DNA from: Kiloniella spongiae
GTDB taxonomy: Bacteria > Pseudomonadota > Alphaproteobacteria > Kiloniellales > Kiloniellaceae
DNA: 64,000 nt
Reading direction: 5' to 3'
Assembly: GCF_001026905.1 (NCBI RefSeq)
Contig: NZ_LAQL01000008.1
Coordinates: 124,001 to 188,000 of the forward strand
Shown: positions 1 to 64,000 of the stretch, one piece after another
Position numbering within the stretch: position 1 is the first letter of the stretch
Layout of the letters: every line of letters begins with the position of its first letter
Position numbers and translations under genes: made by a program
The notes under the pieces: model-generated
Databases searched by the model: none
What the model was told of the DNA's origin: nothing
What the model saw: only the letters and a program-made list of their open reading frames with translations

Positions 1-2
1 TG

Positions 3-203
3 CCTATATCAAGCGAAATAAGAGCCTCTTCACCAGCTTTAGACGATGATATCGCCCTTGAGAATATCAAAGCCACATGCCCTCAAAGTGCAGAACCATC
101 TGAGCTTGAAAAAGAAATCGCCGAGGCGTTGCTGGCATCACCTGATTTATTTGACCTCGCCCGGGGGCAGCGTGCACCAACAACATCAGAACTAATCAAC
201 TGA
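3..203 (+). CDS. C-terminal end of an unknown protein (cut by window edge)
   Basis: An open frame enters from the left edge and runs 66 residues to a TGA. It is polar and acidic, with a helical-looking stretch ELEKEIAEALLASPDLFDL, and ends TTSELIN. No domain is recognised from so short a tail. It reads in the same direction as rpmG, whose own promoter-like sequence lies in the gap of about 145 bases. The start and identity lie outside the window. Confidence 0.55.
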   Translation, partial: PISSEIRASSPALDDDIALENIKATCPQSAEPSELEKEIAEALLASPDLFDLARGQRAPTTSELIN

Positions 204-272
204 TAGAATATCTTCAATTTTCTCATATTTTTGATTAACTTTAGCATAGATTAGAAAATATCAGATCAGGGC

Positions 273-300
273 TTGACTTAAGAGCTTAAAAGGTTATGTT
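273..300 (+). promoter_or_regulatory. Probable sigma70 promoter of rpmG
   Basis: TTGACT at 273-278 and TATGTT at 295-300 are separated by 16 bases, a fair match to the housekeeping promoter. They lie about 50 bases before the rpmG start, leaving a short untranslated leader. Assigned by sequence match only. Confidence 0.5.
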
Positions 301-348
301 TCGCCCCTGTTATATTTGTAATTTTTTAAGCGCGATGAGGATTTCGCT

Positions 349-516
349 ATGGCTAAGCCGGCTACTCAACTAATTCGCATGGTAAGCACCGCGGACACTG
401 GCTACTTTTATGTAGCAAAGAAAAACCCGCGCACGCTTACAGAAAAACTCGAGCTACGCAAATACGATCCTGTTGCGCGCAAGCACGTTGTTTTCAAAGA
501 AGCGAAAATGAAATAA
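349..516 (+). CDS. rpmG: 50S ribosomal protein L33
   Basis: A 55-residue basic protein starting [19 protein letters not shown] and ending in KEAKMK, the usual length and pattern for bacterial L33 of the large ribosomal subunit. It has no CxxC pairs, so it is the zinc-independent (C-minus) form. A GATGAGGA purine-rich stretch lies just upstream of the ATG. It has its own promoter-like sequence and a strong terminator directly after the stop, so it is probably transcribed alone. L33 next to pleD/divK is a familiar arrangement in alphaproteobacteria (recalled, not computed). Confidence 0.93.
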
Positions 517-535
517 GCTTTTTAAAAGCTTAAAG

Positions 536-563
536 AAAAAGGCCGCTTGATGCGGCCTTTTTT
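536..563. terminator. Intrinsic terminator after rpmG
   Basis: GGCCGC (541-546) and GCGGCC (552-557) form a GC-rich stem around TTGAT, flanked by five A on the left and six T on the right. It ends rpmG. The A-tract on the other side means it could also stop transcripts leaving pleD on the opposite strand. Confidence 0.85.
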
Positions 564-640
564 GTGTCTAATTTTCAACAATGGCTAATACCCAAACTAT
601 TATTACACAGCCCTAGCTATTACTGAAAATAGGCTTGAGA

Positions 641-2050
641 TTAAATCGTAAGGCTCTGATCTGAATTACTTTGGCTGGAATGCTCGATACATACACAGTT
701 ACGGCCCATAGACTTGGCGTCGTATAAAGCCGTATCAGCACGCGCCAAAAGACTATCAGCCACCTCCATCGGATCTGAAGTCGTTGCAACACCAACAGAT
801 ATTGTGATGGTTAACGCTTCTGGGGACCCCGGAACTTCAATTGGTTTGTCACCGACTCGCGCTCTAAGACGCTCTGCAACAGTAAAAGCCTGTTCTGATG
901 ATGCACTTGGCATAATAACAACGAACTCTTCCCCACCGTAGCGCGCAAGCATATCAAAATCGCGAACAGCATCAGTAACCCGCTTGGCTAAAATCTTTAA
1001 GACCTCATCTCCACTGGCATGGCCATATGTATCATTTACCAGTTTAAAGTGGTCAATATCAAACATAAGCGCAGATACAGGCTTAGCCGTTTCTGCAATC
1101 TCCATAATCGCACGGTCTAAATGCGCATTCATATAACGACGATTGTAAACCCCAGTCAGCGGATCTGTGTATGCCAAAGCAACGCTTTTCTTCAGCATAT
1201 CAGTTAGGCGATCATGATAACGACGGCGCTTTATTTGGGTCTTACATCGTGCGCGCAATTCATTTGGATCTATCGGCTTAACCAGATAATCCGTTACGCC
1301 AATATCCAGCCCCTTAGCTAGTTGAGAAAGATTTTCTTCCTCCAGTACCAAAAGAATTGGAACATGCCTCGTTTCATCATGCGCTCTCAATTGAGAGCAA
1401 AGTCTCAAACCGTCCTCACCACCAAGATCAAGCGCAACAATGAAGAGGTCATATGACTTCTCTTGCCCCAGCTCGATAACTTCACGTGGATCTCGGGAAT
1501 GATCTACATTATGCTCCAACTCAGTCAGGAAATTAATAATTTTACTGGCTGTTAAGTCGTTGGTTTCCGCCAAGAGTATATTTGCATTAGAAATGGCGGC
1601 TTCATCATCAGACTCACCAGTACCAATAGAATCAAAGCGCGAAGAAGCTTCTTGACGGACTCTTAATTCATCAGTCATCATCTTGAGACGAACAAGAGAT
1701 CTCACACGCGCAAAAAGAGCGACATCATTAAGCGGTTTGGTAAGGAAATCATCTGCTCCAACTTCAAGCCCGCGAACCCGATCACTTACTTCACTCAATG
1801 CTGTGACCATAACAACTGGAATATGGCGCATCTTAGAATTATTTTTCAAACGACTACAAACTTCGTACCCGTCCATACCTGGCATCATCACATCCAACAG
1901 GATGATATCCGGCATTTCCTTAGCTGCAATTTCTAGGGCAGATTGTCCGTCTGAAGCAGTTATCACCTCGAAATACTCTGCCATCAGCTTCGCTTCTAAA
2001 AGCCTGACATTAGCAGGTATATCGTCTACGACCAAAATCCTTGCCGCCAT
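641..2050 (-). CDS. pleD: PleD-type response regulator diguanylate cyclase (REC-REC-GGDEF)
   Basis: A 469-residue protein with two receiver domains and a C-terminal GGDEF domain, the PleD architecture. Receiver 1 (about 1-125) has D9/D10, the phospho-acceptor D53 and K105. Receiver 2 (about 155-275) has alanine where the acceptor aspartate should be, consistent with the adaptor role of this domain in PleD. The cyclase carries GGEEF, with RDFD five residues before it, the RxxD inhibitory site for c-di-GMP feedback. It should make c-di-GMP when phosphorylated; in Caulobacter PleD drives the motile-to-stalked transition. It lies 51 bases after divK on the same strand and is probably co-transcribed. 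Confidence 0.95.
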   Translation of the reverse strand: MAARILVVDDIPANVRLLEAKLMAEYFEVITASDGQSALEIAAKEMPDIILLDVMMPGMDGYEVCSRLKNNSKMRHIPVVMVTALSEVSDRVRGLEVGADDFLTKPLNDVALFARVRSLVRLKMMTDELRVRQEASSRFDSIGTGESDDEAAISNANILLAETNDLTASKIINFLTELEHNVDHSRDPREVIELGQEKSYDLFIVALDLGGEDGLRLCSQLRAHDETRHVPILLVLEEENLSQLAKGLDIGVTDYLVKPIDPNELRARCKTQIKRRRYHDRLTDMLKKSVALAYTDPLTGVYNRRYMNAHLDRAIMEIAETAKPVSALMFDIDHFKLVNDTYGHASGDEVLKILAKRVTDAVRDFDMLARYGGEEFVVIMPSASSEQAFTVAERLRARVGDKPIEVPGSPEALTITISVGVATTSDPMEVADSLLARADTALYDAKSMGRNCVCIEHSSQSNSDQSLTI

Positions 2051-2101
2051 AAATGCTGCACTCTTTCGATATTATAAAAGTAAAACCAACTTAAAAATTC
2101 T

Positions 2102-2479
2102 TTAGCTCAAGAATCTTTCGACAGTTTCTAAAAACTTTGTCACAGAGATAGGTTTTGGAATATAAGCCTCACATCCCCCTTCTCTGATTTTTTCTTCGTC
2201 CCCCTTCATAGCAAAAGCCGTGACCGCGATCACGGGAATAGCACGAAGGTTATCGTCTTCTTTAAGCCATTTTGTGACTTCCAGACCGGATACCTCAGGC
2301 AGCTGAATATCCATCAAAATCAAATCGGGTTTATGAGTACGCGCTATTGAAAGCGCTTCCATACCGTCTTTTGATTGAAGGATGTTATAGCCTTGAGCCT
2401 CCAGCAAATCGTGGAACAGCTTCATATTCAGTTCGTTATCTTCGACAACAAGAACAGTTTTTTCTTTGTTAGTCTGCAT
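2102..2479 (-). CDS. divK: Single-domain response regulator DivK
   Basis: A stand-alone receiver of 125 residues starting [16 protein letters not shown], with the acidic pair, the LILMDIQLP acceptor region and the conserved C-terminal lysine (IPKP). There is no output domain. In alphaproteobacteria DivK takes phosphate from PleC/DivJ-type kinases and acts on DivL/CckA to control CtrA. I use the ATG at 2479 because GGCAGGAAACATCT precedes it as a ribosome site; an earlier in-frame ATG (2524) adds 15 unlikely residues. Adjacent to pleD, its classic partner. Confidence 0.93.
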
Positions 2480-2826
2480 AGATGTTTCCTGCCGATGCCT
2501 CCTAAAAACACATGGAGAGCCCAATGCGCTTCATTAAATGTCTCAGGTGGTTAACTATATTCACTGAAACAATACCCTTGAATGCCACACTACTCAACTT
2601 TAGTTAACATATGGTAACGGAAATATTGTTAAAATTTACAATAAAAGCGGTTTTGACCTGCTAACTCACTAGAATTACAAAAATTTCAACTCTGGCCCAG
2701 TAAAACCTCCTCACCTTACACGCTTCAATTTGTTAACAATTCAACTCAATAGAGTGTTGGTAATATCTTGCCAAATAAAGAACATAAAGAGTATAAAATA
2801 AGAACAATAAATAAACGTGATTTCTT
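2480..2826. promoter_or_regulatory. Divergent promoter region between divK and dinB
   Basis: About 350 A+T-rich bases without a credible gene. It contains several TTAAC elements: 2551-2555, 2604-2608 (followed by GTAAC at 2614-2618) and 2733-2737. These resemble halves of the CtrA box TTAA-N7-TTAA, but no copy has the full consensus and spacing. No alphaproteobacterial LexA box (GTTC-N7-GTTC) was seen before dinB; two GAAC copies near 2780 and 2802 are 18 bases apart. CtrA control is a guess. Confidence 0.3.
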
Positions 2827-4131
2827 ATGCCTGACCTTTGCAGAGATTGTTTTCATTGGCGAGAAGAAGCATCAGCTTCTAACGAAAAGCCAATTCGCTG
2901 TATAAGCTGTCACTCACCGCGCATTATCAGCCACCCCGAACTTGGGAATCTGACAATGGCACACATAGACTGTGATGCCTTCTATGCCAGCGTGGAAAAA
3001 AGGGATAACCCAAAAATCCAGGACAAGCCCGTTATTATTGGCGGTGGGAAACGGGGTGTTGTCTCCACAGCCTGTTATCTCGCACGTCTATATGGCGTTA
3101 AGTCCGCAATGCCAATGTTCAAAGCGCTCAAAGCATGTCCAACTGCCGTGGTCGTCAAGCCAAACATGTATAAATACAAGGAAGAAGGTTTGAAAGTGCG
3201 CGCCATGATGCAATCCTTGACACCACTTGTCGAACCACTTTCAATCGATGAAGCTTTTTTAGATCTATCCGGAACGGAAAAATTACATGGTCATTGCCCT
3301 GCGATCACCTTGGCAAAACTGATCAAAAAGATAGAAGATGAAATTGGCATCACAGCCTCGGTCGGCCTCAGCTACAATAAATCAATGGCCAAAATCGCTT
3401 CCGATCTGGATAAACCTCGTGGATTTTCTGTTCTCGGCCATAGTAATACACAAGACTTTTTGAAAGAACAGCCTGTTCGACTCATTTGGGGCGTAGGGAA
3501 AAGCCTAGAGAGACAACTTCATCAGGATGGTCTAAGACAGATCAAAGATCTTCTTCCCTATAGCGAAGAAGAGTTGATGAAAAAATACGGTCAAATGGGT
3601 CAACGAATGTTTCATTTTATCAGAGGACATGACGGACGAACAGTGAATCCCAAATCACCAACAAAAAGTATTTCTAACGAAACAACATTTAACGAAGACA
3701 TAAGTGACTTCGAAGAACTTTCAGTCGTTCTTTGGCGGCTTTGTGAAAATGTTTCAAGTAATTTAAAGAGAAAAAAGTTCGCAGCAAAAACAATTAATCT
3801 CAAACTGAAAACCGGGGATTTTCGCCAAATATCCCGTAGCCGAAAAGTATTTTCTCCGACACAGTTGGCAGAAGAAATTTATCAAACCACGCTCCCTTTA
3901 TTAAAAGAGCAATGTAATGGTCAACGCTTCCGTTTACTTGGTGTTGGCGGCAGCGACCTTGTATCGCCTGATTTTGCAGACCCCCAGGATTTACTGGATC
4001 CCCAAAAAGAAAAGCGGAAAAAAGTTGAAGCTGCTCTCGATCGAGTTCGAAGCAAGTTAGGCAAAGATAGTATCCAAAAAGGCCGCTCTTATCGCGGCGT
4101 CACTAAAGCCGATAACAAAGACAACAAATAA
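2827..4131 (+). CDS. dinB: DNA polymerase IV (Y-family, DinB)
   Basis: A 434-residue translesion polymerase. The palm motif HIDCDAFYASVE places a metal-binding Asp at residue 48, and SIDEAFLDLSG gives D141/E142. Fingers, thumb and little-finger regions follow in normal order. The N-terminus carries an extra segment with C5-x2-C8 and C25-x2-C28, a likely zinc-binding knuckle before the polymerase fold that E. coli Pol IV lacks. The last residues are basic (QKGRSYRGV) and may contact the clamp or DNA. No clear Shine-Dalgarno lies before this ATG, so the start is less certain than the product, although the cysteine pairs support it. Confidence 0.93.
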   Translation: MPDLCRDCFHWREEASASNEKPIRCISCHSPRIISHPELGNLTMAHIDCDAFYASVEKRDNPKIQDKPVIIGGGKRGVVSTACYLARLYGVKSAMPMFKALKACPTAVVVKPNMYKYKEEGLKVRAMMQSLTPLVEPLSIDEAFLDLSGTEKLHGHCPAITLAKLIKKIEDEIGITASVGLSYNKSMAKIASDLDKPRGFSVLGHSNTQDFLKEQPVRLIWGVGKSLERQLHQDGLRQIKDLLPYSEEELMKKYGQMGQRMFHFIRGHDGRTVNPKSPTKSISNETTFNEDISDFEELSVVLWRLCENVSSNLKRKKFAAKTINLKLKTGDFRQISRSRKVFSPTQLAEEIYQTTLPLLKEQCNGQRFRLLGVGGSDLVSPDFADPQDLLDPQKEKRKKVEAALDRVRSKLGKDSIQKGRSYRGVTKADNKDNK

Positions 4132-4160
4132 TAGTTATAGAAAATATCGCCACACCGAAA

Positions 4161-4982
4161 CTATCCGCATTGAGGAGAACTATTAACCTCAAGTCCTGTC
4201 ATTTTTCCTTTGACAGAGAAGTCACCAAAATCCAGATCTATAGAGGACACCACACCATTTTCATAAAGGGTAAGCGTTTGTTCCTGAATGGGCAGCGTAC
4301 TTTTAGAGTTCAAATCATAGAATGCCAAAAAAACTTTCCACGACATTTTGTCCTTTAATTCAAGCGTATTCTCTTCTTCTGTATTTGGCAGAATAATGGC
4401 AGACACCTTAAAGGCATCAAGCTCTGCTGTACCGTCAAACACAGTACGATTTAAAGCCGTTTCACCATCTTGGGCTGCCAGAATAATATCCTTCAAAAAA
4501 GCTGTCGGATAAATCACGTCTTTTAATTCAACATCCTGTTTTTCTGGTTCTGTAATTTCAGCGAGAACCTTTTCGCCTGACTTTCCGGGAGAAGCCTTTG
4601 CATGAGAAGATTTTCCGATATAGCGACTTTTACCGGACAAATTACCATCCTGTAATACAGTAAAGCGGTAATGTTGCCCGTCCAAAGCTTCCCAAGTATT
4701 TATCTTAAGGTCCATCTGCATGCTTTGCCCTGTACTATAGACAACATCCATTTCAAGCTCGTTTGTCATTAACCATCCACGACAGTCACTCGTCAGATCA
4801 TACGCAATTTTCCCGCCCATACTACTAATCGCCCCTTGATAAGAGCTATTCAAACGCAGGTCATAAGAAGCTTTATGCAAAAGTAAATCTACAGAATTCT
4901 GTCCCGCTGTACCTACCTGTGCAAACAACAAAGCAGCCGCGGAAACCGATAAAAAAATTACTTTTTTCTGCCATCTACACAT
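4161..4982 (-). CDS. eipB: EipB-like periplasmic envelope-integrity protein (DUF1849)
   Basis: A 273-residue exported protein. Residues 1-26 form a signal peptide ending near GTAG, followed by the DUF1849 pattern HKASYDLRL, then GGKIAYDLTSDCRGW and a beta-rich body. Two cysteines remain in the mature part, C67 and C272 next to the C-terminus; these match the conserved disulfide pair described for Brucella EipB. The family folds as a beta-spiral and supports cell-envelope integrity in alphaproteobacteria. It converges on dinB with a 29-base gap and no obvious terminator. The family call is from recognition of the N-terminal motif and the cysteine layout. Confidence 0.82.
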   Translation of the reverse strand: MCRWQKKVIFLSVSAAALLFAQVGTAGQNSVDLLLHKASYDLRLNSSYQGAISSMGGKIAYDLTSDCRGWLMTNELEMDVVYSTGQSMQMDLKINTWEALDGQHYRFTVLQDGNLSGKSRYIGKSSHAKASPGKSGEKVLAEITEPEKQDVELKDVIYPTAFLKDIILAAQDGETALNRTVFDGTAELDAFKVSAIILPNTEEENTLELKDKMSWKVFLAFYDLNSKSTLPIQEQTLTLYENGVVSSIDLDFGDFSVKGKMTGLEVNSSPQCG

Positions 4983-5267
4983 AAAGAAAATCCATTCCTA
5001 AAATTCAACAAACTGCCAAAGGATTATAAGCATCACTTTAAATACATATCATTTCAGGCAAGATTGAGGCATTTTCTTTTGCAATAAGCCTACTAGACAC
5101 TTTTTACCCAGCCCTATTAATTCTGGTAAGTTTATTGGTAAAAATTGCACAGCAACTGAAAATAAGTAGATCACTGAGAACAATATACACCATAAAACAA
5201 ACACTTATCCCACAGACTACAACCGGCATATTATTTGCATTGTTAGCATCGTTATCTTTAATAGGAA

Positions 5268-6038
5268 ATGGTGGCGAACGTGACATATACGGATGCATTT
5301 AACGGATCTGGCCCTTTATATCCCACAGCTTTTGACAAAAGCGACGATATAAAGCTTTCAGCCGATCGAGATAATCTCATGTTTCGACTGCGGCGGATAG
5401 CTTATACCAATCTCAGTAAGAGCAAACGTATATCCGATAGGCAGGTAGTTGAGTTATTGGAAGCTGCTGCCCTTGCAGAGCAGACTCTCTCTGAGCAACA
5501 TGAACGGATCAGATATCTGGAAAATCTCTCGATTACAGACGAATTAACTGATCTCCTAAATCGTCGTGGGTTTCAGCATGAACTTGATCGTGCTCTGAGC
5601 AGGGCATCGCGCACAGGCGATAAAGGCGTCCTGGTTATCTGTGACATGAACCATTTTAAATCAATTAATGACAGCTATGGTCACATGGCTGGTGACTGTG
5701 TTCTAAAAGAAGTTGCCAAAGCACTGGTAAAACACTGTCGCAAAAGCGATTACATTGCCCGCTTGAGTGGCGATGAATTCGCGATCCTTATGCCCAACAC
5801 TGCCCCAGACAGAGTTGAAGCAATTATTGGCAAACTCAATAAACTTTTGAACATGCTTGTCGTTCGTTGGGGACAACACGAGATCCCTGTATCCGTCAGT
5901 GTTGGGTATGAAAACTATACCGCTGGAACCAATCCCAATCAATTACTCCATCTCGCTGATAAATCAATGTACCACAACAAAGGTAACCGTATTGCCTGTC
6001 ATATCGGTAGTCAGTATGTGGAAAAAAGAACGCTCTAG
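5268..6038 (+). CDS. Diguanylate cyclase (GGDEF domain) with short N-terminal helical region
   Basis: A 256-residue soluble protein. Residues 1-90 contain no recognised sensor but end in a helix (LLEAAALAEQTLSEQHERIRY) that probably forms a dimerising coiled coil. The GGDEF domain starts at SITDELTDLLNRRGF. The active-site motif is SGDEF, a functional variant, with RKSD five residues upstream as an intact RxxD feedback site. Predicted to make c-di-GMP, the second such enzyme in the window after PleD. The start is ambiguous: AGGAA (5263-5267) abuts the ATG at 5268, so GTG at 5271 or 5280 may be used. A strong terminator follows. Confidence 0.88.
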   Translation: MVANVTYTDAFNGSGPLYPTAFDKSDDIKLSADRDNLMFRLRRIAYTNLSKSKRISDRQVVELLEAAALAEQTLSEQHERIRYLENLSITDELTDLLNRRGFQHELDRALSRASRTGDKGVLVICDMNHFKSINDSYGHMAGDCVLKEVAKALVKHCRKSDYIARLSGDEFAILMPNTAPDRVEAIIGKLNKLLNMLVVRWGQHEIPVSVSVGYENYTAGTNPNQLLHLADKSMYHNKGNRIACHIGSQYVEKRTL

Positions 6039-6069
6039 ATTTTTATATATTGCTACCTTCGATCCCATA

Positions 6070-6104
6070 AAAAATGCCCTGAAAATCTTTCAGGGCATTT
6101 TTTA
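6070..6104. terminator. Bidirectional intrinsic terminator
   Basis: A 14-base-pair stem (AAAATGCCCTGAAA at 6071-6084 with its complement at 6088-6101) around a three-base loop, with A-tracts on the left and T-tracts on the right. It separates the convergent diguanylate cyclase and lipoprotein genes and can serve both. Confidence 0.88.
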
Positions 6105-6144
6105 TATTGACCTTTTACACTGGCACTTCAAAAACGAATATTAC

Positions 6145-6645
6145 CTAGCCATCAAAACCGACAGGCTTTAACTCATCCGCAAGATAAACAGCACTATCCA
6201 AGATATCAGCCACTTGATCGTCTATAATAACTTTGCTTATTTTCAAGTGATTTGTCTGTGCATCAATAACGGCTATCTTCTCAGAATACGCAGATATTTC
6301 TGTTGGATCAGTTGCCCCTAACTGCGCATCCTCTGCGAAGTAGCTAACTGATGTTTCCAAATCAGAAACTGCTGCGATCTCGATTTCATCAACCGGCGAA
6401 AGAGGTGCAAGCGTTGCATCAGCGACTTCAAAACCTACATACTCGTCACACAAATCCCCTTCCATTAAACGGATCAGAGCACAATCCTGTTGTGCAACCG
6501 CAGAGATTCCGTGGTCCGTCAGTGTTTTTCCGCTAAAAAAGTAACTCGCGACATCAACTGCTAATGACGCAACGCCAATCGCAGGCGGCAACGCACAGCC
6601 ACTCAATGTGAGTGCAAGTGTTGAAGCGACAAAAATTTTCCGCAT
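6145..6645 (-). CDS. Small predicted lipoprotein of unknown function
   Basis: 166 residues starting MRKIFVASTLALTLSGCALPP: a short signal peptide with lipobox LSGC, lipidated on C17. A hydrophobic, small-residue stretch (AIGVASLAVDVASYFFSG) follows, then an acidic body with a second cysteine pair (DCALIRLMEGDLC). No family is recognised. I place the start at 6645 because GGGGGGAAT precedes that ATG; the longer frame to 6732 adds a tail without a signal sequence. Probably monocistronic, lying between terminator hairpins. Confidence 0.72.
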   Translation of the reverse strand: MRKIFVASTLALTLSGCALPPAIGVASLAVDVASYFFSGKTLTDHGISAVAQQDCALIRLMEGDLCDEYVGFEVADATLAPLSPVDEIEIAAVSDLETSVSYFAEDAQLGATDPTEISAYSEKIAVIDAQTNHLKISKVIIDDQVADILDSAVYLADELKPVGFDG

Positions 6646-6797
6646 GATATTCCCCCCAGGAATAACGATAAGCTTTTGAGAATCATGAGTCATTTCGATT
6701 CCAAGCGCAAGAAGAATATCAATAAATATCAAATTTTATCTATTTTTCGACTCCAAAGTGAGCACCACAACTTTGTTTCGCAACCACTACGAGTCAA

Positions 6798-6827
6798 AAT
6801 CGCCCTGCTTCATCAAGCAGGGCGATT
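6798..6827. terminator. Terminator hairpin downstream of aspS
   Basis: A 13-base-pair stem (AATCGCCCTGCTT at 6798-6810, complement at 6815-6827) around loop CATC. Read on the minus strand it follows the aspS stop by about 50 bases and is followed by a short T-rich run, so it most likely ends aspS. Confidence 0.7.
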
Positions 6828-6878
6828 CGATATTTGTCCTAATGCATCCAGATTAAATCAGAATGCATTCGCAGAAAT

Positions 6879-8672
6879 TTAGTTCTCTTCAGTATCTTCC
6901 AACGGTAGATCAAGTTTGATGTGCAGTTCGCGCAAACGATCTTCATCAACTTCGGCTGGCGCTTGCATGAGCGGATCTTCTGCCTTGCCGTTCATTGGGA
7001 AAGCAATAACTTCGCGAATGTTTGGTTCATCAGCTAACATCATCACCATACGATCAACACCCGGTGCAGAGCCACCGTGTGGCGGCGCACCAAATTTAAA
7101 TGCTGATAGCATACCACCGAAGCTTTCTTCTACATCTGTATTGCTATAACCAGCGACCTCGAAAGCTTTATACATGATGTCAGGACGGTGGTTACGTATC
7201 GCCCCGGAAGATAGCTCAATACCATTACAAACGATATCGTACTGGTACGCATTAATGGTTAAGGGATCCTGATTTTCCAGCGCGTCCATCCCTCCCTGAG
7301 GCATAGAGAACGGATTATGACTGAAATCAATTTTTCCTGTGTCTTCATCCAGCTCGAACATTGGGAAGTCAACAATCCAGCAGAACTTGAAAACACCTTT
7401 GTCCAGAAGCTCAAGGTCAGTACCAAGCTTATTACGGACATGCCCCGCAAACTTGGCAGCAGCCAGTTCCTTATCACAAGCAAAGAACACAGCATCGCCA
7501 TTTTCAAGGCCTGCAATTTCTTTGATCTGTGCCAAACGATCTTCATCAAGGTTTTTGGCAATCGGTCCCTTAGGAACACCTTCCTTATCATAAATGATAT
7601 AGCCAAGACCTGCGGCACCTTCTTTACGCGCCCAGTCATTGAACTTGTCAAAGAAGCTACGTGGGTTTCCAGCCGTACCCGGTGCCGGAATTGCGCGAAC
7701 TACATTGCCACCTTCGATTGCACGGGCAAAAATGCCGAAGCTTGAACCACGGAATGCTTCCGTCACGTCATTAATGATAATTGGGTTACGAAGGTCAGGT
7801 TTATCAGAACCATATTTGGCCATCGCTTCTGCGTAAGGAATACGAGCAAACGGATAAGGCGAAACTTCACGCCCATCGGCAAACTCTTCAAATACACCAT
7901 GGAGCACAGGCTCAATCGCGTTAAATACATCATCCTGAGTTACATAACTCATTTCAAAATCGAGCTGGTAAAACTCACCCGGAGAGCGATCTGCACGACT
8001 ATCTTCATCACGGAAACAAGGCGCAACCTGGAAATAACGATCAACACCGCCAACCATCAATAGCTGCTTAAACATCTGTGGTGCTTGCGGCAGGGCGTAG
8101 AATTTACCGGGGTGAATACGGCTAGGAACCAGGAAATCACGTGCGCCTTCCGGGCTTGAAGCCGTCAGGATAGGCGTCTGAATTTCCATGAAGTCCTGTT
8201 CAATCATCCGGCGGCGCAGGGAAGAAATTACACCGGAACGAAGTTTCAGCTTCTTCACCATCTTTTCGCGACGCAAATCCAGATAGCGATAACGCAACCT
8301 TGTATCTTCACCAGCGTCTTCATCAGAGTTTACCTGTAATGGCAAGACTTCCGCGCGGGACTGGATTTCAAGTTCGCGAACACGAACTTCAATTTCACCC
8401 GTTGGCAAAGCTGCATTGATCGTTTCAGCAGTACGGATGACAACATCACCTGTAACCGTGATCACTGATTCGACGCGTGTATTTTCCAGTTTTTCGAAAA
8501 GCGGGCTAGAAACATCCACGACACACTGGGTAATACCAAAGCTATCACGTAGATCTACAAAAAGAAGCTGACCGTGGTCACGTTTACGGTGGACCCAACC
8601 AGAAAGGCGAACCTGCTGACCTTTATCAGAAAGGCGCAGTTCAGCACAATTATGGGAACGATAAGGATGCAT
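6879..8672 (-). CDS. aspS: Aspartyl-tRNA synthetase
   Basis: A 597-residue class II synthetase of the long bacterial type. The N-terminal OB-fold anticodon-binding domain ([13 protein letters not shown], then [10 protein letters not shown]) is followed by the catalytic core: motif 2 [19 protein letters not shown] and motif 3 [19 protein letters not shown], with the bacterial GAD insertion between them. It charges tRNA-Asp and, in bacteria with GatCAB, often tRNA-Asn too; which applies here cannot be read from the sequence. Divergent from rnd, an aspS/rnd neighbourhood usual in alphaproteobacteria. Confidence 0.97.
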
Positions 8673-8978
8673 AAGTATTTCCTTTGGTATTATAGCTGTC
8701 TCGATCTAGCAAATCTGTGTGCAGAGCAATTAAAACCAGAGCACTTTCAGGCTCAGCAAAAATTGAATCTCGGCACTCTGCCAAAATCATAAATTATTCC
8801 GTTGGAAAAAGGCATCAGATTGGCAATTTGTCAAGGTTTTGCACCTCAACTTTGAAGAAAGTTGGCAAATATTTTTCACAATCAACAAATTGTGCTGATA
8901 TCCCCTATTCAGAAAGTGAATTTGCGTCTTAACCATATTCACCTTTCTAAGCAGGGATCAGGCACGTATAGTCGCGTC
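8673..8978. other. Intergenic region between aspS and rnd
   Basis: About 306 bases between divergent genes. It must hold both promoters, but no convincing -35/-10 pair stands out. A small hairpin, CAACTTT / AAAGTTG with loop GAAG, sits at 8847-8864. Frames running through it (such as an in-frame extension of rnd from a TTG at 8862) have no ribosome site and do not look coding. Confidence 0.35.
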
Positions 8979-10130
8979 ATGACATTGATTACATCCAGTA
9001 AAGAACTATCAGATCTCTGCCAGGAACTGGCAAAATCTGATGTCGTAACCGTTGATACAGAGTTTCTTCGGGACCAGACCTATTGGCCCAAGCTCTGTCT
9101 TGTTCAACTCGCAGATGCCAACAACTTTGCAGCAATAGATGTGTTGGCGCCTGATATCGATCTCACGCCACTGTTTGATTTGATGAAAAATCAAACAGTG
9201 CTGAAGGTTTTCCATTCCGCCCGGCAAGATTTGGAAATTTTTTGCCTTCTCATGGACGAAGTCCCCGCGCCACTGTTTGATACCCAGTTGGCAGCCATGG
9301 TCTGTGGTTTTGGCGATTCGATTGGGTATGACAATCTTGCTAAAAAACTTCTGAACGTGGACATTGATAAATCTGCCCGCTTTGCAGATTGGTCCAAGCG
9401 TCCTTTGACCCCGAAACAGATATCTTATGCCATTTCAGATGTTACTCATCTGCGTGATATCTATGCAAAGTTACGTTCACAAATCGACAAAAACGGTCGC
9501 GAGCACTGGTTAGCCGAAGAAATGGCCATTCTCGAAGATCCTGAAACATACCGCCAGGATCCCGATACGGCTTGGCTCAGGTTAAAAACAAGATCCAATG
9601 ATCGTCGTTATCTTGCCATCCTGAAAGAGCTAGGTGCATGGCGCGAACTCGAAGCTCAGCGCCGTAATACCCCACGCGGCAGAGTGGTCAAGGACGAACA
9701 GCTTTATGATATTGCGTCCAACCGCCCAACTAATGCCAAAGAGCTTTCAAAGACTCGCGGTGTTTCAGTTGATATGGCAGATGGACGTCTTGGCAAAGAA
9801 ATCCTCGCGGCAGTTAAGGTTGCAATGGATCTTCCAAAGGACGCCTGTCCAAAAGCGAAAGAGCGCCATATACCCAATAATGGCCTTTCAGCTATCATTG
9901 ACCTGCTAAGGGTTCTTCTCAAGCAATGCTGTGATGAATTTGATGTCGCCCAAAAGCTCATCGCCAACAGCAGTGATCTTGAAAAGATTGCTGCCGATGA
10001 TAATGCCAATGTCCGCGCACTATCCGGTTGGCGACGAGAAGTCTTCGGCGACAAAGCGCTTCGGCTCAAAAAAGGTCTCATTGCTCTTAGCATCAAGGAT
10101 GGCAAGCTTGTCGTGGAGGATCTCGACTAA
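8979..10130 (+). CDS. rnd: Ribonuclease D
   Basis: A 383-residue 3'-5' exoribonuclease that matures tRNA and other stable RNA. The DEDDy exonuclease motifs are present: VDTEFLRD (Exo I), FHSARQDLEIF (Exo II) and the YAISDVTHL region with catalytic Tyr/Asp (Exo III). An HRDC-like helical domain follows (REHWLAEEMAIL onward). The start at ATG 8979 fits the family N-terminus (MTLITSSKELSDLC); it lacks a clear ribosome site and an upstream GTG (8916) is in frame, so the exact start is uncertain. Confidence 0.93.
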   Translation: MTLITSSKELSDLCQELAKSDVVTVDTEFLRDQTYWPKLCLVQLADANNFAAIDVLAPDIDLTPLFDLMKNQTVLKVFHSARQDLEIFCLLMDEVPAPLFDTQLAAMVCGFGDSIGYDNLAKKLLNVDIDKSARFADWSKRPLTPKQISYAISDVTHLRDIYAKLRSQIDKNGREHWLAEEMAILEDPETYRQDPDTAWLRLKTRSNDRRYLAILKELGAWRELEAQRRNTPRGRVVKDEQLYDIASNRPTNAKELSKTRGVSVDMADGRLGKEILAAVKVAMDLPKDACPKAKERHIPNNGLSAIIDLLRVLLKQCCDEFDVAQKLIANSSDLEKIAADDNANVRALSGWRREVFGDKALRLKKGLIALSIKDGKLVVEDLD

Positions 10131-10179
10131 ACTGCAGAGACCTGTTTTCCATCTCTGCAATAGTTTTGTTTCAGTCGGT

Positions 10180-11250
10180 ATGCTCTATGGCATTGCCGTA
10201 TGTGCTGGTATTTTTTATGCCAGCATAGCCTTTTTTGCACCTTCCCATTCTGACGCCAACCCATCAACACCACCAGCGCCGTTGCTCGCTTTTCCTGTCG
10301 CTTGCGACACCGATAGTGATTGTTTTATCCAGCATTATTTTGATTACGCACCCGGTCCCGAAGCCCTTGATCATACCTGCGGCATTCTCACCTATAACGG
10401 ACACAAAGGCATTGATATCAGAGTAAGCTCTCCAGAATGGAAAGAAAGTGGCTTTCCCGTTCTTGCCGCCGCACAGGGTAAAATTGAAATTATAAAAGAT
10501 GGAATTCCTGATCGTGCGCTCAATCAAGAGGAAATAAAATCTTCTCGTGGTCTTGCGCCAAAGCCCAGTAATTCTGTTGTCATTAACCATGGCAATGGTT
10601 GGCGGACACATTACGGGCATTTGCGTCAGGGAAGCGTCATCGTTAAACCTGGTCAGAACGTCGCCCAAGGATCCCTTCTCGGTTTGGTTGGCCTCTCTGG
10701 ATCAACCAGTTTTCCCCACTTACATTTTCACCTGTCCTACCGAGGGCAAAACATAGACCCCTTTACCGGAATGACAGGCAGTGAAGGATGTGATCTGGCA
10801 GCAACGGGGCGTTCCTTATGGTCCGCAGAGGCCAATGCCAAACTTGGGTATAAAGATGCCGGTGTTTTTCGCACTGGCTTCTCCGATCATTTCCCCGACT
10901 ATGAAGAACTAGATACACAGAAAGTTGAGATCAATAATTTCCCTGCAGAAAGCAAAGAGTTCTATTTCTGGGTCAGCTTGTGGGGTATCCGCCAAGGCGA
11001 CATGGAAGAGCTAAAAATTCTGTTGCCTGACGGTGATGTATATCAACGAAGTGACGAGATTGAGAAAAGTTCCGTGCAAGGACTAAGAGGTTTTTTCTAC
11101 AGCAGAAGCCTCCCTTTACCAGCAGGCACTTATCAAGTGAACTACAAACTCCGTCGCCTAAAGAACAAGCACAGTCCGGAAACGATTATCAATATTGATC
11201 GTTCAATGGAAATTGAGTCACCAAAAGAACTATTCACATCACCGAACTAA
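10180..11250 (+). CDS. M23 (LytM) family metallopeptidase
   Basis: About 356 residues with an N-terminal hydrophobic segment (YGIAVCAGIFYASIAFF) acting as signal or anchor, then a LytM fold with the zinc site complete: NGHKGIDIR (H, D), HYGH and PHLHFHLSY. Family members cut peptidoglycan cross-links in the periplasm. The C-terminal third (from about VEINNFPAESKEFYF) is a separate beta-rich region of unknown role. The ATG at 10180 has no ribosome site and gives a signal without basic residues; a CTG at 10132, 13 bases after GGAGG, would add a basic N-terminus right after the rnd stop. Likely co-transcribed with rnd. Confidence 0.85.
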   Translation: MLYGIAVCAGIFYASIAFFAPSHSDANPSTPPAPLLAFPVACDTDSDCFIQHYFDYAPGPEALDHTCGILTYNGHKGIDIRVSSPEWKESGFPVLAAAQGKIEIIKDGIPDRALNQEEIKSSRGLAPKPSNSVVINHGNGWRTHYGHLRQGSVIVKPGQNVAQGSLLGLVGLSGSTSFPHLHFHLSYRGQNIDPFTGMTGSEGCDLAATGRSLWSAEANAKLGYKDAGVFRTGFSDHFPDYEELDTQKVEINNFPAESKEFYFWVSLWGIRQGDMEELKILLPDGDVYQRSDEIEKSSVQGLRGFFYSRSLPLPAGTYQVNYKLRRLKNKHSPETIINIDRSMEIESPKELFTSPN

Positions 11251-11315
11251 CTTGCATCTATAACAGCTCAAACGTCATCCCCAGAGAACACGCGGTAGAG
11301 TCAATCCTTACTGCT

Positions 11316-13493
11316 TTATAAAAGCCTCTTTAATCGAGGAGTTGACCTTTTATCTTTCAACGAGGTTCCGCGCCCTGAAAGGGAAGGATTGTTCATAAAG
11401 TAGTTATGGGCTGAGAAACTATCCTCGCATCTTTCTTTACGAATATAACTACCATCAGATTGCAAATCCCAGGACTGGGCCGTGTCATTCAATGTCGCAA
11501 TCATGACCTGTTCGAGTACTTGCTGATAAACCGTTGGGTTTTCAATCGGCACAAAACTCTCGACACGCCGATCAAGATTTCGTGGCATCCAATCCGCCGA
11601 AGAAATAAAGACTTTGTTTTTACCGGATGGAATTGTGTGACCATCCCCAAAAACGACAATTCGCCCATGTTCCAGATAACGGCCAACCATGGACTTCACG
11701 CGGATGTTTTCAGACAAGCCGGGAACCCCCGGACGCAAACAACAAATACCACGGATTACCAATTCGATAGACACACCGGCCTGTGAAGCTTTGTAAAGTT
11801 GATCAATAACTTGGCGATCCACAAGAGCATTCATCTTGGCCCAGATTGTAGCTGGTTTACCTTCCTTCGCCAATTCGATTTCTCTTTGAATATGCTGTAA
11901 TAACCTCTCTCTGAAGGTTAATGGTGCATAGTCAATTTTTTCCATGGGAAGCGGCTTGGCATAGCCCGTAATGTAATTAAAGAGCTTGGCTGTATCCCGG
12001 CACAATGCCTGATCAGAACTAAAAAACGATAGATCCGTGTAAACCTTCGCCGTAATAGGATGATAGTTGCCTGTTCCATAGTGTACATAAGATTTTAGTT
12101 TTTTGCCTTCGCGGCGGACAACCAACGACAATTTCGCGTGGGTTTTGAGCTGAATAAAACCGTAAATAACCTGAACGCCTGCGCGCTCCATATTTCTGGC
12201 CCAACGGATGTTACGCTCTTCATCAAACCGTGCCTTCAACTCAACCAGAGCCGTCACCGTTTTCCCGCGTTCCGCAGCTTCGATCAGGGCTTTAACAATG
12301 GGCGAATCTTCACTGGTCCGGTACAACGTTTGCTTGATAGACACAACAGCAGGATCGTTTGCGGCTTGACGAACAAACTGGACAACAACATCAAAACTTT
12401 CGTAGGGGTGATGCACCAGAAGATCTTTTTCCCGGATCGCAGCAAAACAATCGCCACCAAACTCACGAATACGTTCTGGAAATCGCGGTGTGTAGGGCTG
12501 GAAAACCAAATCAGGGCGATCTTTGACAATAAGTCTCTTGGTATCAACAAGACCGAGAAGCCCTTCAAGAACAAACATTCGATCAGGATCGACATCCAAC
12601 TCTCGCGTAACAAAAGAGCGTAGATTTTCCGACATATTGGCGTCGATAGAAAGGCGAATGCAGCTGCCTCTGCGACGACGCTTAAGTGCACTTTCAAAGA
12701 CACGGACAAGATCTTCCGCCTCTTCTTCAATTTCGATATCACTATCACGAAGTAATCTGAAATGCCCGACACTGATAACATCAAACCCCGGAAATAGCTG
12801 CGAAAGATGCAAGCGGATCACTTGCTCTAACCGAATAAAACGATGATGTTCCCCCGGCATGCGAATAAAACGGTTCAGCTGATGAGGCATAGCAATCAAA
12901 CCATTGATATATTTATCTTCTTGCACATCCTCAAGCTCTAGAACCATACAAAATCCATGGTTTGGTACGAACGGAAAAGGATGGGCCGGATCAATGGCAA
13001 TCGGCGTCAGGATCGGAAAAACCTGATCCTGAAAATACTCTGCCAGCCAAATTTTATCCTCATCAGTCAACTCATCGACGCTTAAAAGATCGAAATCAGA
13101 TTGGCGTAATTCCTGCCTGATCGTCGACCAAATTAGCTGCTGCCGATGCATCAACTTTGCAGCTTGCTCGTCAATGGCTTTCAACTGGCGATCCGGACTT
13201 AAACCGTCCTGGCTGCGCGAAGTCACACCAGCATTGACCTGTCCCATCAGACCAGCGACACGTACCATATAAAACTCGTCAAGGTTACCTGAAGAAATAG
13301 ACAGGAACCTTAACCGTTCAAGCAATGGATGAGATGGGTTATCAGCCTCTTCCAGAACGCGCTCATTAAACGCAATCCAGGAAAGCTCTCTGTTTATAAA
13401 TCTGTTTGGAGAATCAGCCGCAATAGACAATATTTCACTCTCTTGTTGAGAGTCTTCTGCTCTTTTCTTTTCCTGAGCTGCCTTCGCGGTCAT
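11316..13493 (-). CDS. ppk1: Polyphosphate kinase 1
   Basis: A 725-residue PPK1, which reversibly polymerises the ATP gamma-phosphate into polyphosphate. The N-terminal domain begins at [20 protein letters not shown]; the two catalytic domains hold the autophosphorylated histidine region [18 protein letters not shown] and conserved RNLDRRVE near the C-terminus. I use ATG 13493 because GAGGAG lies six bases before it; the longer frame starts at a TTG without a ribosome site. It converges on the M23 gene and is divergent from sixA. Confidence 0.96.
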
Positions 13494-13646
13494 AAATGTC
13501 TCCTCAATGGTGGTTGACAAAATTCAGTGCAAATAAAAATTCTACGTAAATACAGTGAAATAATTGTAAAAAGTATATCTGGCGATCTATCTAGTATAGT
13601 CAATAGTCCATAGAAAACTAGCTCGTAATATAGTTGAGTTGTCATA

Positions 13647-14153
13647 ATGAAAAAAATTTACCTCGCACGTCACGCTACAACCCGTCATGCAAAGCAGGGG
13701 CAACAGGACCGGGATCGTCCCCTCACAACAAAAGGGCAGGAAGAAGCTCATTGGCTGGGGCAGAGAATGAAAGGCATTCCACCATCCATAATTATAAGTT
13801 CCTCGGCTGTACGGGCGACAGAAACGTCCGAGATCATTCAAGAAATTCTTGGCTTTGACATTGATTTGAAACTCATATCCGAGCTTTATCTTGCGCCTCC
13901 CCAGATCATCAACAGAGAATTAAGTAAAATAGATAATCGACATAACACAGTTCTACTTGTCGGTCATAACCCCGGGTTGAGCCAGTTTCTGTTCGATATA
14001 AGCGGACCAGTTTCTGATCGTGCAGCACTTCAAAGGGTTTATGGTAGATTACCCCCTGCCGGTTACGGTTTACTCAACAGTAATATTGAAAATTGGGCTG
14101 CGTTGTCGAAAGTGAACACAAAATTAGAAAGAATTTATTACCCCGGGGAATAA
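13647..14153 (+). CDS. sixA: SixA-like phosphohistidine phosphatase
   Basis: A 168-residue histidine-phosphatase-superfamily protein. The catalytic R8-H9 pair lies in LARHATT and the second histidine in LLVGHNPGL; DRDRPLTTKGQEEA is typical of SixA. SixA enzymes remove phosphate from histidines of Hpt or phosphotransfer proteins. It is divergently placed from ppk1 and followed by a DUF4336-like gene on the same strand, 71 bases away. Confidence 0.87.
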   Translation: MKKIYLARHATTRHAKQGQQDRDRPLTTKGQEEAHWLGQRMKGIPPSIIISSSAVRATETSEIIQEILGFDIDLKLISELYLAPPQIINRELSKIDNRHNTVLLVGHNPGLSQFLFDISGPVSDRAALQRVYGRLPPAGYGLLNSNIENWAALSKVNTKLERIYYPGE

Positions 14154-14224
14154 ACGATCCGTTGGCTGATACAAAAAACTTACACTTCAACGTGAATTCT
14201 ATTTTTTTGCTGGAGAAATATAGC

Positions 14225-14890
14225 ATGGGAAAAGAGTTATCTGCATTTAATAAAATTGATGAGATTAAGGGAATTTATACCGCAGAGAAAGGAACACTGC
14301 GTTGTATTGCGATTCAACTCTCTTCGGGAAATTTGTGCCTTTACAGCCCGGTACAAGGTCTGAGTACAATTGCCAAAGAAAGCCTTAAATCATTAGGAAA
14401 AGTTACTCATCTACTCGCACCAAATCACTATCACAATAAGGGGCTTGAGGAATATTCCAAAGCTTTCCCTGAAGCAAAACTTTGTTGCACACAAAATGCA
14501 AATCCAAGGCTTAAAAAGCAAACCGCTCTGTCATTCAGCTCATTAAAAGAACTGGAACCATCCTTACCAGATACAATATGTTTTGTTGAGCCCCTCGGCT
14601 TGAAAACAGGTGAGGTATGGATAAAAAAATTTCAGGAAAATCAAGTTTCCTGGATTGTAACAGATGCATTTTGCGGTCCGAAAGTTACAAAAAAACTATA
14701 CGCAGAACAGCCTGAATTACTTGGTACATTTCCAAGCTATGGGATAGCGGATCGGCAAGTTTATTTCGATTGGCTTACTCAACAAGTTAGAATGGCATCA
14801 CCCAATATGATTATACCATGCCATGGATCCATATTGTCCGCTGAACATTTGGGAACGAGCACATTGAAATTGATCGAAGCACTCTTATAA
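14225..14890 (+). CDS. DUF4336-like protein (metallo-beta-lactamase-related fold)
   Basis: 221 residues, no signal peptide. LCLYSPV, then KVTHLLAPNHYHNKGLEEY, SWIVTDAFCG and a final IIPCHGSIL resemble the DUF4336 family, related to metallo-beta-lactamases but with a reduced metal site: the HxHxDH motif is replaced by NHYHNKG. Function unknown. The start at 14225 is supported by TGGAGAAATATAGC before the ATG; the frame open from 14093 overlaps sixA. The segment is A+T-rich like sixA and sits between ppk1 and hda. Confidence 0.68.
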   Translation: MGKELSAFNKIDEIKGIYTAEKGTLRCIAIQLSSGNLCLYSPVQGLSTIAKESLKSLGKVTHLLAPNHYHNKGLEEYSKAFPEAKLCCTQNANPRLKKQTALSFSSLKELEPSLPDTICFVEPLGLKTGEVWIKKFQENQVSWIVTDAFCGPKVTKKLYAEQPELLGTFPSYGIADRQVYFDWLTQQVRMASPNMIIPCHGSILSAEHLGTSTLKLIEALL

Positions 14891-14935
14891 ACAATACTCT
14901 CAAGCTTTGGTAATCTTCTGCTATAAATTCAGGAC

Positions 14936-15613
14936 TTAGGTTCCTAGAACCGACTTTATAAAAGGTATCGTAATCTCGCGTTGTGATGCCAAAGATTGCT
15001 GATCAAGAACCGAGACGATTTCACGCGCAGCCTGAAACGATCTATCAAGCCTTAGAACCAAAAACCTCAAGACTTCCTTGGAAATTGTTAGCTGGCGATC
15101 ATAGAAAAGCTTTACCAGCAATGCTTCGAACAAGAACTCATCCGGTGCCCCCATTTCAAACGAGGGAATCGCAGACAAACGCGATGCTAAATCGGGCAGA
15201 GAAACATCCCACCTTGCAGGGGCTTCTCGCCCGGTAAAAAGGAGATATCCAGCCTCTTCACGCGCATAGTTATACAGATGAAAAAGCTTGCGCTGAAGCT
15301 CGGCATCTCTCGTTAAATCATCCTGAATATCATCAAGGATACAGCCACCCTGTTTTTTCAAAAGTTCGGTGGGTTCTGACGCCAGTAAATCTTCCGCAGA
15401 GACAAAAACAGCTGCACTTTCCGTTCGCCAAACATGGGCAAGGTGTGTTTTCCCACACCCCGACGGTCCATAAAAAGCCAAGGCATGTCCGGGCCATTCA
15501 GGCCATTGATCCACCCACGCGACCGCAAGCTCATTGCATGGCGCAATAAGGAAATCTTCGCGTCCAAGAGCAGGACGATGTCCAAGATCTAGCGGTAGCT
15601 GTGAACTATCCAT
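14936..15613 (-). CDS. hda: HdaA, DnaA-related replication regulator
   Basis: A 225-residue AAA+ protein related to DnaA but without the DNA-binding domain. The N-terminal QLPLDLGHRPA matches the sliding-clamp binding motif of Hda, Walker A GPSGCGKT is at residues 49-56, and the acidic DD of Walker B is at about 94-95. Hda bound to the beta clamp stimulates ATP hydrolysis by DnaA and prevents re-initiation. Last gene of the minus-strand group DUF2066-perM-hda, 28 bases after perM. Confidence 0.93.
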   Translation of the reverse strand: MDSSQLPLDLGHRPALGREDFLIAPCNELAVAWVDQWPEWPGHALAFYGPSGCGKTHLAHVWRTESAAVFVSAEDLLASEPTELLKKQGGCILDDIQDDLTRDAELQRKLFHLYNYAREEAGYLLFTGREAPARWDVSLPDLASRLSAIPSFEMGAPDEFLFEALLVKLFYDRQLTISKEVLRFLVLRLDRSFQAAREIVSVLDQQSLASQREITIPFIKSVLGT

Positions 15614-15641
15614 TTATGATGTAAGCCGTTTAACTAGTTCG

Positions 15642-16748
15642 TTATTCAGGTAAATTTTCTTGAGAATCTTTGTTGGCAAGATCCTTGGAATGATTGATAC
15701 CATAATAATAACGACTGTCCATATATTCACTCAAAGCAAAACGGACACCGACACCAATAACTGCTGCGACAGGTAAGGCCAAAAGCATGCCGACAAAGCC
15801 AAACAATGCGCCACCAGCCAAGAGACCAAAGATAACCCAAACAGGATGCAGGCCGATTTTTTCACCCACTAATTTGGGTGTAAGAATATTACCTTCCAGA
15901 ATCTGGCCTGCAAAAAAGACCCCGGCAACAAGAGCAATTGGTCCCCAGCTATCAAACTGGAAAAAAGCCAATCCAACAGACAAAATCAAACCAATGATGG
16001 ACCCAACAAAAGGGATAAAGGAAAGCAAACCAGCAATCATACCCAGCACAAGGCCAAAATTGAGACCTGACAGACTGAGGCCCACGGCATAAAATCCACC
16101 AAGGACAAGACAGACTGTCCCTTGCCCTCGAATGAACCCGGCAAGCGTCTCGTCAACTTCCTTTGCCAATCGGCGGATGGTTTTTAGCTGAGGTCGTGGT
16201 AACCAGCTATCCACTTTCGCGACAATCTTGTCCCAGTCTCTAAGTAAATAAAAAGTTACAACAGGTGTGATCACCAGCAGAGAAATCAGATTGGCAAACG
16301 CCACACCACCGTCAATCAAGCTGCCTGCGAAACGGGAAAGCCATTTGGTCACCGACTTCAGGCTATCACCAAAAGCTTCTTTAAGGTTAGCAACACTTGC
16401 GGGATCAACACGATCCTCAATCATCAAAAGAAGCTTACTCATCTGTCCGCGAACAGCCTCTACCAGCTTCGGCAAACTTTCTATTAAATCGACAACCTGC
16501 CCGATTAAGGCTGGAACAAGCAAAACAAGGGCAAAAATCAGAATCAACAGGAAAGCAATGGTGACCACTGTTGTCGCCAACATGCGTGACAAGCCCCACT
16601 CTTCCAGCTTGTCACATACAGGATCAAGGAAATACGCGATTGCCATTCCAGCAACAAAAGGCAACAGAACAGATCGCAGAACAAAGACTGATAGTAAAAA
16701 AACAACCAACCCAATAAGCCAGAATCTAATTTGTCGTTCGGCTGTCAT
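15642..16748 (-). CDS. perM: AI-2E family (PerM-like) inner-membrane protein
   Basis: A 368-residue polytopic protein with two strong N-terminal hydrophobic segments, a soluble helical region (about residues 85-150) and a C-terminal block of membrane helices with GLLSFIPFVGSIIGLI and GEKIGLHPVWVIFGLLAGG, the hallmark of the AI-2E/PerM family. Members export small molecules or Na+/H+; the substrate here is unknown. GGGGGA precedes the ATG. Adjacent to hda, a frequent pairing. Confidence 0.9.
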   Translation of the reverse strand: MTAERQIRFWLIGLVVFLLSVFVLRSVLLPFVAGMAIAYFLDPVCDKLEEWGLSRMLATTVVTIAFLLILIFALVLLVPALIGQVVDLIESLPKLVEAVRGQMSKLLLMIEDRVDPASVANLKEAFGDSLKSVTKWLSRFAGSLIDGGVAFANLISLLVITPVVTFYLLRDWDKIVAKVDSWLPRPQLKTIRRLAKEVDETLAGFIRGQGTVCLVLGGFYAVGLSLSGLNFGLVLGMIAGLLSFIPFVGSIIGLILSVGLAFFQFDSWGPIALVAGVFFAGQILEGNILTPKLVGEKIGLHPVWVIFGLLAGGALFGFVGMLLALPVAAVIGVGVRFALSEYMDSRYYYGINHSKDLANKDSQENLPE

Positions 16749-16792
16749 CTTATCCCCCTAGAACTTTTATTACCCCTGGTAAGCGGCTGCAA

Positions 16793-18028
16793 TTATTGAA
16801 CGACTTCAGTCTCAGGTCCAAGATCAATTTCCTGCTCGGGAACAATCACCTCATCAACAACTGTTTCTTCCGTTGCCAAAACCTGGTTGTTAGTTTGCCC
16901 AGGCAAGTTCAATCCCTGTTGAACTTTAGGTCTGTTTAAAATCTGTAGCTCCCAAATGCTGCGCTCATTAAGCACCAACGCCAAATCCTTTTGCGCCAAC
17001 GCCAATGACAACTGTCGCTCATCCCCTGCAAAATAAACATCCAGATTTACTTGTGAGCGATTGATTGATCGCGTTTTGACTTTATTGATCGCGGGAACAC
17101 CTTGTAGTCGATTATTTACAAGCACCCAGTCCTGCAAGCCTGATATTGGAACCTCCACCTGTATCCAGCGCTCGACACCAAACTGTAACAGATTAGCCTG
17201 TTTCCAATCATGCTGAAGAGAATTATCGAGCGACCTTGCGGCTCGGCGTAACATTTTTTGCGTTGTTTCGCCCTCTGCTTTTGTCACATTCAACTGATAG
17301 CGACGACCTTCGCCAAAACGCCCGACCCGAACAGCAGACAGATTCGCAGCGGCTCCGTCATTGGTAATTTCTGCAACAGACAGGAAGACATCACTGCTAC
17401 CGTACTTCCCTGCCAGTTTCCACAAACCTTCATTACCCGCCAAGGCTCCCTTGGCATCCACCAAAGCTAGATCATCCAGATCACCTAACGGCATTGTCAA
17501 CGGAACAAGGCCATTACTGGCCCCGACACCACCCCATGCTGTTCGCCATTGATTGCGATCTTCCCATAACAAAGAAGAATCCGCTCTTTTTTCAATGGGA
17601 ATAATCAATACGGGCTTGCTGACTGTTTCAGCAATTGCTGCACCCGAATTACGAAGAAGTCCCCGAGTCTGCGATTCTTTAAACCGTACAGTCATATTTG
17701 CGATATACCGAACAGAAGATGACCTTTCTGCGGATAAAGATATATCCAGTACATAATTCAGCGCATCTTTTGAATTCAATTTCGGCACTTTTGCATGATC
17801 ATGCTCAGGCACAAGCTTACGTATCAGAGCTAGGAAAGCCTTTTCATAACCTTGACTTAACGCAGCTTTTTTCGCTTCAATCACAGTATCTGCTGTTGCA
17901 TCAACGCTGATACCATGAACAGTATAAACTTCGTTAACGGCTAAAGCAGTCGAATGCCAAAGCCCTGTAGAGAGCGCAAAAAATGTCACTAGAAATGCTG
18001 TCTTATAGAAAAAGCGGCGAAACCGCAT
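16793..18028 (-). CDS. DUF2066 domain exported protein
   Basis: 411 residues. A signal peptide (MRFRRFFYKTAFLVTFFALS) is followed by VYTVHGISVDATADTVIEAK, the start of DUF2066, and by KALSQGYEKAF-like repeats typical of that family. The C-terminal half predicts alpha/beta and ends in an acidic low-complexity tail (EETVVDEVIVPEQEIDLG). Probably periplasmic; function unknown. First gene of the group that continues with perM and hda. Divergent from purM. Confidence 0.8.
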   Translation of the reverse strand: MRFRRFFYKTAFLVTFFALSTGLWHSTALAVNEVYTVHGISVDATADTVIEAKKAALSQGYEKAFLALIRKLVPEHDHAKVPKLNSKDALNYVLDISLSAERSSSVRYIANMTVRFKESQTRGLLRNSGAAIAETVSKPVLIIPIEKRADSSLLWEDRNQWRTAWGGVGASNGLVPLTMPLGDLDDLALVDAKGALAGNEGLWKLAGKYGSSDVFLSVAEITNDGAAANLSAVRVGRFGEGRRYQLNVTKAEGETTQKMLRRAARSLDNSLQHDWKQANLLQFGVERWIQVEVPISGLQDWVLVNNRLQGVPAINKVKTRSINRSQVNLDVYFAGDERQLSLALAQKDLALVLNERSIWELQILNRPKVQQGLNLPGQTNNQVLATEETVVDEVIVPEQEIDLGPETEVVQ

Positions 18029-18070
18029 TGCAAACCATCCCGGATTAAGTATCTTCCCAAATTACAGAGC

Positions 18071-18246
18071 CTAATACCGAATGTATTAGGTAATATCTGG
18101 ACCTGATAATAACCTCGAACTATGACTATTCTATGAGGCTGTCGCCTTATCAGAGTTAGCCAAAACGGCTCGGTGCCATTAACCGGCTAGAAATGATCCG
18201 AGATTATTATCAGGTTCAGACACTTGAGTACATTAATACTCGAAGT
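18071..18246 (+). promoter_or_regulatory. Long structured leader upstream of purM (candidate cis-regulatory RNA)
   Basis: Three nested or serial stems are visible. Hairpin A: CTAATAC (18071-18077) with GTATTAG (18083-18089). Element B: a continuous 17-base-pair stem joining 18096-18112 to 18204-18220 (one G-U pair) that encloses 91 bases with further possible stems, CCTC 18113-18116 with GAGG 18135-18138, and CTCGG 18169-18173 with CCGAG 18198-18202. Hairpin C: GAGTA/TACTC at 18226-18241, extended by ACTT/AAGT to 18246. The ribosome site GGAGGA follows at 18251-18256. The shape is that of a multibranched aptamer before an expression platform. It matches no riboswitch class I can recall for purine, ZTP, PRPP or THF. 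Confidence 0.6.
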
Positions 18247-18290
18247 TACAGGAGGATACCATAAGTACCATCCCTAATAATCCTAATTCC

Positions 18291-19361
18291 TTGAGCTACA
18301 AGGATGCCGGAGTTGATATCGACGCAGGAAATGAACTGGTTGAAGCCATCAAACCCCTTGCAAAATCAACAACCCGTTCTGGTTCTATGGCTGGTTTAGG
18401 TGGTTTTGGCGCTTTCTTTGATCCCAAGGCCGCTGGTTTTACTGATCCTCTACTGATCGCCTGTAATGACGGTGTTGGCACAAAACTAAAAGTCGCCATC
18501 GAAGCAAACAAGCATGATACCGTGGGAATCGACTTGGTTGCCATGTGCGTAAACGACCTTGTTGTTCAGGGCGGAGAACCTCTCTTTTTCCTCGACTACT
18601 ATGCAACGGGTAAACTGAGTGTTGAAGCAGGACGCGATATCATTGCAGGTATTGCCGAAGGTTGTGTGCTTTCGAACTGCGCATTAATCGGTGGTGAAAC
18701 GGCTGAAATGCCGGGTATGTACAGTGACAATGATTACGATCTTGCCGGTTTCTCTGTTGGCGCAGTCGAGCGTGGACAAGCCTTAACAGGTGATTTGGTC
18801 AAAGACGGCGATGTTGTACTTGGTCTCACATCAAGTGGCCCACATTCTAATGGTTACTCTCTCATTCGTAAAATTGTTGAGATTTCCGGTGTGAAATACA
18901 GTGATCCCGCTCCTTTCCAGGATGGTGTAAGTCTCGGCGAAGCGCTACTGACACCAACACGTATTTACGTAAAAAGCTGCCTTGAAGCTATTCGTGCCTT
19001 TGGCCCTCATGGGGAAGGCGTTAGGGCCTTTGCTCATATAACAGGTGGCGGTTTTGTCGAAAATCTCCCTCGTGTTTTACCAGAAGGTTTAGGCGTGACA
19101 ATCGACGGTATTTCCTGGCCTGTACCACGTGTCTTTAGCTGGTTGGCCAAAACCGGCGGTATTGATGAACACGAAATGATGCGCACATTCAACTGTGGTA
19201 TTGGCATGGCCGTTGTGGTTGCTGCCGACAAGGTTGAAGATGTTACTGGTATTCTTCAGGCTCAAGGTGAAACGGTTGTCTCTCTTGGCACAGTAGAAAC
19301 CCGCAAAGAAGGCGAAAAAGCCGTTCAAATCGAAAGGCTCGCAGAAACGTGGCCCGCTTAA
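18291..19361 (+). CDS. purM: Phosphoribosylformylglycinamidine cyclo-ligase (AIR synthetase)
   Basis: A 356-residue PurM, step five of IMP synthesis, converting FGAM to AIR with [28 protein letters not shown] and [11 protein letters not shown] are the conserved N-terminal and ATP-binding motifs. The TTG at 18291 is the first standard start but has no ribosome site. GGAGGA at 18251-18256 instead points to an ATA codon at 18261, four bases later, giving an N-terminus (I/M)[16 protein letters not shown] that reads as a natural PurM start. The gene overlaps purN and lies behind the structured leader. Confidence 0.96.
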
Positions 19362-19996
19362 AAGTTGGCGTTCTGATCTCTGGCAGGGGAAGTAATCTAC
19401 AGGCTCTTTTAGATGCCGCAGCAGATCCAGCTTTCCCTGCAGAAGTCGTATTGGTCGTCTCTAACGTTCCAAACGTTACAGGGCTGGCTCGTGCTCAAAA
19501 AGCCGGCGTTGCAACAGCGACCGTAAATCATCGCGAATATAAAAATCGCCTTGACTTTGATCATGCTGTCACGGAAACCCTTGAAAATTCAGGCGTCGAG
19601 TTTGTCTGTTTAGCTGGTTTTATGCGTTTAGTTACAAAAGAATTTGTTGCACATTGGCACAACAGAATGATCAACATTCACCCTGCTCTACTCCCTCTGT
19701 TTCCTGGCTTGGACACACATCAACGTGCTTTGGATGAAGGCTGCAAGCTTCACGGCTGTACTGTTCATTTTGTGCGCCATGAAATGGATAGTGGCCCTAT
19801 TGTTGGTCAAGCCGCGGTGCCCGTTTTACCAGATGACACGGAAAACAGCCTCGCCATCCGCGTTCTCGGTGCAGAACACAGACTCTATCCCGAATGTTTG
19901 AAGCTCATCGCCGAGCAAAAGATCACAATTTCGGGCAACAGACTCATACATAGACACACATCTCAGATAACAGAAGATATGATCTGTAATCCTTGA
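19349..19996 (+). CDS. purN: Phosphoribosylglycinamide formyltransferase (GART)
   Basis: A 215-residue folate-dependent GAR transformylase, step three of IMP synthesis. [13 protein letters not shown] binds the phosphate end of [16 protein letters not shown] holds the catalytic Asn/His, and [12 protein letters not shown] the catalytic Asp. It begins at GTG 19349, inside the last 13 bases of purM, so the pair is translationally coupled. A terminator hairpin follows. Confidence 0.96.
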
Positions 19997-20036
19997 ATAA
20001 AATAGTTAGCGATTACACAGAAACCCGTTCTCAATA

Positions 20037-20074
20037 ATAAACCTTGCGGCTTCTATAAAGGTTGCAAGGTTTAT
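20037..20074. terminator. Terminator hairpin between purN and the alcohol dehydrogenase gene
   Basis: An 11-base-pair stem (ATAAACCTTGC at 20037-20047 with GCAAGGTTTAT at 20064-20074) between convergent genes. The flanking T-tract (ATTT) is weak but the position fits termination of both. Confidence 0.65.
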
Positions 20075-20109
20075 ATTTCACAATACTTTTTAGATGAATG
20101 GCTTCTACC

Positions 20110-21153
20110 TTAGAACCTATCAATTACAACCACCCCACTTGGCGAAGCCGTCGACATTTTCATCAAGACGTCGGCCCCTTCTTTCAAGTCAACAGTACAA
20201 TCAATGATCTTTTCAGGTGCTAGATCACCTTTGATGATCATATTCAACATCTGCCCATATTGATGGCCCTGCATCCCATGGCTTCCAAGCAAATCAAGCT
20301 CTCGACCAATAACCAAATTCATTGGGATATTCATATCCTTATGATCACCAGCCGCCAGACCAATCTGTACATGTCGACCACGCTTCGCCAGACAGGCAAT
20401 GGAATTATACGCCGTTATTGGCGATCCCAGTGCGTCAATTGAAACCTCAGCGCCGCCACTGGTAATTGATAAGATTGCCTCAACAACATTATCGACTTCT
20501 GTTCCGTTGATTACATGCTCTGCACCTAATAACGTAGCATGCGCCAAAGTTTGATCGTTTACATCAATAGCAATAACCCTTGCCCCCAACGCACGGGCTA
20601 TCATCAACGCGCTTAAACCGACGCCACCACACCCGTGCACGGCAACCCATTGTTCAGGGCCAACTTTTCCGCGTTTCACCACCCCACGAAAAGCCGTCAT
20701 GAAACGACAACCCAAACTCGCGGCGACAACATGGTCAAGCTCATCAGGCAAAGTAACCAGATTAACGTCAGCATATTCAACGGCCATATACTGTGCAAAA
20801 GCACCCCATCCCGTAAATCCGGGCTGAAAGTCGTCATCGCATATATGCTCATTGCCCTTTGCACAGGACGGGCAACGGCCACAACCACAGCTAAAGGGAA
20901 CAATAACCTCGTCCCCTTTCTTCCACCGTGTAACCCAGTCACCAACCGCAACAATTGTTCCTGCACATTCATGCCCGGGTACATGGGGAAAATTTTTGAT
21001 TGCGCCGTCATGACCAACCCACCCATGCCAGTCACTCCGGCAAACCCCATTGGCTTTGACTTCAAGCACAACTCCACCAACTGGCGGTGTTGGATCTGGC
21101 AAGGTACCAACTTTGATATCGCCATTGAATTCTTCATAATAAGCAGCACGCAT
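20110..21153 (-). CDS. Zinc-dependent alcohol dehydrogenase (MDR family)
   Basis: A 347-residue medium-chain dehydrogenase. The catalytic zinc site uses C38 (GVCRSDWHGW) and H61/E62 (GHECAG); the structural zinc site is C91-C94-C97-C105 (CGRCPSCAKGNEHIC). The Rossmann motif is GCGGVGLSA, and GARVIAIDVND with its acidic residue suggests NAD+ rather than NADP+. The substrate cannot be told from sequence. It stands alone: convergent with purN and with no partner gene on its strand. Confidence 0.9.
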   Translation of the reverse strand: MRAAYYEEFNGDIKVGTLPDPTPPVGGVVLEVKANGVCRSDWHGWVGHDGAIKNFPHVPGHECAGTIVAVGDWVTRWKKGDEVIVPFSCGCGRCPSCAKGNEHICDDDFQPGFTGWGAFAQYMAVEYADVNLVTLPDELDHVVAASLGCRFMTAFRGVVKRGKVGPEQWVAVHGCGGVGLSALMIARALGARVIAIDVNDQTLAHATLLGAEHVINGTEVDNVVEAILSITSGGAEVSIDALGSPITAYNSIACLAKRGRHVQIGLAAGDHKDMNIPMNLVIGRELDLLGSHGMQGHQYGQMLNMIIKGDLAPEKIIDCTVDLKEGADVLMKMSTASPSGVVVIDRF

Positions 21154-21392
21154 GGATTTTCTTCTTAAAGGCGGGAAAGTAGGAACGAAAAAAGTTGTCT
21201 TGAGGATATATCGAAAGATCCGGCTTGAAAATCAAAAGGCTGTTAAGTCTGAATAAAGAGGAAGAAAACATCGCCTTCGTACCAACTCAAAATCACTTCA
21301 AGCTTGAAAATACGCTAACCTTTGATAAAGTCGTCCTGAATTTGGCCTCTGGCCAGATACGAGATATTTGTGGAACAGAGGATCACACGACA

Positions 21393-21515
21393 ATGACAAA
21401 CGAAGAACTAACGGTTGAACGCCAGCGCGGTTGGGAAAGCTTTACAAAGGTTTCCACATATTCTGTTATCGCAATTATGATCGTACTCGGTCTAATGGCA
21501 GCAACACTGGTTTAA
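21393..21515 (+). CDS. aa3-type cytochrome c oxidase subunit IV (small alphaproteobacterial type)
   Basis: A 40-residue protein, MTNEELTVERQRGWESFTK followed by one membrane helix (VIAIMIVLGLMAATLV). The polar N-terminus, the WESFTK motif and the single helix match the short subunit IV (PF07835 type) of alphaproteobacterial aa3 oxidases. AGAGGATCACACGACA precedes the ATG. The frame is open upstream to 21225, but that extension has no similarity and no ribosome site. It sits alone, away from the other oxidase genes, with its own terminator. Confidence 0.82.
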   Translation: MTNEELTVERQRGWESFTKVSTYSVIAIMIVLGLMAATLV

Positions 21516-21532
21516 GTTCACTGGAACTTACT

Positions 21533-21561
21533 AAAAAGGAGGCTTTTCGGCCTCCTTTTTT
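21533..21561 (+). terminator. Intrinsic terminator after the cox subunit IV gene
   Basis: AAAAAGGAGGC and GCCTCCTTTTTT form an 11-base-pair stem with loop TTTTCG, ending in a T-run. It lies just after the cox subunit and converges on the aminotransferase gene, so it may act in both directions. Confidence 0.88.
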
Positions 21562-21572
21562 ATTGCCTGTTT

Positions 21573-22700
21573 TTACACACCGACAAATCGATCAAGTGCC
21601 CCAAAGAGTTGCTTGATATCATCTTCGTTATTGTAGAGATAAGGCGACACGCGGATGCCAACCCCTCTTTCACTGACATAAACTTGTTCGGATGCCAGTT
21701 TTGTTGCCAGATTTTCAATCTTTTGATTTGGAAAACTGATACCTATGATGTGACCGACTCTCTTGTTGCCAACGGGCACTGACCAACCCCTCTCCGTCGC
21801 CATCTCAGCGACAAGGTCTGTTAAGGGTCGAAGTGTTTTTTGCACCTCATCTGCGCCCCACTTACTAACTTGCTTAGCTGACTCCAAAGCCATGGACAAC
21901 AGGATAAAGTTATTCCGTCCCCCCATATCAAAACGCAAGGCACCCGTTTTCGGTAGATGCATTCCTGTCGAAGGGTCAAGATCATCACAGTTGAATTTGT
22001 TATATTCTATGGCCCGACCCTCTTGCCACTTGGGCGCAGCATAGAGAAAGGCAGAACCAACGGGACTTAAAAGCCATTTATAGGAAGAGCAGATTAGAAA
22101 GTCAGGCTGGATAGTACCAACATCAATTATCATAGCCCCCACCGCCTGGGTTGCATCGACAACCAGCGCCGCGCCTTTATCCCGACATCGCTCTCCAACT
22201 GCAACGAGATCTATTTTACTACCGTCAGTCCAATGGCATGGCGGCAAGGTAACAATTGCGGTTTTTTTAGATATGGCCTCAAGCACATGAGGTGTCCAAT
22301 CATAATCCGCGGGTCGCCCAATAACATTTAAATCACCGCCACAAGCATATGCCTTCTGTTCCCACGCGATAACATTGGACGGAAACTGACCTTCAAGCAG
22401 GACAATGTTTTCCCCTTTATGCATTGGTAGGTTTTTTGCTGCTGTAGCAACGCCGTAGGCCGTTGAAGGAATAAGAGCAATATCATTCGCCTGGGCGGAA
22501 ATCATCCCTGCCAAAATTGCTCTTAACTCTCTGGAACGATCATCCCAAAAGCCCGGATCAAGGGTCCATGGATTTGCTTTTATTGCCAATCCTGAATCCC
22601 CGGCAACTTTTGCAGATTTCAGCATAGGAGATTGAGCAGCACAATTCAGGTAACAAATATCTGAAGGAATATCGAAAAGAGATTTCATATTATCAATCAT
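21573..22700 (-). CDS. Aminotransferase class V-fold PLP enzyme
   Basis: 375 residues of the cysteine desulfurase/class V aminotransferase fold. The PLP lysine is in ICSSYKWLLSP, the cofactor aspartate in LVVDATQAVGA, and substrate-pocket segments YLNCAAQSP and STAYGVATAAK are present. There is no desulfurase cysteine loop in the usual place, so the reaction is unknown (lyase, epimerase or aminotransferase). AAGGTCCC precedes ATG 22700; an ATG four codons later is an alternative. Monocistronic by position. Confidence 0.82.
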   Translation of the reverse strand: MIDNMKSLFDIPSDICYLNCAAQSPMLKSAKVAGDSGLAIKANPWTLDPGFWDDRSRELRAILAGMISAQANDIALIPSTAYGVATAAKNLPMHKGENIVLLEGQFPSNVIAWEQKAYACGGDLNVIGRPADYDWTPHVLEAISKKTAIVTLPPCHWTDGSKIDLVAVGERCRDKGAALVVDATQAVGAMIIDVGTIQPDFLICSSYKWLLSPVGSAFLYAAPKWQEGRAIEYNKFNCDDLDPSTGMHLPKTGALRFDMGGRNNFILLSMALESAKQVSKWGADEVQKTLRPLTDLVAEMATERGWSVPVGNKRVGHIIGISFPNQKIENLATKLASEQVYVSERGVGIRVSPYLYNNEDDIKQLFGALDRFVGV

Positions 22701-22898
22701 GGGACCTTACCAAAGAGCTATATCGACTTCTGTCGCTCAAAATATATCAAGATACGCATCACAACAGGTTGGTTATATTGCGGGATAAGAATGATCCGAC
22801 TAACGCGAAGAGTACACTTAATTTTTGTTACGAGAAAAATTGAATGCAGACAAATTGAAAGCAAACAAAGTAAAGAGCGGGCAACGGGTTTTTGCCCA

Positions 22899-22928
22899 CA
22901 AAAAAAGGGAAGCCGAAGCTTCCCTTTT
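22899..22928 (-). terminator. Intrinsic terminator of ndk
   Basis: AAAAGGGAAGC (22903-22913) and GCTTCCCTTTT (22918-22928) form an 11-base-pair stem around CGAA, and the minus-strand transcript continues into seven T. It lies 26 bases after the ndk stop. Confidence 0.88.
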
Positions 22929-22953
22929 AAATCTCATATAGTCATAAAGACTA

Positions 22954-23376
22954 TTAGCCAACCAACTCAGCGTCTGAGAAGAAGTATTTGATTTCTTCTG
23001 CAGCTGTTTCAGGGGCATCAGAACCGTGTACAGAGTTTTCGCCAATTGAAAGAGCGAATTCTTTACGGATTGTACCCGCATCCGCTTCAGCTGGGTTAGT
23101 TGCGCCCATAACTTCGCGGTTTTTAGCAATTCCGTTTTCGCCTTCAAGAACCTGAACAACAACTGGCTCAGAAATCATGAAATCAACGAGCTCGCCAAAG
23201 AAAGGACGCTCTTTGTGAACAGCATAGAAACCTTCAGCCTGTTCGCGGCTCATGTGAATACGCTTGGAAGCAACGATGCGAAGACCAGCGTCTTCAAACT
23301 TGGCAATGATTTTGCCAGTTAGGTTACGCTTTGTGGCATCGGGCTTAATGATAGAGAAAGTACGCTCAAGAGCCAT
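22954..23376 (-). CDS. ndk: Nucleoside diphosphate kinase
   Basis: A 140-residue enzyme starting [18 protein letters not shown], the standard NDK length. The phosphorylated histidine is H117 within [13 protein letters not shown]. It balances NTP pools by phosphate transfer from ATP. TAGGAG lies about ten bases before ATG 23376; a longer in-frame start at 23451 is not supported. Divergent from an ABC-F gene, with its own terminator. Confidence 0.97.
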
Positions 23377-23630
23377 GTCAGGCACTCCTACTTTAGATAA
23401 AGAATGGAAATCGTTTGGCGGCCTTATACAGCCAGAAATGCTTTGGGGCAACTGTAATTACATGACATCTCTGTGTTAGCAGTTATGCAAGGGGCACATC
23501 CCCCTATTCAGCATCATGAAAACAAATTTTCGCCATGAAAGTGAGCACGTAAAATCGAACCAACATTATTTTAGAAATATTCCTCAAGAAAACTCTTACC
23601 ACAGCCGCACTTCGGTGATATTAAGCGCAC

Positions 23631-25538
23631 ATGCTACATATTAATAATCTAACATACCGCATCGTAGGCCGCCCGATTTTCGAGGATGCCTCTGCCACCG
23701 TACACAAAAACGATAAAGTTGGTTTTGTCGGCCGTAACGGCACGGGTAAAACAACCCTGCTGAAAATCATCTCTGGGGAAATTCCTTCAGAATCAGGCGA
23801 CATCAACGTTCCCAATAAAACCAAAATGGGGAAAGTTGCGCAGGAAGCTCCATCTGGCAATGTCAGCCTGATTGATACTGTCCTTTTATCTGATGTTGAG
23901 CGAACAGAACTTCTAAAAGAAGCTGACACAGCTACTGACCCTATGCGTATTGCAGAAGTTCACGAGCGCCTTGTGGATATTAAAGCCGACACCGCCCCCA
24001 GCCGGGCAGCACGGATACTTGCAGGTCTCGGTTTTAACGAAGAAGCACAGCAACAGCCCTGTTCTGCTCTTTCCGGCGGGTGGCAAATGCGTGTTGCCTT
24101 GGCCAGCCTGCTTTTTGCAGAGCCCGATTTCCTGCTTTTGGATGAACCAACCAACCACTTGGATCTGGAAGCAACGATTTGGTTGGAAAGCTATCTTAAA
24201 AATTACCCAGGAACACTGTTACTCATTTCTCATGACCGTGCTCTTTTGAACAATGTTGCCAATAAGATTATTCATCTCGAAAACCTTCAACTAAATTCCT
24301 ACACAGGAAATTACGACCAATTCGAACAAGTTCGTCGAGAACGTCTTGAACACCAAGCCGCACAACACGCAAAACAACAAGAACAACGCAAACACATTCA
24401 GAGCTTCATTGATCGCTTTAAAGCTAAAGCGTCAAAAGCCAAGCAAGCGCAATCTCGCGTCAAAATGCTGGAGCGGATGCAGCCTATTGCCGCTGTTGCA
24501 GAAGACAGCACTTTGGCTTTTGATTTTCCCTCACCAGAAGAGTTGGCACCACCACTCATCAACCTAGATCGTGTAGATATCGGATATGAACCCGGCAAGC
24601 CGATCCTGAAAGGTTTAGACCTTCGGTTAGATATGGAAGATCGAATTGCACTCCTTGGTGCAAACGGGAATGGTAAATCCACCTTGGTAAAACTTCTTGC
24701 AGGACGTCTGGAACCTCAAGAAGGGCAACTGTATAAATCATCCAAACTCAAAGTCGGGTACTTCGCACAGGATCAAGCCGAAGAACTTGACCTTGAAGCC
24801 ACGCCTTACATTTTGATGTCCCGATTGATGAAACCGGGAACGCCTGAATCAAAAGTGAGAGCACAGCTTGGTCGTTTCGGCTTTGGCGTAAATCACGTAT
24901 TAACAAAGGTTGGTAAGCTATCAGGTGGTGAAAAAGCACGTCTGCTCTTTGCTCTGTCAACCCGAGACGCCCCGCACATCTTGCTTATGGATGAGCCAAC
25001 CAACCACCTGGATGTTGATTCCAGGGAAGCCCTTGTTCAGGCAATGAATGCTTTTGAAGGCGCCATCGTACTAGTTTCGCACGATCCTCATTTGATCGAA
25101 CTTACCGCTGATCGTTTCTGGCTTGTCGCCGATGGTAACGTACAAGCATATGACGGTGATCTCGAAGATTATAAACGCCTTCTGATGGAGCAACGCCGAA
25201 AAGAACGCCAAAGCTCTCGTAAATCCAATGATGCAAATCAGGAGAATGAGACGCCCCGTGCCAAGAGCATGAGTAAAAAAGACAAGCGACGTGCCGCAGC
25301 AGAAGCCAGAGCTGCAGGGGGAGATATCAAAAAAGCTGTCCGCCTTGCAGAACAAAAGATGGAAAAATTTCAAGCAAAAAAAGAAAAGCTGGAAAAGGAA
25401 ATGGCTGATCCTTCACTCTATGAAGGGGATAATTCCAGACAATTGGAACTCACAAAAGAGCTGGCCAAGGTAGAAAAAGAGCTTATGAAAGCAGAAACTC
25501 TATGGCTCGAGGCTCAGGAAAAGCTTGAAGTATCGTAA
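23631..25538 (+). CDS. ABC-F family ATPase (Uup/YheS type)
   Basis: 635 residues with two ABC ATPase domains and no membrane segment, the ABC-F layout. Domain 1 has GRNGTGKTT and signature LSGGWQMR, domain 2 has GANGNGKST and LSGGEKARL; both Walker B regions read LLLDEPTNHLD or LLMDEPTNHLD. The linker (RRERLEHQAAQHAKQQEQ on) is helical and charged. The C-terminal 90 residues are a lysine- and glutamate-rich coiled coil like that of Uup. ABC-F proteins act on ribosomes at the E site. The subfamily is not settled by eye. Confidence 0.92.
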   Translation: MLHINNLTYRIVGRPIFEDASATVHKNDKVGFVGRNGTGKTTLLKIISGEIPSESGDINVPNKTKMGKVAQEAPSGNVSLIDTVLLSDVERTELLKEADTATDPMRIAEVHERLVDIKADTAPSRAARILAGLGFNEEAQQQPCSALSGGWQMRVALASLLFAEPDFLLLDEPTNHLDLEATIWLESYLKNYPGTLLLISHDRALLNNVANKIIHLENLQLNSYTGNYDQFEQVRRERLEHQAAQHAKQQEQRKHIQSFIDRFKAKASKAKQAQSRVKMLERMQPIAAVAEDSTLAFDFPSPEELAPPLINLDRVDIGYEPGKPILKGLDLRLDMEDRIALLGANGNGKSTLVKLLAGRLEPQEGQLYKSSKLKVGYFAQDQAEELDLEATPYILMSRLMKPGTPESKVRAQLGRFGFGVNHVLTKVGKLSGGEKARLLFALSTRDAPHILLMDEPTNHLDVDSREALVQAMNAFEGAIVLVSHDPHLIELTADRFWLVADGNVQAYDGDLEDYKRLLMEQRRKERQSSRKSNDANQENETPRAKSMSKKDKRRAAAEARAAGGDIKKAVRLAEQKMEKFQAKKEKLEKEMADPSLYEGDNSRQLELTKELAKVEKELMKAETLWLEAQEKLEVS

Positions 25539-25557
25539 GATCTGCTAAGCAATCTGA

Positions 25558-26433
25558 TTAATTCGTGCCAGGCTGTAATTGATATTCTTCAAGATAGCGT
25601 GGCATGAATTGGTTGGATAAATCGTCTCTATGCTCTGCAATTTCATTCCAAATCTTGTCACGAAGATTGGTTTTTTTCTCGGAAAATTGGTGACTAAAAA
25701 TCAAAAAATAATCTTTTGTTGCAATGGGTTGAGAAACTTTAACAACATCAGAGAAATTATTCTTGTGGATATAGGCGTCAGCAACAATACCTTGGTCAGC
25801 CACCCCTTCAATACGACCACTTCTTAACTTGGTAAAATTATTCTTAGTTGATCTCGCTTCTTCAATCTTGACGCCCTTTTCTTTCAGGTCCTTTACAATA
25901 GAGTAACCAGAATTAGCACCAATCACGCCTCGCAGATTAATAAACTGCTCACCGTCCCAATCTAGCTTAGAATTCGCCATTTTATAAAGCACATAAGATA
26001 AGACAGCTAAACGTTTCTCACCGTCAGGCTTGTCTCCCTTCATTGGGAAGACACCAAACTCTTCACGTTCTGCTTTGTAAGAAAAAATAAACGCAGCATC
26101 CAATTGATTTGCTTTAAGTTCGTGTAATATACGACGCCCCGGACGCCTGATATACTCAATCTCAAAATTCAGCTCACTGGCAATTTGGTTAAGAATATCC
26201 AACGAAACACCAGGTGGCGAAGCGGGTTTAAATCCTGTCCCTAGAAAATGTGGATAGGATGAATTTGCGTTATAGCCAATACGGAGCTTCACCTGATCAG
26301 CTTCTGATGAAAATATGGATAAGCCATTAACAATCAGGCATACCAACAGAGCCAATAGAACTTTGACTATACTCGACCATCCACACCTGGTCCAAGATGA
26401 TACCTTACCCAACACAAGCTCCCAGACTGTCAC
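25558..26433 (-). CDS. Periplasmic solute-binding protein (family 3-like), orphan
   Basis: 291 residues with a hydrophobic signal segment near residues 22-45 (VKVLLALLVCLIVNGLSIF), then LRIGYNANSSYPHFLG, GVSLDILNQIASELNFEIEY and FIFSYKAEREEFGVFP, the pattern of the amino-acid-type family 3 binding fold. No permease or ATPase gene is nearby, so it may feed a distant transporter or act as a sensor component. The gene is A+T-rich. Convergent with the ABC-F gene with a 19-base gap. Confidence 0.72.
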   Translation of the reverse strand: MTVWELVLGKVSSWTRCGWSSIVKVLLALLVCLIVNGLSIFSSEADQVKLRIGYNANSSYPHFLGTGFKPASPPGVSLDILNQIASELNFEIEYIRRPGRRILHELKANQLDAAFIFSYKAEREEFGVFPMKGDKPDGEKRLAVLSYVLYKMANSKLDWDGEQFINLRGVIGANSGYSIVKDLKEKGVKIEEARSTKNNFTKLRSGRIEGVADQGIVADAYIHKNNFSDVVKVSQPIATKDYFLIFSHQFSEKKTNLRDKIWNEIAEHRDDLSNQFMPRYLEEYQLQPGTN

Positions 26434-26564
26434 TAGCTTAAAAACATCAACTTCCCCCTAGCAACAATCTACAATTTAGATCAAAACATCTTTCTCTATT
26501 ATTAAAGACAATAAAAAATATCAAAGTAAGTAAAAAATTGTATCTTTGAGGATTAAGACTAAAG

Positions 26565-26608
26565 TAAAACGCCCCCACCAACCTCAGTCAAAAGAGGCGT
26601 TTTATCTT
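26565..26608. terminator. Terminator hairpin downstream of the isochorismatase-like gene
   Basis: TAAAACGCC (26565-26573) pairs with GGCGTTTTA (26596-26604); TCTTTT follows. It lies between the isochorismatase-like gene and the upstream end of the binding-protein gene, both on the minus strand. The T-tract points rightward but the A-rich side also allows leftward use. Confidence 0.65.
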
Positions 26609-26639
26609 TTAGCTCTCAAAGACTAGATCTTATATATTC

Positions 26640-27476
26640 TTATGCAGCCGCATTTGAAATTTTCTTTACAGCTTCTTTTGTTGTCCACAGGCCATTAGCT
26701 ACGTATCTGAAATTAATCAATGCAGCATGATAGCCATCACCTTCAGGAATTTTCGCTGCTGCAGTCGCATCACGAACCACAGCAACCTCAAAACCTTGCT
26801 CGAGTAAGTCATACAAATGGGCCTGCACACAAAGATTTGCTGACATTCCTGCCAAAATCACTTTATTGACGCCGTTTTTCCGTAATTGAAGCGCTAAATC
26901 ATTATTCTGCGGACCATAAATTTTATGGGGACTGGCAATAATCGTTTTCCCATCCATGATCTGATCTTTGTATTCCGGCATAAAATCAGCGCCTGAATTT
27001 TCAAAGCCGTCAAGATTCAACGACCCTTTACGATTAAACATGCCAATCTTGTGCATAAGCTTTTCAAGAGGCCCTTCAAACCGCCACCCATGATCTGTCG
27101 GATAGTAATAATGCGGAGACACGGCAACAGTCATTCCAGCTTTTTTTGCGGACCCAAGAAGATCCCCAATATTTTTTACAACATTGTGCTCTGTCACACT
27201 TTCGCCAACAACACCCCAAGTAACCCCTTTCTCACTTAAAAAATCCACTTGAGGATCGACAACAACCAACGCAGTATCTGCCAAGCTAACATCAACATCC
27301 ACAGCTGGTAATGCTGGTTTCTCCGGATCTGCGTAATTCGGGTTCGAAGCCGCAGCTTCAGCGTTATTTCCAATTGATGTTGCTGCCATACCCGCAGCAG
27401 CTAAGCTAACAGCTGCTCCCCCCAACATTGCACGGCGAGAGAAAGCTTTATCATTATGATCGTTGCAATCACACAT
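26640..27476 (-). CDS. Tat-exported isochorismatase-family cysteine hydrolase
   Basis: 278 residues. The N-terminus holds a twin-arginine signal (FSRRAMLGGAAVSLAAAGM) after a cysteine/histidine-rich leader (MCDCNDHND). The mature part is an isochorismatase-like fold: VVVDPQVDF (catalytic Asp), SPHKIYGP (probable Lys) and GMSANLCVQAH (nucleophile Cys). The family hydrolyses isochorismate, nicotinamide or other amides; the substrate here is unknown. Tat export of this normally cytoplasmic fold is notable. It is divergent from an AraC regulator, which probably controls it. Confidence 0.85.
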   Translation of the reverse strand: MCDCNDHNDKAFSRRAMLGGAAVSLAAAGMAATSIGNNAEAAASNPNYADPEKPALPAVDVDVSLADTALVVVDPQVDFLSEKGVTWGVVGESVTEHNVVKNIGDLLGSAKKAGMTVAVSPHYYYPTDHGWRFEGPLEKLMHKIGMFNRKGSLNLDGFENSGADFMPEYKDQIMDGKTIIASPHKIYGPQNNDLALQLRKNGVNKVILAGMSANLCVQAHLYDLLEQGFEVAVVRDATAAAKIPEGDGYHAALINFRYVANGLWTTKEAVKKISNAAA

Positions 27477-27640
27477 TGGTCGGTTCCTTAATAATTCTGG
27501 TGCAAGGACAATTCCTTGATCTCTTATATTTAGGCCACCTAGTGTTCTCTATCGTCTGGATTGTGTCCGTTTCATCGCTGCTCGTATGATTTTCAGATTC
27601 AATTCTTGCTATTGCCTCACCACAGTACAAATTATAATGC

Positions 27641-28582
27641 ATGACTATCGACCATATTCTAGAAGCCATTGACATTAATCTGAAACCTTTCGCTTTTTGC
27701 GAAATTCGCGGGGCGAGCACGACACTTGCGCTACCAGAACAAACTCAAGCTATTCTGCATTACATTACAAGTGGGGCTGGCAAAATTGTTATTGGTAAAC
27801 GCCCCAGTCAGCACATATCAACTGGAGCAATTATTCTTCTCCCCGCTCATCAACATCATAGCCTAATAAGTGCTACAGAAAGCGGCAATCCTCTCCCTCA
27901 ATGCCGTCCTATTGATGCCTCTCTAGAACATCTTTTGACAGGAACAGGGCAACAAACATTAACCGCTGTTTGTGGTTTGGTGGATGTTTCCTATCGCGGC
28001 ATAACCGGATTGTTAAATTTAATTCAAACACCTTTGATTGCTCAACTAGCCCCAGGTGACCGCATAAGAAATGCTATGGATGAGATGTTGCTAGAACTTG
28101 CCAACCCAACAGTTGGTACCAAGGCTTTGGCACGTTCTTTATTAGAGCAATGCGTAATTATGTTACTAAGGCGCCATCATCTGGAGGGCCACAAATCAGT
28201 AGAATGGCTACGAGGAGCAGAAGATCAACAGATGTGGAATGCCTTACAGTATATTTTAAATAGACCCCAGTCACATCACACAGTAGAGAGCCTCGCAGAT
28301 AAAGTTAGTATGAGCCGTGCCAGCTTTGCCGAGAAATTCAAAAAAACTTACGGTACAAGCCCTATTGAATTACTAAGATCCGTACGCCTACAACGTGCAG
28401 CAGAACTGTTAACTGCAACAGATTTCCCAGTAAAAGTTATTGCTTCAAAAGTTGGATATCAAAGCCGTAGCTACTTTACCCGTGCCTTTGAGATTGAATT
28501 TGGTAAAGCGCCTGACACTTATAGAAAAACAACAAAAAAGAACCTTGATTTAACAAAAAAGAAACAATCTAAAATTGATTAA
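27641..28582 (+). CDS. AraC family transcriptional regulator
   Basis: 313 residues: an N-terminal cupin-type sensing domain (ILHYITSGAGKIVIGKRP, LLPAHQHHSL) of the AraC_6 sort, then two C-terminal helix-turn-helix motifs (VESLADKVSMSRASFAEKFK and VKVIASKVGYQSRSYFTRAF). Divergent from the isochorismatase-like gene with a gap of about 160 bases, the usual layout for a local activator. The stop codon lies inside the FNR-type box of the next gene. Confidence 0.9.
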   Translation: MTIDHILEAIDINLKPFAFCEIRGASTTLALPEQTQAILHYITSGAGKIVIGKRPSQHISTGAIILLPAHQHHSLISATESGNPLPQCRPIDASLEHLLTGTGQQTLTAVCGLVDVSYRGITGLLNLIQTPLIAQLAPGDRIRNAMDEMLLELANPTVGTKALARSLLEQCVIMLLRRHHLEGHKSVEWLRGAEDQQMWNALQYILNRPQSHHTVESLADKVSMSRASFAEKFKKTYGTSPIELLRSVRLQRAAELLTATDFPVKVIASKVGYQSRSYFTRAFEIEFGKAPDTYRKTTKKNLDLTKKKQSKID

Positions 28583-28617
28583 GATCAATGCACTCATCTC
28601 CATAGAAATGCAATAAT
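28575..28617 (+). promoter_or_regulatory. FNR/FixK-type site and class II promoter of the universal stress gene
   Basis: TTGAT-TAAG-ATCAA (28575-28588) is a perfect match to the FNR/ANR/FixK consensus TTGAT-N4-ATCAA. Its centre is about 41.5 bases before a start site expected at 28623 from the -10-like AATAAT at 28612-28617, the classic class II activator spacing. The box covers the stop codon of the AraC gene. It predicts induction of the downstream gene under low oxygen or redox change. Confidence 0.75.
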
Positions 28618-28695
28618 TCATCTTGTAATCAAAGGAGATGCTGAGCCATATACTTCAAGCACCTTCCCTATTCCTAAATGAATGGAGATGCATTT

Positions 28696-29520
28696 ATGTT
28701 AAAAGACATTCAGGTTCAGATTGATAACACAGAATCTGGGCAAACCCGATTGGAAGCTGCTCTGCAATTATCAGCAAAATTTGACGGAGCACATCTAGTA
28801 GGTGTTCATGCTTTAAGGACACCAGAAGCAATCTTACACGGCGCTCCTCATGGTGTAACAGGTTATTTCCCCGAAGAAATTATCGAGCAGCAACGTAATA
28901 ACATTAAAGAGCAAGCTGCAGCGCTCAAAAAGACTTTCGAAGAAAAAGCTCTTGCCTCTGGTGCAAACTATGAGTGGCGTGAACATGAAGGACGAGAAGT
29001 AGATATCATCGCTTTCCACGCACGCTTTACAGATCTGACAATTATTAGCCAGGTAAAAGGGAAATTCGCTGACGAATTGGAATTTTCAGGTTCACTATTA
29101 ATGGAAAGCAGTCTCCCGATCCTTGCTGTTCCAAACAGAAAGCTACCTAAAGATATTACGAAAAATATTCTCATCGCCTGGGATGGATCCGCAGAGGCCT
29201 CTCGTGCGGTAAGGGGCGCCTTACCTCTTTTAGAAGCAGCTGATAAAGTAATCCTACTTTCTGTTGGCTTGCCTGAAGAAGGCAACATCTCTCAAGATGA
29301 TATCTCTATGCACTTAAGGCGTCATGGTGTCGAGCTGGAGGCCAGAGTCGTAGAAAGTGCTTTTCCTGAGGATATTATCCTCAAAACAGCCAAAGAAGAA
29401 GATATAGGTTTAATTGTCGCTGGCGCTTGGGGGCATAGTCGAATTAGAGAAATGATATTTGGCGGTGTCACCAAATCACTGTTTTCCAACCAGGAATTCC
29501 CTGTCCTTTTATCTCATTAA
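28696..29520 (+). CDS. Tandem universal stress protein (UspA family)
   Basis: 274 residues made of two Usp domains, about 1-145 and 150-274. The first starts MLKDIQVQIDNTESGQTRLE; the second, NILIAWDGSAEASRAVRGALP, ends with VAGAWGHSRIREMIFGGVTK, which carries the ATP-binding Gx2Gx9G(S/T)-like motif. GGAG eight bases before ATG 28696 decides the start over an earlier ATG (28678). The FNR/FixK-type promoter upstream suggests anaerobic or redox induction, as for many usp genes. Confidence 0.9.
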   Translation: MLKDIQVQIDNTESGQTRLEAALQLSAKFDGAHLVGVHALRTPEAILHGAPHGVTGYFPEEIIEQQRNNIKEQAAALKKTFEEKALASGANYEWREHEGREVDIIAFHARFTDLTIISQVKGKFADELEFSGSLLMESSLPILAVPNRKLPKDITKNILIAWDGSAEASRAVRGALPLLEAADKVILLSVGLPEEGNISQDDISMHLRRHGVELEARVVESAFPEDIILKTAKEEDIGLIVAGAWGHSRIREMIFGGVTKSLFSNQEFPVLLSH

Positions 29521-29535
29521 TAACGGCACATAAAT

Positions 29536-29575
29536 CCTGGGAGAAGAAAAGCTAATCAGGCCTTCTTCTCCCAGG
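29536..29575. terminator. Strong inverted repeat at the convergent usp/holC ends
   Basis: CCTGGGAGAAGAA (29536-29548) and TTCTTCTCCCAGG (29563-29575) form a perfect 13-base-pair stem. The right arm lies inside the last codons of holC. There is no T-tract, so it may block transcript collision or protect 3' ends rather than act as a textbook terminator. Confidence 0.55.
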
Positions 29576-30011
29576 ATCCCCGATCTGTCTGTTGCCAGTA
29601 CGTCAGTTCATGATCAGCAGCTTTCAATTCTTTCCAAAGAACGCGAGAATCTTGAACCACTGTAGAGTTGTTTCCATGAAATAGGATTGCGCATAAAGAC
29701 GTTTTATCATTTTCGAGAGTTCCTGGATGCGCACCATGTACGATAAAAGCAACATCCCGTTTGGCGACATCACCCTGTTCAGTGGTTAACCAAACCGGAT
29801 GTTCATCAATTGCACCGTCTCTTTTTGTCCCGTGTGGAAGGAATGAATCAGGGCGATAATTCCAAAGATTTTGGTCCAATTCACCCAATGCGCGCTCATC
29901 GGATGACAAAATAACAGCTTGTTGACCGCGCTCTAGTACTTTCTCAAGCATTTGAGGAAGGGCATTTTCCAGTGCTGTTTTGGTCAAATGATAAAAGCGT
30001 ATATCGGTCAT
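29556..30011 (-). CDS. holC: DNA polymerase III chi subunit
   Basis: A 151-residue protein starting MTDIRFYHLTKTALENALPQ; LERGQQAVILSSDERALGELDQNLWNYRPDSFLPHG is the HolC signature region. Chi links the clamp loader to SSB on the lagging strand. GGAAGA six bases before ATG 30011 sets the start. It follows pepA on the minus strand, a pairing common in Proteobacteria, but a terminator-like hairpin lies between the two. Confidence 0.9.
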   Translation of the reverse strand: MTDIRFYHLTKTALENALPQMLEKVLERGQQAVILSSDERALGELDQNLWNYRPDSFLPHGTKRDGAIDEHPVWLTTEQGDVAKRDVAFIVHGAHPGTLENDKTSLCAILFHGNNSTVVQDSRVLWKELKAADHELTYWQQTDRGSWEKKA

Positions 30012-30023
30012 CAAAGTCTTCCA

Positions 30024-30054
30024 CAAAAAAAAGCAGGGCACATTGTACCCTGCT
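30024..30054 (-). terminator. Intrinsic terminator of pepA
   Basis: Read on the minus strand, AGCAGGG and CCCTGCT form a seven-base-pair stem followed by a run of eight T (A-run at 30025-30032). It lies between the pepA stop and the holC start, so holC probably depends on read-through or its own promoter. Confidence 0.8.
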
Positions 30055-30063
30055 CTTCAATCT

Positions 30064-31563
30064 CTAATCTTCGTAGTTATCGGCAACAAAACGATCAAGC
30101 AAGCGAACGCCAAAACCAGTGGCCCCTTTCGCTGCAATTGCTTTTTCTTTTGTTGCCCAGGCAACACCCGCGATATCGATATGAACCCAAGGACGATCTT
30201 TATCGATAAAACGCTGAAGGAATTGCGCGGCTGTAATTGACCCTGCAGCCCGCCCGCCAATATTTTTCATATCAGCAGCGTCACAGTCTAACAATTTATC
30301 ATAGCAATCTGCCAAAGGCAGACGCCAAACGCGTTCATCAACACTCAGCCCCGCGCTCGAAAGTTGCTCACACAAGGTATCATTGTTCGAGAAAATACCC
30401 GCGATATCATTGCCGAGTGCAATAATCATGGCGCCTGTCAACGTAGCAAGATCAATGACGAGACGTGGGTTATATTTTTCCTGTGTGTAGGAAAGAACAT
30501 CCGCCAAAACCAAACGACCTTCAGCATCCGTATTCAGAACCTCAATGGTCTTTCCTGAATAAGATTTCACAATATCGCCTGGACGTTGTGCGTTTGCAGA
30601 TGGCATATTTTCGACTAGACCACAGGCACCAACAACATTCACCTTTGCCTTACGTCCAGCAAGTGCTTTCATCAGACCAAATACTGTCCCAGCGCCACCC
30701 ATGTCAAACTTCATGTCTTCCATACCGGCAGCAGGCTTCAAAGAAATACCACCAGTGTCGAATGTCACCCCTTTACCAACAAAGGCCAATGGCTTTTCAG
30801 TAGATTTCTCTGAAGCGCCATTCCATTCCATGATAACGACTTTTGATTCACGCTCAGATCCCATACCAACAGCATATAAAGCATTCATACCCAGCTTGGT
30901 AATATCACCCTCATCCAGGACAGTTACTTTAACCCCGAGAGACTCAAGTTCTTTGGCCTGTGCGGCAAATGTCGCAGGGTACAACTCATTAGGAGGTTCA
31001 GACACCAACTGTCTGGTGAAAAGTACGCCTTCAGCAACTTTGGATAGTTCCTCATAAGCATTTTCTGTACCTGTAGAATCTGCTGAAAAAACAGTGAACT
31101 CTTCAAGAGAGTTTTTACCATCATTCTTCCCTGTCGTTTTGTAGGTATCAAAACGATAACTTCTAAGGAAAGCACCATAAGCGATCAAAGCGCCAGCTTT
31201 GTCTTCTGTTGCCCCCTTAACACTGGCAGCATCGGTGCAGACACAAACAGCCTTCTCTCCTTTAGAGGAGAGATCTTTATAAAGCTGGCCCCCAAGGTTT
31301 TCAAAATCTGTTGCCTTGAGTTCTTTTGAGTTCCCTAAGCCGACTAAAAGAATACGGCTATTTTCCACACCGCCAGGAGCCAGAATTTCGAGCAACTCAC
31401 CTTTTTTACCCTTGAAAGAGCTATTACTGATCGCACGGCTTAATGCACCGCCTGTTTTGTCATCAAATTGCTGTGCCGTTGTGGAGAGTTGTCCACCGTC
31501 AGTTACTGTCGTAACGATCGCACCAGTGTTTGGAACTTTGTCAGAGACAAAAGAAAACTTCAT
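30064..31563 (-). CDS. pepA: Leucyl aminopeptidase (M17)
   Basis: A 499-residue cytosolic aminopeptidase. The C-terminal catalytic domain contains VGKGVTFDTGGISLKP (metal-binding Lys and Asp) and the M17 signature NTDAEGRLVLADVL near residue 345. It uses two metal ions and normally forms hexamers; in some bacteria PepA also binds DNA. AGAGGG precedes the ATG. Divergent from the lptF operon. Confidence 0.96.
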   Translation of the reverse strand: MKFSFVSDKVPNTGAIVTTVTDGGQLSTTAQQFDDKTGGALSRAISNSSFKGKKGELLEILAPGGVENSRILLVGLGNSKELKATDFENLGGQLYKDLSSKGEKAVCVCTDAASVKGATEDKAGALIAYGAFLRSYRFDTYKTTGKNDGKNSLEEFTVFSADSTGTENAYEELSKVAEGVLFTRQLVSEPPNELYPATFAAQAKELESLGVKVTVLDEGDITKLGMNALYAVGMGSERESKVVIMEWNGASEKSTEKPLAFVGKGVTFDTGGISLKPAAGMEDMKFDMGGAGTVFGLMKALAGRKAKVNVVGACGLVENMPSANAQRPGDIVKSYSGKTIEVLNTDAEGRLVLADVLSYTQEKYNPRLVIDLATLTGAMIIALGNDIAGIFSNNDTLCEQLSSAGLSVDERVWRLPLADCYDKLLDCDAADMKNIGGRAAGSITAAQFLQRFIDKDRPWVHIDIAGVAWATKEKAIAAKGATGFGVRLLDRFVADNYED

Positions 31564-31770
31564 GTCGCCCTCTTAGGTAAAACGATTTATTAATTTGCTG
31601 CTATAGAACAAGTATCACGATGTAAAATGCAGCGCCAATCATAGAACTTTGCATTCTATGACTCAAATTTCATTATTCTTCTTTAGAAAATCCACGAATT
31701 AACTGGACGTGGCAAGGGTGTTCTGGCTATTTCTTCAGTATATATTTTTATAGGTTATTTTACGGACTCT

Positions 31771-32916
31771 ATGCAGATCATTTCACGCTATATGCTTGTG
31801 CAGCTGGTTTTATTTGCTGTTTCAGTCGCAGTATCTCTTGCTATTGCTGTATGGCTAGCTCAATCACTGCGATTCGTTGACATGATTGTTAACGACGGTC
31901 TTCCTGCGTCTACGTTCTTTTACTTTGTTATTTTGTTGATGCCCTATTTTCTCGTGATCGTCATACCGGTCGCAACATTCTGCTCTGTCCTCTTTATATA
32001 TAACAAACTGAACACAGATAGTGAACTTGTCGTCTTAAAGGCAGCAGGATTCTCTCAGTTACAGCTTGCCCGCCCAGGAATTATGCTGGGTGCTGTATCC
32101 ATGATATCAGTGGTCGCAATTAATCTTTATTTCTTACCAGTCTCCTACCGCGAATTCAGAGAACTACAGCACTATTTCAGAGACAATTTATCGCCAGTAC
32201 TTCTAAAAGCAGGTAAATTCAATACGATCAACACTGAGTACACAATTTACTTTAAAGAAAAAACTCCTGCAGGTGAACTCAAAGGGCTCATTGTGCACGA
32301 TAGCAGTCTTCCAGGACAACAAATAACATATCTGGCTGATACTGGCGCCCTTTTAAAAGAAGAAAATGATTTCAGAGCAGTTCTATGGAATGCAAGTAGG
32401 CAAGAGGTAGACCCTGTAACAGGCCAACTGTCCATTGCCTATTCAGACAAGTATGTTCTCAAGTTTGGGGATCTAGAACAAGAAGAAAGAGAACGTTGGC
32501 TTAAACCGAGAGAACGCTTTCTCCATCAATTAATCTTTCCCGATTTAACCAATCCAAGAGATGTTGACAACTACGACAAACTCGTCGCAGCCGGTCATTA
32601 CAGAATTGCAAGTCCGCTTTTCACGCTTGCCATGGCATTCATAGCCCTCGCCTGTTTATTGTCAGGTGAGTTCAGTCGTAGAGGCTATTTAGGACGCATC
32701 ATGTTTGCTATTAGTCTTATGGGTATCATGATGCTTACCATGTTCCTTTTTAAAGACGTTGCAGAAAAGAATAAAAATTTGATCCCTCTATTGTATGCGT
32801 GGCCAATTTTAGTTGTTATGGTGTCTCTGTATTTTATAAATAGAAAGCCCAAAAAACTACCTCCGAAAACATCCGATCATCCTGACGGTTCTCCCAAGGA
32901 AGAGGCTGCAGCTTAA
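31771..32916 (+). CDS. lptF: LPS export ABC transporter permease LptF
   Basis: A 381-residue YjgP/YjgQ-family permease. Three membrane helices lie in residues 1-120 (MQIISRYMLVQLVLFAVSV, then PYFLVIVIPVATFC), a large periplasmic beta domain spans about 125-265, and three helices follow before a basic tail. LptF pairs with LptG in the LptB2FG complex that extracts LPS from the inner membrane. First gene of the run lptF-lptG-lptD-surA-pdxA-rsmA; the promoter must lie in the 207 bases between it and pepA. Confidence 0.93.
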   Translation: MQIISRYMLVQLVLFAVSVAVSLAIAVWLAQSLRFVDMIVNDGLPASTFFYFVILLMPYFLVIVIPVATFCSVLFIYNKLNTDSELVVLKAAGFSQLQLARPGIMLGAVSMISVVAINLYFLPVSYREFRELQHYFRDNLSPVLLKAGKFNTINTEYTIYFKEKTPAGELKGLIVHDSSLPGQQITYLADTGALLKEENDFRAVLWNASRQEVDPVTGQLSIAYSDKYVLKFGDLEQEERERWLKPRERFLHQLIFPDLTNPRDVDNYDKLVAAGHYRIASPLFTLAMAFIALACLLSGEFSRRGYLGRIMFAISLMGIMMLTMFLFKDVAEKNKNLIPLLYAWPILVVMVSLYFINRKPKKLPPKTSDHPDGSPKEEAAA

Positions 32917-32918
32917 AA

Positions 32919-34043
32919 ATGACAACGATTGTTAATAAAAAAGCTGTCAAATCAGCAAATATTTCTTGGACGTTATTCACTTACGCATCCAAGAACTACT
33001 TGTTAAGTTTTTTTAGCTTCTTTTTTGTTTTAATGGGCGTCGTTTTCCTCATATCACTTATTGAGGTTTCAGATGATTTAGAAGGAAGCGCAGTTCCTTT
33101 TATACAGATAGTAAAAATCGTTCTGTACAAAATGCCTCAACTGAGTGAAGAAATCATGCCCTTCATGATTTTATTCGCAGCAATGGCAACTTTCTGGAAA
33201 CTGACCCGGGCAAACGAACTTGTCATTATTCGTTCTGCCGGCGTCTCCATCTGGGGCATAATTTTTCCTTTTGCCTTTTGCTCTTTAATGATTGGTGTTT
33301 TAGCTTTTTCAGTAATTAATCCAATTTCCTCAGCTTTATTTGCAAAAAACAAAGAACTTTCAAGGCTTTACAAGAAAAAAGATCAAGCCATTTTTAAAGT
33401 TTCAGAAACTGGATTATGGCTACGCCAGCCAGATAATAATGGACTATCTGTTATTCATGCCGGGTCTGTTAACAAAGACCTATCGTTAAATCAGGTCATT
33501 ATTTTCAATCTAACAGAAGGTGGTGAATTTATTTCGCGGTATGATGCAACCAAAGCACGTTTGGAAAATGGCAATTGGGCTTTGCTGCAAACATGGCATT
33601 CATTTCCAGGCAAAAAACCTGATTATTTTGAAGAGGTGTTAATTCCCACAGAATTAACCATGGAAAAAGTCCAGGACAGTTTTGCCAGCGCAAAATCTAT
33701 TTCTTTTTGGGAATTACCTTATTTCATTAATCTCCTTGAAAAAGCTGGTTTCTCAGCAGTTAAGCTTAAGCTCCAGTTTCATCGTTTACTTTCCAAACCT
33801 TTTCTCTTTTTGGCTATGGTGCTTCTTGCAGCAACATTTTCTATGCAACAGCATCGACGAGGTAAAGTTGGCCTGATGATACTTTCTGGTGTTCTTACCG
33901 GATTTCTGCTTTATTTCTTATCAAATTTTGTTTTTGCTTTGGGACAGTCAACCAAAGTGCCTGTTGCTTTAGCAGCTTGGTCACCAGCGGGGGTATCACT
34001 ATTGTTAGGTGTCACTATGCTTTTACATCTGGAAGACGGGTAA
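32919..34043 (+). CDS. lptG: LPS export ABC transporter permease LptG
   Basis: A 374-residue partner of LptF with the same plan: N-terminal helices (NYLLSFFSFFFVLMGVVFL), a periplasmic beta domain and three C-terminal helices. KMPQLSEEIMPFMILFAAM is a family motif. It starts two bases after the lptF stop and ends three bases before lptD, so the genes are translated as one operon. Confidence 0.93.
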   Translation: MTTIVNKKAVKSANISWTLFTYASKNYLLSFFSFFFVLMGVVFLISLIEVSDDLEGSAVPFIQIVKIVLYKMPQLSEEIMPFMILFAAMATFWKLTRANELVIIRSAGVSIWGIIFPFAFCSLMIGVLAFSVINPISSALFAKNKELSRLYKKKDQAIFKVSETGLWLRQPDNNGLSVIHAGSVNKDLSLNQVIIFNLTEGGEFISRYDATKARLENGNWALLQTWHSFPGKKPDYFEEVLIPTELTMEKVQDSFASAKSISFWELPYFINLLEKAGFSAVKLKLQFHRLLSKPFLFLAMVLLAATFSMQQHRRGKVGLMILSGVLTGFLLYFLSNFVFALGQSTKVPVALAAWSPAGVSLLLGVTMLLHLEDG

Positions 34044-34046
34044 GCC

Positions 34047-36239
34047 ATGTCTTTTAGGGGGGTAAAAACACTACTGAAAAATTCTGTATCTATAGCAGCA
34101 ATAACATTCGCTATAGGTATATCCATCTCTAGTGAAATTAATGCGCAGTCGGTAGATGGGATTAACGAAGAAATTCCAGCACTCATCAGTGCAGATGAGG
34201 TAACTTATGATGAGAACCTTGGGATTGTCACGGCATCAGGTAATGTAGAGATATCTCAGGGAGATCGCACAGTTCTCGCCAATAGTGTCTCTTACAACAT
34301 GAATACAAATGTTGTAAGCGCCACAGGTAATATCAGTTTGCTGGAACCGAGTGGCGATATTGTTTTTGCAGAGCATGTTGAATTAACCGACAACCTTAAA
34401 GAAGGTTTTATACGTGATATTCGTATACTTCTGTCAGATCGCAGCCGATTAGCCGCTTCAACAGGTCAATTAACAAGTGGAAATATCACGGTTTTTTCCA
34501 ATGGTGTTTTCAGTCCTTGTGAACTTTGTAAAGATGATCCAAGCAGAGCGCCAATCTGGCAGTTAAAAGCCAAGAAAATTGTCCATAACAAAACATCACA
34601 AACCATCAAGTATGACCACGCCTGGATGGAAATATTTGGTGTTCCAGTTATTTACACACCCTATCTTGCTCATCCAGACCCTACCGTAAAAAGGCGCAGC
34701 GGCTTCTTATTACCGAGTTATGGAACATCAACTCAGCTGGGAATAACCCTTCAAATACCTTATTACTGGGCAATTGATGATTCATCCGAACTTTTATTCG
34801 CGCCTATTGCGACAACAAAACAAGGTGTTGTTCTAGCCGGTGAATATGAGAAAAAATTCAATAAAGGTGATCTGTCAATTGAAGCAAGCGCGACCATCGC
34901 AGACAGAGACGATGAAGACGATAAATTCAGAGGACAGATAATAAGCGAGGGCCGTTTTGATCTCGACAAAACGTGGCGATGGGGTTTTAACGCTGAACAT
35001 GCATCAGACGACACCTATGGTCGGGTATATGGCTTCAACAACGATTCAGAACTAGAGACAAGCGCCTTTATCGAAGGTTTTAGAGGTCGTAACTTTGCAA
35101 GACTAGACAGTTACAAATTTCAGAGTACCCGTAATGGTGTTGACGACTCAGAAAACCCTTTTGTTTTCCCCCGAGGGCAATATAATTTTCAAAGTCAGCC
35201 GGGCGTAACGGGAGCAACTTATCGTCTGGATGCCAATGCCCAAGCCCTTGGTCGTAGCGAAGGTCGAGACAGCAGACGCGTGTCTCTTATCGGTGGCTGG
35301 GACCTTCCCTATACAGGATCCTGGGGAGACCAGTATAAATTAACAACCCAACTTCAAACTGATGGATATTGGGTTAATGGTGTTAACAAAAATAACGATG
35401 ACATCAGAAAAAGTGGGGATACTTTTACTGGTTTCACTGGCCGTGTTTTCCCCCAAATGGCCTTAGAATGGCGCTTCCCCTTCGCCAGTCATAGAGGCGA
35501 TTTCAGCCAAACTATTGAACCTATTGTTCAGGGAATACTGGCACCGAATGGCTCTAACCCAAATGAAATTCCGAACGATGATAGCCGCGATTTTGAATTT
35601 GACGATACTTCACTGTTTTCCTTGAATCGCTTTGCCGGCACAGACCGCGTAGATTCAGGAAGCAGAGTTAGTTACGGCCTTAAGTGGACCGCCTCTACTG
35701 TTTCAGGAAACCAAGCAGATTTCCTAATCGGTCAAAGCTATCGCTTTACCGGAAACAGTAACCTACACGAAGAAAATTCTGGTTTAAAAGATGCTGCGTC
35801 TGATATTGTTGGGCATATCGGTATATACACAATTGATCACTTTGATGCTCTTTATCGGTTCAGGTTTGATCCTGATGATCTCGGCTCAAATCGAAATGAA
35901 GTGGAACTTAACATTGGCCCTGCTGCGTTTAACTTAGATTTGGACTACGTTTTTCTTAAAGATGATAATATCGATGGAATATCTTCTGATAGAGAAGAAG
36001 TTGCAATTGGTATCAATAGCGAATTGACAGAATACTGGAGCCTGAATTCCAGCTATACACGTGATATTGATGCAGGTGAATCACGAGAAGCAGGCCTTGG
36101 TCTCATTTACCAGGACGAATGTATTATCATTGATAGCCAATATACACGCACATGGTTCCAAGACAGAGAGCTAGAGCCAGATAACAGGTTCACACTAGAG
36201 CTAACGTTTAAACACTTGGGTACAATTCAACCGCTATAA
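34047..36239 (+). CDS. lptD: LPS-assembly outer-membrane protein LptD
   Basis: 730 residues with a signal peptide (cleaved near EINAQS), an N-terminal OstA/LptA-like jellyroll (LISADEVTYDENLGIVTASG) and a large C-terminal beta barrel ending in LELTFKHLGTIQPL. YTPYLAHPDPTVKRRSGFLLP is the conserved LptD segment. Cysteines are a CELC pair in the periplasmic part and one near the C-terminus (DECIII), so the disulfide layout is simpler than in E. coli. It inserts LPS in the outer leaflet; SurA, which helps fold it, is the next gene. Confidence 0.94.
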   Translation: MSFRGVKTLLKNSVSIAAITFAIGISISSEINAQSVDGINEEIPALISADEVTYDENLGIVTASGNVEISQGDRTVLANSVSYNMNTNVVSATGNISLLEPSGDIVFAEHVELTDNLKEGFIRDIRILLSDRSRLAASTGQLTSGNITVFSNGVFSPCELCKDDPSRAPIWQLKAKKIVHNKTSQTIKYDHAWMEIFGVPVIYTPYLAHPDPTVKRRSGFLLPSYGTSTQLGITLQIPYYWAIDDSSELLFAPIATTKQGVVLAGEYEKKFNKGDLSIEASATIADRDDEDDKFRGQIISEGRFDLDKTWRWGFNAEHASDDTYGRVYGFNNDSELETSAFIEGFRGRNFARLDSYKFQSTRNGVDDSENPFVFPRGQYNFQSQPGVTGATYRLDANAQALGRSEGRDSRRVSLIGGWDLPYTGSWGDQYKLTTQLQTDGYWVNGVNKNNDDIRKSGDTFTGFTGRVFPQMALEWRFPFASHRGDFSQTIEPIVQGILAPNGSNPNEIPNDDSRDFEFDDTSLFSLNRFAGTDRVDSGSRVSYGLKWTASTVSGNQADFLIGQSYRFTGNSNLHEENSGLKDAASDIVGHIGIYTIDHFDALYRFRFDPDDLGSNRNEVELNIGPAAFNLDLDYVFLKDDNIDGISSDREEVAIGINSELTEYWSLNSSYTRDIDAGESREAGLGLIYQDECIIIDSQYTRTWFQDRELEPDNRFTLELTFKHLGTIQPL

Positions 36240-36276
36240 GTGAATAGCGAACTAAGTCAAAAGGTATAGAAATCAA

Positions 36277-37524
36277 ATGAAACGTTTTATTGTTGCTAAT
36301 TTATTGAGCATCGCACTCATTATTACAACAGCAACGACGTCCTTTGCCCAAGATGTTTTACGTCCAGCAGCCGTTGTTAATGATGACATTATTTCATTGT
36401 TGGATGTCGCTCAACGGACTCAACTTGTCATCGTATCTTCACAGCGTAAAAACACCCCACAAATACGCCAACGTATGTTACGTCAAGTTATTGGTATTTT
36501 AGTCGATGAGAGATTAAAGCTGCAAGAAGCAGAGAGACTGAATATCACGATTTCAGATGCTCAAATTCAAAACGCACTTTCCAGCGTCGCCAAGCAAAAC
36601 AATATGACCCCTCAACAATTGACAACTGGCTTACGGAAACAAGGTGTCTTACCTATTACGTTATTTGATCAGTTCAGAGCAGATCTAGCTTGGAGGGCCG
36701 TTGTAAGTACACGTCTTCGTTCTTCGGTTAATATTTCAGATGCTGAAGTTGAGGAAGTCGTTGCAAAGCTCCAATCAAAAGGCTCGACAACAGAGAAAAG
36801 AATTTTTGAAATTTTCCTTGGCGTCGATACTGTTTCGGATGAAGCTAATATAAAAAAACAAGCTGATGAAATTATAAACACAATCAAAAATGGCGGTCGT
36901 TTTTCTGCCTTGGCGAGACAAGTATCTCAATCTAACAGCGCGGGGCTTGGCGGAGATCTAGGTTGGCTTCAAACCGCTCAGCTATCCCCAGAGCTTCAGC
37001 CCGCAGTTGATTCAGCATCAATAGGCTCATTAGTCGGACCAATAAGAACCAAAAGAGGTTACTACGTTATTTTGGTTCAAGATCAACGGTCAGCCAGAAG
37101 TGAGCAAAAAGTTCACTTGAAACAATTTTTCTTTGCACTTCCAGCCAATCCAAGTTTTGAACAATCTCAACTAGTTCAATCTAAAGCAGCCGACGCAAAA
37201 CGTAAATTTGAAGGCTGTCGGGGAATGGATCTACTCGCCGAAGAACTTGGTGACGAAGGGTCTGGTGATATGGGAACATTGAACACAAAAGACCTCCCAG
37301 CCACAACGAAAGAGGCTGTCAGCAATACCGCTACAGGAGAAACAACATCAATAATACAAGTTTCTGGCGGTATAGCTGTTATAGCCGTATGTGACCGCCA
37401 GGAAAGTGGTGGTGTTGATCGATTAGCGATCCAAGAGAAATTACGAAACGACAGACTGGATACTTTAGCCAGAAGATATCTTCTTGATCTTCGTAGAAGT
37501 TCAAACGTGGATATCCGTCTGTGA
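36277..37524 (+). CDS. surA: Periplasmic chaperone/peptidyl-prolyl isomerase SurA
   Basis: 415 residues. The signal peptide ends TTSFA, followed by the SurA N-terminal helical domain (VLRPAAVVNDDIISLLDVAQRT), a parvulin domain (FSALARQVSQSNSAGLGGDLGWL) and a degenerate second one. It escorts outer-membrane proteins such as LptD, encoded just upstream. Two cysteines lie in the C-terminal part (EGCRGM and AVCDRQ). It ends in a four-base overlap with pdxA. Confidence 0.92.
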   Translation: MKRFIVANLLSIALIITTATTSFAQDVLRPAAVVNDDIISLLDVAQRTQLVIVSSQRKNTPQIRQRMLRQVIGILVDERLKLQEAERLNITISDAQIQNALSSVAKQNNMTPQQLTTGLRKQGVLPITLFDQFRADLAWRAVVSTRLRSSVNISDAEVEEVVAKLQSKGSTTEKRIFEIFLGVDTVSDEANIKKQADEIINTIKNGGRFSALARQVSQSNSAGLGGDLGWLQTAQLSPELQPAVDSASIGSLVGPIRTKRGYYVILVQDQRSARSEQKVHLKQFFFALPANPSFEQSQLVQSKAADAKRKFEGCRGMDLLAEELGDEGSGDMGTLNTKDLPATTKEAVSNTATGETTSIIQVSGGIAVIAVCDRQESGGVDRLAIQEKLRNDRLDTLARRYLLDLRRSSNVDIRL

Positions 37525-38534
37525 GCCAATCAGTAACTTTACCATTAGCGATAACAATGGGAGATCCCGCTGGTATTGGTGGCGAGTTAACACTTAAAGC
37601 GTGGCAGAAATTACATACAAAAAGAGCTCCCTTCTTTGTAATAGACTGCCCGAACCGCTTAAAAAAACTAGCAACAGACCTATCACTTAAGATCCCAATT
37701 AAAGAGATCTTATCACCCGCCGATGCACTTGATTGCTTTGGTCAGGCATTACCTGTCATTCCTGAAGAATTACCAGAACCAGTTATTGCTGGCATTGGTG
37801 ATCCAGGCAATGGCGCTGCGGTTATCAATTCAATTAAAAGATCGGTACATTTTGTACTGAACAACGAAGCCTCTGCTGTAGTAACCAACCCCATTAACAA
37901 AGCCGTTCTTTATCAATCTGGTTTCGATCACCCCGGACACACGGAATATTTGGCAGACGTAGCGAATAGTAAAACAACATCTATCATGATGCTCGCTTCA
38001 AAACAGCTACGTGTTATTCCCGTTACGATCCATCTCTCGTTAGAACAGGCAATTAAAAAGCTGGATAGCAGCCTAATAGCCCATACCATCAGAACGGCGC
38101 ATGAGGCACTAATACAAGATTTTGGTATTGGTGCGCCACGTGTTGCTGTCTCTGGGTTAAACCCGCATGCCGGAGAGAACGGATCGATGGGGACTGAAGA
38201 AATTGATTTAATCATCCCAACCCTTGAATCACTTCGTAATGAAGGTATCAACATCAAAGGCCCCTTACCCGCCGACACAATGTTTCATGCCAACGCTCGT
38301 GAAGAATATGATGTCGCCGTTTGCATGTATCATGACCAGGCTCTAATTCCCATTAAAACTCTGGACTTTGACAACGGTGTCAATATTACACTTGGCCTTC
38401 CTTTTATTCGCACCTCGCCGGATCATGGAACAGCCTATAATATCGCAGGCAAAGGAATAGCAAACCCCAGTAGCTTTATTGCGGCTATTGAAATGGCCGT
38501 GACAATGGCAAAAGCAAAAAACGAAACTCATTAG
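37521..38534 (+). CDS. pdxA: 4-hydroxythreonine-4-phosphate dehydrogenase
   Basis: A 337-residue enzyme of the DXP-dependent pyridoxal-5'-phosphate pathway, oxidising 4-phosphohydroxy-threonine. ITMGDPAGIGGELTLKAW, VTNPINKAVLYQSGFDHPGHTEY and the metal site in LPADTMFHANAREEYD identify it. The start is GTG at 37521 overlapping the surA stop. The surA-pdxA-rsmA order is widely conserved in Proteobacteria. Confidence 0.96.
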   Translation: MSQSVTLPLAITMGDPAGIGGELTLKAWQKLHTKRAPFFVIDCPNRLKKLATDLSLKIPIKEILSPADALDCFGQALPVIPEELPEPVIAGIGDPGNGAAVINSIKRSVHFVLNNEASAVVTNPINKAVLYQSGFDHPGHTEYLADVANSKTTSIMMLASKQLRVIPVTIHLSLEQAIKKLDSSLIAHTIRTAHEALIQDFGIGAPRVAVSGLNPHAGENGSMGTEEIDLIIPTLESLRNEGINIKGPLPADTMFHANAREEYDVAVCMYHDQALIPIKTLDFDNGVNITLGLPFIRTSPDHGTAYNIAGKGIANPSSFIAAIEMAVTMAKAKNETH

Positions 38535-38536
38535 AA

Positions 38537-39391
38537 ATGAATAAATCACCAGACAACCTCCCTCCCTTGAGAGACGTCATTGCGCGCTTTGATCTCGCAG
38601 CAAAAAAATCGCTCGGGCAAAATTTCTTACTGGATTTGAATCTTACCTCCAGAATAGCAAGAGGTGGCGGACCACTTGATCAGGGAACAGTATTTGAAAT
38701 TGGCCCCGGGCCAGGTGGTTTAACCCGTGGGTTACTTATGGAAGGTGCCCAGCAGGTTATTGCAATAGAAAAAGATCAGCGTTGTCTAGAAGCTTTGAAG
38801 GAAGTATCGGCAGTGTATGATAACAAGCTAAAGGTCATTGAAAGTGACGCGCTAAAAGTCGATTTAACAGAGCTTGGAACTTCTCCACGTCGTATTGTCG
38901 CCAATCTTCCTTATAATATTTCAACCGTCCTTCTCCTTCGATGGTTAAAACAAATTGCTCAAGATCCAACAATCTTTGCAAGTCTTACTCTCATGTTCCA
39001 AAAAGAAGTCGTAGATCGCTTGATTGCCGAACCAAGAACCAAAAGTTACGGACGATTAACTGTTATGACACAGTGGCTCTGCGAAACATCCGCACTTTTT
39101 GATATTCCACCCAGAGCCTTTATCCCACCACCAAAGATAACATCCACGGTGGCAAGGCTAGAACCTCGGCAAAAGCCATTGGCAGAAGCTAATGTCTTTA
39201 CGATGGAAAAAATTACAGAAGCAGCCTTTGGACAAAGACGAAAAATGTTGCGGCAAAGCTTAAAAAGCTTGGGAACAAATACACCCGAACTTATATCCAT
39301 CGCCGGTATTAAAGAGACCGCACGGGCAGAAGAGCTTTCAATTGAAGAGTTCTGCTCAATTGCCCGAGCTTACGACGAGCTAGCAAGCTAG
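38537..39391 (+). CDS. rsmA: 16S rRNA (adenine1518-N6/adenine1519-N6) dimethyltransferase
   Basis: A 284-residue KsgA/RsmA methyltransferase that dimethylates two adenines in the 3' hairpin of 16S rRNA. KKSLGQNFLLDLNLTSRIA, the SAM-binding FEIGPGPGGLTRGLL and catalytic NLPYNIS are present. It begins two bases after the pdxA stop and is the last gene of the operon, converging on gmk. Confidence 0.96.
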   Translation: MNKSPDNLPPLRDVIARFDLAAKKSLGQNFLLDLNLTSRIARGGGPLDQGTVFEIGPGPGGLTRGLLMEGAQQVIAIEKDQRCLEALKEVSAVYDNKLKVIESDALKVDLTELGTSPRRIVANLPYNISTVLLLRWLKQIAQDPTIFASLTLMFQKEVVDRLIAEPRTKSYGRLTVMTQWLCETSALFDIPPRAFIPPPKITSTVARLEPRQKPLAEANVFTMEKITEAAFGQRRKMLRQSLKSLGTNTPELISIAGIKETARAEELSIEEFCSIARAYDELAS

Positions 39392-39413
39392 AGAAGGCAA
39401 CTTACTCTCTCAA

Positions 39414-40058
39414 TTAGGCTTGGCGTAGTCCACGTACGAACGCATCAAGGTCAGGCCTACGGTCTCTCTTTAGTCGCTCTGATCTCAATATAGCTTGAAC
39501 ATCAGCAACAGATTTTTCGATATCTGTGTTAACAATAATATAGTCGTACTCCGCCCAATGGCTCATTTCATCAGCTGCTTTGGCCATCCGCCCTTTGACA
39601 ACCTCTTCACTATCCTGTGCCCGGGCATAGAGACGTCTTTCCAACTCTTGTAACGAAGGTGGAAGAATAAAAACCCGAACAATATCATTAGGTGCTTTTG
39701 CTGCAACCTGCTGTGTTCCCTGCCAATCAATATCAAACAGAACATCTTTTCCTGATGATAATCCCTGCTCTACGGGTTCGCTGGGGGTACCATATTTATT
39801 ATCAAATACGGTCGCGTGTTCCAGCATCTCATTATTCTCGACCATAGCGTCAAACTCTTCCGCACTCACAAAGAAATAATCTTTGCCGTGAATTTCGCCC
39901 GGACGCATTTGACGGGTGGTCGCTGATATCGACAGTGTGAGTTCTTCTTCTCTTTCCAGTAGAATTCTGGAAATTGTTGTTTTGCCGGCTCCAGAAGGCG
40001 AAGAAAGGACCAGCATAAGTCCACGACGTTTAAGTGTGGGGGCAACAACAGCATTCAT
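39414..40058 (-). CDS. gmk: Guanylate kinase
   Basis: A 214-residue enzyme converting GMP to GDP with ATP. The P-loop SPSGAGKT is at residues 20-27, the GMP-binding region runs through TTRQMRPGEIHGKDYFFV, and the lid is basic. The start at 40058 has only a weak AAGG ribosome site, and an internal ATG at residue 15 would remove a poorly conserved lead. It follows yicC by 19 bases on the same strand, a conserved pair. Confidence 0.95.
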   Translation of the reverse strand: MNAVVAPTLKRRGLMLVLSSPSGAGKTTISRILLEREEELTLSISATTRQMRPGEIHGKDYFFVSAEEFDAMVENNEMLEHATVFDNKYGTPSEPVEQGLSSGKDVLFDIDWQGTQQVAAKAPNDIVRVFILPPSLQELERRLYARAQDSEEVVKGRMAKAADEMSHWAEYDYIIVNTDIEKSVADVQAILRSERLKRDRRPDLDAFVRGLRQA

Positions 40059-40077
40059 TATATCTAAGACCTTAACT

Positions 40078-40971
40078 TTATTCGACGTTTTGAATTTGTT
40101 CGCGAAGCTGTTCGATTGTTGCCTTCAGCTCAATACCTATCTTCGTTAAAGCAACATCTGACGATTTAGAGCAAAGCGTGTTGGCTTCGCGATTAAACTC
40201 CTGACAAAGGAAATCCAATCGACGCCCACAAGGCCCACCACTTTCCAAGAGCTCGCGCGCAGCAGCAACATGTGCCGCCAAACGATCAAGTTCTTCACGA
40301 ATATCAGCTTTGGTTACCAGAACAGCAATTTCCTGTGCCAAGCGCTCTTCAGATACAGTATTCGTATCCGATAATAATTCCGCTAGCTGTTTATGAAACC
40401 GTTCTTTTATTGCAGCAGGCTGTGTCGCGGCTATTTTTGCAGCTTCTTTTTGAAGGTTATCAATATCATCCAGCTGATCTTTTGCAATTGCAGCAAGTCT
40501 TGTTCCCTCGTCACGACGCATGCTTTGCATTGCTTCGATCGCGCCTTTCAAACTTGCTTCAATCAATCCCAACCGCGTATCAGCCTCGTCTTGGGATTCT
40601 TCTACCTCAACCAGTTCCAGCACCCCACGTAAATTCAAAATGCCATCAATGGACGGCGCAACAGCATCCAGATCATTACCAATCCTCGTGGCCAGTGGAA
40701 TAACCTGTTGCAAAATATCTTCGTTTACTTGCAACTGCACTGACTTATGTTTGTTATCAATCACAAGATTGATATGAAAATTGCCGCGCTTAAAGTTTTT
40801 TGCCAACGCTGACCTGACTTTTGCATCTAAAGCTTCGAATCCGTTTGGAAACCGGCATCTGGCGTCGAGATTCTTACCATTGACGCTTTTAAGTTCCCAA
40901 GACCAGGTTGTCCCTGCGTACTCACCTTCAGCACGGGCAAATCCTGTCATGCTGGCAATTGCTTTTCCCAT
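40078..40971 (-). CDS. yicC: YicC family endoribonuclease
   Basis: 297 residues beginning MGKAIASMTGFARAEGEY, the conserved YicC start, and ending in the helical DUF1732 region (RLDFLCQEFNREANTLCSKS). E. coli YicC is an endoribonuclease that affects small RNA turnover. GAGGA precedes the ATG. In many alphaproteobacteria it directly follows mltG; here infA and an SDR lie between. Confidence 0.93.
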   Translation of the reverse strand: MGKAIASMTGFARAEGEYAGTTWSWELKSVNGKNLDARCRFPNGFEALDAKVRSALAKNFKRGNFHINLVIDNKHKSVQLQVNEDILQQVIPLATRIGNDLDAVAPSIDGILNLRGVLELVEVEESQDEADTRLGLIEASLKGAIEAMQSMRRDEGTRLAAIAKDQLDDIDNLQKEAAKIAATQPAAIKERFHKQLAELLSDTNTVSEERLAQEIAVLVTKADIREELDRLAAHVAAARELLESGGPCGRRLDFLCQEFNREANTLCSKSSDVALTKIGIELKATIEQLREQIQNVE

Positions 40972-41091
40972 AATGGTTCCTCGGGGTTATTGAAGCATCA
41001 TACTAAACCACATGATCGATTGTTTTACATTCATCACAAGCAGCTTTATTTTCATAAGCCTTATACCCAAAGCATATGAGTTACCGCAAGA

Positions 41092-41856
41092 ATGACAATT
41101 CCAAAGACGATATTTATTACCGGTGCTTCCAGTGGCATTGGTGCCGCCCTTGCAAAATACTATGCAAATCCTGGAAATGTCCTATTCCTCGCAGGTAGAA
41201 ATAGCGCGCGATTACAGACCATATCAGATCAATGCATACAACGTGGCGCGGATGTTCATCAATTACAGCTGGACGTAACTGATCAAACCGCCTGTAATCA
41301 GGAAATAGTCAAAGCAAACCAGTTGTCAAAACTTGATCTTGTGATTGCCAATGCCGGTATATCCGGTGGCACAGGTGAACAGGATGAATCCGATAACCAA
41401 ACGCGAGAAATAATTGATATAAACCTGAACGGTGTCCTGAACACGGTCCTTCCGTCAATTGAGATCATGAAATCAAATGGACAGGGACAAATAGCAATTA
41501 TGTCCTCTCTTGCTTCATTTAAAGGCCTTCCCAGTGCTCCGGCTTACTGTGCCAGTAAAGCTGCTGTTCGCACCTGGGGGGAAAGCCTGCGAGGGACGTT
41601 AAAGAAAAGCAACATCAAGGTCTCGGTAATAACGCCCGGCTTTGTAAAAAGCGGTATTACCGCGGTTAACAAGTTTCCGATGCCATTTATAATGGAAAGC
41701 ACCAAGGCAGCAGCTATTATCGGCAAAGGTCTAGAAAGAAACAAAGCCCGAATTTCGTTTCCAAAACCCATGTATTTGACAGTTTTGTTTTTTGCAGCAC
41801 TTCCTTTGTACTTGTCTGAATTCATATCAGACAGATTGCCAAACAAAAATACATGA
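41092..41856 (+). CDS. Short-chain dehydrogenase/reductase
   Basis: 254 residues of classic SDR: cofactor motif TGASSGIGAAL, ANAG, catalytic Ser in IMSSLASF and YCASK with the Tyr/Lys pair. A hydrophobic C-terminal stretch (YLTVLFFAALPLYL) suggests membrane association. The substrate is unknown. It lies on the plus strand within an otherwise minus-strand block and so interrupts the fab-mltG-yicC-gmk order. Confidence 0.85.
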   Translation: MTIPKTIFITGASSGIGAALAKYYANPGNVLFLAGRNSARLQTISDQCIQRGADVHQLQLDVTDQTACNQEIVKANQLSKLDLVIANAGISGGTGEQDESDNQTREIIDINLNGVLNTVLPSIEIMKSNGQGQIAIMSSLASFKGLPSAPAYCASKAAVRTWGESLRGTLKKSNIKVSVITPGFVKSGITAVNKFPMPFIMESTKAAAIIGKGLERNKARISFPKPMYLTVLFFAALPLYLSEFISDRLPNKNT

Positions 41857-41870
41857 CATCAGCACAAGAA

Positions 41871-41898
41871 GCGCGTTAAACCCGAAAGCCGAACGCGC
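41871..41898. terminator. Possible terminator hairpin between the SDR gene and infA
   Basis: GCGCGTT (41871-41877) pairs with AACGCGC (41892-41898) between convergent genes. No strong T-tract follows on either strand, so the assignment rests on position and stem. Confidence 0.4.
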
Positions 41899-41933
41899 AA
41901 CTTTATCTGTCAGCTACAAAGAGTAGAGAGTTC

Positions 41934-42152
41934 TTATTTGTGACGGAAAGTGATCCGGCCCTTAGTCAAATCATAAGGGGTCATTTCAACGTCAACTTTA
42001 TCACCAACCATGGTACGAATGCGGAACTTACGCATTTTACCACCAGTGTGGGCAATAATTTCGTGTCCATTTTCAAGCTCAACCCGGAACATTGCATTCG
42101 GGAGCTTTTCTACAACAGTACCACTAAACTCAAGGAGTTCTTCTTTAGCCAT
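41934..42152 (-). CDS. infA: Translation initiation factor IF-1
   Basis: A 72-residue OB-fold protein, [20 protein letters not shown] to RITFRHK, essentially the standard IF-1. It binds the ribosomal A site during initiation. AAAGG precedes the ATG. A promoter-like TTGACC/TAGTTT pair lies about 45-70 bases upstream, so it is probably transcribed alone. Confidence 0.97.
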
Positions 42153-42193
42153 TCAACCTTTGCCTTTTTTATACCGCATTTGTGCGTGTCGCA

Positions 42194-42221
42194 AAACTAC
42201 TCAACATTTACAAAAGGTCAA
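42194..42221 (-). promoter_or_regulatory. Probable sigma70 promoter of infA
   Basis: On the minus strand, TTGACC (complement of 42216-42221) and TAGTTT (complement of 42194-42199) are 16 bases apart, the same -35 and spacing as the rpsF promoter. The start site would be about 35 bases before infA. Confidence 0.5.
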
Positions 42222-42375
42222 GTAATCATCGTGTTTTTGCATAACTATCGTTAAAAATTAATGATATCACATTTTAACGTAAATTTAGATAACCAACATG
42301 ATTCACTCAAAATCATAGGTTTTCACTTGGAATAGCCCCCCACATAACTCTATGCAAAGAAAGAATGACCTATGT

Positions 42376-43377
42376 CTATTTCTTTTTCACAGAACGCCAA
42401 TGGCGAACATTTTTGTTATGCTCTTTGAGGTTACGCGCAAATGCATGTCCCCCTGTACCGTCGGCAACAAAATACAAATATTTTGTTTTTGCGGGCTGTG
42501 TAACAGCTTCTAGCGCAGATAATCCGACGTTTGCAATTGGCTTAGGCGGAAGACGGTCAATCGTATAGGTATTGTACTCGGTTGGTGTCTTCAGATCTTT
42601 ACGGGTAAGACCACGCCCTAAGGGTTTCGTGCCAAGGGTGATACCATAGGTTACTGTCGGATCAGACTGTAATCGCATTTTAAAATTCAAGCGATTGATA
42701 AAAACTCCCGCAACAAGCGGTCTTTCCGACGCAATTCCTGTTTCCTTCTCGACAATGGATGCCAAAACCAAAGCCTCTTCCTTGGTCTTGAGCGGTAAAC
42801 CTTCCTGCCTGTTGTCCCACAACTTATCAAGATTACGCTCCAGCGCCCGTTTCATTCGATCCAGAATCGATTGACGGCTATCCCCACGAACAAAAAGATA
42901 TGTTTCAGGTAAAAGGCTACCTTCTTCTGGAACATCAGTAATTTCGCCAACTAAATCAGGATTACTTCGTAGTATTTCGACAATCTCAAAGGATGTCTTT
43001 CCCTCTGGGATCGTAACCGAATAACTAACAGCTTTCCCATTTTCCAGTATTTCTATTATATCCAGCATTGAGGCAGCAGCCGGCACCAAAAATTCACCGG
43101 CTTTTAAGTTCCTTGCTTTTTTCGTATAGCGTGCACCCAATTGAAAGATAAGTGGCTCGCGAATAACGCCTTCATCTTTCAGTATATTAGAGATTCTCTC
43201 TAGCCCAGATCCTTTTGGGATCACAATCGTCAGATCTTTTTTGAGAGGCCCTGGCGCCAGAAACTCCTGTTGCCCCATATATAATACAATGGACAGCCCC
43301 ATAATTCCCAGGGCCAAAACAAGCGAGGCCCACTTCAAGAAAGAGGGCCTCGTAGATACTTTTCGTTCTTCACTCAC
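42376..43377 (-). CDS. mltG: Endolytic murein transglycosylase MltG
   Basis: 333 residues: a short cytoplasmic basic lead, one membrane helix (WASLVLALGIMGLSIVLYM), a LysM-like region, then the YceG fold with the catalytic Glu in ASIVEKETG and RLQSDPTVTYG. MltG cuts nascent glycan strands and sets their length. It starts at GTG 43377, 13 bases after the fabF stop, so it is co-transcribed with the fatty-acid genes, a conserved arrangement. Confidence 0.94.
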   Translation of the reverse strand: MSEERKVSTRPSFLKWASLVLALGIMGLSIVLYMGQQEFLAPGPLKKDLTIVIPKGSGLERISNILKDEGVIREPLIFQLGARYTKKARNLKAGEFLVPAAASMLDIIEILENGKAVSYSVTIPEGKTSFEIVEILRSNPDLVGEITDVPEEGSLLPETYLFVRGDSRQSILDRMKRALERNLDKLWDNRQEGLPLKTKEEALVLASIVEKETGIASERPLVAGVFINRLNFKMRLQSDPTVTYGITLGTKPLGRGLTRKDLKTPTEYNTYTIDRLPPKPIANVGLSALEAVTQPAKTKYLYFVADGTGGHAFARNLKEHNKNVRHWRSVKKK

Positions 43378-43390
43378 AGCTTAGGTGAAT

Positions 43391-44653
43391 TTATCTGAAT
43401 GCTTTAAGCACTAGGCTTGCATTGGTTCCGCCAAATCCAAAAGAATTGGATAGCGCAACATCAATTTTTCGTTCCTGCGCCTCGAGAGGTACCAAGTCAA
43501 TTCCCTGACACTCGTCAGATGGGTCTTCCAAGTTAAGTGTTGGAGGGACCACACCTTCTTTGATTGCCTTCACAGAGAAAATCGCCTCAACAGCACCAGC
43601 AGCACCCAGCAGGTGGCCAATCGCTGATTTGGTTGATGACATGCAAACGTCTTCGTTATTACCGAACAGGCGTTTAACTGCCCCAAATTCGATCTCATCC
43701 CCCAAAGGCGTAGAAGTACCATGAGCGTTGATGTAATTCACATCGCCAGCGTTAATACCCGCACGCTTTAATGCTGCGGACATTGCACGGAACCCACCAT
43801 TCCCATCGGGTGGTGGTGCTGTAATGTGATGTGCATCACCGGACAAACCATAACCAACGACTTCACCGTAGATTGTTGCTCCACGTGCTTTTGCATGCTC
43901 AAGCTCTTCAAGCACAACCACACCAGCACCCTCGCCCATAACAAAACCATCACGTCCTTTATCCCAAGGGCGTGATCCTTTTTCAGGTGTTTCATTGTAG
44001 CCAGTAGACAATGCACGGGATGCACAGAAACCAGCAATTCCAAGTCTGCACACAGCAGCTTCAGCACCACCAGCAACCATCACATCAGCATCATCCATCT
44101 GGATCAAACGTGCAGCATCACCAATAGCGTGTGCACCTGTTGAACAGGCCGTCACAACGGAATGGTTCGGTCCTTTGTATCCGTAACGGATAGAAACATG
44201 ACCGGAAATCAAATTAATCAAGGAGGAAGGAATGAAGAAAGGTGAAAGCTTGCGCGGTCCCTTTTCTTCAATCATTACCGCGCCATTTGCAATGGTTTGA
44301 AGGCCACCGATACCAGAGCCAATCATCACACCTGTGCGAAACAAGCTCTCTTCATCTTCAGGCTTCCAGCTTGCATCTTCAATAGCTTGTTGAGCAGCGG
44401 TAATACCGTACACAATGAAAGGATCAAGCTTACGGCGATCCTTTGCTGCGACATGATCATCCGCATTAAAGTAACCGTCAGCAGTTTCGCCAACAGGAAT
44501 TTCTCCTGCAATCTGACACGCCAAATCAGACGCCTCAAATTGAGTAATTTTACCTAGGCCTGATTCACCGTTGATGATGCGTGACCATATATGATCAACA
44601 CCACATCCAAGCGGGGATACCATACCAAGACCGGTTATAACGACACGACGCAT
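43391..44653 (-). CDS. fabF: 3-oxoacyl-ACP synthase II
   Basis: A 420-residue condensing enzyme for fatty-acid elongation. The catalytic triad is visible: Cys in VTACSTGAHAIG, His in NAHGTSTPLGD and His in KSAIGHLLGAAGAVE. It uses malonyl-ACP from fabD and the carrier acpP, encoded just upstream. A stem-loop lies between acpP and fabF and may partly attenuate transcription after acpP. Confidence 0.97.
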   Translation of the reverse strand: MRRVVITGLGMVSPLGCGVDHIWSRIINGESGLGKITQFEASDLACQIAGEIPVGETADGYFNADDHVAAKDRRKLDPFIVYGITAAQQAIEDASWKPEDEESLFRTGVMIGSGIGGLQTIANGAVMIEEKGPRKLSPFFIPSSLINLISGHVSIRYGYKGPNHSVVTACSTGAHAIGDAARLIQMDDADVMVAGGAEAAVCRLGIAGFCASRALSTGYNETPEKGSRPWDKGRDGFVMGEGAGVVVLEELEHAKARGATIYGEVVGYGLSGDAHHITAPPPDGNGGFRAMSAALKRAGINAGDVNYINAHGTSTPLGDEIEFGAVKRLFGNNEDVCMSSTKSAIGHLLGAAGAVEAIFSVKAIKEGVVPPTLNLEDPSDECQGIDLVPLEAQERKIDVALSNSFGFGGTNASLVLKAFR

Positions 44654-44687
44654 GATTCTAAAAAGTCTCTACGCTATTAAAGACGAA

Positions 44688-44712
44688 AACGCCGGGGGAG
44701 TTCCCCGGCGTT
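44688..44712 (-). terminator. Stem-loop between acpP and fabF
   Basis: AACGCCGGGG (44688-44697) pairs with CCCCGGCGTT (44703-44712), a GC-rich ten-base-pair stem. Read on the minus strand it follows acpP and is followed by TTTCG, a weak T-tract. It probably terminates a share of transcripts or stabilises the abundant acpP mRNA. Confidence 0.65.
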
Positions 44713-44730
44713 ATATACTTCTAAAAACGA

Positions 44731-44967
44731 TTAAACGTTTTCTGAAATAAAATCGACAGCGTTCTGAACTGTTACGATTTTCTCAGCAGCATCGTCTGGA
44801 ATTTCACAACCGAACTCTTCTTCGAATGCCATAACGAGCTCGACAGTATCCAGGCTGTCAGCACCAAGATCGTCGATGAAGCTTGCACTTTCCACAACTT
44901 TGGCTTCTTCAACACCGAGGTGTTCAACTACAATTTTCTTTACGCGATCAGCGACATCGTTGCTCAT
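44731..44967 (-). CDS. acpP: Acyl carrier protein
   Basis: A 78-residue acidic four-helix protein. The phosphopantetheine attachment serine is S38 in [12 protein letters not shown]. It carries acyl chains through fatty-acid synthesis and to lipid A. It has its own promoter-like sequence and leader, and stem-loops on both sides, as expected for a gene expressed above its neighbours. Confidence 0.98.
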
Positions 44968-45063
44968 AAACTTTAGCCCTTAACTATTTATCGCCTTTCG
45001 GCGGTTTTACTAACGACCCTAAGGCCTGAATTTCTATTAATACCCTGCTAAATACAGAGAAGC

Positions 45064-45091
45064 GCCGCCTCTTAACATACTTTAAGGCGGC
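45064..45091 (-). terminator. Stem-loop in the fabG-acpP gap
   Basis: GCCGCCT (45064-45070) pairs with AGGCGGC (45085-45091). It lies about 60 bases after fabG on the minus strand and inside the predicted acpP leader. With no T-tract, either a weak fabG terminator or an mRNA-stabilising leader hairpin is possible. Confidence 0.4.
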
Positions 45092-45117
45092 TTGCCAACG
45101 CTCTTAATCGTTTATCT

Positions 45118-45146
45118 TTCATAAAGATTCAACGCCAGAGGGTCAA
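45118..45146 (-). promoter_or_regulatory. Probable sigma70 promoter of acpP
   Basis: On the minus strand TTGACC (complement of 45141-45146) and TATGAA (complement of 45118-45123) are 17 bases apart. The -35 is identical to those of rpsF and infA. It would give acpP a leader of about 145 bases. Confidence 0.5.
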
Positions 45147-45153
45147 ATGCTGA

Positions 45154-45894
45154 TTATATCATGGCCATTCCGCCATTAACATGCAAGGTCTGGCCTGTCA
45201 CATAAGCAGCTTCATTACTTGATAGGTAGGCAACCGAAGCCGCAATATCTTCGGGAGAGCCTAACTTTGCGCAAGGAATACTACTCAGAAGGTTTTCTTT
45301 GATGTCATCACTCAGAACATCCGTCATTGCCGTTGCAATGAACCCTGGCGCTACACAATTAACCGTAATTCCACGTGAGGCAACTTCCTGAGCAAGAGAT
45401 TTGCTCATCCCGATCAAGCCTGCTTTCGACGCCGCGTAATTAGTTTGCCCCGCATTACCCGTTGTTCCAACCACAGAGGTAATCCCGATAATACGGCCCC
45501 AACGGCGCTTCATCATTCCGCGAAGGCAGGCTTTGGATAAACGGAAGCTAGCTGTAAGGTTAACAGCAAGAACAGTATCCCAGTCTTCGTCTTTCAGTCG
45601 CATCGCAAGATTATCACGGGTCAACCCTGCATTGTTTACCAGGATATCAAGTTGCCCCATCGCTTCATCAGCGCGTTTCACCAAATCAGCTGGCGCATCA
45701 GCATCAGAAAGATTCGCGGGTAAAACGTGAACCCGATCACCGCCAAGTTCAGCAGCTACCTTTTCCAGCGCTTCTACTCTGGTACCAGAAAGGCCAACAA
45801 CAGCCCCCTGATCATGCAACGCCTTGGCAATTGCACTACCAATACCGCCAGAAGCACCTGTAACAAGTGCTGTCTTACCGGAAAGATCAAACAT
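45154..45894 (-). CDS. fabG: 3-oxoacyl-ACP reductase
   Basis: A 246-residue SDR. NADPH motif TGASGGIGSAI, NNAG, catalytic Ser in ITSVVGTTGNAGQTNY with the YAASK Tyr/Lys pair, and C-terminal HVNGGMAMI are as in FabG. TAGGAG precedes the ATG. Between fabD and acpP in the standard fatty-acid order. Confidence 0.97.
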   Translation of the reverse strand: MFDLSGKTALVTGASGGIGSAIAKALHDQGAVVGLSGTRVEALEKVAAELGGDRVHVLPANLSDADAPADLVKRADEAMGQLDILVNNAGLTRDNLAMRLKDEDWDTVLAVNLTASFRLSKACLRGMMKRRWGRIIGITSVVGTTGNAGQTNYAASKAGLIGMSKSLAQEVASRGITVNCVAPGFIATAMTDVLSDDIKENLLSSIPCAKLGSPEDIAASVAYLSSNEAAYVTGQTLHVNGGMAMI

Positions 45895-45983
45895 CCTATA
45901 CTCCTAAGATCAATATTTGTGCGCAGAAGGGTACTCAATTTCAGGCATGAGACCAAGTACCAGATCTTCGACTTTTTATATTT

Positions 45984-46925
45984 TTAAAGGCTCTTTAACA
46001 GATTTTCTATTTCTTCAGGGGTTCCCGCGTTTGCAGAAGTTAGATCCCTGTCAATACGACGATTGAGACCACTCAATACTTTCCCAGCACCAAGTTCGAT
46101 CAATTGCTCGACTTCATTTGCGCGCATATAAAGCACGGACTCACGCCAGCGAACAACACCCGTTACCTGTTGAACCAAGTATTCACGAATCGCTTCAGGA
46201 CCCGTAACCATATCGGCAGAAACATTACAAACAACCGGCACAGATGGAGATTTAAATGTGACAGCGGCCAAAGCTTCGGCCATAGCATCCGCAGCGGGCG
46301 CCATTAGCGAGCAATGGAAAGGCGCAGATACAGGAAGGAGTACAGCACGTTTCGCGCCTTTGGCTTTCGCAATATCCAAAGAACGTTCAACCGCAGCTTT
46401 GTGACCACTAACAACAACCTGTCCCGGGGCATTATCATTCGCAGCAGAGCAAATTTCACCCTGTGCAGCTTCTTCTGCAACAGCTTGCGCGTCTTCAAAA
46501 TCAAGTCCGAGAAGTGCTGCCATTGCACCTTCCCCTACAGGAACGGCTTGCTGCATAGACTGGCCGCGTAGTTTCAGCAAGCGCGCTGCATCAGCCAGTT
46601 CCACAGTGCCAACCGCTGTTAAAGCTGAATACTCACCTAGAGAATGTCCCGCGACAAAAGAGGCGTGATCACTCAGGGATAAATTGCCTTCGTTCTGCAA
46701 TACGCGAGTAACAGCAGTACTTACAGCCATCAAAGCAGGCTGGGCATTTTCAGTAAGCGTGAGTTCGTCAATCGGCCCTTCAAACATCAGCATTGATAAC
46801 TTTTGCCCAAGAGCCTCATCAACTTCTTCAAAAACTTCGCGAGCTACTGAAAAAGCTTCTGCGAGTTCTTTCCCCATACCAACGGCCTGCGATCCCTGAC
46901 CGGGAAAAACAAATGCACGCTTCAT
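45984..46925 (-). CDS. fabD: Malonyl-CoA:ACP transacylase
   Basis: A 313-residue acyltransferase loading malonate onto ACP. FPGQGSQAVGMG, the nucleophile Ser in VAGHSLGEYSAL and the general-base His in PVSAPFHCSLM are present. AAGGAG precedes the ATG. First gene of the minus-strand fatty-acid block and divergent from the rpsF operon. Confidence 0.97.
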   Translation of the reverse strand: MKRAFVFPGQGSQAVGMGKELAEAFSVAREVFEEVDEALGQKLSMLMFEGPIDELTLTENAQPALMAVSTAVTRVLQNEGNLSLSDHASFVAGHSLGEYSALTAVGTVELADAARLLKLRGQSMQQAVPVGEGAMAALLGLDFEDAQAVAEEAAQGEICSAANDNAPGQVVVSGHKAAVERSLDIAKAKGAKRAVLLPVSAPFHCSLMAPAADAMAEALAAVTFKSPSVPVVCNVSADMVTGPEAIREYLVQQVTGVVRWRESVLYMRANEVEQLIELGAGKVLSGLNRRIDRDLTSANAGTPEEIENLLKSL

Positions 46926-47199
46926 TATAAACTCCTTATTAAACGCGCTGATGTTGTGGCGTAACGCGTAGTATTACAATTTTCGTTACACACTTTTTTG
47001 CTCTACCAAGTGACTTAGGTTTTAGTCCATTAATGAGCAAACAACATTCAGAGTATTGTGTTGCCCCAGAAATAGCCTTCCAGAGATGATTATGCAACGC
47101 TCGGCATATCTAATTATTCACCGAGTTAAAAACACAGCACTACACCACAGGCACAACCTTTTAATTTCAACAGGTTATGCATACCGCGCACTATAGAGC
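46926..47199. other. Intergenic region upstream of fabD and the rpsF promoter
   Basis: About 270 bases of the 414-base gap between divergent fabD and rpsF. No tRNA, small gene or repeat is visible. The fabD promoter must lie here but no -35/-10 pair is convincing. Confidence 0.3.
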
Positions 47200-47227
47200 T
47201 TGACCCCCGCAACAAGATCGCTATATT
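47200..47227 (+). promoter_or_regulatory. sigma70 promoter of the rpsF operon
   Basis: TTGACC at 47200-47205 and TATATT at 47222-47227 with a 16-base spacer, a strong match. The start site would be near 47234, giving a leader of about 105 bases before rpsF. Confidence 0.7.
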
Positions 47228-47260
47228 CCGCACGTTAATCCGCACTAAATCAACTCCTTG

Positions 47261-47318
47261 CTGGTGACCTCTAGCGGAAACAAGGACACCAGCTCCGGGT
47301 AAAGGTTTTCCTCTACCC
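47261..47318 (+). promoter_or_regulatory. Structured leader of rpsF (possible S6:S18 autoregulatory element)
   Basis: Two hairpins fill the leader. The first pairs CTGGTG-A-CCT (47261-47270) with AGG-A-CACCAG (47283-47292) around a loop containing CGGAAA. The second is GGGTAAAGG-TTTT-CCTCTACCC (47297-47318), and GGAG at 47331-47334 precedes the ATG. Leaders that bind the S6:S18 complex are known before rpsF in many bacteria; whether this fold has the required CCG feature needs a covariance search. Confidence 0.5.
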
Positions 47319-47339
47319 ACAAAGCCGTGAGGAGTAACT

Positions 47340-47807
47340 ATGGCTTTTTATGAATGTGTATATATCGCTCGTCAGGACATCTCGTCCTCTCAGGTCGATA
47401 CACTCACTGAGCAGTTTACTGCTATTATCACCGAAAATGGTGGTTCTGTTGCTAAGACCGAATACTGGGGTCTCCGTAACATGGCCTATCGCGTTAAGAA
47501 AAATCGCAAAGGTCATTACGTTCTTCTTAACATCGATGCTCCTTCTGCAGCGGTCCAGGAAATGGAACGCGTTATGCGCTTGAACGACGATGTTCTTCGT
47601 ACACTGACTATCAAAGTTGACGTACTTGAAGAAGAACCTTCTGTAGTCATGCAAAACCGTGGCAGCCGTGATGAGCGCGGTGGTCGTGGTGGTCGTGGTG
47701 GTCGTGATGACCGCGGCGGTGATCGTGGTGGCCGCGGTGGTGATCGTGGTGGTCGTCCTCCTCGTGAGGGTGGCGATCGTGCCCCTCGTGAAGCAACAGC
47801 TAGCTAA
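47340..47807 (+). CDS. rpsF: 30S ribosomal protein S6 with RG-rich C-terminal tail
   Basis: 155 residues. The first 105 are a normal S6 fold ([20 protein letters not shown] on, with [19 protein letters not shown]). The last 45 or so are a low-complexity tail of RGG, DRGG and GGR units ending in REATAS. S6 binds S18 on the small-subunit platform. S6 proteins are often about 95-135 residues, and such a repetitive Arg/Gly tail is unusual in kind. First gene of rpsF-rpsR-rplI. Confidence 0.96.
47668..47790 (+). repeat. Low-complexity CGT/GGT codon repeat in rpsF
   Basis: Imperfect tandem units built from CGTGGTGGT and GATCGTGGTGG encode the Arg/Gly/Asp tail of S6. Third positions vary between units (CGC/CGT, GGC/GGT), so the repeat is partly diverged, and its length could differ between strains. 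It also opens a long false frame on the other strand. Confidence 0.8.
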
Positions 47808-47819
47808 GGAAGAGAAACC

Positions 47820-48077
47820 ATGGCCGTTCAAATCGTTAGCCAGGGCGTTGGTTCACGTCGCCCGTTTAACCGTCGCCGTAAAAGCTGCCCGTTCGTTGGT
47901 GCAAATGCTCCAAAGATCGATTACAAAGACACACGTCTTCTGCAGCGTTTCATCTCAGAGCGCGGTAAAATTGTACCAAGTCGTATAACTGCAGTATCTG
48001 CAAAGAAACAGCGCGAGCTTGCAAAAGCTATCAAACGTGCTCGCTTCCTTGCTCTATTGCCATACTTGATCGGGTAA
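47820..48077 (+). CDS. rpsR: 30S ribosomal protein S18
   Basis: An 85-residue basic protein with [18 protein letters not shown] and [20 protein letters not shown], the S18 core. It pairs with S6, encoded 12 bases upstream. GGAAGAG precedes the ATG. Confidence 0.97.
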
Positions 48078-48092
48078 GAAGGAGATTTTATC

Positions 48093-48659
48093 ATGCAAGT
48101 CGTCCTTCTAGAACGCATCGAAAAACTTGGTCAAATGGGTGATGTTGTCACCGTGAAACCTGGTTATGCTCGTAACTTCCTGCTTCCAAAGCAGAAAGCT
48201 ATGCGCGCAACAAAATCAAATCTTGAACACTTCGAAAACCAGCGTGCTCAGTTGGAAGCAGATAACCTCAAGCGTCGCGATGAAGCCCAACAGGTTTCTG
48301 GCAAGCTTGAAGGTCTTACTGTTTCCCTGATTCGTCAGGCTGGTGATTCCGGGCAGCTTTACGGTTCTGTAAACACTCGTGATATCGCTGAAGCAGTTAC
48401 TGAAGCTGGCATTACTATTGCCCGCTCCCAGGTTGTTCTCGACAAAGTTATCAAAACTCTTGGCCTGCACGACGTTAAAGTTGTTCTGCACCCAGAAGTT
48501 TCCGTTAACATTGTTGTTAACACTGCACGTTCTGCTGAAGAAGCTGAGCTACAGCTTAGCTCTGGCGGCGCTGTTTCTAACGAGGAAGCTGCTGAAGAAC
48601 GTGAAGCTGTTGCAGAAGCAGTTGAAGAAGAAAGCACAGAAGAAGAAACAGAAGCGTAA
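48093..48659 (+). CDS. rplI: 50S ribosomal protein L9
   Basis: A 188-residue L9. The N-terminal domain is [19 protein letters not shown] and [14 protein letters not shown], followed by the long connecting helix and C-terminal domain, then an extra acidic tail of about 35 residues rich in Glu and Ala. The usual length is near 150, so the tail is an addition. AGGAG precedes the ATG, and a terminator ends the operon. Confidence 0.97.
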
Positions 48660-48690
48660 GTCTTCTTTTCTCACTTTTGAGTTTCATGAG

Positions 48691-48716
48691 ACGGCACCTT
48701 TCGAGGTGCCGTTTTC
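48691..48716 (+). terminator. Intrinsic terminator of the rpsF-rpsR-rplI operon
   Basis: ACGGCACCT (48691-48699) and AGGTGCCGT (48704-48712) form a nine-base-pair stem around a stable TTCG tetraloop, followed by TTTTC. Confidence 0.9.
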
Positions 48717-48843
48717 ATTTCCAACCTGTACTTCTCTCCCCTAAAGAGCTACATTCCTCTGCGCTCTTTCTTTGCCCCAGACCGGGAAAAAGAAACCGAT
48801 GTAATCAGACGTTTGTTGGTAATAATTTTCTAGATTCGAGGCC

Positions 48844-50370
48844 ATGGAAGATCACGCGATTCCACCCTTTGATGTTTCAGACATCCCCTTTGATGACGGA
48901 CCAGAACTCCGCTCCCCTCCTCATAATTACGAGGTAGAGCAAGCTCTGTTAGGCGCTGTTCTGTCAAACAACAAAGCCTTTGAAAGAATCTCGGACTTTC
49001 TTCTTCCCATCCATTTTGCAGACCCTGCTCATGCTGAGATTTATCACGCCTGTAAAACACTGATTGAACGGGGACAGTTGGCAAACGCCACGACACTCAA
49101 GAACTTTTTTGCCAGTAACGGCAATCTCGAAGAGCTTGGGGGTACCAGCTATTTGGCTGAACTTCAGAGCAATGTTGTTACAATCATCAATGCCTCTGAA
49201 TACGGCAAGATCATACATGATCTCTACATCCGTAGAGAGCTAATTGACCTCGGCGAAGAGGTCGTTAATCACGCCCACACGCACGAGCTAGAACTTTCTG
49301 CGACCCAGCAAATCGAAGGGGCAGAGCAAAAGCTCTATCGTTTGGCAGAAGAAGGCCAAACCGAGGGTGGTTTCACATCGTTTGCCGATGCTCTTGCCGT
49401 CTCGATGAACTACATTGATGTCGCGATGAAACAGGGCGATGGTATTTCAGGCGTTTCAAGTGGCCTTCGTGATGTTGATAAGCTTCTTGGTGGCTTCCAT
49501 CATTCTGATTTGATTATTCTTGCCGCTCGTCCATCCATGGGTAAAACAGCCTTTGTGACAAACATCGCTTTTAATATCGCACAAGCGACAAAACCTGGTC
49601 ACAATGCCGAAGGTGATGAAGTTGACATTCCGATGTCTGTTGCTTTCTTTTCTCTCGAGATGTCAGCTGATCAGTTGGCCAGCAGGATCTTGTCCTCTGC
49701 GGCGGAAACGCCATCACATCTGATGCGTAAAGGAGAGCTAACCGAAGATCAGTTCGAGCACGTATTTCAAGTCAGTCGAGCCCTTTCGAACTACAAACTC
49801 TTTATTGATGACACTCCGAACCTAACGATTCCAGGCCTTCGCAACAGGGTAAGACGTCTTAAAAGACAACATGGACTGGATATTATTATCGTCGATTACC
49901 TTCAGTTGATGTCCGGCGCCCCCGGCGGAAAAAGCGACAGTCGTGTTCAAGAGGTTTCAGAAATTTCCCGTGGACTAAAAGGGATTGCAAAAGAGATGAA
50001 CGTACCTGTCATCGCTCTTTCCCAGCTATCCCGTCAAACAGAACAACGTGAAGACAAACGCCCGCAATTATCAGATCTACGCGAATCCGGTTCAATTGAG
50101 CAGGATGCAGATGTCGTGGTTTTCCTTTATCGCGACGAATATTACATTGCCCGTGAAAAGCCAGGACAAGGTGCGGATGATTCAACCGATAAGTTCCACG
50201 AAAAACTCGCCAATCATGAAGCTCGCCTAGATGCGGCTCGCAACAAGGCAGAGATGATTGTCGGGAAACAACGGCACGGTCCAATCGGCTCTGTCGAGCT
50301 CCACTTTAACGGTGAGTTTACAAAATTCTCTGACTTGGCAGAGGAAGATCAGTTACCGGAAAGTTACTAA
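48844..50370 (+). CDS. dnaB: Replicative DNA helicase
   Basis: A 508-residue DnaB. The N-terminal primase-interacting domain starts at PPHNYEVEQALLGAVLSN; the RecA-like motor has Walker A ARPSMGKTAF, DYLQLM (Walker B) and SQLSRQTEQREDKRPQLSD. It unwinds DNA at the fork as a hexamer. It lies after the ribosomal operon, its frequent position in alphaproteobacteria. No intein is present. Confidence 0.97.
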   Translation: MEDHAIPPFDVSDIPFDDGPELRSPPHNYEVEQALLGAVLSNNKAFERISDFLLPIHFADPAHAEIYHACKTLIERGQLANATTLKNFFASNGNLEELGGTSYLAELQSNVVTIINASEYGKIIHDLYIRRELIDLGEEVVNHAHTHELELSATQQIEGAEQKLYRLAEEGQTEGGFTSFADALAVSMNYIDVAMKQGDGISGVSSGLRDVDKLLGGFHHSDLIILAARPSMGKTAFVTNIAFNIAQATKPGHNAEGDEVDIPMSVAFFSLEMSADQLASRILSSAAETPSHLMRKGELTEDQFEHVFQVSRALSNYKLFIDDTPNLTIPGLRNRVRRLKRQHGLDIIIVDYLQLMSGAPGGKSDSRVQEVSEISRGLKGIAKEMNVPVIALSQLSRQTEQREDKRPQLSDLRESGSIEQDADVVVFLYRDEYYIAREKPGQGADDSTDKFHEKLANHEARLDAARNKAEMIVGKQRHGPIGSVELHFNGEFTKFSDLAEEDQLPESY

Positions 50371-50391
50371 CCACACAAATTAAAGTAAATA

Positions 50392-50440
50392 ACCCAAGGC
50401 TTTGCCGCGACCTTGATTGACGCAAAAGATCGCCTTGGGT
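50392..50440. other. Two-part stem-loop after dnaB
   Basis: ACCCAAGGC (50392-50400) pairs with GCCTTGGGT (50432-50440), and directly inside TTTGC (50401-50405) pairs with GCAAA (50422-50426). No T-tract follows, so a plain terminator is uncertain. It sits in the 270-base gap where alr is found in many relatives. Confidence 0.5.
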
Positions 50441-50640
50441 ATTGTGCCTACCCAATGGTGATGCGTGTTCTATACTTTTCAATCATAAAGCATCGGAGTA
50501 ACGCTATCTCACCAACATAAATGGACAGATCCTTAAGGGGGAAGGAAAATTCGTACTGGGCATCAATGCCCAAATGCACTGTTTTTCATTACATCTCAAT
50601 CGATCACTCTCTAAAACAACACCTACAAACGGTAAACTGC

Positions 50641-51414
50641 ATGCCTATTTTACAACCTCTTGGTAATCTTACTCTACGTTTTTTTGAGATTGTTGGGCGC
50701 CTTTCCATTTTTGCCGGGACAGCGATATCACATTGTTTTCGCCCTCCCTTTTATCCCAAACTCATTCTCAAACAGATGATTGAGGTTGGATATTACTCTT
50801 TGCCTGTTGTAGGCTTGACCGCAATTTTTACTGGCATGGTGCTCGCATTACAAAGCTATACGGGCTTCGCGCGTTTCTCGGCTGAAAGCGCCATTCCTAA
50901 CGTTGTTATTGTCTCGATCACCCGTGAGCTTGGCCCCGTATTGGCTGGCTTAATGGTTGCGGGTCGTGTTGGCGCCGCCATGGCTGCCGAAATCGGTACA
51001 ATGCGGGTTACAGAACAAATTGACGCCCTCTACACCTTGGCAACAAACCCCTTTAAATACCTTATCGTTCCTCGTGTGATTGCAGGGGTTTTAACACTCC
51101 CTCTCCTCGTGCTTGTAGCTGATACAATCGGTGTTTTCGGGGGATATCTGGTTTCCGTCCATAAACTTGGATTTAACCCTGCTACCTATATCAAGAACAC
51201 CATCGATTTCATGGAAAACCTTGATGTGATTTCTGGGTTGGTCAAGGCTGCTGTTTTTGGATTTCTGATTACCTTGATGGGTTGTTACCACGGCTTTCAT
51301 TCAAGAGGAGGCGCACAAGGAGTCGGGGCTGCGACAACAAATGCCGTTGTATCCGCCTCAATTCTGATTCTTGTCTTCAATTACATCATCACTGAGTTGT
51401 TTTTCTCAATATGA
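50641..51414 (+). CDS. mlaE: MlaE-family ABC permease (phospholipid/toluene-tolerance type)
   Basis: A 257-residue membrane protein. The MlaE core is clear: SLPVVGLTAIFTGMVLALQ, PNVVIVSITRELGPVLAGLM and AAEIGTMRVTEQIDAL, with about five membrane helices. It forms the permease of an intermembrane lipid transporter with MlaF, whose gene overlaps by four bases. I place the start at ATG 50641; the frame is open to 50521, but that 40-residue lead is not family-like. No mlaD or mlaC follows. Confidence 0.88.
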   Translation: MPILQPLGNLTLRFFEIVGRLSIFAGTAISHCFRPPFYPKLILKQMIEVGYYSLPVVGLTAIFTGMVLALQSYTGFARFSAESAIPNVVIVSITRELGPVLAGLMVAGRVGAAMAAEIGTMRVTEQIDALYTLATNPFKYLIVPRVIAGVLTLPLLVLVADTIGVFGGYLVSVHKLGFNPATYIKNTIDFMENLDVISGLVKAAVFGFLITLMGCYHGFHSRGGAQGVGAATTNAVVSASILILVFNYIITELFFSI

Positions 51415-52238
51415 ACAACAAAACAGATACAATCGACCCAAATACAACTGGCAAAGACATCAGAATAAAAATTAGAGGTTTGACCAAAGCCTTTGGTCCC
51501 AAGGTCATTCTGAACAATTTGGACCTGGATGTTTATGCCGGCGAATCCCTTGTTGTTATCGGCGGTTCAGGAACAGGAAAATCTGTTTTATTGAAATGCA
51601 TGCTCGGTCTCTTACGGCCTGACGCTGGCAGTATCGAAATTAACGAGCAAGAGATTGTTGGCCTTGGTAGTGATGACATGGAACAGGTACGCCGCAAATT
51701 TGGTATGCTATTCCAATACGCAGCGCTGTTTGATTCTCTTTCCATTTTGGACAACGTTGCTTTTGGCTTAACACAAGCTCATGGCGTTCCCAAAAAGGAA
51801 GCGCACCAGATCGCACTTGAAAAACTTTCCGCTGTCGGACTGGGTGAACGCTTTGCCGCAAAATTTCCAGCCGAGCTATCAAGTGGCATGAAAAAGAGAG
51901 TCGGCTTGGCCCGCGCGATTGCCACAACACCCGAAACTCTTTTCTTTGATGAGCCCACAACAGGCCTTGATCCCGTTATGGGGGATGTAATTGACCAACT
52001 GATCGTCAAATCAGTAAAAGAGCTTGGCGCAACAGGCTTAACAATTACCCACGACATGGACTCAGCCAAGCGGATTTCAGACCGGATTGCCATGCTTTAT
52101 GACGGCAAAATCACCTGGGTCGGCCCCACGGATGAGCTGGAAAAAACAGATAACCCTTACGTTCATCAATTTATTAACGGACTATTGGATGGTCCGATAA
52201 AAATCAGTTTTACTAATAGTGATCGTGCTGCAGGTTGA
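51411..52238 (+). CDS. mlaF: MlaF-family ABC transporter ATPase
   Basis: 275 residues: Walker A GGSGTGKS, a Q-loop in MLFQYAALFDSLSILDNV, the signature SSGMKKRVGLARA (variant of LSGGQ) and Walker B ETLFFDEPTTGLDP. It powers lipid transport through MlaE. The ATGA overlap with mlaE means translational coupling. Confidence 0.92.
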   Translation: MNNKTDTIDPNTTGKDIRIKIRGLTKAFGPKVILNNLDLDVYAGESLVVIGGSGTGKSVLLKCMLGLLRPDAGSIEINEQEIVGLGSDDMEQVRRKFGMLFQYAALFDSLSILDNVAFGLTQAHGVPKKEAHQIALEKLSAVGLGERFAAKFPAELSSGMKKRVGLARAIATTPETLFFDEPTTGLDPVMGDVIDQLIVKSVKELGATGLTITHDMDSAKRISDRIAMLYDGKITWVGPTDELEKTDNPYVHQFINGLLDGPIKISFTNSDRAAG

Positions 52239-52305
52239 TATTGTTTCAGGTCTATCTGGACTGAATAAGACTATTTAGGCGACACTCTAAATTCAGGAGA
52301 TTATT

Positions 52306-53718
52306 TTGGCCCGCCCTGTAATTCGCTATGTCTGTCAATCCTGCGGCGCTGACTACGCCAAGTGGTCAGGGAAATGTGATTCGTGCGGCGAATGGAACTC
52401 CATCACAGAAGAAGCCGGATCCTCTTCCCCAGTTCCTGGTGGACTTGGTAAAAAAAACGTTCGTAAAGGCAAACAGATTGAATTTGTGAGCCTTGAAGGA
52501 ACAAGTAAACCTGTCCCCAGAATGGTGAGCAAAAATCAGGAATTTGATCGAGTTTGCGGCGGGGGATTAGTCCCCGGTTCTGCTGTTTTAATTGGCGGAG
52601 ATCCGGGAATCGGTAAATCCACGCTCCTGACCCAGATATTGGCGGCACTGACAACGAATGCCGGTGTTAAATGTGTCTATATTTCTGGCGAGGAGGCCAT
52701 CGATCAAGTTCGGTTGCGCGCCCGACGTCTCGGCTTAAAGGGCGATGATTTCTTACTTGCCTCGGCTACTTCTGTCCGCGATATCGCGACCACACTTGAT
52801 GAACACGATGCCCCGCAAGTCGTTGTCATCGATTCCATCCAAACGATGTTTGTCGACAGTCTGGATTCTGCCCCCGGTACAGTGTCACAAGTTCGCGCTT
52901 CAGCTCAGGAGTTGATCCAACTTGCCAAAGCCAGAGGCTTCAGTGTTTTACTGGTTGGGCATGTTACAAAAGAAGGCGTGATTGCCGGACCGAAAGTTCT
53001 GGAGCACATGGTTGATACCGTTCTGACCTTCGAAGGAGAACGCGGACATCATTTCAGGATCTTACGTGCTGTAAAAAACCGCTTCGGTCCAACCGATGAA
53101 ATCGGCGTCTTTGAAATGTCAGAACAGGGATTGGAACAAGTTTCCAACCCCTCGGCCCTTTTTCTTGCAGAACGGCGCGGGAATGTTACCGGTGCAGCGG
53201 TCTTTGCTGGGCTAGAGGGCACACGCCCTGTTCTTGTGGAAATACAGGCCCTCGTCTCGCCATCGCAACAAGCGAACCCAAGACGCGCAGTCGTAGGCTG
53301 GGACTCTGGTCGTCTGGCAATGATTTTGGCCGTCCTTGAAGCGAGATGTGGTCTCGTCTTGGCAGGAAATGAAGTTTACCTGAATGTTGCAGGTGGATTA
53401 CGTATCGGTGAACCAGCCGCAGATATGGCTGTAGCTGCAGCATTAATATCGGCGGCAATGGACATTCCAGTTCCGGAAGATACTGTAGTATTTGGGGAAA
53501 TTGGACTGTCGGGTGAAATCAGAGCCGTCAATCAATCTGAAGGCAGATTGAAAGAAGCGACAAAGCTTGGTTTTAAAAATGCAATAATTCCGCCAATCCG
53601 TGCAAAGAAGAATTGTAATAAAGCTGCTTCGGGGTTAGATACAAGGCAGATTGAACATCTGCAGGATCTGGTTGCGCTGTTTGCAGCTAAATCAGTTAAG
53701 AAGGCTGCAGGTGGCTAA
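52306..53718 (+). CDS. radA: DNA repair protein RadA
   Basis: 470 residues. The N-terminal zinc finger YVCQSCGADYAKWSGKCDSC is followed by a RecA-like core with Walker A GGDPGIGKST, the RadA-specific KNRFGPTDEIG and a C-terminal Lon-protease-like domain without protease activity. It helps branch migration in recombination. It starts at TTG 52306, fixed by CAGGAG eight bases earlier. Followed by cvpA and purF. Confidence 0.96.
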   Translation: MARPVIRYVCQSCGADYAKWSGKCDSCGEWNSITEEAGSSSPVPGGLGKKNVRKGKQIEFVSLEGTSKPVPRMVSKNQEFDRVCGGGLVPGSAVLIGGDPGIGKSTLLTQILAALTTNAGVKCVYISGEEAIDQVRLRARRLGLKGDDFLLASATSVRDIATTLDEHDAPQVVVIDSIQTMFVDSLDSAPGTVSQVRASAQELIQLAKARGFSVLLVGHVTKEGVIAGPKVLEHMVDTVLTFEGERGHHFRILRAVKNRFGPTDEIGVFEMSEQGLEQVSNPSALFLAERRGNVTGAAVFAGLEGTRPVLVEIQALVSPSQQANPRRAVVGWDSGRLAMILAVLEARCGLVLAGNEVYLNVAGGLRIGEPAADMAVAAALISAAMDIPVPEDTVVFGEIGLSGEIRAVNQSEGRLKEATKLGFKNAIIPPIRAKKNCNKAASGLDTRQIEHLQDLVALFAAKSVKKAAGG

Positions 53719-53740
53719 CCGGCAAAATTGTTAGGTATTG

Positions 53741-54430
53741 ATGGAAAACTTACCCATCTCGCTCTTCGATGTCGCTGTTATAGGCATCATTGTCGTCTCA
53801 GGTCTTTTTGCTCTGTTTCGAGGATTCGTGCACGAAGTCCTATCGGTCGCATCATGGATTGGGGCAGGCTTTGTCACACTGTGGACTTTCCATCCTCTGC
53901 TCCCCTATGTGCAACAATTTATAAACATCCCTTTTGTTGCTGAAATCGTTACCGGCTTTGCTCTTTTCGTGATTACACTTGGACTTTTCATGGTGATGAT
54001 CAGGGCTATTTGCCGCCATGTAAGGGAAAGCACTTTTGGTCCTTTGGACAGATCTCTCGGATTTTTATTCGGCCTAGTACGTGGCGGTATTATAGTCAGC
54101 ATCACCTGGATTGCGCTTTTTGTATTCCTCATGCCTGAAAAAGAAGGTTGGCCCGAAGACGTTGAACGTGCGAAAACCCGCGCCTCAATTCAACAGGCTT
54201 CAGCTATATTAGTAAAAGCTTTACCTGAAAAATTTCATAATGAGACGATCAAACAGGTATTAAAACAAGCTGAAGCGGCACGACAGACTTATAACGCGAC
54301 ACAGACTTATCAGCGTTTAATTAGCCCGGAATCACAATCTTCGTCAGATAGCGAAGATTCATCAGGCTATAACGACGAGATGCGCTCTCAAATGCAAAAA
54401 ACCATCGATGCCGTAAGTGGCAGCGAATAA
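53741..54430 (+). CDS. cvpA: CvpA family inner-membrane protein
   Basis: 229 residues with four membrane helices (LFDVAVIGIIVVSGLFALFR first) and a glutamine/serine-rich soluble tail. CvpA was named for colicin V production and usually lies beside purF, as here. Its role is linked to envelope stress or transport. The ATG at 53741 is preferred to the in-frame TTG directly before it. It ends 34 bases before the purF start. Confidence 0.88.
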   Translation: MENLPISLFDVAVIGIIVVSGLFALFRGFVHEVLSVASWIGAGFVTLWTFHPLLPYVQQFINIPFVAEIVTGFALFVITLGLFMVMIRAICRHVRESTFGPLDRSLGFLFGLVRGGIIVSITWIALFVFLMPEKEGWPEDVERAKTRASIQQASAILVKALPEKFHNETIKQVLKQAEAARQTYNATQTYQRLISPESQSSSDSEDSSGYNDEMRSQMQKTIDAVSGSE

Positions 54431-54464
54431 CGGATTTATTACTGAGTTCAGGAAAGCGAAAGCC

Positions 54465-55922
54465 ATGACACTCGAAGATTTTCATGATGATGATAAACTC
54501 CACGAAGAATGCGGCGTTTATGCTGTTCACGGGCATGAAGGAGCTGCTGCTCTGGTTACCCTTGGTTTGCACGCCTTGCAACATCGTGGGCAGGAAGCTG
54601 CTGGTATCATCAGCTACGACGGTAATGAATTTTATAATCACCGTGCCCTGGGCTTGGTTGGGGATAACTTTTCATCACAGGAAGTTATCGAGCGCCTGAA
54701 AGGGCACGTATCCATCGGTCACACGCGCTATTCCACCACAGGCGAAACAGCCCTGAGAAATGTACAGCCTCTTTTCGCTGAACTACACGATGGTGGCTTT
54801 GCACTTTGTCATAATGGCAATCTGACCAATTCACAAAAAATTCGTGATCAACTGGTCATGCGCGGATCAATCTTCCAATCAACAATGGATACCGAGGTTA
54901 TTTTGCACCTCGTCGCGACCTCTATTCAGGACACCATTGTTGGTAAAGTCACAGATGCCATACAGCGTATTGAAGGTGCATACGCGCTTCTTTGTATGAC
55001 AAAGGAAGGTGTTATCGCCGTGCGAGATCCCCACGGGATCAGACCACTGGTTCTTGGTGAACTCGACGGCGGTTATGTCGTCGCATCCGAGACCTGCGCC
55101 TTGGACATTATCGGTGCCGACTTTATCAGGGACGTTGATCCCGGAGAGATGATTGTCATTACTGATGACGGCATTCAATCCTTACGCCCCTTTCCGCCAA
55201 CCCGTCAGCAGACCTGTATTTTTGAATATATATATTTTGCGCGTCCAGACTCATTCATTGATGGTGTCAGTGTTTATGAAGCTCGTAAAAACATCGGCAA
55301 AGAACTGGCACTGGAAAGTCATGTCGAATCAGATGTCGTAGTTCCAGTACCTGATTCAGGTGTTCCAGCCGCAATAGGTTACTCGCAAGAATCCGGCGTT
55401 CCCTTTGAGCTGGGCATCATTCGCAATCACTATGTCGGGCGTACCTTTATTGAGCCAGGACAACAAATCCGAAATCTTGGGGTAAAGCTTAAGCACAATG
55501 CCAACAAAGCGGTTCTTGAAGGTAAACGGGTTATTCTGGTCGATGATTCATTGGTTCGCGGCACAACCTCTATCAAGATTGTCGAGATGGTCAAAGCTGC
55601 AGGCGCAAAAGAAGTACATATGCGTATAGCCTCACCCCCAATCGGCTATCCTTACTTCTACGGCATTGATATTTCTCAGTCCAAAGAGCTGCTGGCAGCC
55701 CAGATGGATCTGGATGAAATGGCTGCTCACATCGGTGTTGATAGCCTTGCCTTCCTGTCAATTGACGGTATGTACAAGGCAATGGGGCAAGAAGGCCGTA
55801 ATCCGGATGCTCCTCAATACTGCGATGCTCCCTTTACCGGACACTACCCAACACAAATTGATGACTACGAAGATCATGTTGTCGATGTACCGCGTTTTAT
55901 GAAACCAAAGAAAGCCGGGTAG
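54465..55922 (+). CDS. purF: Amidophosphoribosyltransferase
   Basis: A 485-residue first enzyme of purine synthesis, making phosphoribosylamine from PRPP and glutamine. The nucleophile Cys is C16 in HEECGVYAVHG, so a 15-residue propeptide must be removed. The PRPP loop VILVDDSLVRGTT is present. Of the four Fe-S ligand positions of the B. subtilis type, TCIFEYIYFARPDS and QYCDA keep Cys, but YPYFYGID has Tyr and CDAPFTG has Pro, so a cluster is unlikely. AGGAAAGCG precedes the ATG; the frame is open to GTG 54417 inside cvpA. Confidence 0.96.
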   Translation: MTLEDFHDDDKLHEECGVYAVHGHEGAAALVTLGLHALQHRGQEAAGIISYDGNEFYNHRALGLVGDNFSSQEVIERLKGHVSIGHTRYSTTGETALRNVQPLFAELHDGGFALCHNGNLTNSQKIRDQLVMRGSIFQSTMDTEVILHLVATSIQDTIVGKVTDAIQRIEGAYALLCMTKEGVIAVRDPHGIRPLVLGELDGGYVVASETCALDIIGADFIRDVDPGEMIVITDDGIQSLRPFPPTRQQTCIFEYIYFARPDSFIDGVSVYEARKNIGKELALESHVESDVVVPVPDSGVPAAIGYSQESGVPFELGIIRNHYVGRTFIEPGQQIRNLGVKLKHNANKAVLEGKRVILVDDSLVRGTTSIKIVEMVKAAGAKEVHMRIASPPIGYPYFYGIDISQSKELLAAQMDLDEMAAHIGVDSLAFLSIDGMYKAMGQEGRNPDAPQYCDAPFTGHYPTQIDDYEDHVVDVPRFMKPKKAG

Positions 55923-55931
55923 GACCTTTTT

Positions 55932-56654
55932 ATGAGTGAAGTAACTAATGGACGGCTTGAGGGCCGCCTTGCGCTTATTACTGGCGCTTCCCGCGGTATT
56001 GGGCGTGCAGTCGCCAAACGCTATGCAAAGGAAGGGGCTCAGCTCCTCCTTATGGCAAGAACGGTTGGTGCTCTTGAAGAAGTAGATGACGAAATTCGCT
56101 CGGAAGGTGGTAAAAATCCCGTTCTTATTCCTCATGACCTGAAAAACATGGATGGTCTCGATCAACTTGGAGCATCTCTCTATGATCGCTATGGCAAGCT
56201 TGATATTCTTGTTGGAAATGCAGGATCGCTTGGCCCTTTGTCCCCGGTCGGGCATATTAAACCAAAGATTTGGCAGGAAACATTCGATATCAATGTGACC
56301 GCAAATTACCGCCTGATCAGAAGCCTTGATCCCTTGTTGAAAAAGTCAGAGGCTGGCCGTGCGATTTTTGTCACCACAGGATCAACAGCGAAAGCATATT
56401 GGGGCCTTTATAAAGCCTCTAAGGCTGCACTGAATACATTAGTGCAATCTTATGCCTGTGAGATTGAGAAAACCAACGTCAAAGCCAACCTGATTTCACC
56501 TGGGCCGATCAGAACAACAATGCGGGAAAAAGCTTTTCCTGGCGAAGATCCAATGACGCTAAGAACACCAGAAGAAATCACCGACACTTTTGTCGATTTG
56601 GCCTCAGTCGATTGTACTGTGAACGGCCAATTTATAGATCTTAGAGAAGAATAG
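55932..56654 (+). CDS. Short-chain dehydrogenase/reductase
   Basis: 240 residues of SDR: TGASRGIGRAV, NAGSLGPLSPVGH, a catalytic Ser in VTTGSTAKAYWGLYKASK with the YKASK pair, and LISPGPIRTTMREKAFPGED. Members of this type next to purF in alphaproteobacteria are annotated as ketoreductases of unknown substrate. It starts nine bases after purF and is probably in the same transcript. A strong hairpin follows. Confidence 0.88.
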   Translation: MSEVTNGRLEGRLALITGASRGIGRAVAKRYAKEGAQLLLMARTVGALEEVDDEIRSEGGKNPVLIPHDLKNMDGLDQLGASLYDRYGKLDILVGNAGSLGPLSPVGHIKPKIWQETFDINVTANYRLIRSLDPLLKKSEAGRAIFVTTGSTAKAYWGLYKASKAALNTLVQSYACEIEKTNVKANLISPGPIRTTMREKAFPGEDPMTLRTPEEITDTFVDLASVDCTVNGQFIDLREE

Positions 56655-56660
56655 TTTTAA

Positions 56661-56700
56661 TTCTCTGTCCTGAGTAAAACAACATACTTAGGACAGAGAA
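56661..56700. terminator. Strong hairpin between the convergent SDR and tusA genes
   Basis: A 16-base-pair stem (56661-56676 with 56685-56700, one G-U pair) around an eight-base loop. It ends next to the tusA stop. T-tracts on either side are poor, but the stem and the convergent position fit termination of both transcripts. Confidence 0.65.
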
Positions 56701-56702
56701 CA

Positions 56703-56927
56703 TTATTGTTTCCTGATCTGCATAACCAGTACATCACCCTGCTCTTGAAAAGAAATCAGTTCGTACCCGGTTGTCTCACAAAAACTCTTGAAATCAAGTT
56801 CGGCACTGGGATCCGTTGCATGAATTTCCAGCACATCGTTGATAGCCAACGGTTTCATTGCCTTGCGCGCACGTAACACCGGGATAGGGCATTTTAATCC
56901 TGTTGCATCAAGAAAGTGATCAGACAT
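56703..56927 (-). CDS. tusA: TusA-family sulfur carrier protein
   Basis: A 74-residue protein with the CPxP motif in GLKCPIPVLRARKAM, whose cysteine carries persulfide sulfur, and a second cysteine in SFCETTGYEL. TusA proteins pass sulfur to tRNA thiolation or cofactor synthesis; the partner is not encoded here. GGGAAGAG precedes ATG 56927; a TTG at 56942 is less likely. The start overlaps the DUF423 gene end by eight bases. Confidence 0.9.
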   Translation of the reverse strand: MSDHFLDATGLKCPIPVLRARKAMKPLAINDVLEIHATDPSAELDFKSFCETTGYELISFQEQGDVLVMQIRKQ

Positions 56928-57324
56928 TTTCTCTTCCCACAAATTTCACGCCATAAAGCGCAGTTATAAGCCATCCCAAAATATATAAACTGCCGCCGAC
57001 AGGAATAAAGGGGCCACCAAGAGAAATATCAGCAAGAGCCTTAATATAAAGCCCCCCCGTAAAAAACAGAAGTCCAAGAGAGAAACAAGAACAAGCGATC
57101 ACAGGAAGCTTTGAATGATTTTGCTGTAATAGGCTAAATCCAACAAGAACAAGAACTCCAATAGTATGAACCAAACCATAGAAGCTGCCAGTCTCTGCCC
57201 ACAACATACGCGTTTCATCTCCATCGAAACCATGAGCGCTATAAGCACTTACAGCCACACAAATCGCGCCCCATAGAGCAGCATAGGCAATAAAAAATCT
57301 TACCGAATTAGGCCCCATATTCAT
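56920..57324 (-). CDS. DUF423 small inner-membrane protein
   Basis: About 134 residues with four membrane helices and the DUF423 pattern SAHGFDGDE, LVHTIGVLVLVG, FTGGLYIKALADISLGG and GGSLYILGWL. Function unknown. Starts at GTG 57333, ATG 57324 or ATG 57318 are all possible near GGTGAGG; I use 57324. It overlaps the ligase gene upstream and tusA downstream, so the three are one operon. Confidence 0.85.
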   Translation of the reverse strand: MNMGPNSVRFFIAYAALWGAICVAVSAYSAHGFDGDETRMLWAETGSFYGLVHTIGVLVLVGFSLLQQNHSKLPVIACSCFSLGLLFFTGGLYIKALADISLGGPFIPVGGSLYILGWLITALYGVKFVGRENV

Positions 57325-58540
57325 CAACCTCACCTATTATCTCCTTATCTTCTTTTTTCTGAATCAACGGGAGCATCGCAGCAAAGATAAAGAACATAAC
57401 AAACCAGCGATTTTGCCAGATGCCATACCCCAGCAAGGCAACAATAAAGGTCGAAACAAGCATTGCCTGAATTTCTATTCTCTCAGCAAGCTGTCGTGAT
57501 TTTAGGTATCCAAATACCATCCAGATGATTATAGAGACCAAAATTGCACCAATAAGCCCAAGCTCTAACCATACTTGCAGCGCGAAATTATGCGGATGAA
57601 GCGAGATAATTCGCCCTTCTAAAGCACGCTGATCCCCTTTTGCATTAACATGCACATAGTTCTCTACACCATTGTTTGGATAATCCCTGGCAGAATCAAA
57701 CCCCCACCCTCTAATCGGATTTTCCAATATCTGACTGCTCACAAAATCCCAAATAAAAAACCGATGCTTCGCTGAAAAAGGAATAGATTGTGATGATTGA
57801 GCATCATAAAGCGGTTCCACATAACGTGTTACCAAGGGCATAGAAAGCACAGATATAATCAGAACTACCGGAAGCACTCTAAAGCCGACCTTGGGAAACG
57901 TACAGAAGGCTAAATACCATACCGCAGCTAGTACAACAGCCAGAAGCGAACTTTCGCTCGGCGCAAAATAAAGCAGGGCAAGCGGCAAAATAGGAAATAA
58001 TAGCTTCCATATAAAAGAGAATTTCTTTGAATAAATTACAAAGACGAGCCATAAAGATATACCAAGGAATGATGCTCCCCTGTTAAATCGTGATAGGTTC
58101 ATCGTCGCATCAAGCTCTTTTCCTTTTATCGTTTTGGTAATCGGCGCATTCAAAAGAGACTCAACAAGCAAGAATATGCACGCAAGAATGACGCCGACCA
58201 GGAGTGCTTTGGCAATGCGGCGTTTTGTTTCCTGACCCTGTGCCTCAACAGCGTTTAGTAACAACAGGCCTGCGATAGTCACTCCCACTAAGCGTAAATC
58301 AAGCTTTAATGCTTCAATCGGATTAATCGACCATAGAGATGCAATAGAAATCCAACCAAAAAACGCACTAAACAAACAAATTTGTTTTCCTGTAAATGAA
58401 GGAAATATATTGTTTTCTAAATAACTAAAAATTGCTGTTAAGACACCGACAAGAACAACCAACGGTACCAGAGCATTAGAACTAAAAACACTGACGATGG
58501 GGACAGCGAAAAAAAACAGTCGTAATAGGTGACTATTCAT
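57308..58540 (-). CDS. O-antigen ligase-like (Wzy/WaaL) membrane protein
   Basis: About 410 residues with 10 or more membrane helices and a periplasmic loop containing GWGFDSARDYPNNG and LHPHNFALQVWLELGLIG, the Wzy_C/O-antigen ligase signature with its conserved His. It would join O-antigen or another glycan to a carrier. No glycan cluster surrounds it. ATG 58540 is chosen; a GTG at 58579 extends the frame. Confidence 0.85.
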   Translation of the reverse strand: MNSHLLRLFFFAVPIVSVFSSNALVPLVVLVGVLTAIFSYLENNIFPSFTGKQICLFSAFFGWISIASLWSINPIEALKLDLRLVGVTIAGLLLLNAVEAQGQETKRRIAKALLVGVILACIFLLVESLLNAPITKTIKGKELDATMNLSRFNRGASFLGISLWLVFVIYSKKFSFIWKLLFPILPLALLYFAPSESSLLAVVLAAVWYLAFCTFPKVGFRVLPVVLIISVLSMPLVTRYVEPLYDAQSSQSIPFSAKHRFFIWDFVSSQILENPIRGWGFDSARDYPNNGVENYVHVNAKGDQRALEGRIISLHPHNFALQVWLELGLIGAILVSIIIWMVFGYLKSRQLAERIEIQAMLVSTFIVALLGYGIWQNRWFVMFFIFAAMLPLIQKKEDKEIIGEVDEYGA

Positions 58541-58731
58541 ACATTTAACATTTCTTTTAACAGGCGGAAAAACGAGCACTATCTATAGACAGCTTTTCTT
58601 TGACTGTACAGTCATCAAGATCCAGCACTAACCTTGATATTACACAGAGAAGTGCCGCAATCTGTCGCATCCACCAAAATAAAATCATACTATAGTGTAT
58701 TCAAATTCATTTTTGATTACAGAGCATTCCT

Positions 58732-59370
58732 ATGTCTGATTTTACACAACACTTCTTAACCTCTCCTCATTCACTTGCTCAGGCAATGAAGCTTCTCCCC
58801 AAAGAAGGTGTGGCAGCCTTTCCTTTAGTTGATCATGAAGGCTGCCAAAAGATGCTCAACGCAGTTACTGAGTTGCCTTTCCGGGCCTGTACGCCTGTCG
58901 TCGGCCCTAAAGGGAAAGAAGTTGAGCAAGATTTTCAAATTGCAATGAATTTTGATCAACCTAGCATTCTCGATGATTACCAAACGGCTTTGGAAGAGCA
59001 AATAAATCAAGCTTTTGCTCTGTTTCAGCCAGCTCCGTACGCCCTTCCCTTTTCCTTTAACGATAAGGCTGCGCTTATTTACAAAGAAGGATCGAAAGGC
59101 ATCACGCCACATCGAGATCTTCTTTGTTTCGAAGCTGTGATTGCCATTTTAACATTATCAGGAGAAGCAGGCTTTTATATCTGTGACGATCGAGAGAAAA
59201 ATAACGCCCGTCGTTATACAGCAGAACCCGGTGTGATGATTCTGATGCGCGGACGAAATTTTTCTGGTATTGAAAAACGCCCTTACCACTACGTTGAAGG
59301 TGTTTCCAAAGAACGTGTTGGATACGGCCTTAGATATAACGTAAAAGAGCCCGTTGAAAAAACCAGGTAA
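58732..59370 (+). CDS. 2-oxoglutarate/Fe(II) oxygenase-like protein
   Basis: A 212-residue soluble protein. ITPHRDLLCFEAVIAILTL gives a likely HxD metal pair, PYHYVEGVSKERVGYGLRYN a distal His and an Arg spaced as for 2-oxoglutarate binding, and the beta pattern between fits a double-stranded beta helix. FRACTPVVGPKGKEVEQDFQ may bind substrate. The substrate is unknown. It lies upstream of queA on the same strand, 158 bases away; a direct link is not shown. Confidence 0.65.
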   Translation: MSDFTQHFLTSPHSLAQAMKLLPKEGVAAFPLVDHEGCQKMLNAVTELPFRACTPVVGPKGKEVEQDFQIAMNFDQPSILDDYQTALEEQINQAFALFQPAPYALPFSFNDKAALIYKEGSKGITPHRDLLCFEAVIAILTLSGEAGFYICDDREKNNARRYTAEPGVMILMRGRNFSGIEKRPYHYVEGVSKERVGYGLRYNVKEPVEKTR

Positions 59371-59528
59371 GGACGGCTCGTTCTTACTCTTTTCTTGTTA
59401 CATATTCCTTTAAATCATAGCTGTTATCGATGCTCATCCCTTTGCGTATTTGGTTTTCTTCTGCTACCTATCGGCTCGATTTGCTCTGGTATTGTTAAAA
59501 ATACTCAAAGGGCCACAGGAATAGATAA

Positions 59529-61729
<2,201 letters not shown>

Positions 61730-61792
61730 ATTAGCAACTGCTGTATACTATTTTAATCAGATCGGGACATACAGGAGAAGGGAAGGAAGAAG

Positions 61793-62932
61793 ATGAGCAA
61801 AAAATCAAATAAAAGCTCGACTTCCCTGCTCGACCCTGCTTTAGCAATTCGTCAAAAAGCTCTTGAGCTCAAATTTGATACTGTTGGATTTTCGCCTGCT
61901 AAAATTAACGAGAAAAACCAACAAAACCTCCGCACCTTTCTAGATCTGGGATACCATGGCGACATGGAATGGATGGAAAACAGAATAGAGTGGCGCGAAG
62001 ATCCAACTGCAATGTGGGAAGATGCCAAAAGCATTATTGTTCTGGGAGTCAATTATGGCCCGGCAGAGCCCGCCCTTGCAAATCTCCAGTTTGATGATCG
62101 TGGTAATATTTCTGTCTATGCAAGGAACAAAGATTATCACGATTTTATAAAAAAACGCCTGAAAGCTCTGGCTAGATGGATGGTTGAAAACTTGGAATGT
62201 CAGGTCAAAGTTTTCGTCGATACTGCCCCCGTACTTGAAAAAGTTGCCGCGGCCCAATCCGGTATTGGCTGGCAAGGCAAAAATACTCATCTGGTTTCCA
62301 GAGAATACGGATCTTGGCTCTTCCTGGGGGAAATTTACACAGATCTGGACCTAAAAACAGATCGTCACGAGGAAGATCACTGCGGTAGCTGTAACAAATG
62401 CTTATCTATCTGCCCAACAGACGCCTTTCCCTCCCCCTACGTTCTGGATGCAAAACGCTGTATTTCTTATCTAACAATTGAATATCACGGACATATCGCC
62501 GAAGAGTTTCGCGCCCCAATGGGCAATCGCATTTATGGATGTGATGACTGTATAGCTATTTGTCCCTGGAACAAGTTCGCAGAAGTAACCAGCGAAGAAC
62601 ATGTTTTTCCAAGGATTGAGTTAACCGCACCACGATTGGCTGATCTTGCCGAGCTTGATGATGCAACTTTTCGTCAGGTTTTCTCTGGCTCCCCAGTGAA
62701 ACGTATCGGACGAGATCGATTCATAAGGAACGTCCTGATCGGTATCGGCAACTCTGGTGACAAATCTATCGCAAAACGCATCATGCCGCTTTTGAAAGAT
62801 ACATCACCCTATGTAAGGGCGATGGCAGTTTGGGCGATGAGGCGTCTACTCGACAAGCAAGAGTTCGAAGATTTAAAGCTTGAACATAAAAACGATGAAC
62901 CTGACGTCAATGTCTTGGACGAGTGGCAATAA
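61793..62932 (+). CDS. queG: Epoxyqueuosine reductase
   Basis: A 379-residue B12- and Fe-S-dependent reductase, the final step of queuosine synthesis. Two 4Fe-4S motifs are CGSCNKCLSICPTDAF and CDDCIAICPWNKF; the N-terminal cobalamin domain contains YHGDMEWMENR, and a HEAT-like helical repeat ends the protein (TSPYVRAMAVWAMRRL). A long purine-rich run (AGGAGAAGGGAAGGAAGAAG) precedes the ATG. Completes the queuosine group. Confidence 0.96.
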   Translation: MSKKSNKSSTSLLDPALAIRQKALELKFDTVGFSPAKINEKNQQNLRTFLDLGYHGDMEWMENRIEWREDPTAMWEDAKSIIVLGVNYGPAEPALANLQFDDRGNISVYARNKDYHDFIKKRLKALARWMVENLECQVKVFVDTAPVLEKVAAAQSGIGWQGKNTHLVSREYGSWLFLGEIYTDLDLKTDRHEEDHCGSCNKCLSICPTDAFPSPYVLDAKRCISYLTIEYHGHIAEEFRAPMGNRIYGCDDCIAICPWNKFAEVTSEEHVFPRIELTAPRLADLAELDDATFRQVFSGSPVKRIGRDRFIRNVLIGIGNSGDKSIAKRIMPLLKDTSPYVRAMAVWAMRRLLDKQEFEDLKLEHKNDEPDVNVLDEWQ

Positions 62933-62986
62933 AGCTCACTCCCCGGATTAATCATTCATTATCAATTGGCAAACATGTTAAAAAAT

Positions 62987-63349
62987 CTATCCGCCAACAG
63001 GGCTGGGCCTTGGACCTCGAGGATAGCAAACAAAAGAAGCCCGTGCGCCTTGAAACATCGGGCACCCATTCCAAAGAAGATCTTCCCCTCTAAGCTCTAT
63101 ACGCCCATCACCGCATGTTTCTTTCGCAAAAGCAAGAACCTGTGCCGGATCGTTGAGGCTTTGACCGTAACAAACCCCAAATCCCCAAGGAGTATATTTG
63201 TTCTTCCCGTAAATTTGCGCCCCCTTGGAAACAGCTTTAACCACAGGCCGAGAGGCTTCAACTTTAATAGGTTCATTTGCGCATCCGACAAGTGAACCAA
63301 CGGCAGACAGTATCAAGGCCCAATGCCAACTGAATTTTATAATTTTCAA
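62987..63349 (-). CDS. Cysteine-rich predicted lipoprotein of unknown function
   Basis: 120 residues with a signal peptide and lipobox LVGC (LSAVGSLVGCANEPIKVE). The mature part has four more cysteines in VCYGQS, ETCGDG, NGCPMF and FVCYPR, suggesting two disulfides, and the motif YTPWGFGVCYGQSLNDPAQ. No family is recognised. The start overlaps the end of the DMT permease gene by four bases, so the two are coupled. Confidence 0.7.
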   Translation of the reverse strand: MKIIKFSWHWALILSAVGSLVGCANEPIKVEASRPVVKAVSKGAQIYGKNKYTPWGFGVCYGQSLNDPAQVLAFAKETCGDGRIELRGEDLLWNGCPMFQGARASFVCYPRGPRPSPVGG

Positions 63350-64000
63350 ACTTCTTCTCCCGCTTTTTTACTTACGGCAAATCTATTCATTAACCTCTTG
63401 GCCGATTTTCCTTTTACCTGCGTAATAATGATCCCCAGCAAAATTACAGCCAAAGCAATAAATGCTTCCTGTTCATAGCTTTCGGACAAAAACAAGTATC
63501 CCCAAATCATTCCAAAAACTGGCACCAGATAATTATTCAAAGCCGTAAAGCTCGCCCCAACAGCACCTAAAAGATAATATAAGATAATATAAGCTACCGC
63601 AGTTGATAGTATGGAAAGCATAAAAAGAGCCCCAATACTTACCATGGTCGGCTCAAGAGACATCGGGTCTTCAACAATAAAGGCCATTGGTAAAGCCATT
63701 ACAGATGCACAAAGCAATATTGCTGATCCATTCACAATCGGATCCAGTTTAACAAGCCCAACCTTTCGGGCAAAAACAGAGCTTGCTCCGTAACAAAAGC
63801 TGGCGAAGGCAACTGCAAGCTGCCCCAAAACAGAATCTCCCAAACCATTCAAAGCTTCTGGTCCCATAAGAAGAATAACACCGCCAAACCCAATAACTGT
63901 GCCCATAAATTTTGGGAGAGACATTTTTTCATCTTCAGTCCAAAGATGGGCGATCAATAAAGCAGTCAGAGGAATAACAGCCATTAAAATGGCAGCCAGG
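63346..64000 (-). CDS. EamA/DMT-superfamily permease (5' end beyond the window)
   Basis: At least 217 residues are visible; the frame stays open to the right edge, so the N-terminus is missing. Several membrane helices, GTVIGFGGVILLMGPEAL and ALNNYLVPVFGMIWGYLFLSE are the EamA-type repeat. These carriers move amino acids or metabolites; the substrate is unknown. The full family length is near 290-300. Confidence 0.85.
   Translation of the reverse strand, partial: LAAILMAVIPLTALLIAHLWTEDEKMSLPKFMGTVIGFGGVILLMGPEALNGLGDSVLGQLAVAFASFCYGASSVFARKVGLVKLDPIVNGSAILLCASVMALPMAFIVEDPMSLEPTMVSIGALFMLSILSTAVAYIILYYLLGAVGASFTALNNYLVPVFGMIWGYLFLSESYEQEAFIALAVILLGIIITQVKGKSAKRLMNRFAVSKKAGEEV

Follow-up and report, generated by a model that had tools for sequence, protein, structure and literature searches.

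The purM locus of Kiloniella spongiae raises two questions, namely from which codon this purine gene is translated and what is done by the long, folded leader in front of it. Both were addressed in a window of 64,000 nucleotides, the whole stretch of DNA analysed here (contig NZ_LAQL01000008.1, positions 124,001 to 188,000 of the forward strand), and all positions below count from its first base. The locus comprises an Hda-like protein (below curated cut-offs), an AI-2E family transporter, a divergent DUF2066 gene (16793–18028, − strand; PF09839, E 1.6e-17), purM and purN (19349–19996, + strand; TIGR00639 PurN, E 3.7e-70), the last overlapping the end of purM. The original prediction had concentrated on the leader and described a 17-base-pair stem enclosing 91 bases, a hairpin on each side and a ribosome site directly after, all of which are present. 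It overlooked an AUA start codon, which turned out to be a wider and better-supported feature than the leader itself.

The ribosome site of purM, AGGAGG (18250–18255, + strand), is not followed by ATG, GTG or TTG at normal spacing. Five bases after it, in the PurM frame, stands AUA (18261–18263, + strand), the proposed start codon. From this AUA to the stop, purM covers 18261–19361 (+ strand) and matches TIGR00878 over residues 11–347 (E 3.8e-130, 433.9 bits, cut-off 236.35). Translation of 18234–18320 placed the nearest upstream in-frame stop, TAA, at 18234–18236 (+ strand), and the only start-like codons between this stop and the PurM core are AUA 18261, AUC 18270 and TTG 18291. The ORF tool places the start at TTG 18291, 35 bases past AGGAGG; a ribosome site at start spacing is present for the AUA and absent for the TTG. 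Among the 53 ORFs of the window, purM alone has an AUH codon (AUA, AUU or AUC) with a ribosome site before its first canonical codon and canonical codons without one. The AUA is not forced in Kiloniella, because TTG 18291 would still yield a complete PurM core. Taken together with the comparisons below, AUA as the start codon of purM is well supported by sequence.

A canonical start, at TTG 18291 in Kiloniella and at other codons in relatives, would mean that the conserved GGAGGA-nn-CC-AUH block is kept for some other purpose, for instance as a binding site or as part of a coding extension on the upstream side. We consider this very unlikely, even though the TTG gives the full PurM core and several relatives (e.g. 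L010, L013, L021, L030 and L031) carry an in-frame ATG, lacking a ribosome site, six codons upstream of the AUA, such that the block could be coding in those strains. The TTG has no ribosome site and was not kept outside Kiloniella, and the surrounding taxa argue against a canonical start in three further ways: the absence of canonical codons from some leaders, codon usage at the start and the frame of the block.

Within the order, a purM match was found in 59 of 61 genomes, two of which lacked the N-terminus, leaving 57 leaders. In 42 of these, a ribosome site preceded an AUH codon but no canonical codon; the remaining 15 were canonical. Almost all the AUH starts were AUA (40 of 42, with one AUU and one AUC). 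In ten of the 57 leaders an in-frame stop lay within 25 codons, with ATG, GTG and TTG all absent from the interval. In the 38 AUH genes that were fully read, AUA made up 30/38 start codons versus 14/682 internal isoleucine codons (Fisher, p = 4e-35, with related genomes counted as independent). When the DNA pattern of the initiation module was searched in the genome collection, 36 contigs were retrieved; 25 were purM of Kiloniella, Pelagibius, Denitrobaculum, a Nisaea MAG and other relatives, and the other 11, from other phyla, held no PurM start there.

The analysis was extended to the class using leaders anchored on the PurM protein, which replaced a class-wide short-pattern scan (2 mismatches, 57/190 genomes). 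That scan was discarded as unreliable: the reversed pattern also matched many genomes. PurM was matched in 141 of 190 genomes; 137 leaders were taken and 135 classified (two had no alignable N-terminus), three of which belong to the order. In twenty leaders an AUH codon followed a ribosome site and canonical codons were absent over 25 codons; a further 22 had an AUH codon with a site while their canonical codons had none, several of these 22 being doubtful. Six leaders had neither a canonical codon nor an AUH passing the site pattern. Some of these AUH assignments are likely to be wrong (e.g. L106, L158, L163, L185, L201 and L306). A non-canonical start was strictly forced, an in-frame stop lying nearby and no canonical start being possible in between, in 18/135 leaders and 15/104 families. 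The weak start codon of purM is evidently dispensable, since the remaining 87 of the 135 leaders look canonical.

The AUH-only leaders of the class (n = 20) used AUU (8), AUC (7) and AUA (5). AUA dominance holds in the order, and since internal isoleucine is usually encoded by AUC, the evidence from codon usage applies chiefly to the order. Across 159 distinct leaders (a set rich in Kiloniellales), GAGG plus AUH at start spacing fell in the PurM frame 66 times versus 6 and 1 times in the other frames, and GAGG plus ATG occurred in the PurM frame in 7/159. In 54 non-redundant leaders chosen for AUH, the block was approximately GAGGA-nn-CC-AUH-ASCAGC, with AUA in 25, AUC in 18 and AUU in 11. Such freedom of the third base (A, U or C) is in keeping with selection for weakness rather than for one particular codon. 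The block includes a CC directly 5′ of the AUH start and, often, ASCAGC 3′ of it. Median SD strength was −6.4 in 19 AUH-only leaders versus −3.7 in the 87 canonical leaders, a contrast that is partly circular because the AUH group was chosen for having a site. A PurM tree (quick method, 83 proteins, hand-set states) required eight changes between AUH and canonical starts, of which the starred branches force only one, and it gives no order of AUH gain versus loss.

As a positive control, infC was examined in the order, where 28 AUA and one AUC were recovered from 29 loci (L259–L287). In 30 class genomes chosen for an AUH purM (L316–L345), the apparent infC start was AUA in 20, AUC in seven (one of these calls, L327, is unsure), AUU in one and ATG in two, and there was no clear link between the purM and infC codons in these 30 genomes. 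The two infC ATG cases came from small AT-rich genomes (G065 and G198) with an AUU purM. As a negative control, 20 leaders were drawn from other classes of the phylum; in none did an AUH codon with a site of ≤ −5.5 kcal/mol outrank the canonical start, and one of the 20 (L240) was without a clear start. A search of the mostly open-access literature returned no report of an AUA or other non-canonical start for purM, nor of a purM leader or riboswitch. One study names purM as a predicted sRNA target (PMC5955585).

The second question concerns the leader. Positions 18096–18112 (TCTGGACCTGATAATAA) pair with 18204–18220 (TTATTATCAGGTTCAGA) in 17 pairs, one of them G-U. The predicted fold of the leader RNA (18060–18270) had an energy of −69.8 kcal/mol versus −42.82 ± 4.24 in shuffles (z = −6.36), and 0/200 dinucleotide shuffles matched its stability. 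All elements of the minimum-energy fold lie on the + strand. A 5′ hairpin (18069–18091; 18069–18077 with 18083–18091) is followed by the 17-pair stem, which is prolonged inwards by a 4-pair extension (18114–18117 with 18199–18202) around the segment 18118–18198. A 3′ hairpin (18222–18246) stands just 5′ of the ribosome site. In its own genome the leader is single-copy, and a mobile or repeated element was accordingly rejected.

Nine Kiloniella leaders were aligned for stem and hairpin conservation, and the stem was kept in all nine. Mean pairwise identity was 0.90 for the 5′ arm, 0.96 for the 3′ arm and 0.99 for the 3′ hairpin, in which 24/25 columns were fixed and 81/81 cells paired. The enclosed segment was the least conserved part of the leader (identity 0.51; 11/82 alignment columns fixed) and also varied in length. 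For comparison, the identity of purM fourfold-degenerate sites between the window and seven genus mates was 0.35–0.64, the two K. laminariae genomes giving 0.35 and 0.36. By this measure, strong selection acts on the stem arms but not on the loop. The 3′ arm, the 3′ hairpin and the purM ribosome site were conserved as one block.

The proposed covariation check, carried out on these nine leaders, found no compensatory change in the 17-pair stem; the two K. laminariae leaders lose three of the 17 pairs, with changes on both sides turning one of the three into C-C. Changes on both sides were found in three pairs of the 5′ hairpin and one of the inner extension. These four pairs were not above chance (shuffle mean 2.9; 112/500 shuffles), while the cells with both-side changes numbered 10 versus 4.7 in shuffles (0/500), a count made on related sequences. 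Over all helices, 95.4% of 349 cells were paired versus 24–39% with slid partners.

The leader was not found outside Kiloniella. Six distinct Kiloniella leaders had fold z scores of −3.8 to −7.2, whereas 35 other leaders carrying the upstream promoter-like pattern described below scored −1.8 to 1.7, no better than shuffles. On these 35 scores, a structured leader as the shared trait was rejected. One genome from another genus of the same family (L025) has a 185-base purM leader with z = −4.6, an unrelated sequence and an AUU start; its layout, a long stem and a hairpin before the ribosome site, resembles that of Kiloniella. The Kiloniella leader is, in these comparisons, structured, conserved and genus-specific. 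Of the two possibilities that the original prediction had offered, a lineage-specific leader was borne out, while a new riboswitch class was not, given an element restricted to one genus, its divergent interior and 17 pairs without compensatory change.

A riboswitch or other cis-regulatory RNA, in which a ligand or protein partner alters ribosome access to purM, would account for the high stability of the leader, for arms that far exceed the fourfold sites of purM in identity and for the both-side changes in the 5′ hairpin and inner extension. We nevertheless regard it as unlikely, and rejected it as the main explanation, since the enclosed segment is conserved neither in sequence nor in length. 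A sensor in the loop is improbable because the arms are strongly selected while this segment varies. The restriction to one genus and the chance-level number of doubly changed pairs also count against it. So does the Rfam search, in which no match to a known class was found at the gathering threshold in the whole window; at E ≤ 10 the only match around the leader was snR40 (12.5 bits, E 5.6), a chance match. Finally, in the predicted fold the stem makes no pairing with AGGAGG, so that the stem is not predicted to sequester the ribosome site. Of the earlier proposal that the leader controls this site, the structured and conserved leader stands, while control of the site by the stem is not supported. 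AGGAGG was predicted to pair mostly with early purM codons (18250–18275), with a mean unpaired probability of 0.18–0.28 in the nine Kiloniella leaders, and in 32 leaders outside those nine this probability was mixed (0.10 to 0.83). Pairing with early codons may leave room for some access control.

A pair of promoter-like boxes, TTGCAA (−35-like, 18028–18033, + strand) and TATCTT (−10-like, 18050–18055, + strand), stands upstream of the leader, and many purM leaders of the class, AUH leaders included, have the pattern TTGCAA-16-TATnTT upstream. This candidate promoter, P1, would set the transcript start near 18062, which would place the whole leader in the message. As this recurrent pair stands upstream, the leader is probably transcribed with purM. 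Against this, a strict sigma-70 scan of 17950–18350 detected no promoter. A weakly conserved TTATAC/TTAATAC box lies at a near-fixed distance of about −28 to −22 from the AUH start (18234–18242 in the window) and may be a second −10 box.

The ATG of the divergent DUF2066 gene touches the −35-like TTGCAA (18026–18055), an arrangement that recurs in relatives. The start of this gene is 34 bases away from where the purM transcript is expected to begin, and the 17 pairs form in 146/153 cells on either strand alike, which would suit a stem that acts as DNA or in the DUF2066 transcript rather than in the purM leader RNA. This reading appears quite unlikely to us. All helices together pair in 333/349 cells on the + strand versus 323 on the − strand, a slight lean towards purM, and the conservation of the 3′ arm in one block with the 3′ hairpin and the purM ribosome site likewise connects the stem to purM.

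We therefore favour, with a probability of roughly 75%, a reading in which purM is translated from AUA 18261, this weak, IF3-rejected codon brakes or tunes PurM, and the Kiloniella leader is a structural 5′ UTR. The AUA, presumably read by the initiator tRNA, would be a weak codon of the kind that IF3 rejects in characterised cases, and the strong AGGAGG would partly offset this weakness. The weak start would then form a translational brake on PurM, whose production would respond to IF3 activity and to the conditions of initiation. By analogy with those cases, we infer that purM expression is limited at the initiation step, with possible tuning by IF3 or growth state. In Kiloniella, about 150 extra leader bases would have been inserted between the old promoter-like region and the initiation module. 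In our reading, the stem would give this 5′ UTR a structural role (insulation, message stability or ribosome standby) with no ligand sensor. Of this scheme, the sequence itself shows where the AUA lies, how far it is conserved, its frame bias and the conservation of the stem; AUA use in the cell, IF3 sensitivity, the physiological reason and the task of the stem are proposals.

A broader version of this scheme is offered tentatively, and we think it possible rather than probable. In many Alphaproteobacteria, purM, like infC, would keep an AUH start so that purine synthesis tracks the initiation machinery; canonical starts would mark lineages with rewired purine control, and the Kiloniella leader would be a lineage-specific addition to the switch. 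The signal could be the ratio of IF3 to 30S subunits or the supply of formylated initiator tRNA. Formylation of the initiator tRNA draws on the same formyl-tetrahydrofolate as PurN, which is encoded beside purM, and a purine link through this cofactor is speculation on our part.

Conserved non-canonical start codons have so far been described for few genes, and the AUH start of purM is a predicted addition to the genes whose start codons are discriminated by IF3. Found across many families in an enzyme gene of purine synthesis, it would bring a metabolic target under start-codon control and account for PurM starts that gene callers misplace; a connection between the fidelity of translation and the supply of purines would become open to direct testing. 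A second, smaller question is posed by the Kiloniella leader, whose stem is strongly selected while the loop it encloses evolves freely.

Compared with known systems, the Kiloniella leader shares with the guanine, PRPP and ZTP riboswitches its place in front of a purine gene. It differs from them in being confined to one genus and in lacking a covariance-model match to the known riboswitch families of Rfam 15; instead of the conserved sensor core of a riboswitch, with an unconserved interior, it is the stems that are conserved. The start codon has closer parallels. IF3 represses initiation at non-canonical codons, and one study describes GTC in Streptomyces sigR and ATT/ATC in infC, the E. coli infC being autoregulated by IF3 (PMC5472188). 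As predicted for purM, infC begins at a weak AUH codon that is conserved and has a ribosome site, and AUA is its codon in the same order; infC is controlled by its own product, whereas the proposed IF3 control of purM would act in trans on a purine enzyme. Streptomyces sigR resembles purM in having a non-canonical start outside the translation machinery, one that was missed by annotation and is IF3-repressed according to the same study (PMC5472188). It differs in its codon (GTC), its restriction to one actinobacterial genus, its role in sigma factor control and its experimental demonstration. In Staphylococcus aureus, AUA and AUU starts are reported to give approximately 10% of AUG expression in poor medium, with ccpN reaching up to 30% in rich medium (PMC13009471). 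Both ccpN (AUA) and cvfC1 (AUU) have, like purM, a strong ribosome site and are kept among relatives (PMC13009471), but they are other genes in another phylum and were found by profiling, while the purM start is predicted from sequence in many families. E. coli pcnB (AUU) is, to go by a title cited in PMC13009471, likewise a chromosomal gene limited by a weak start codon. What purM has in common with these genes is, by sequence, a non-canonical start, in frame and after a ribosome site, that is conserved across species where canonical codons are absent or site-less, in 42/57 leaders of the order and 42/135 of the class, some of them doubtful.
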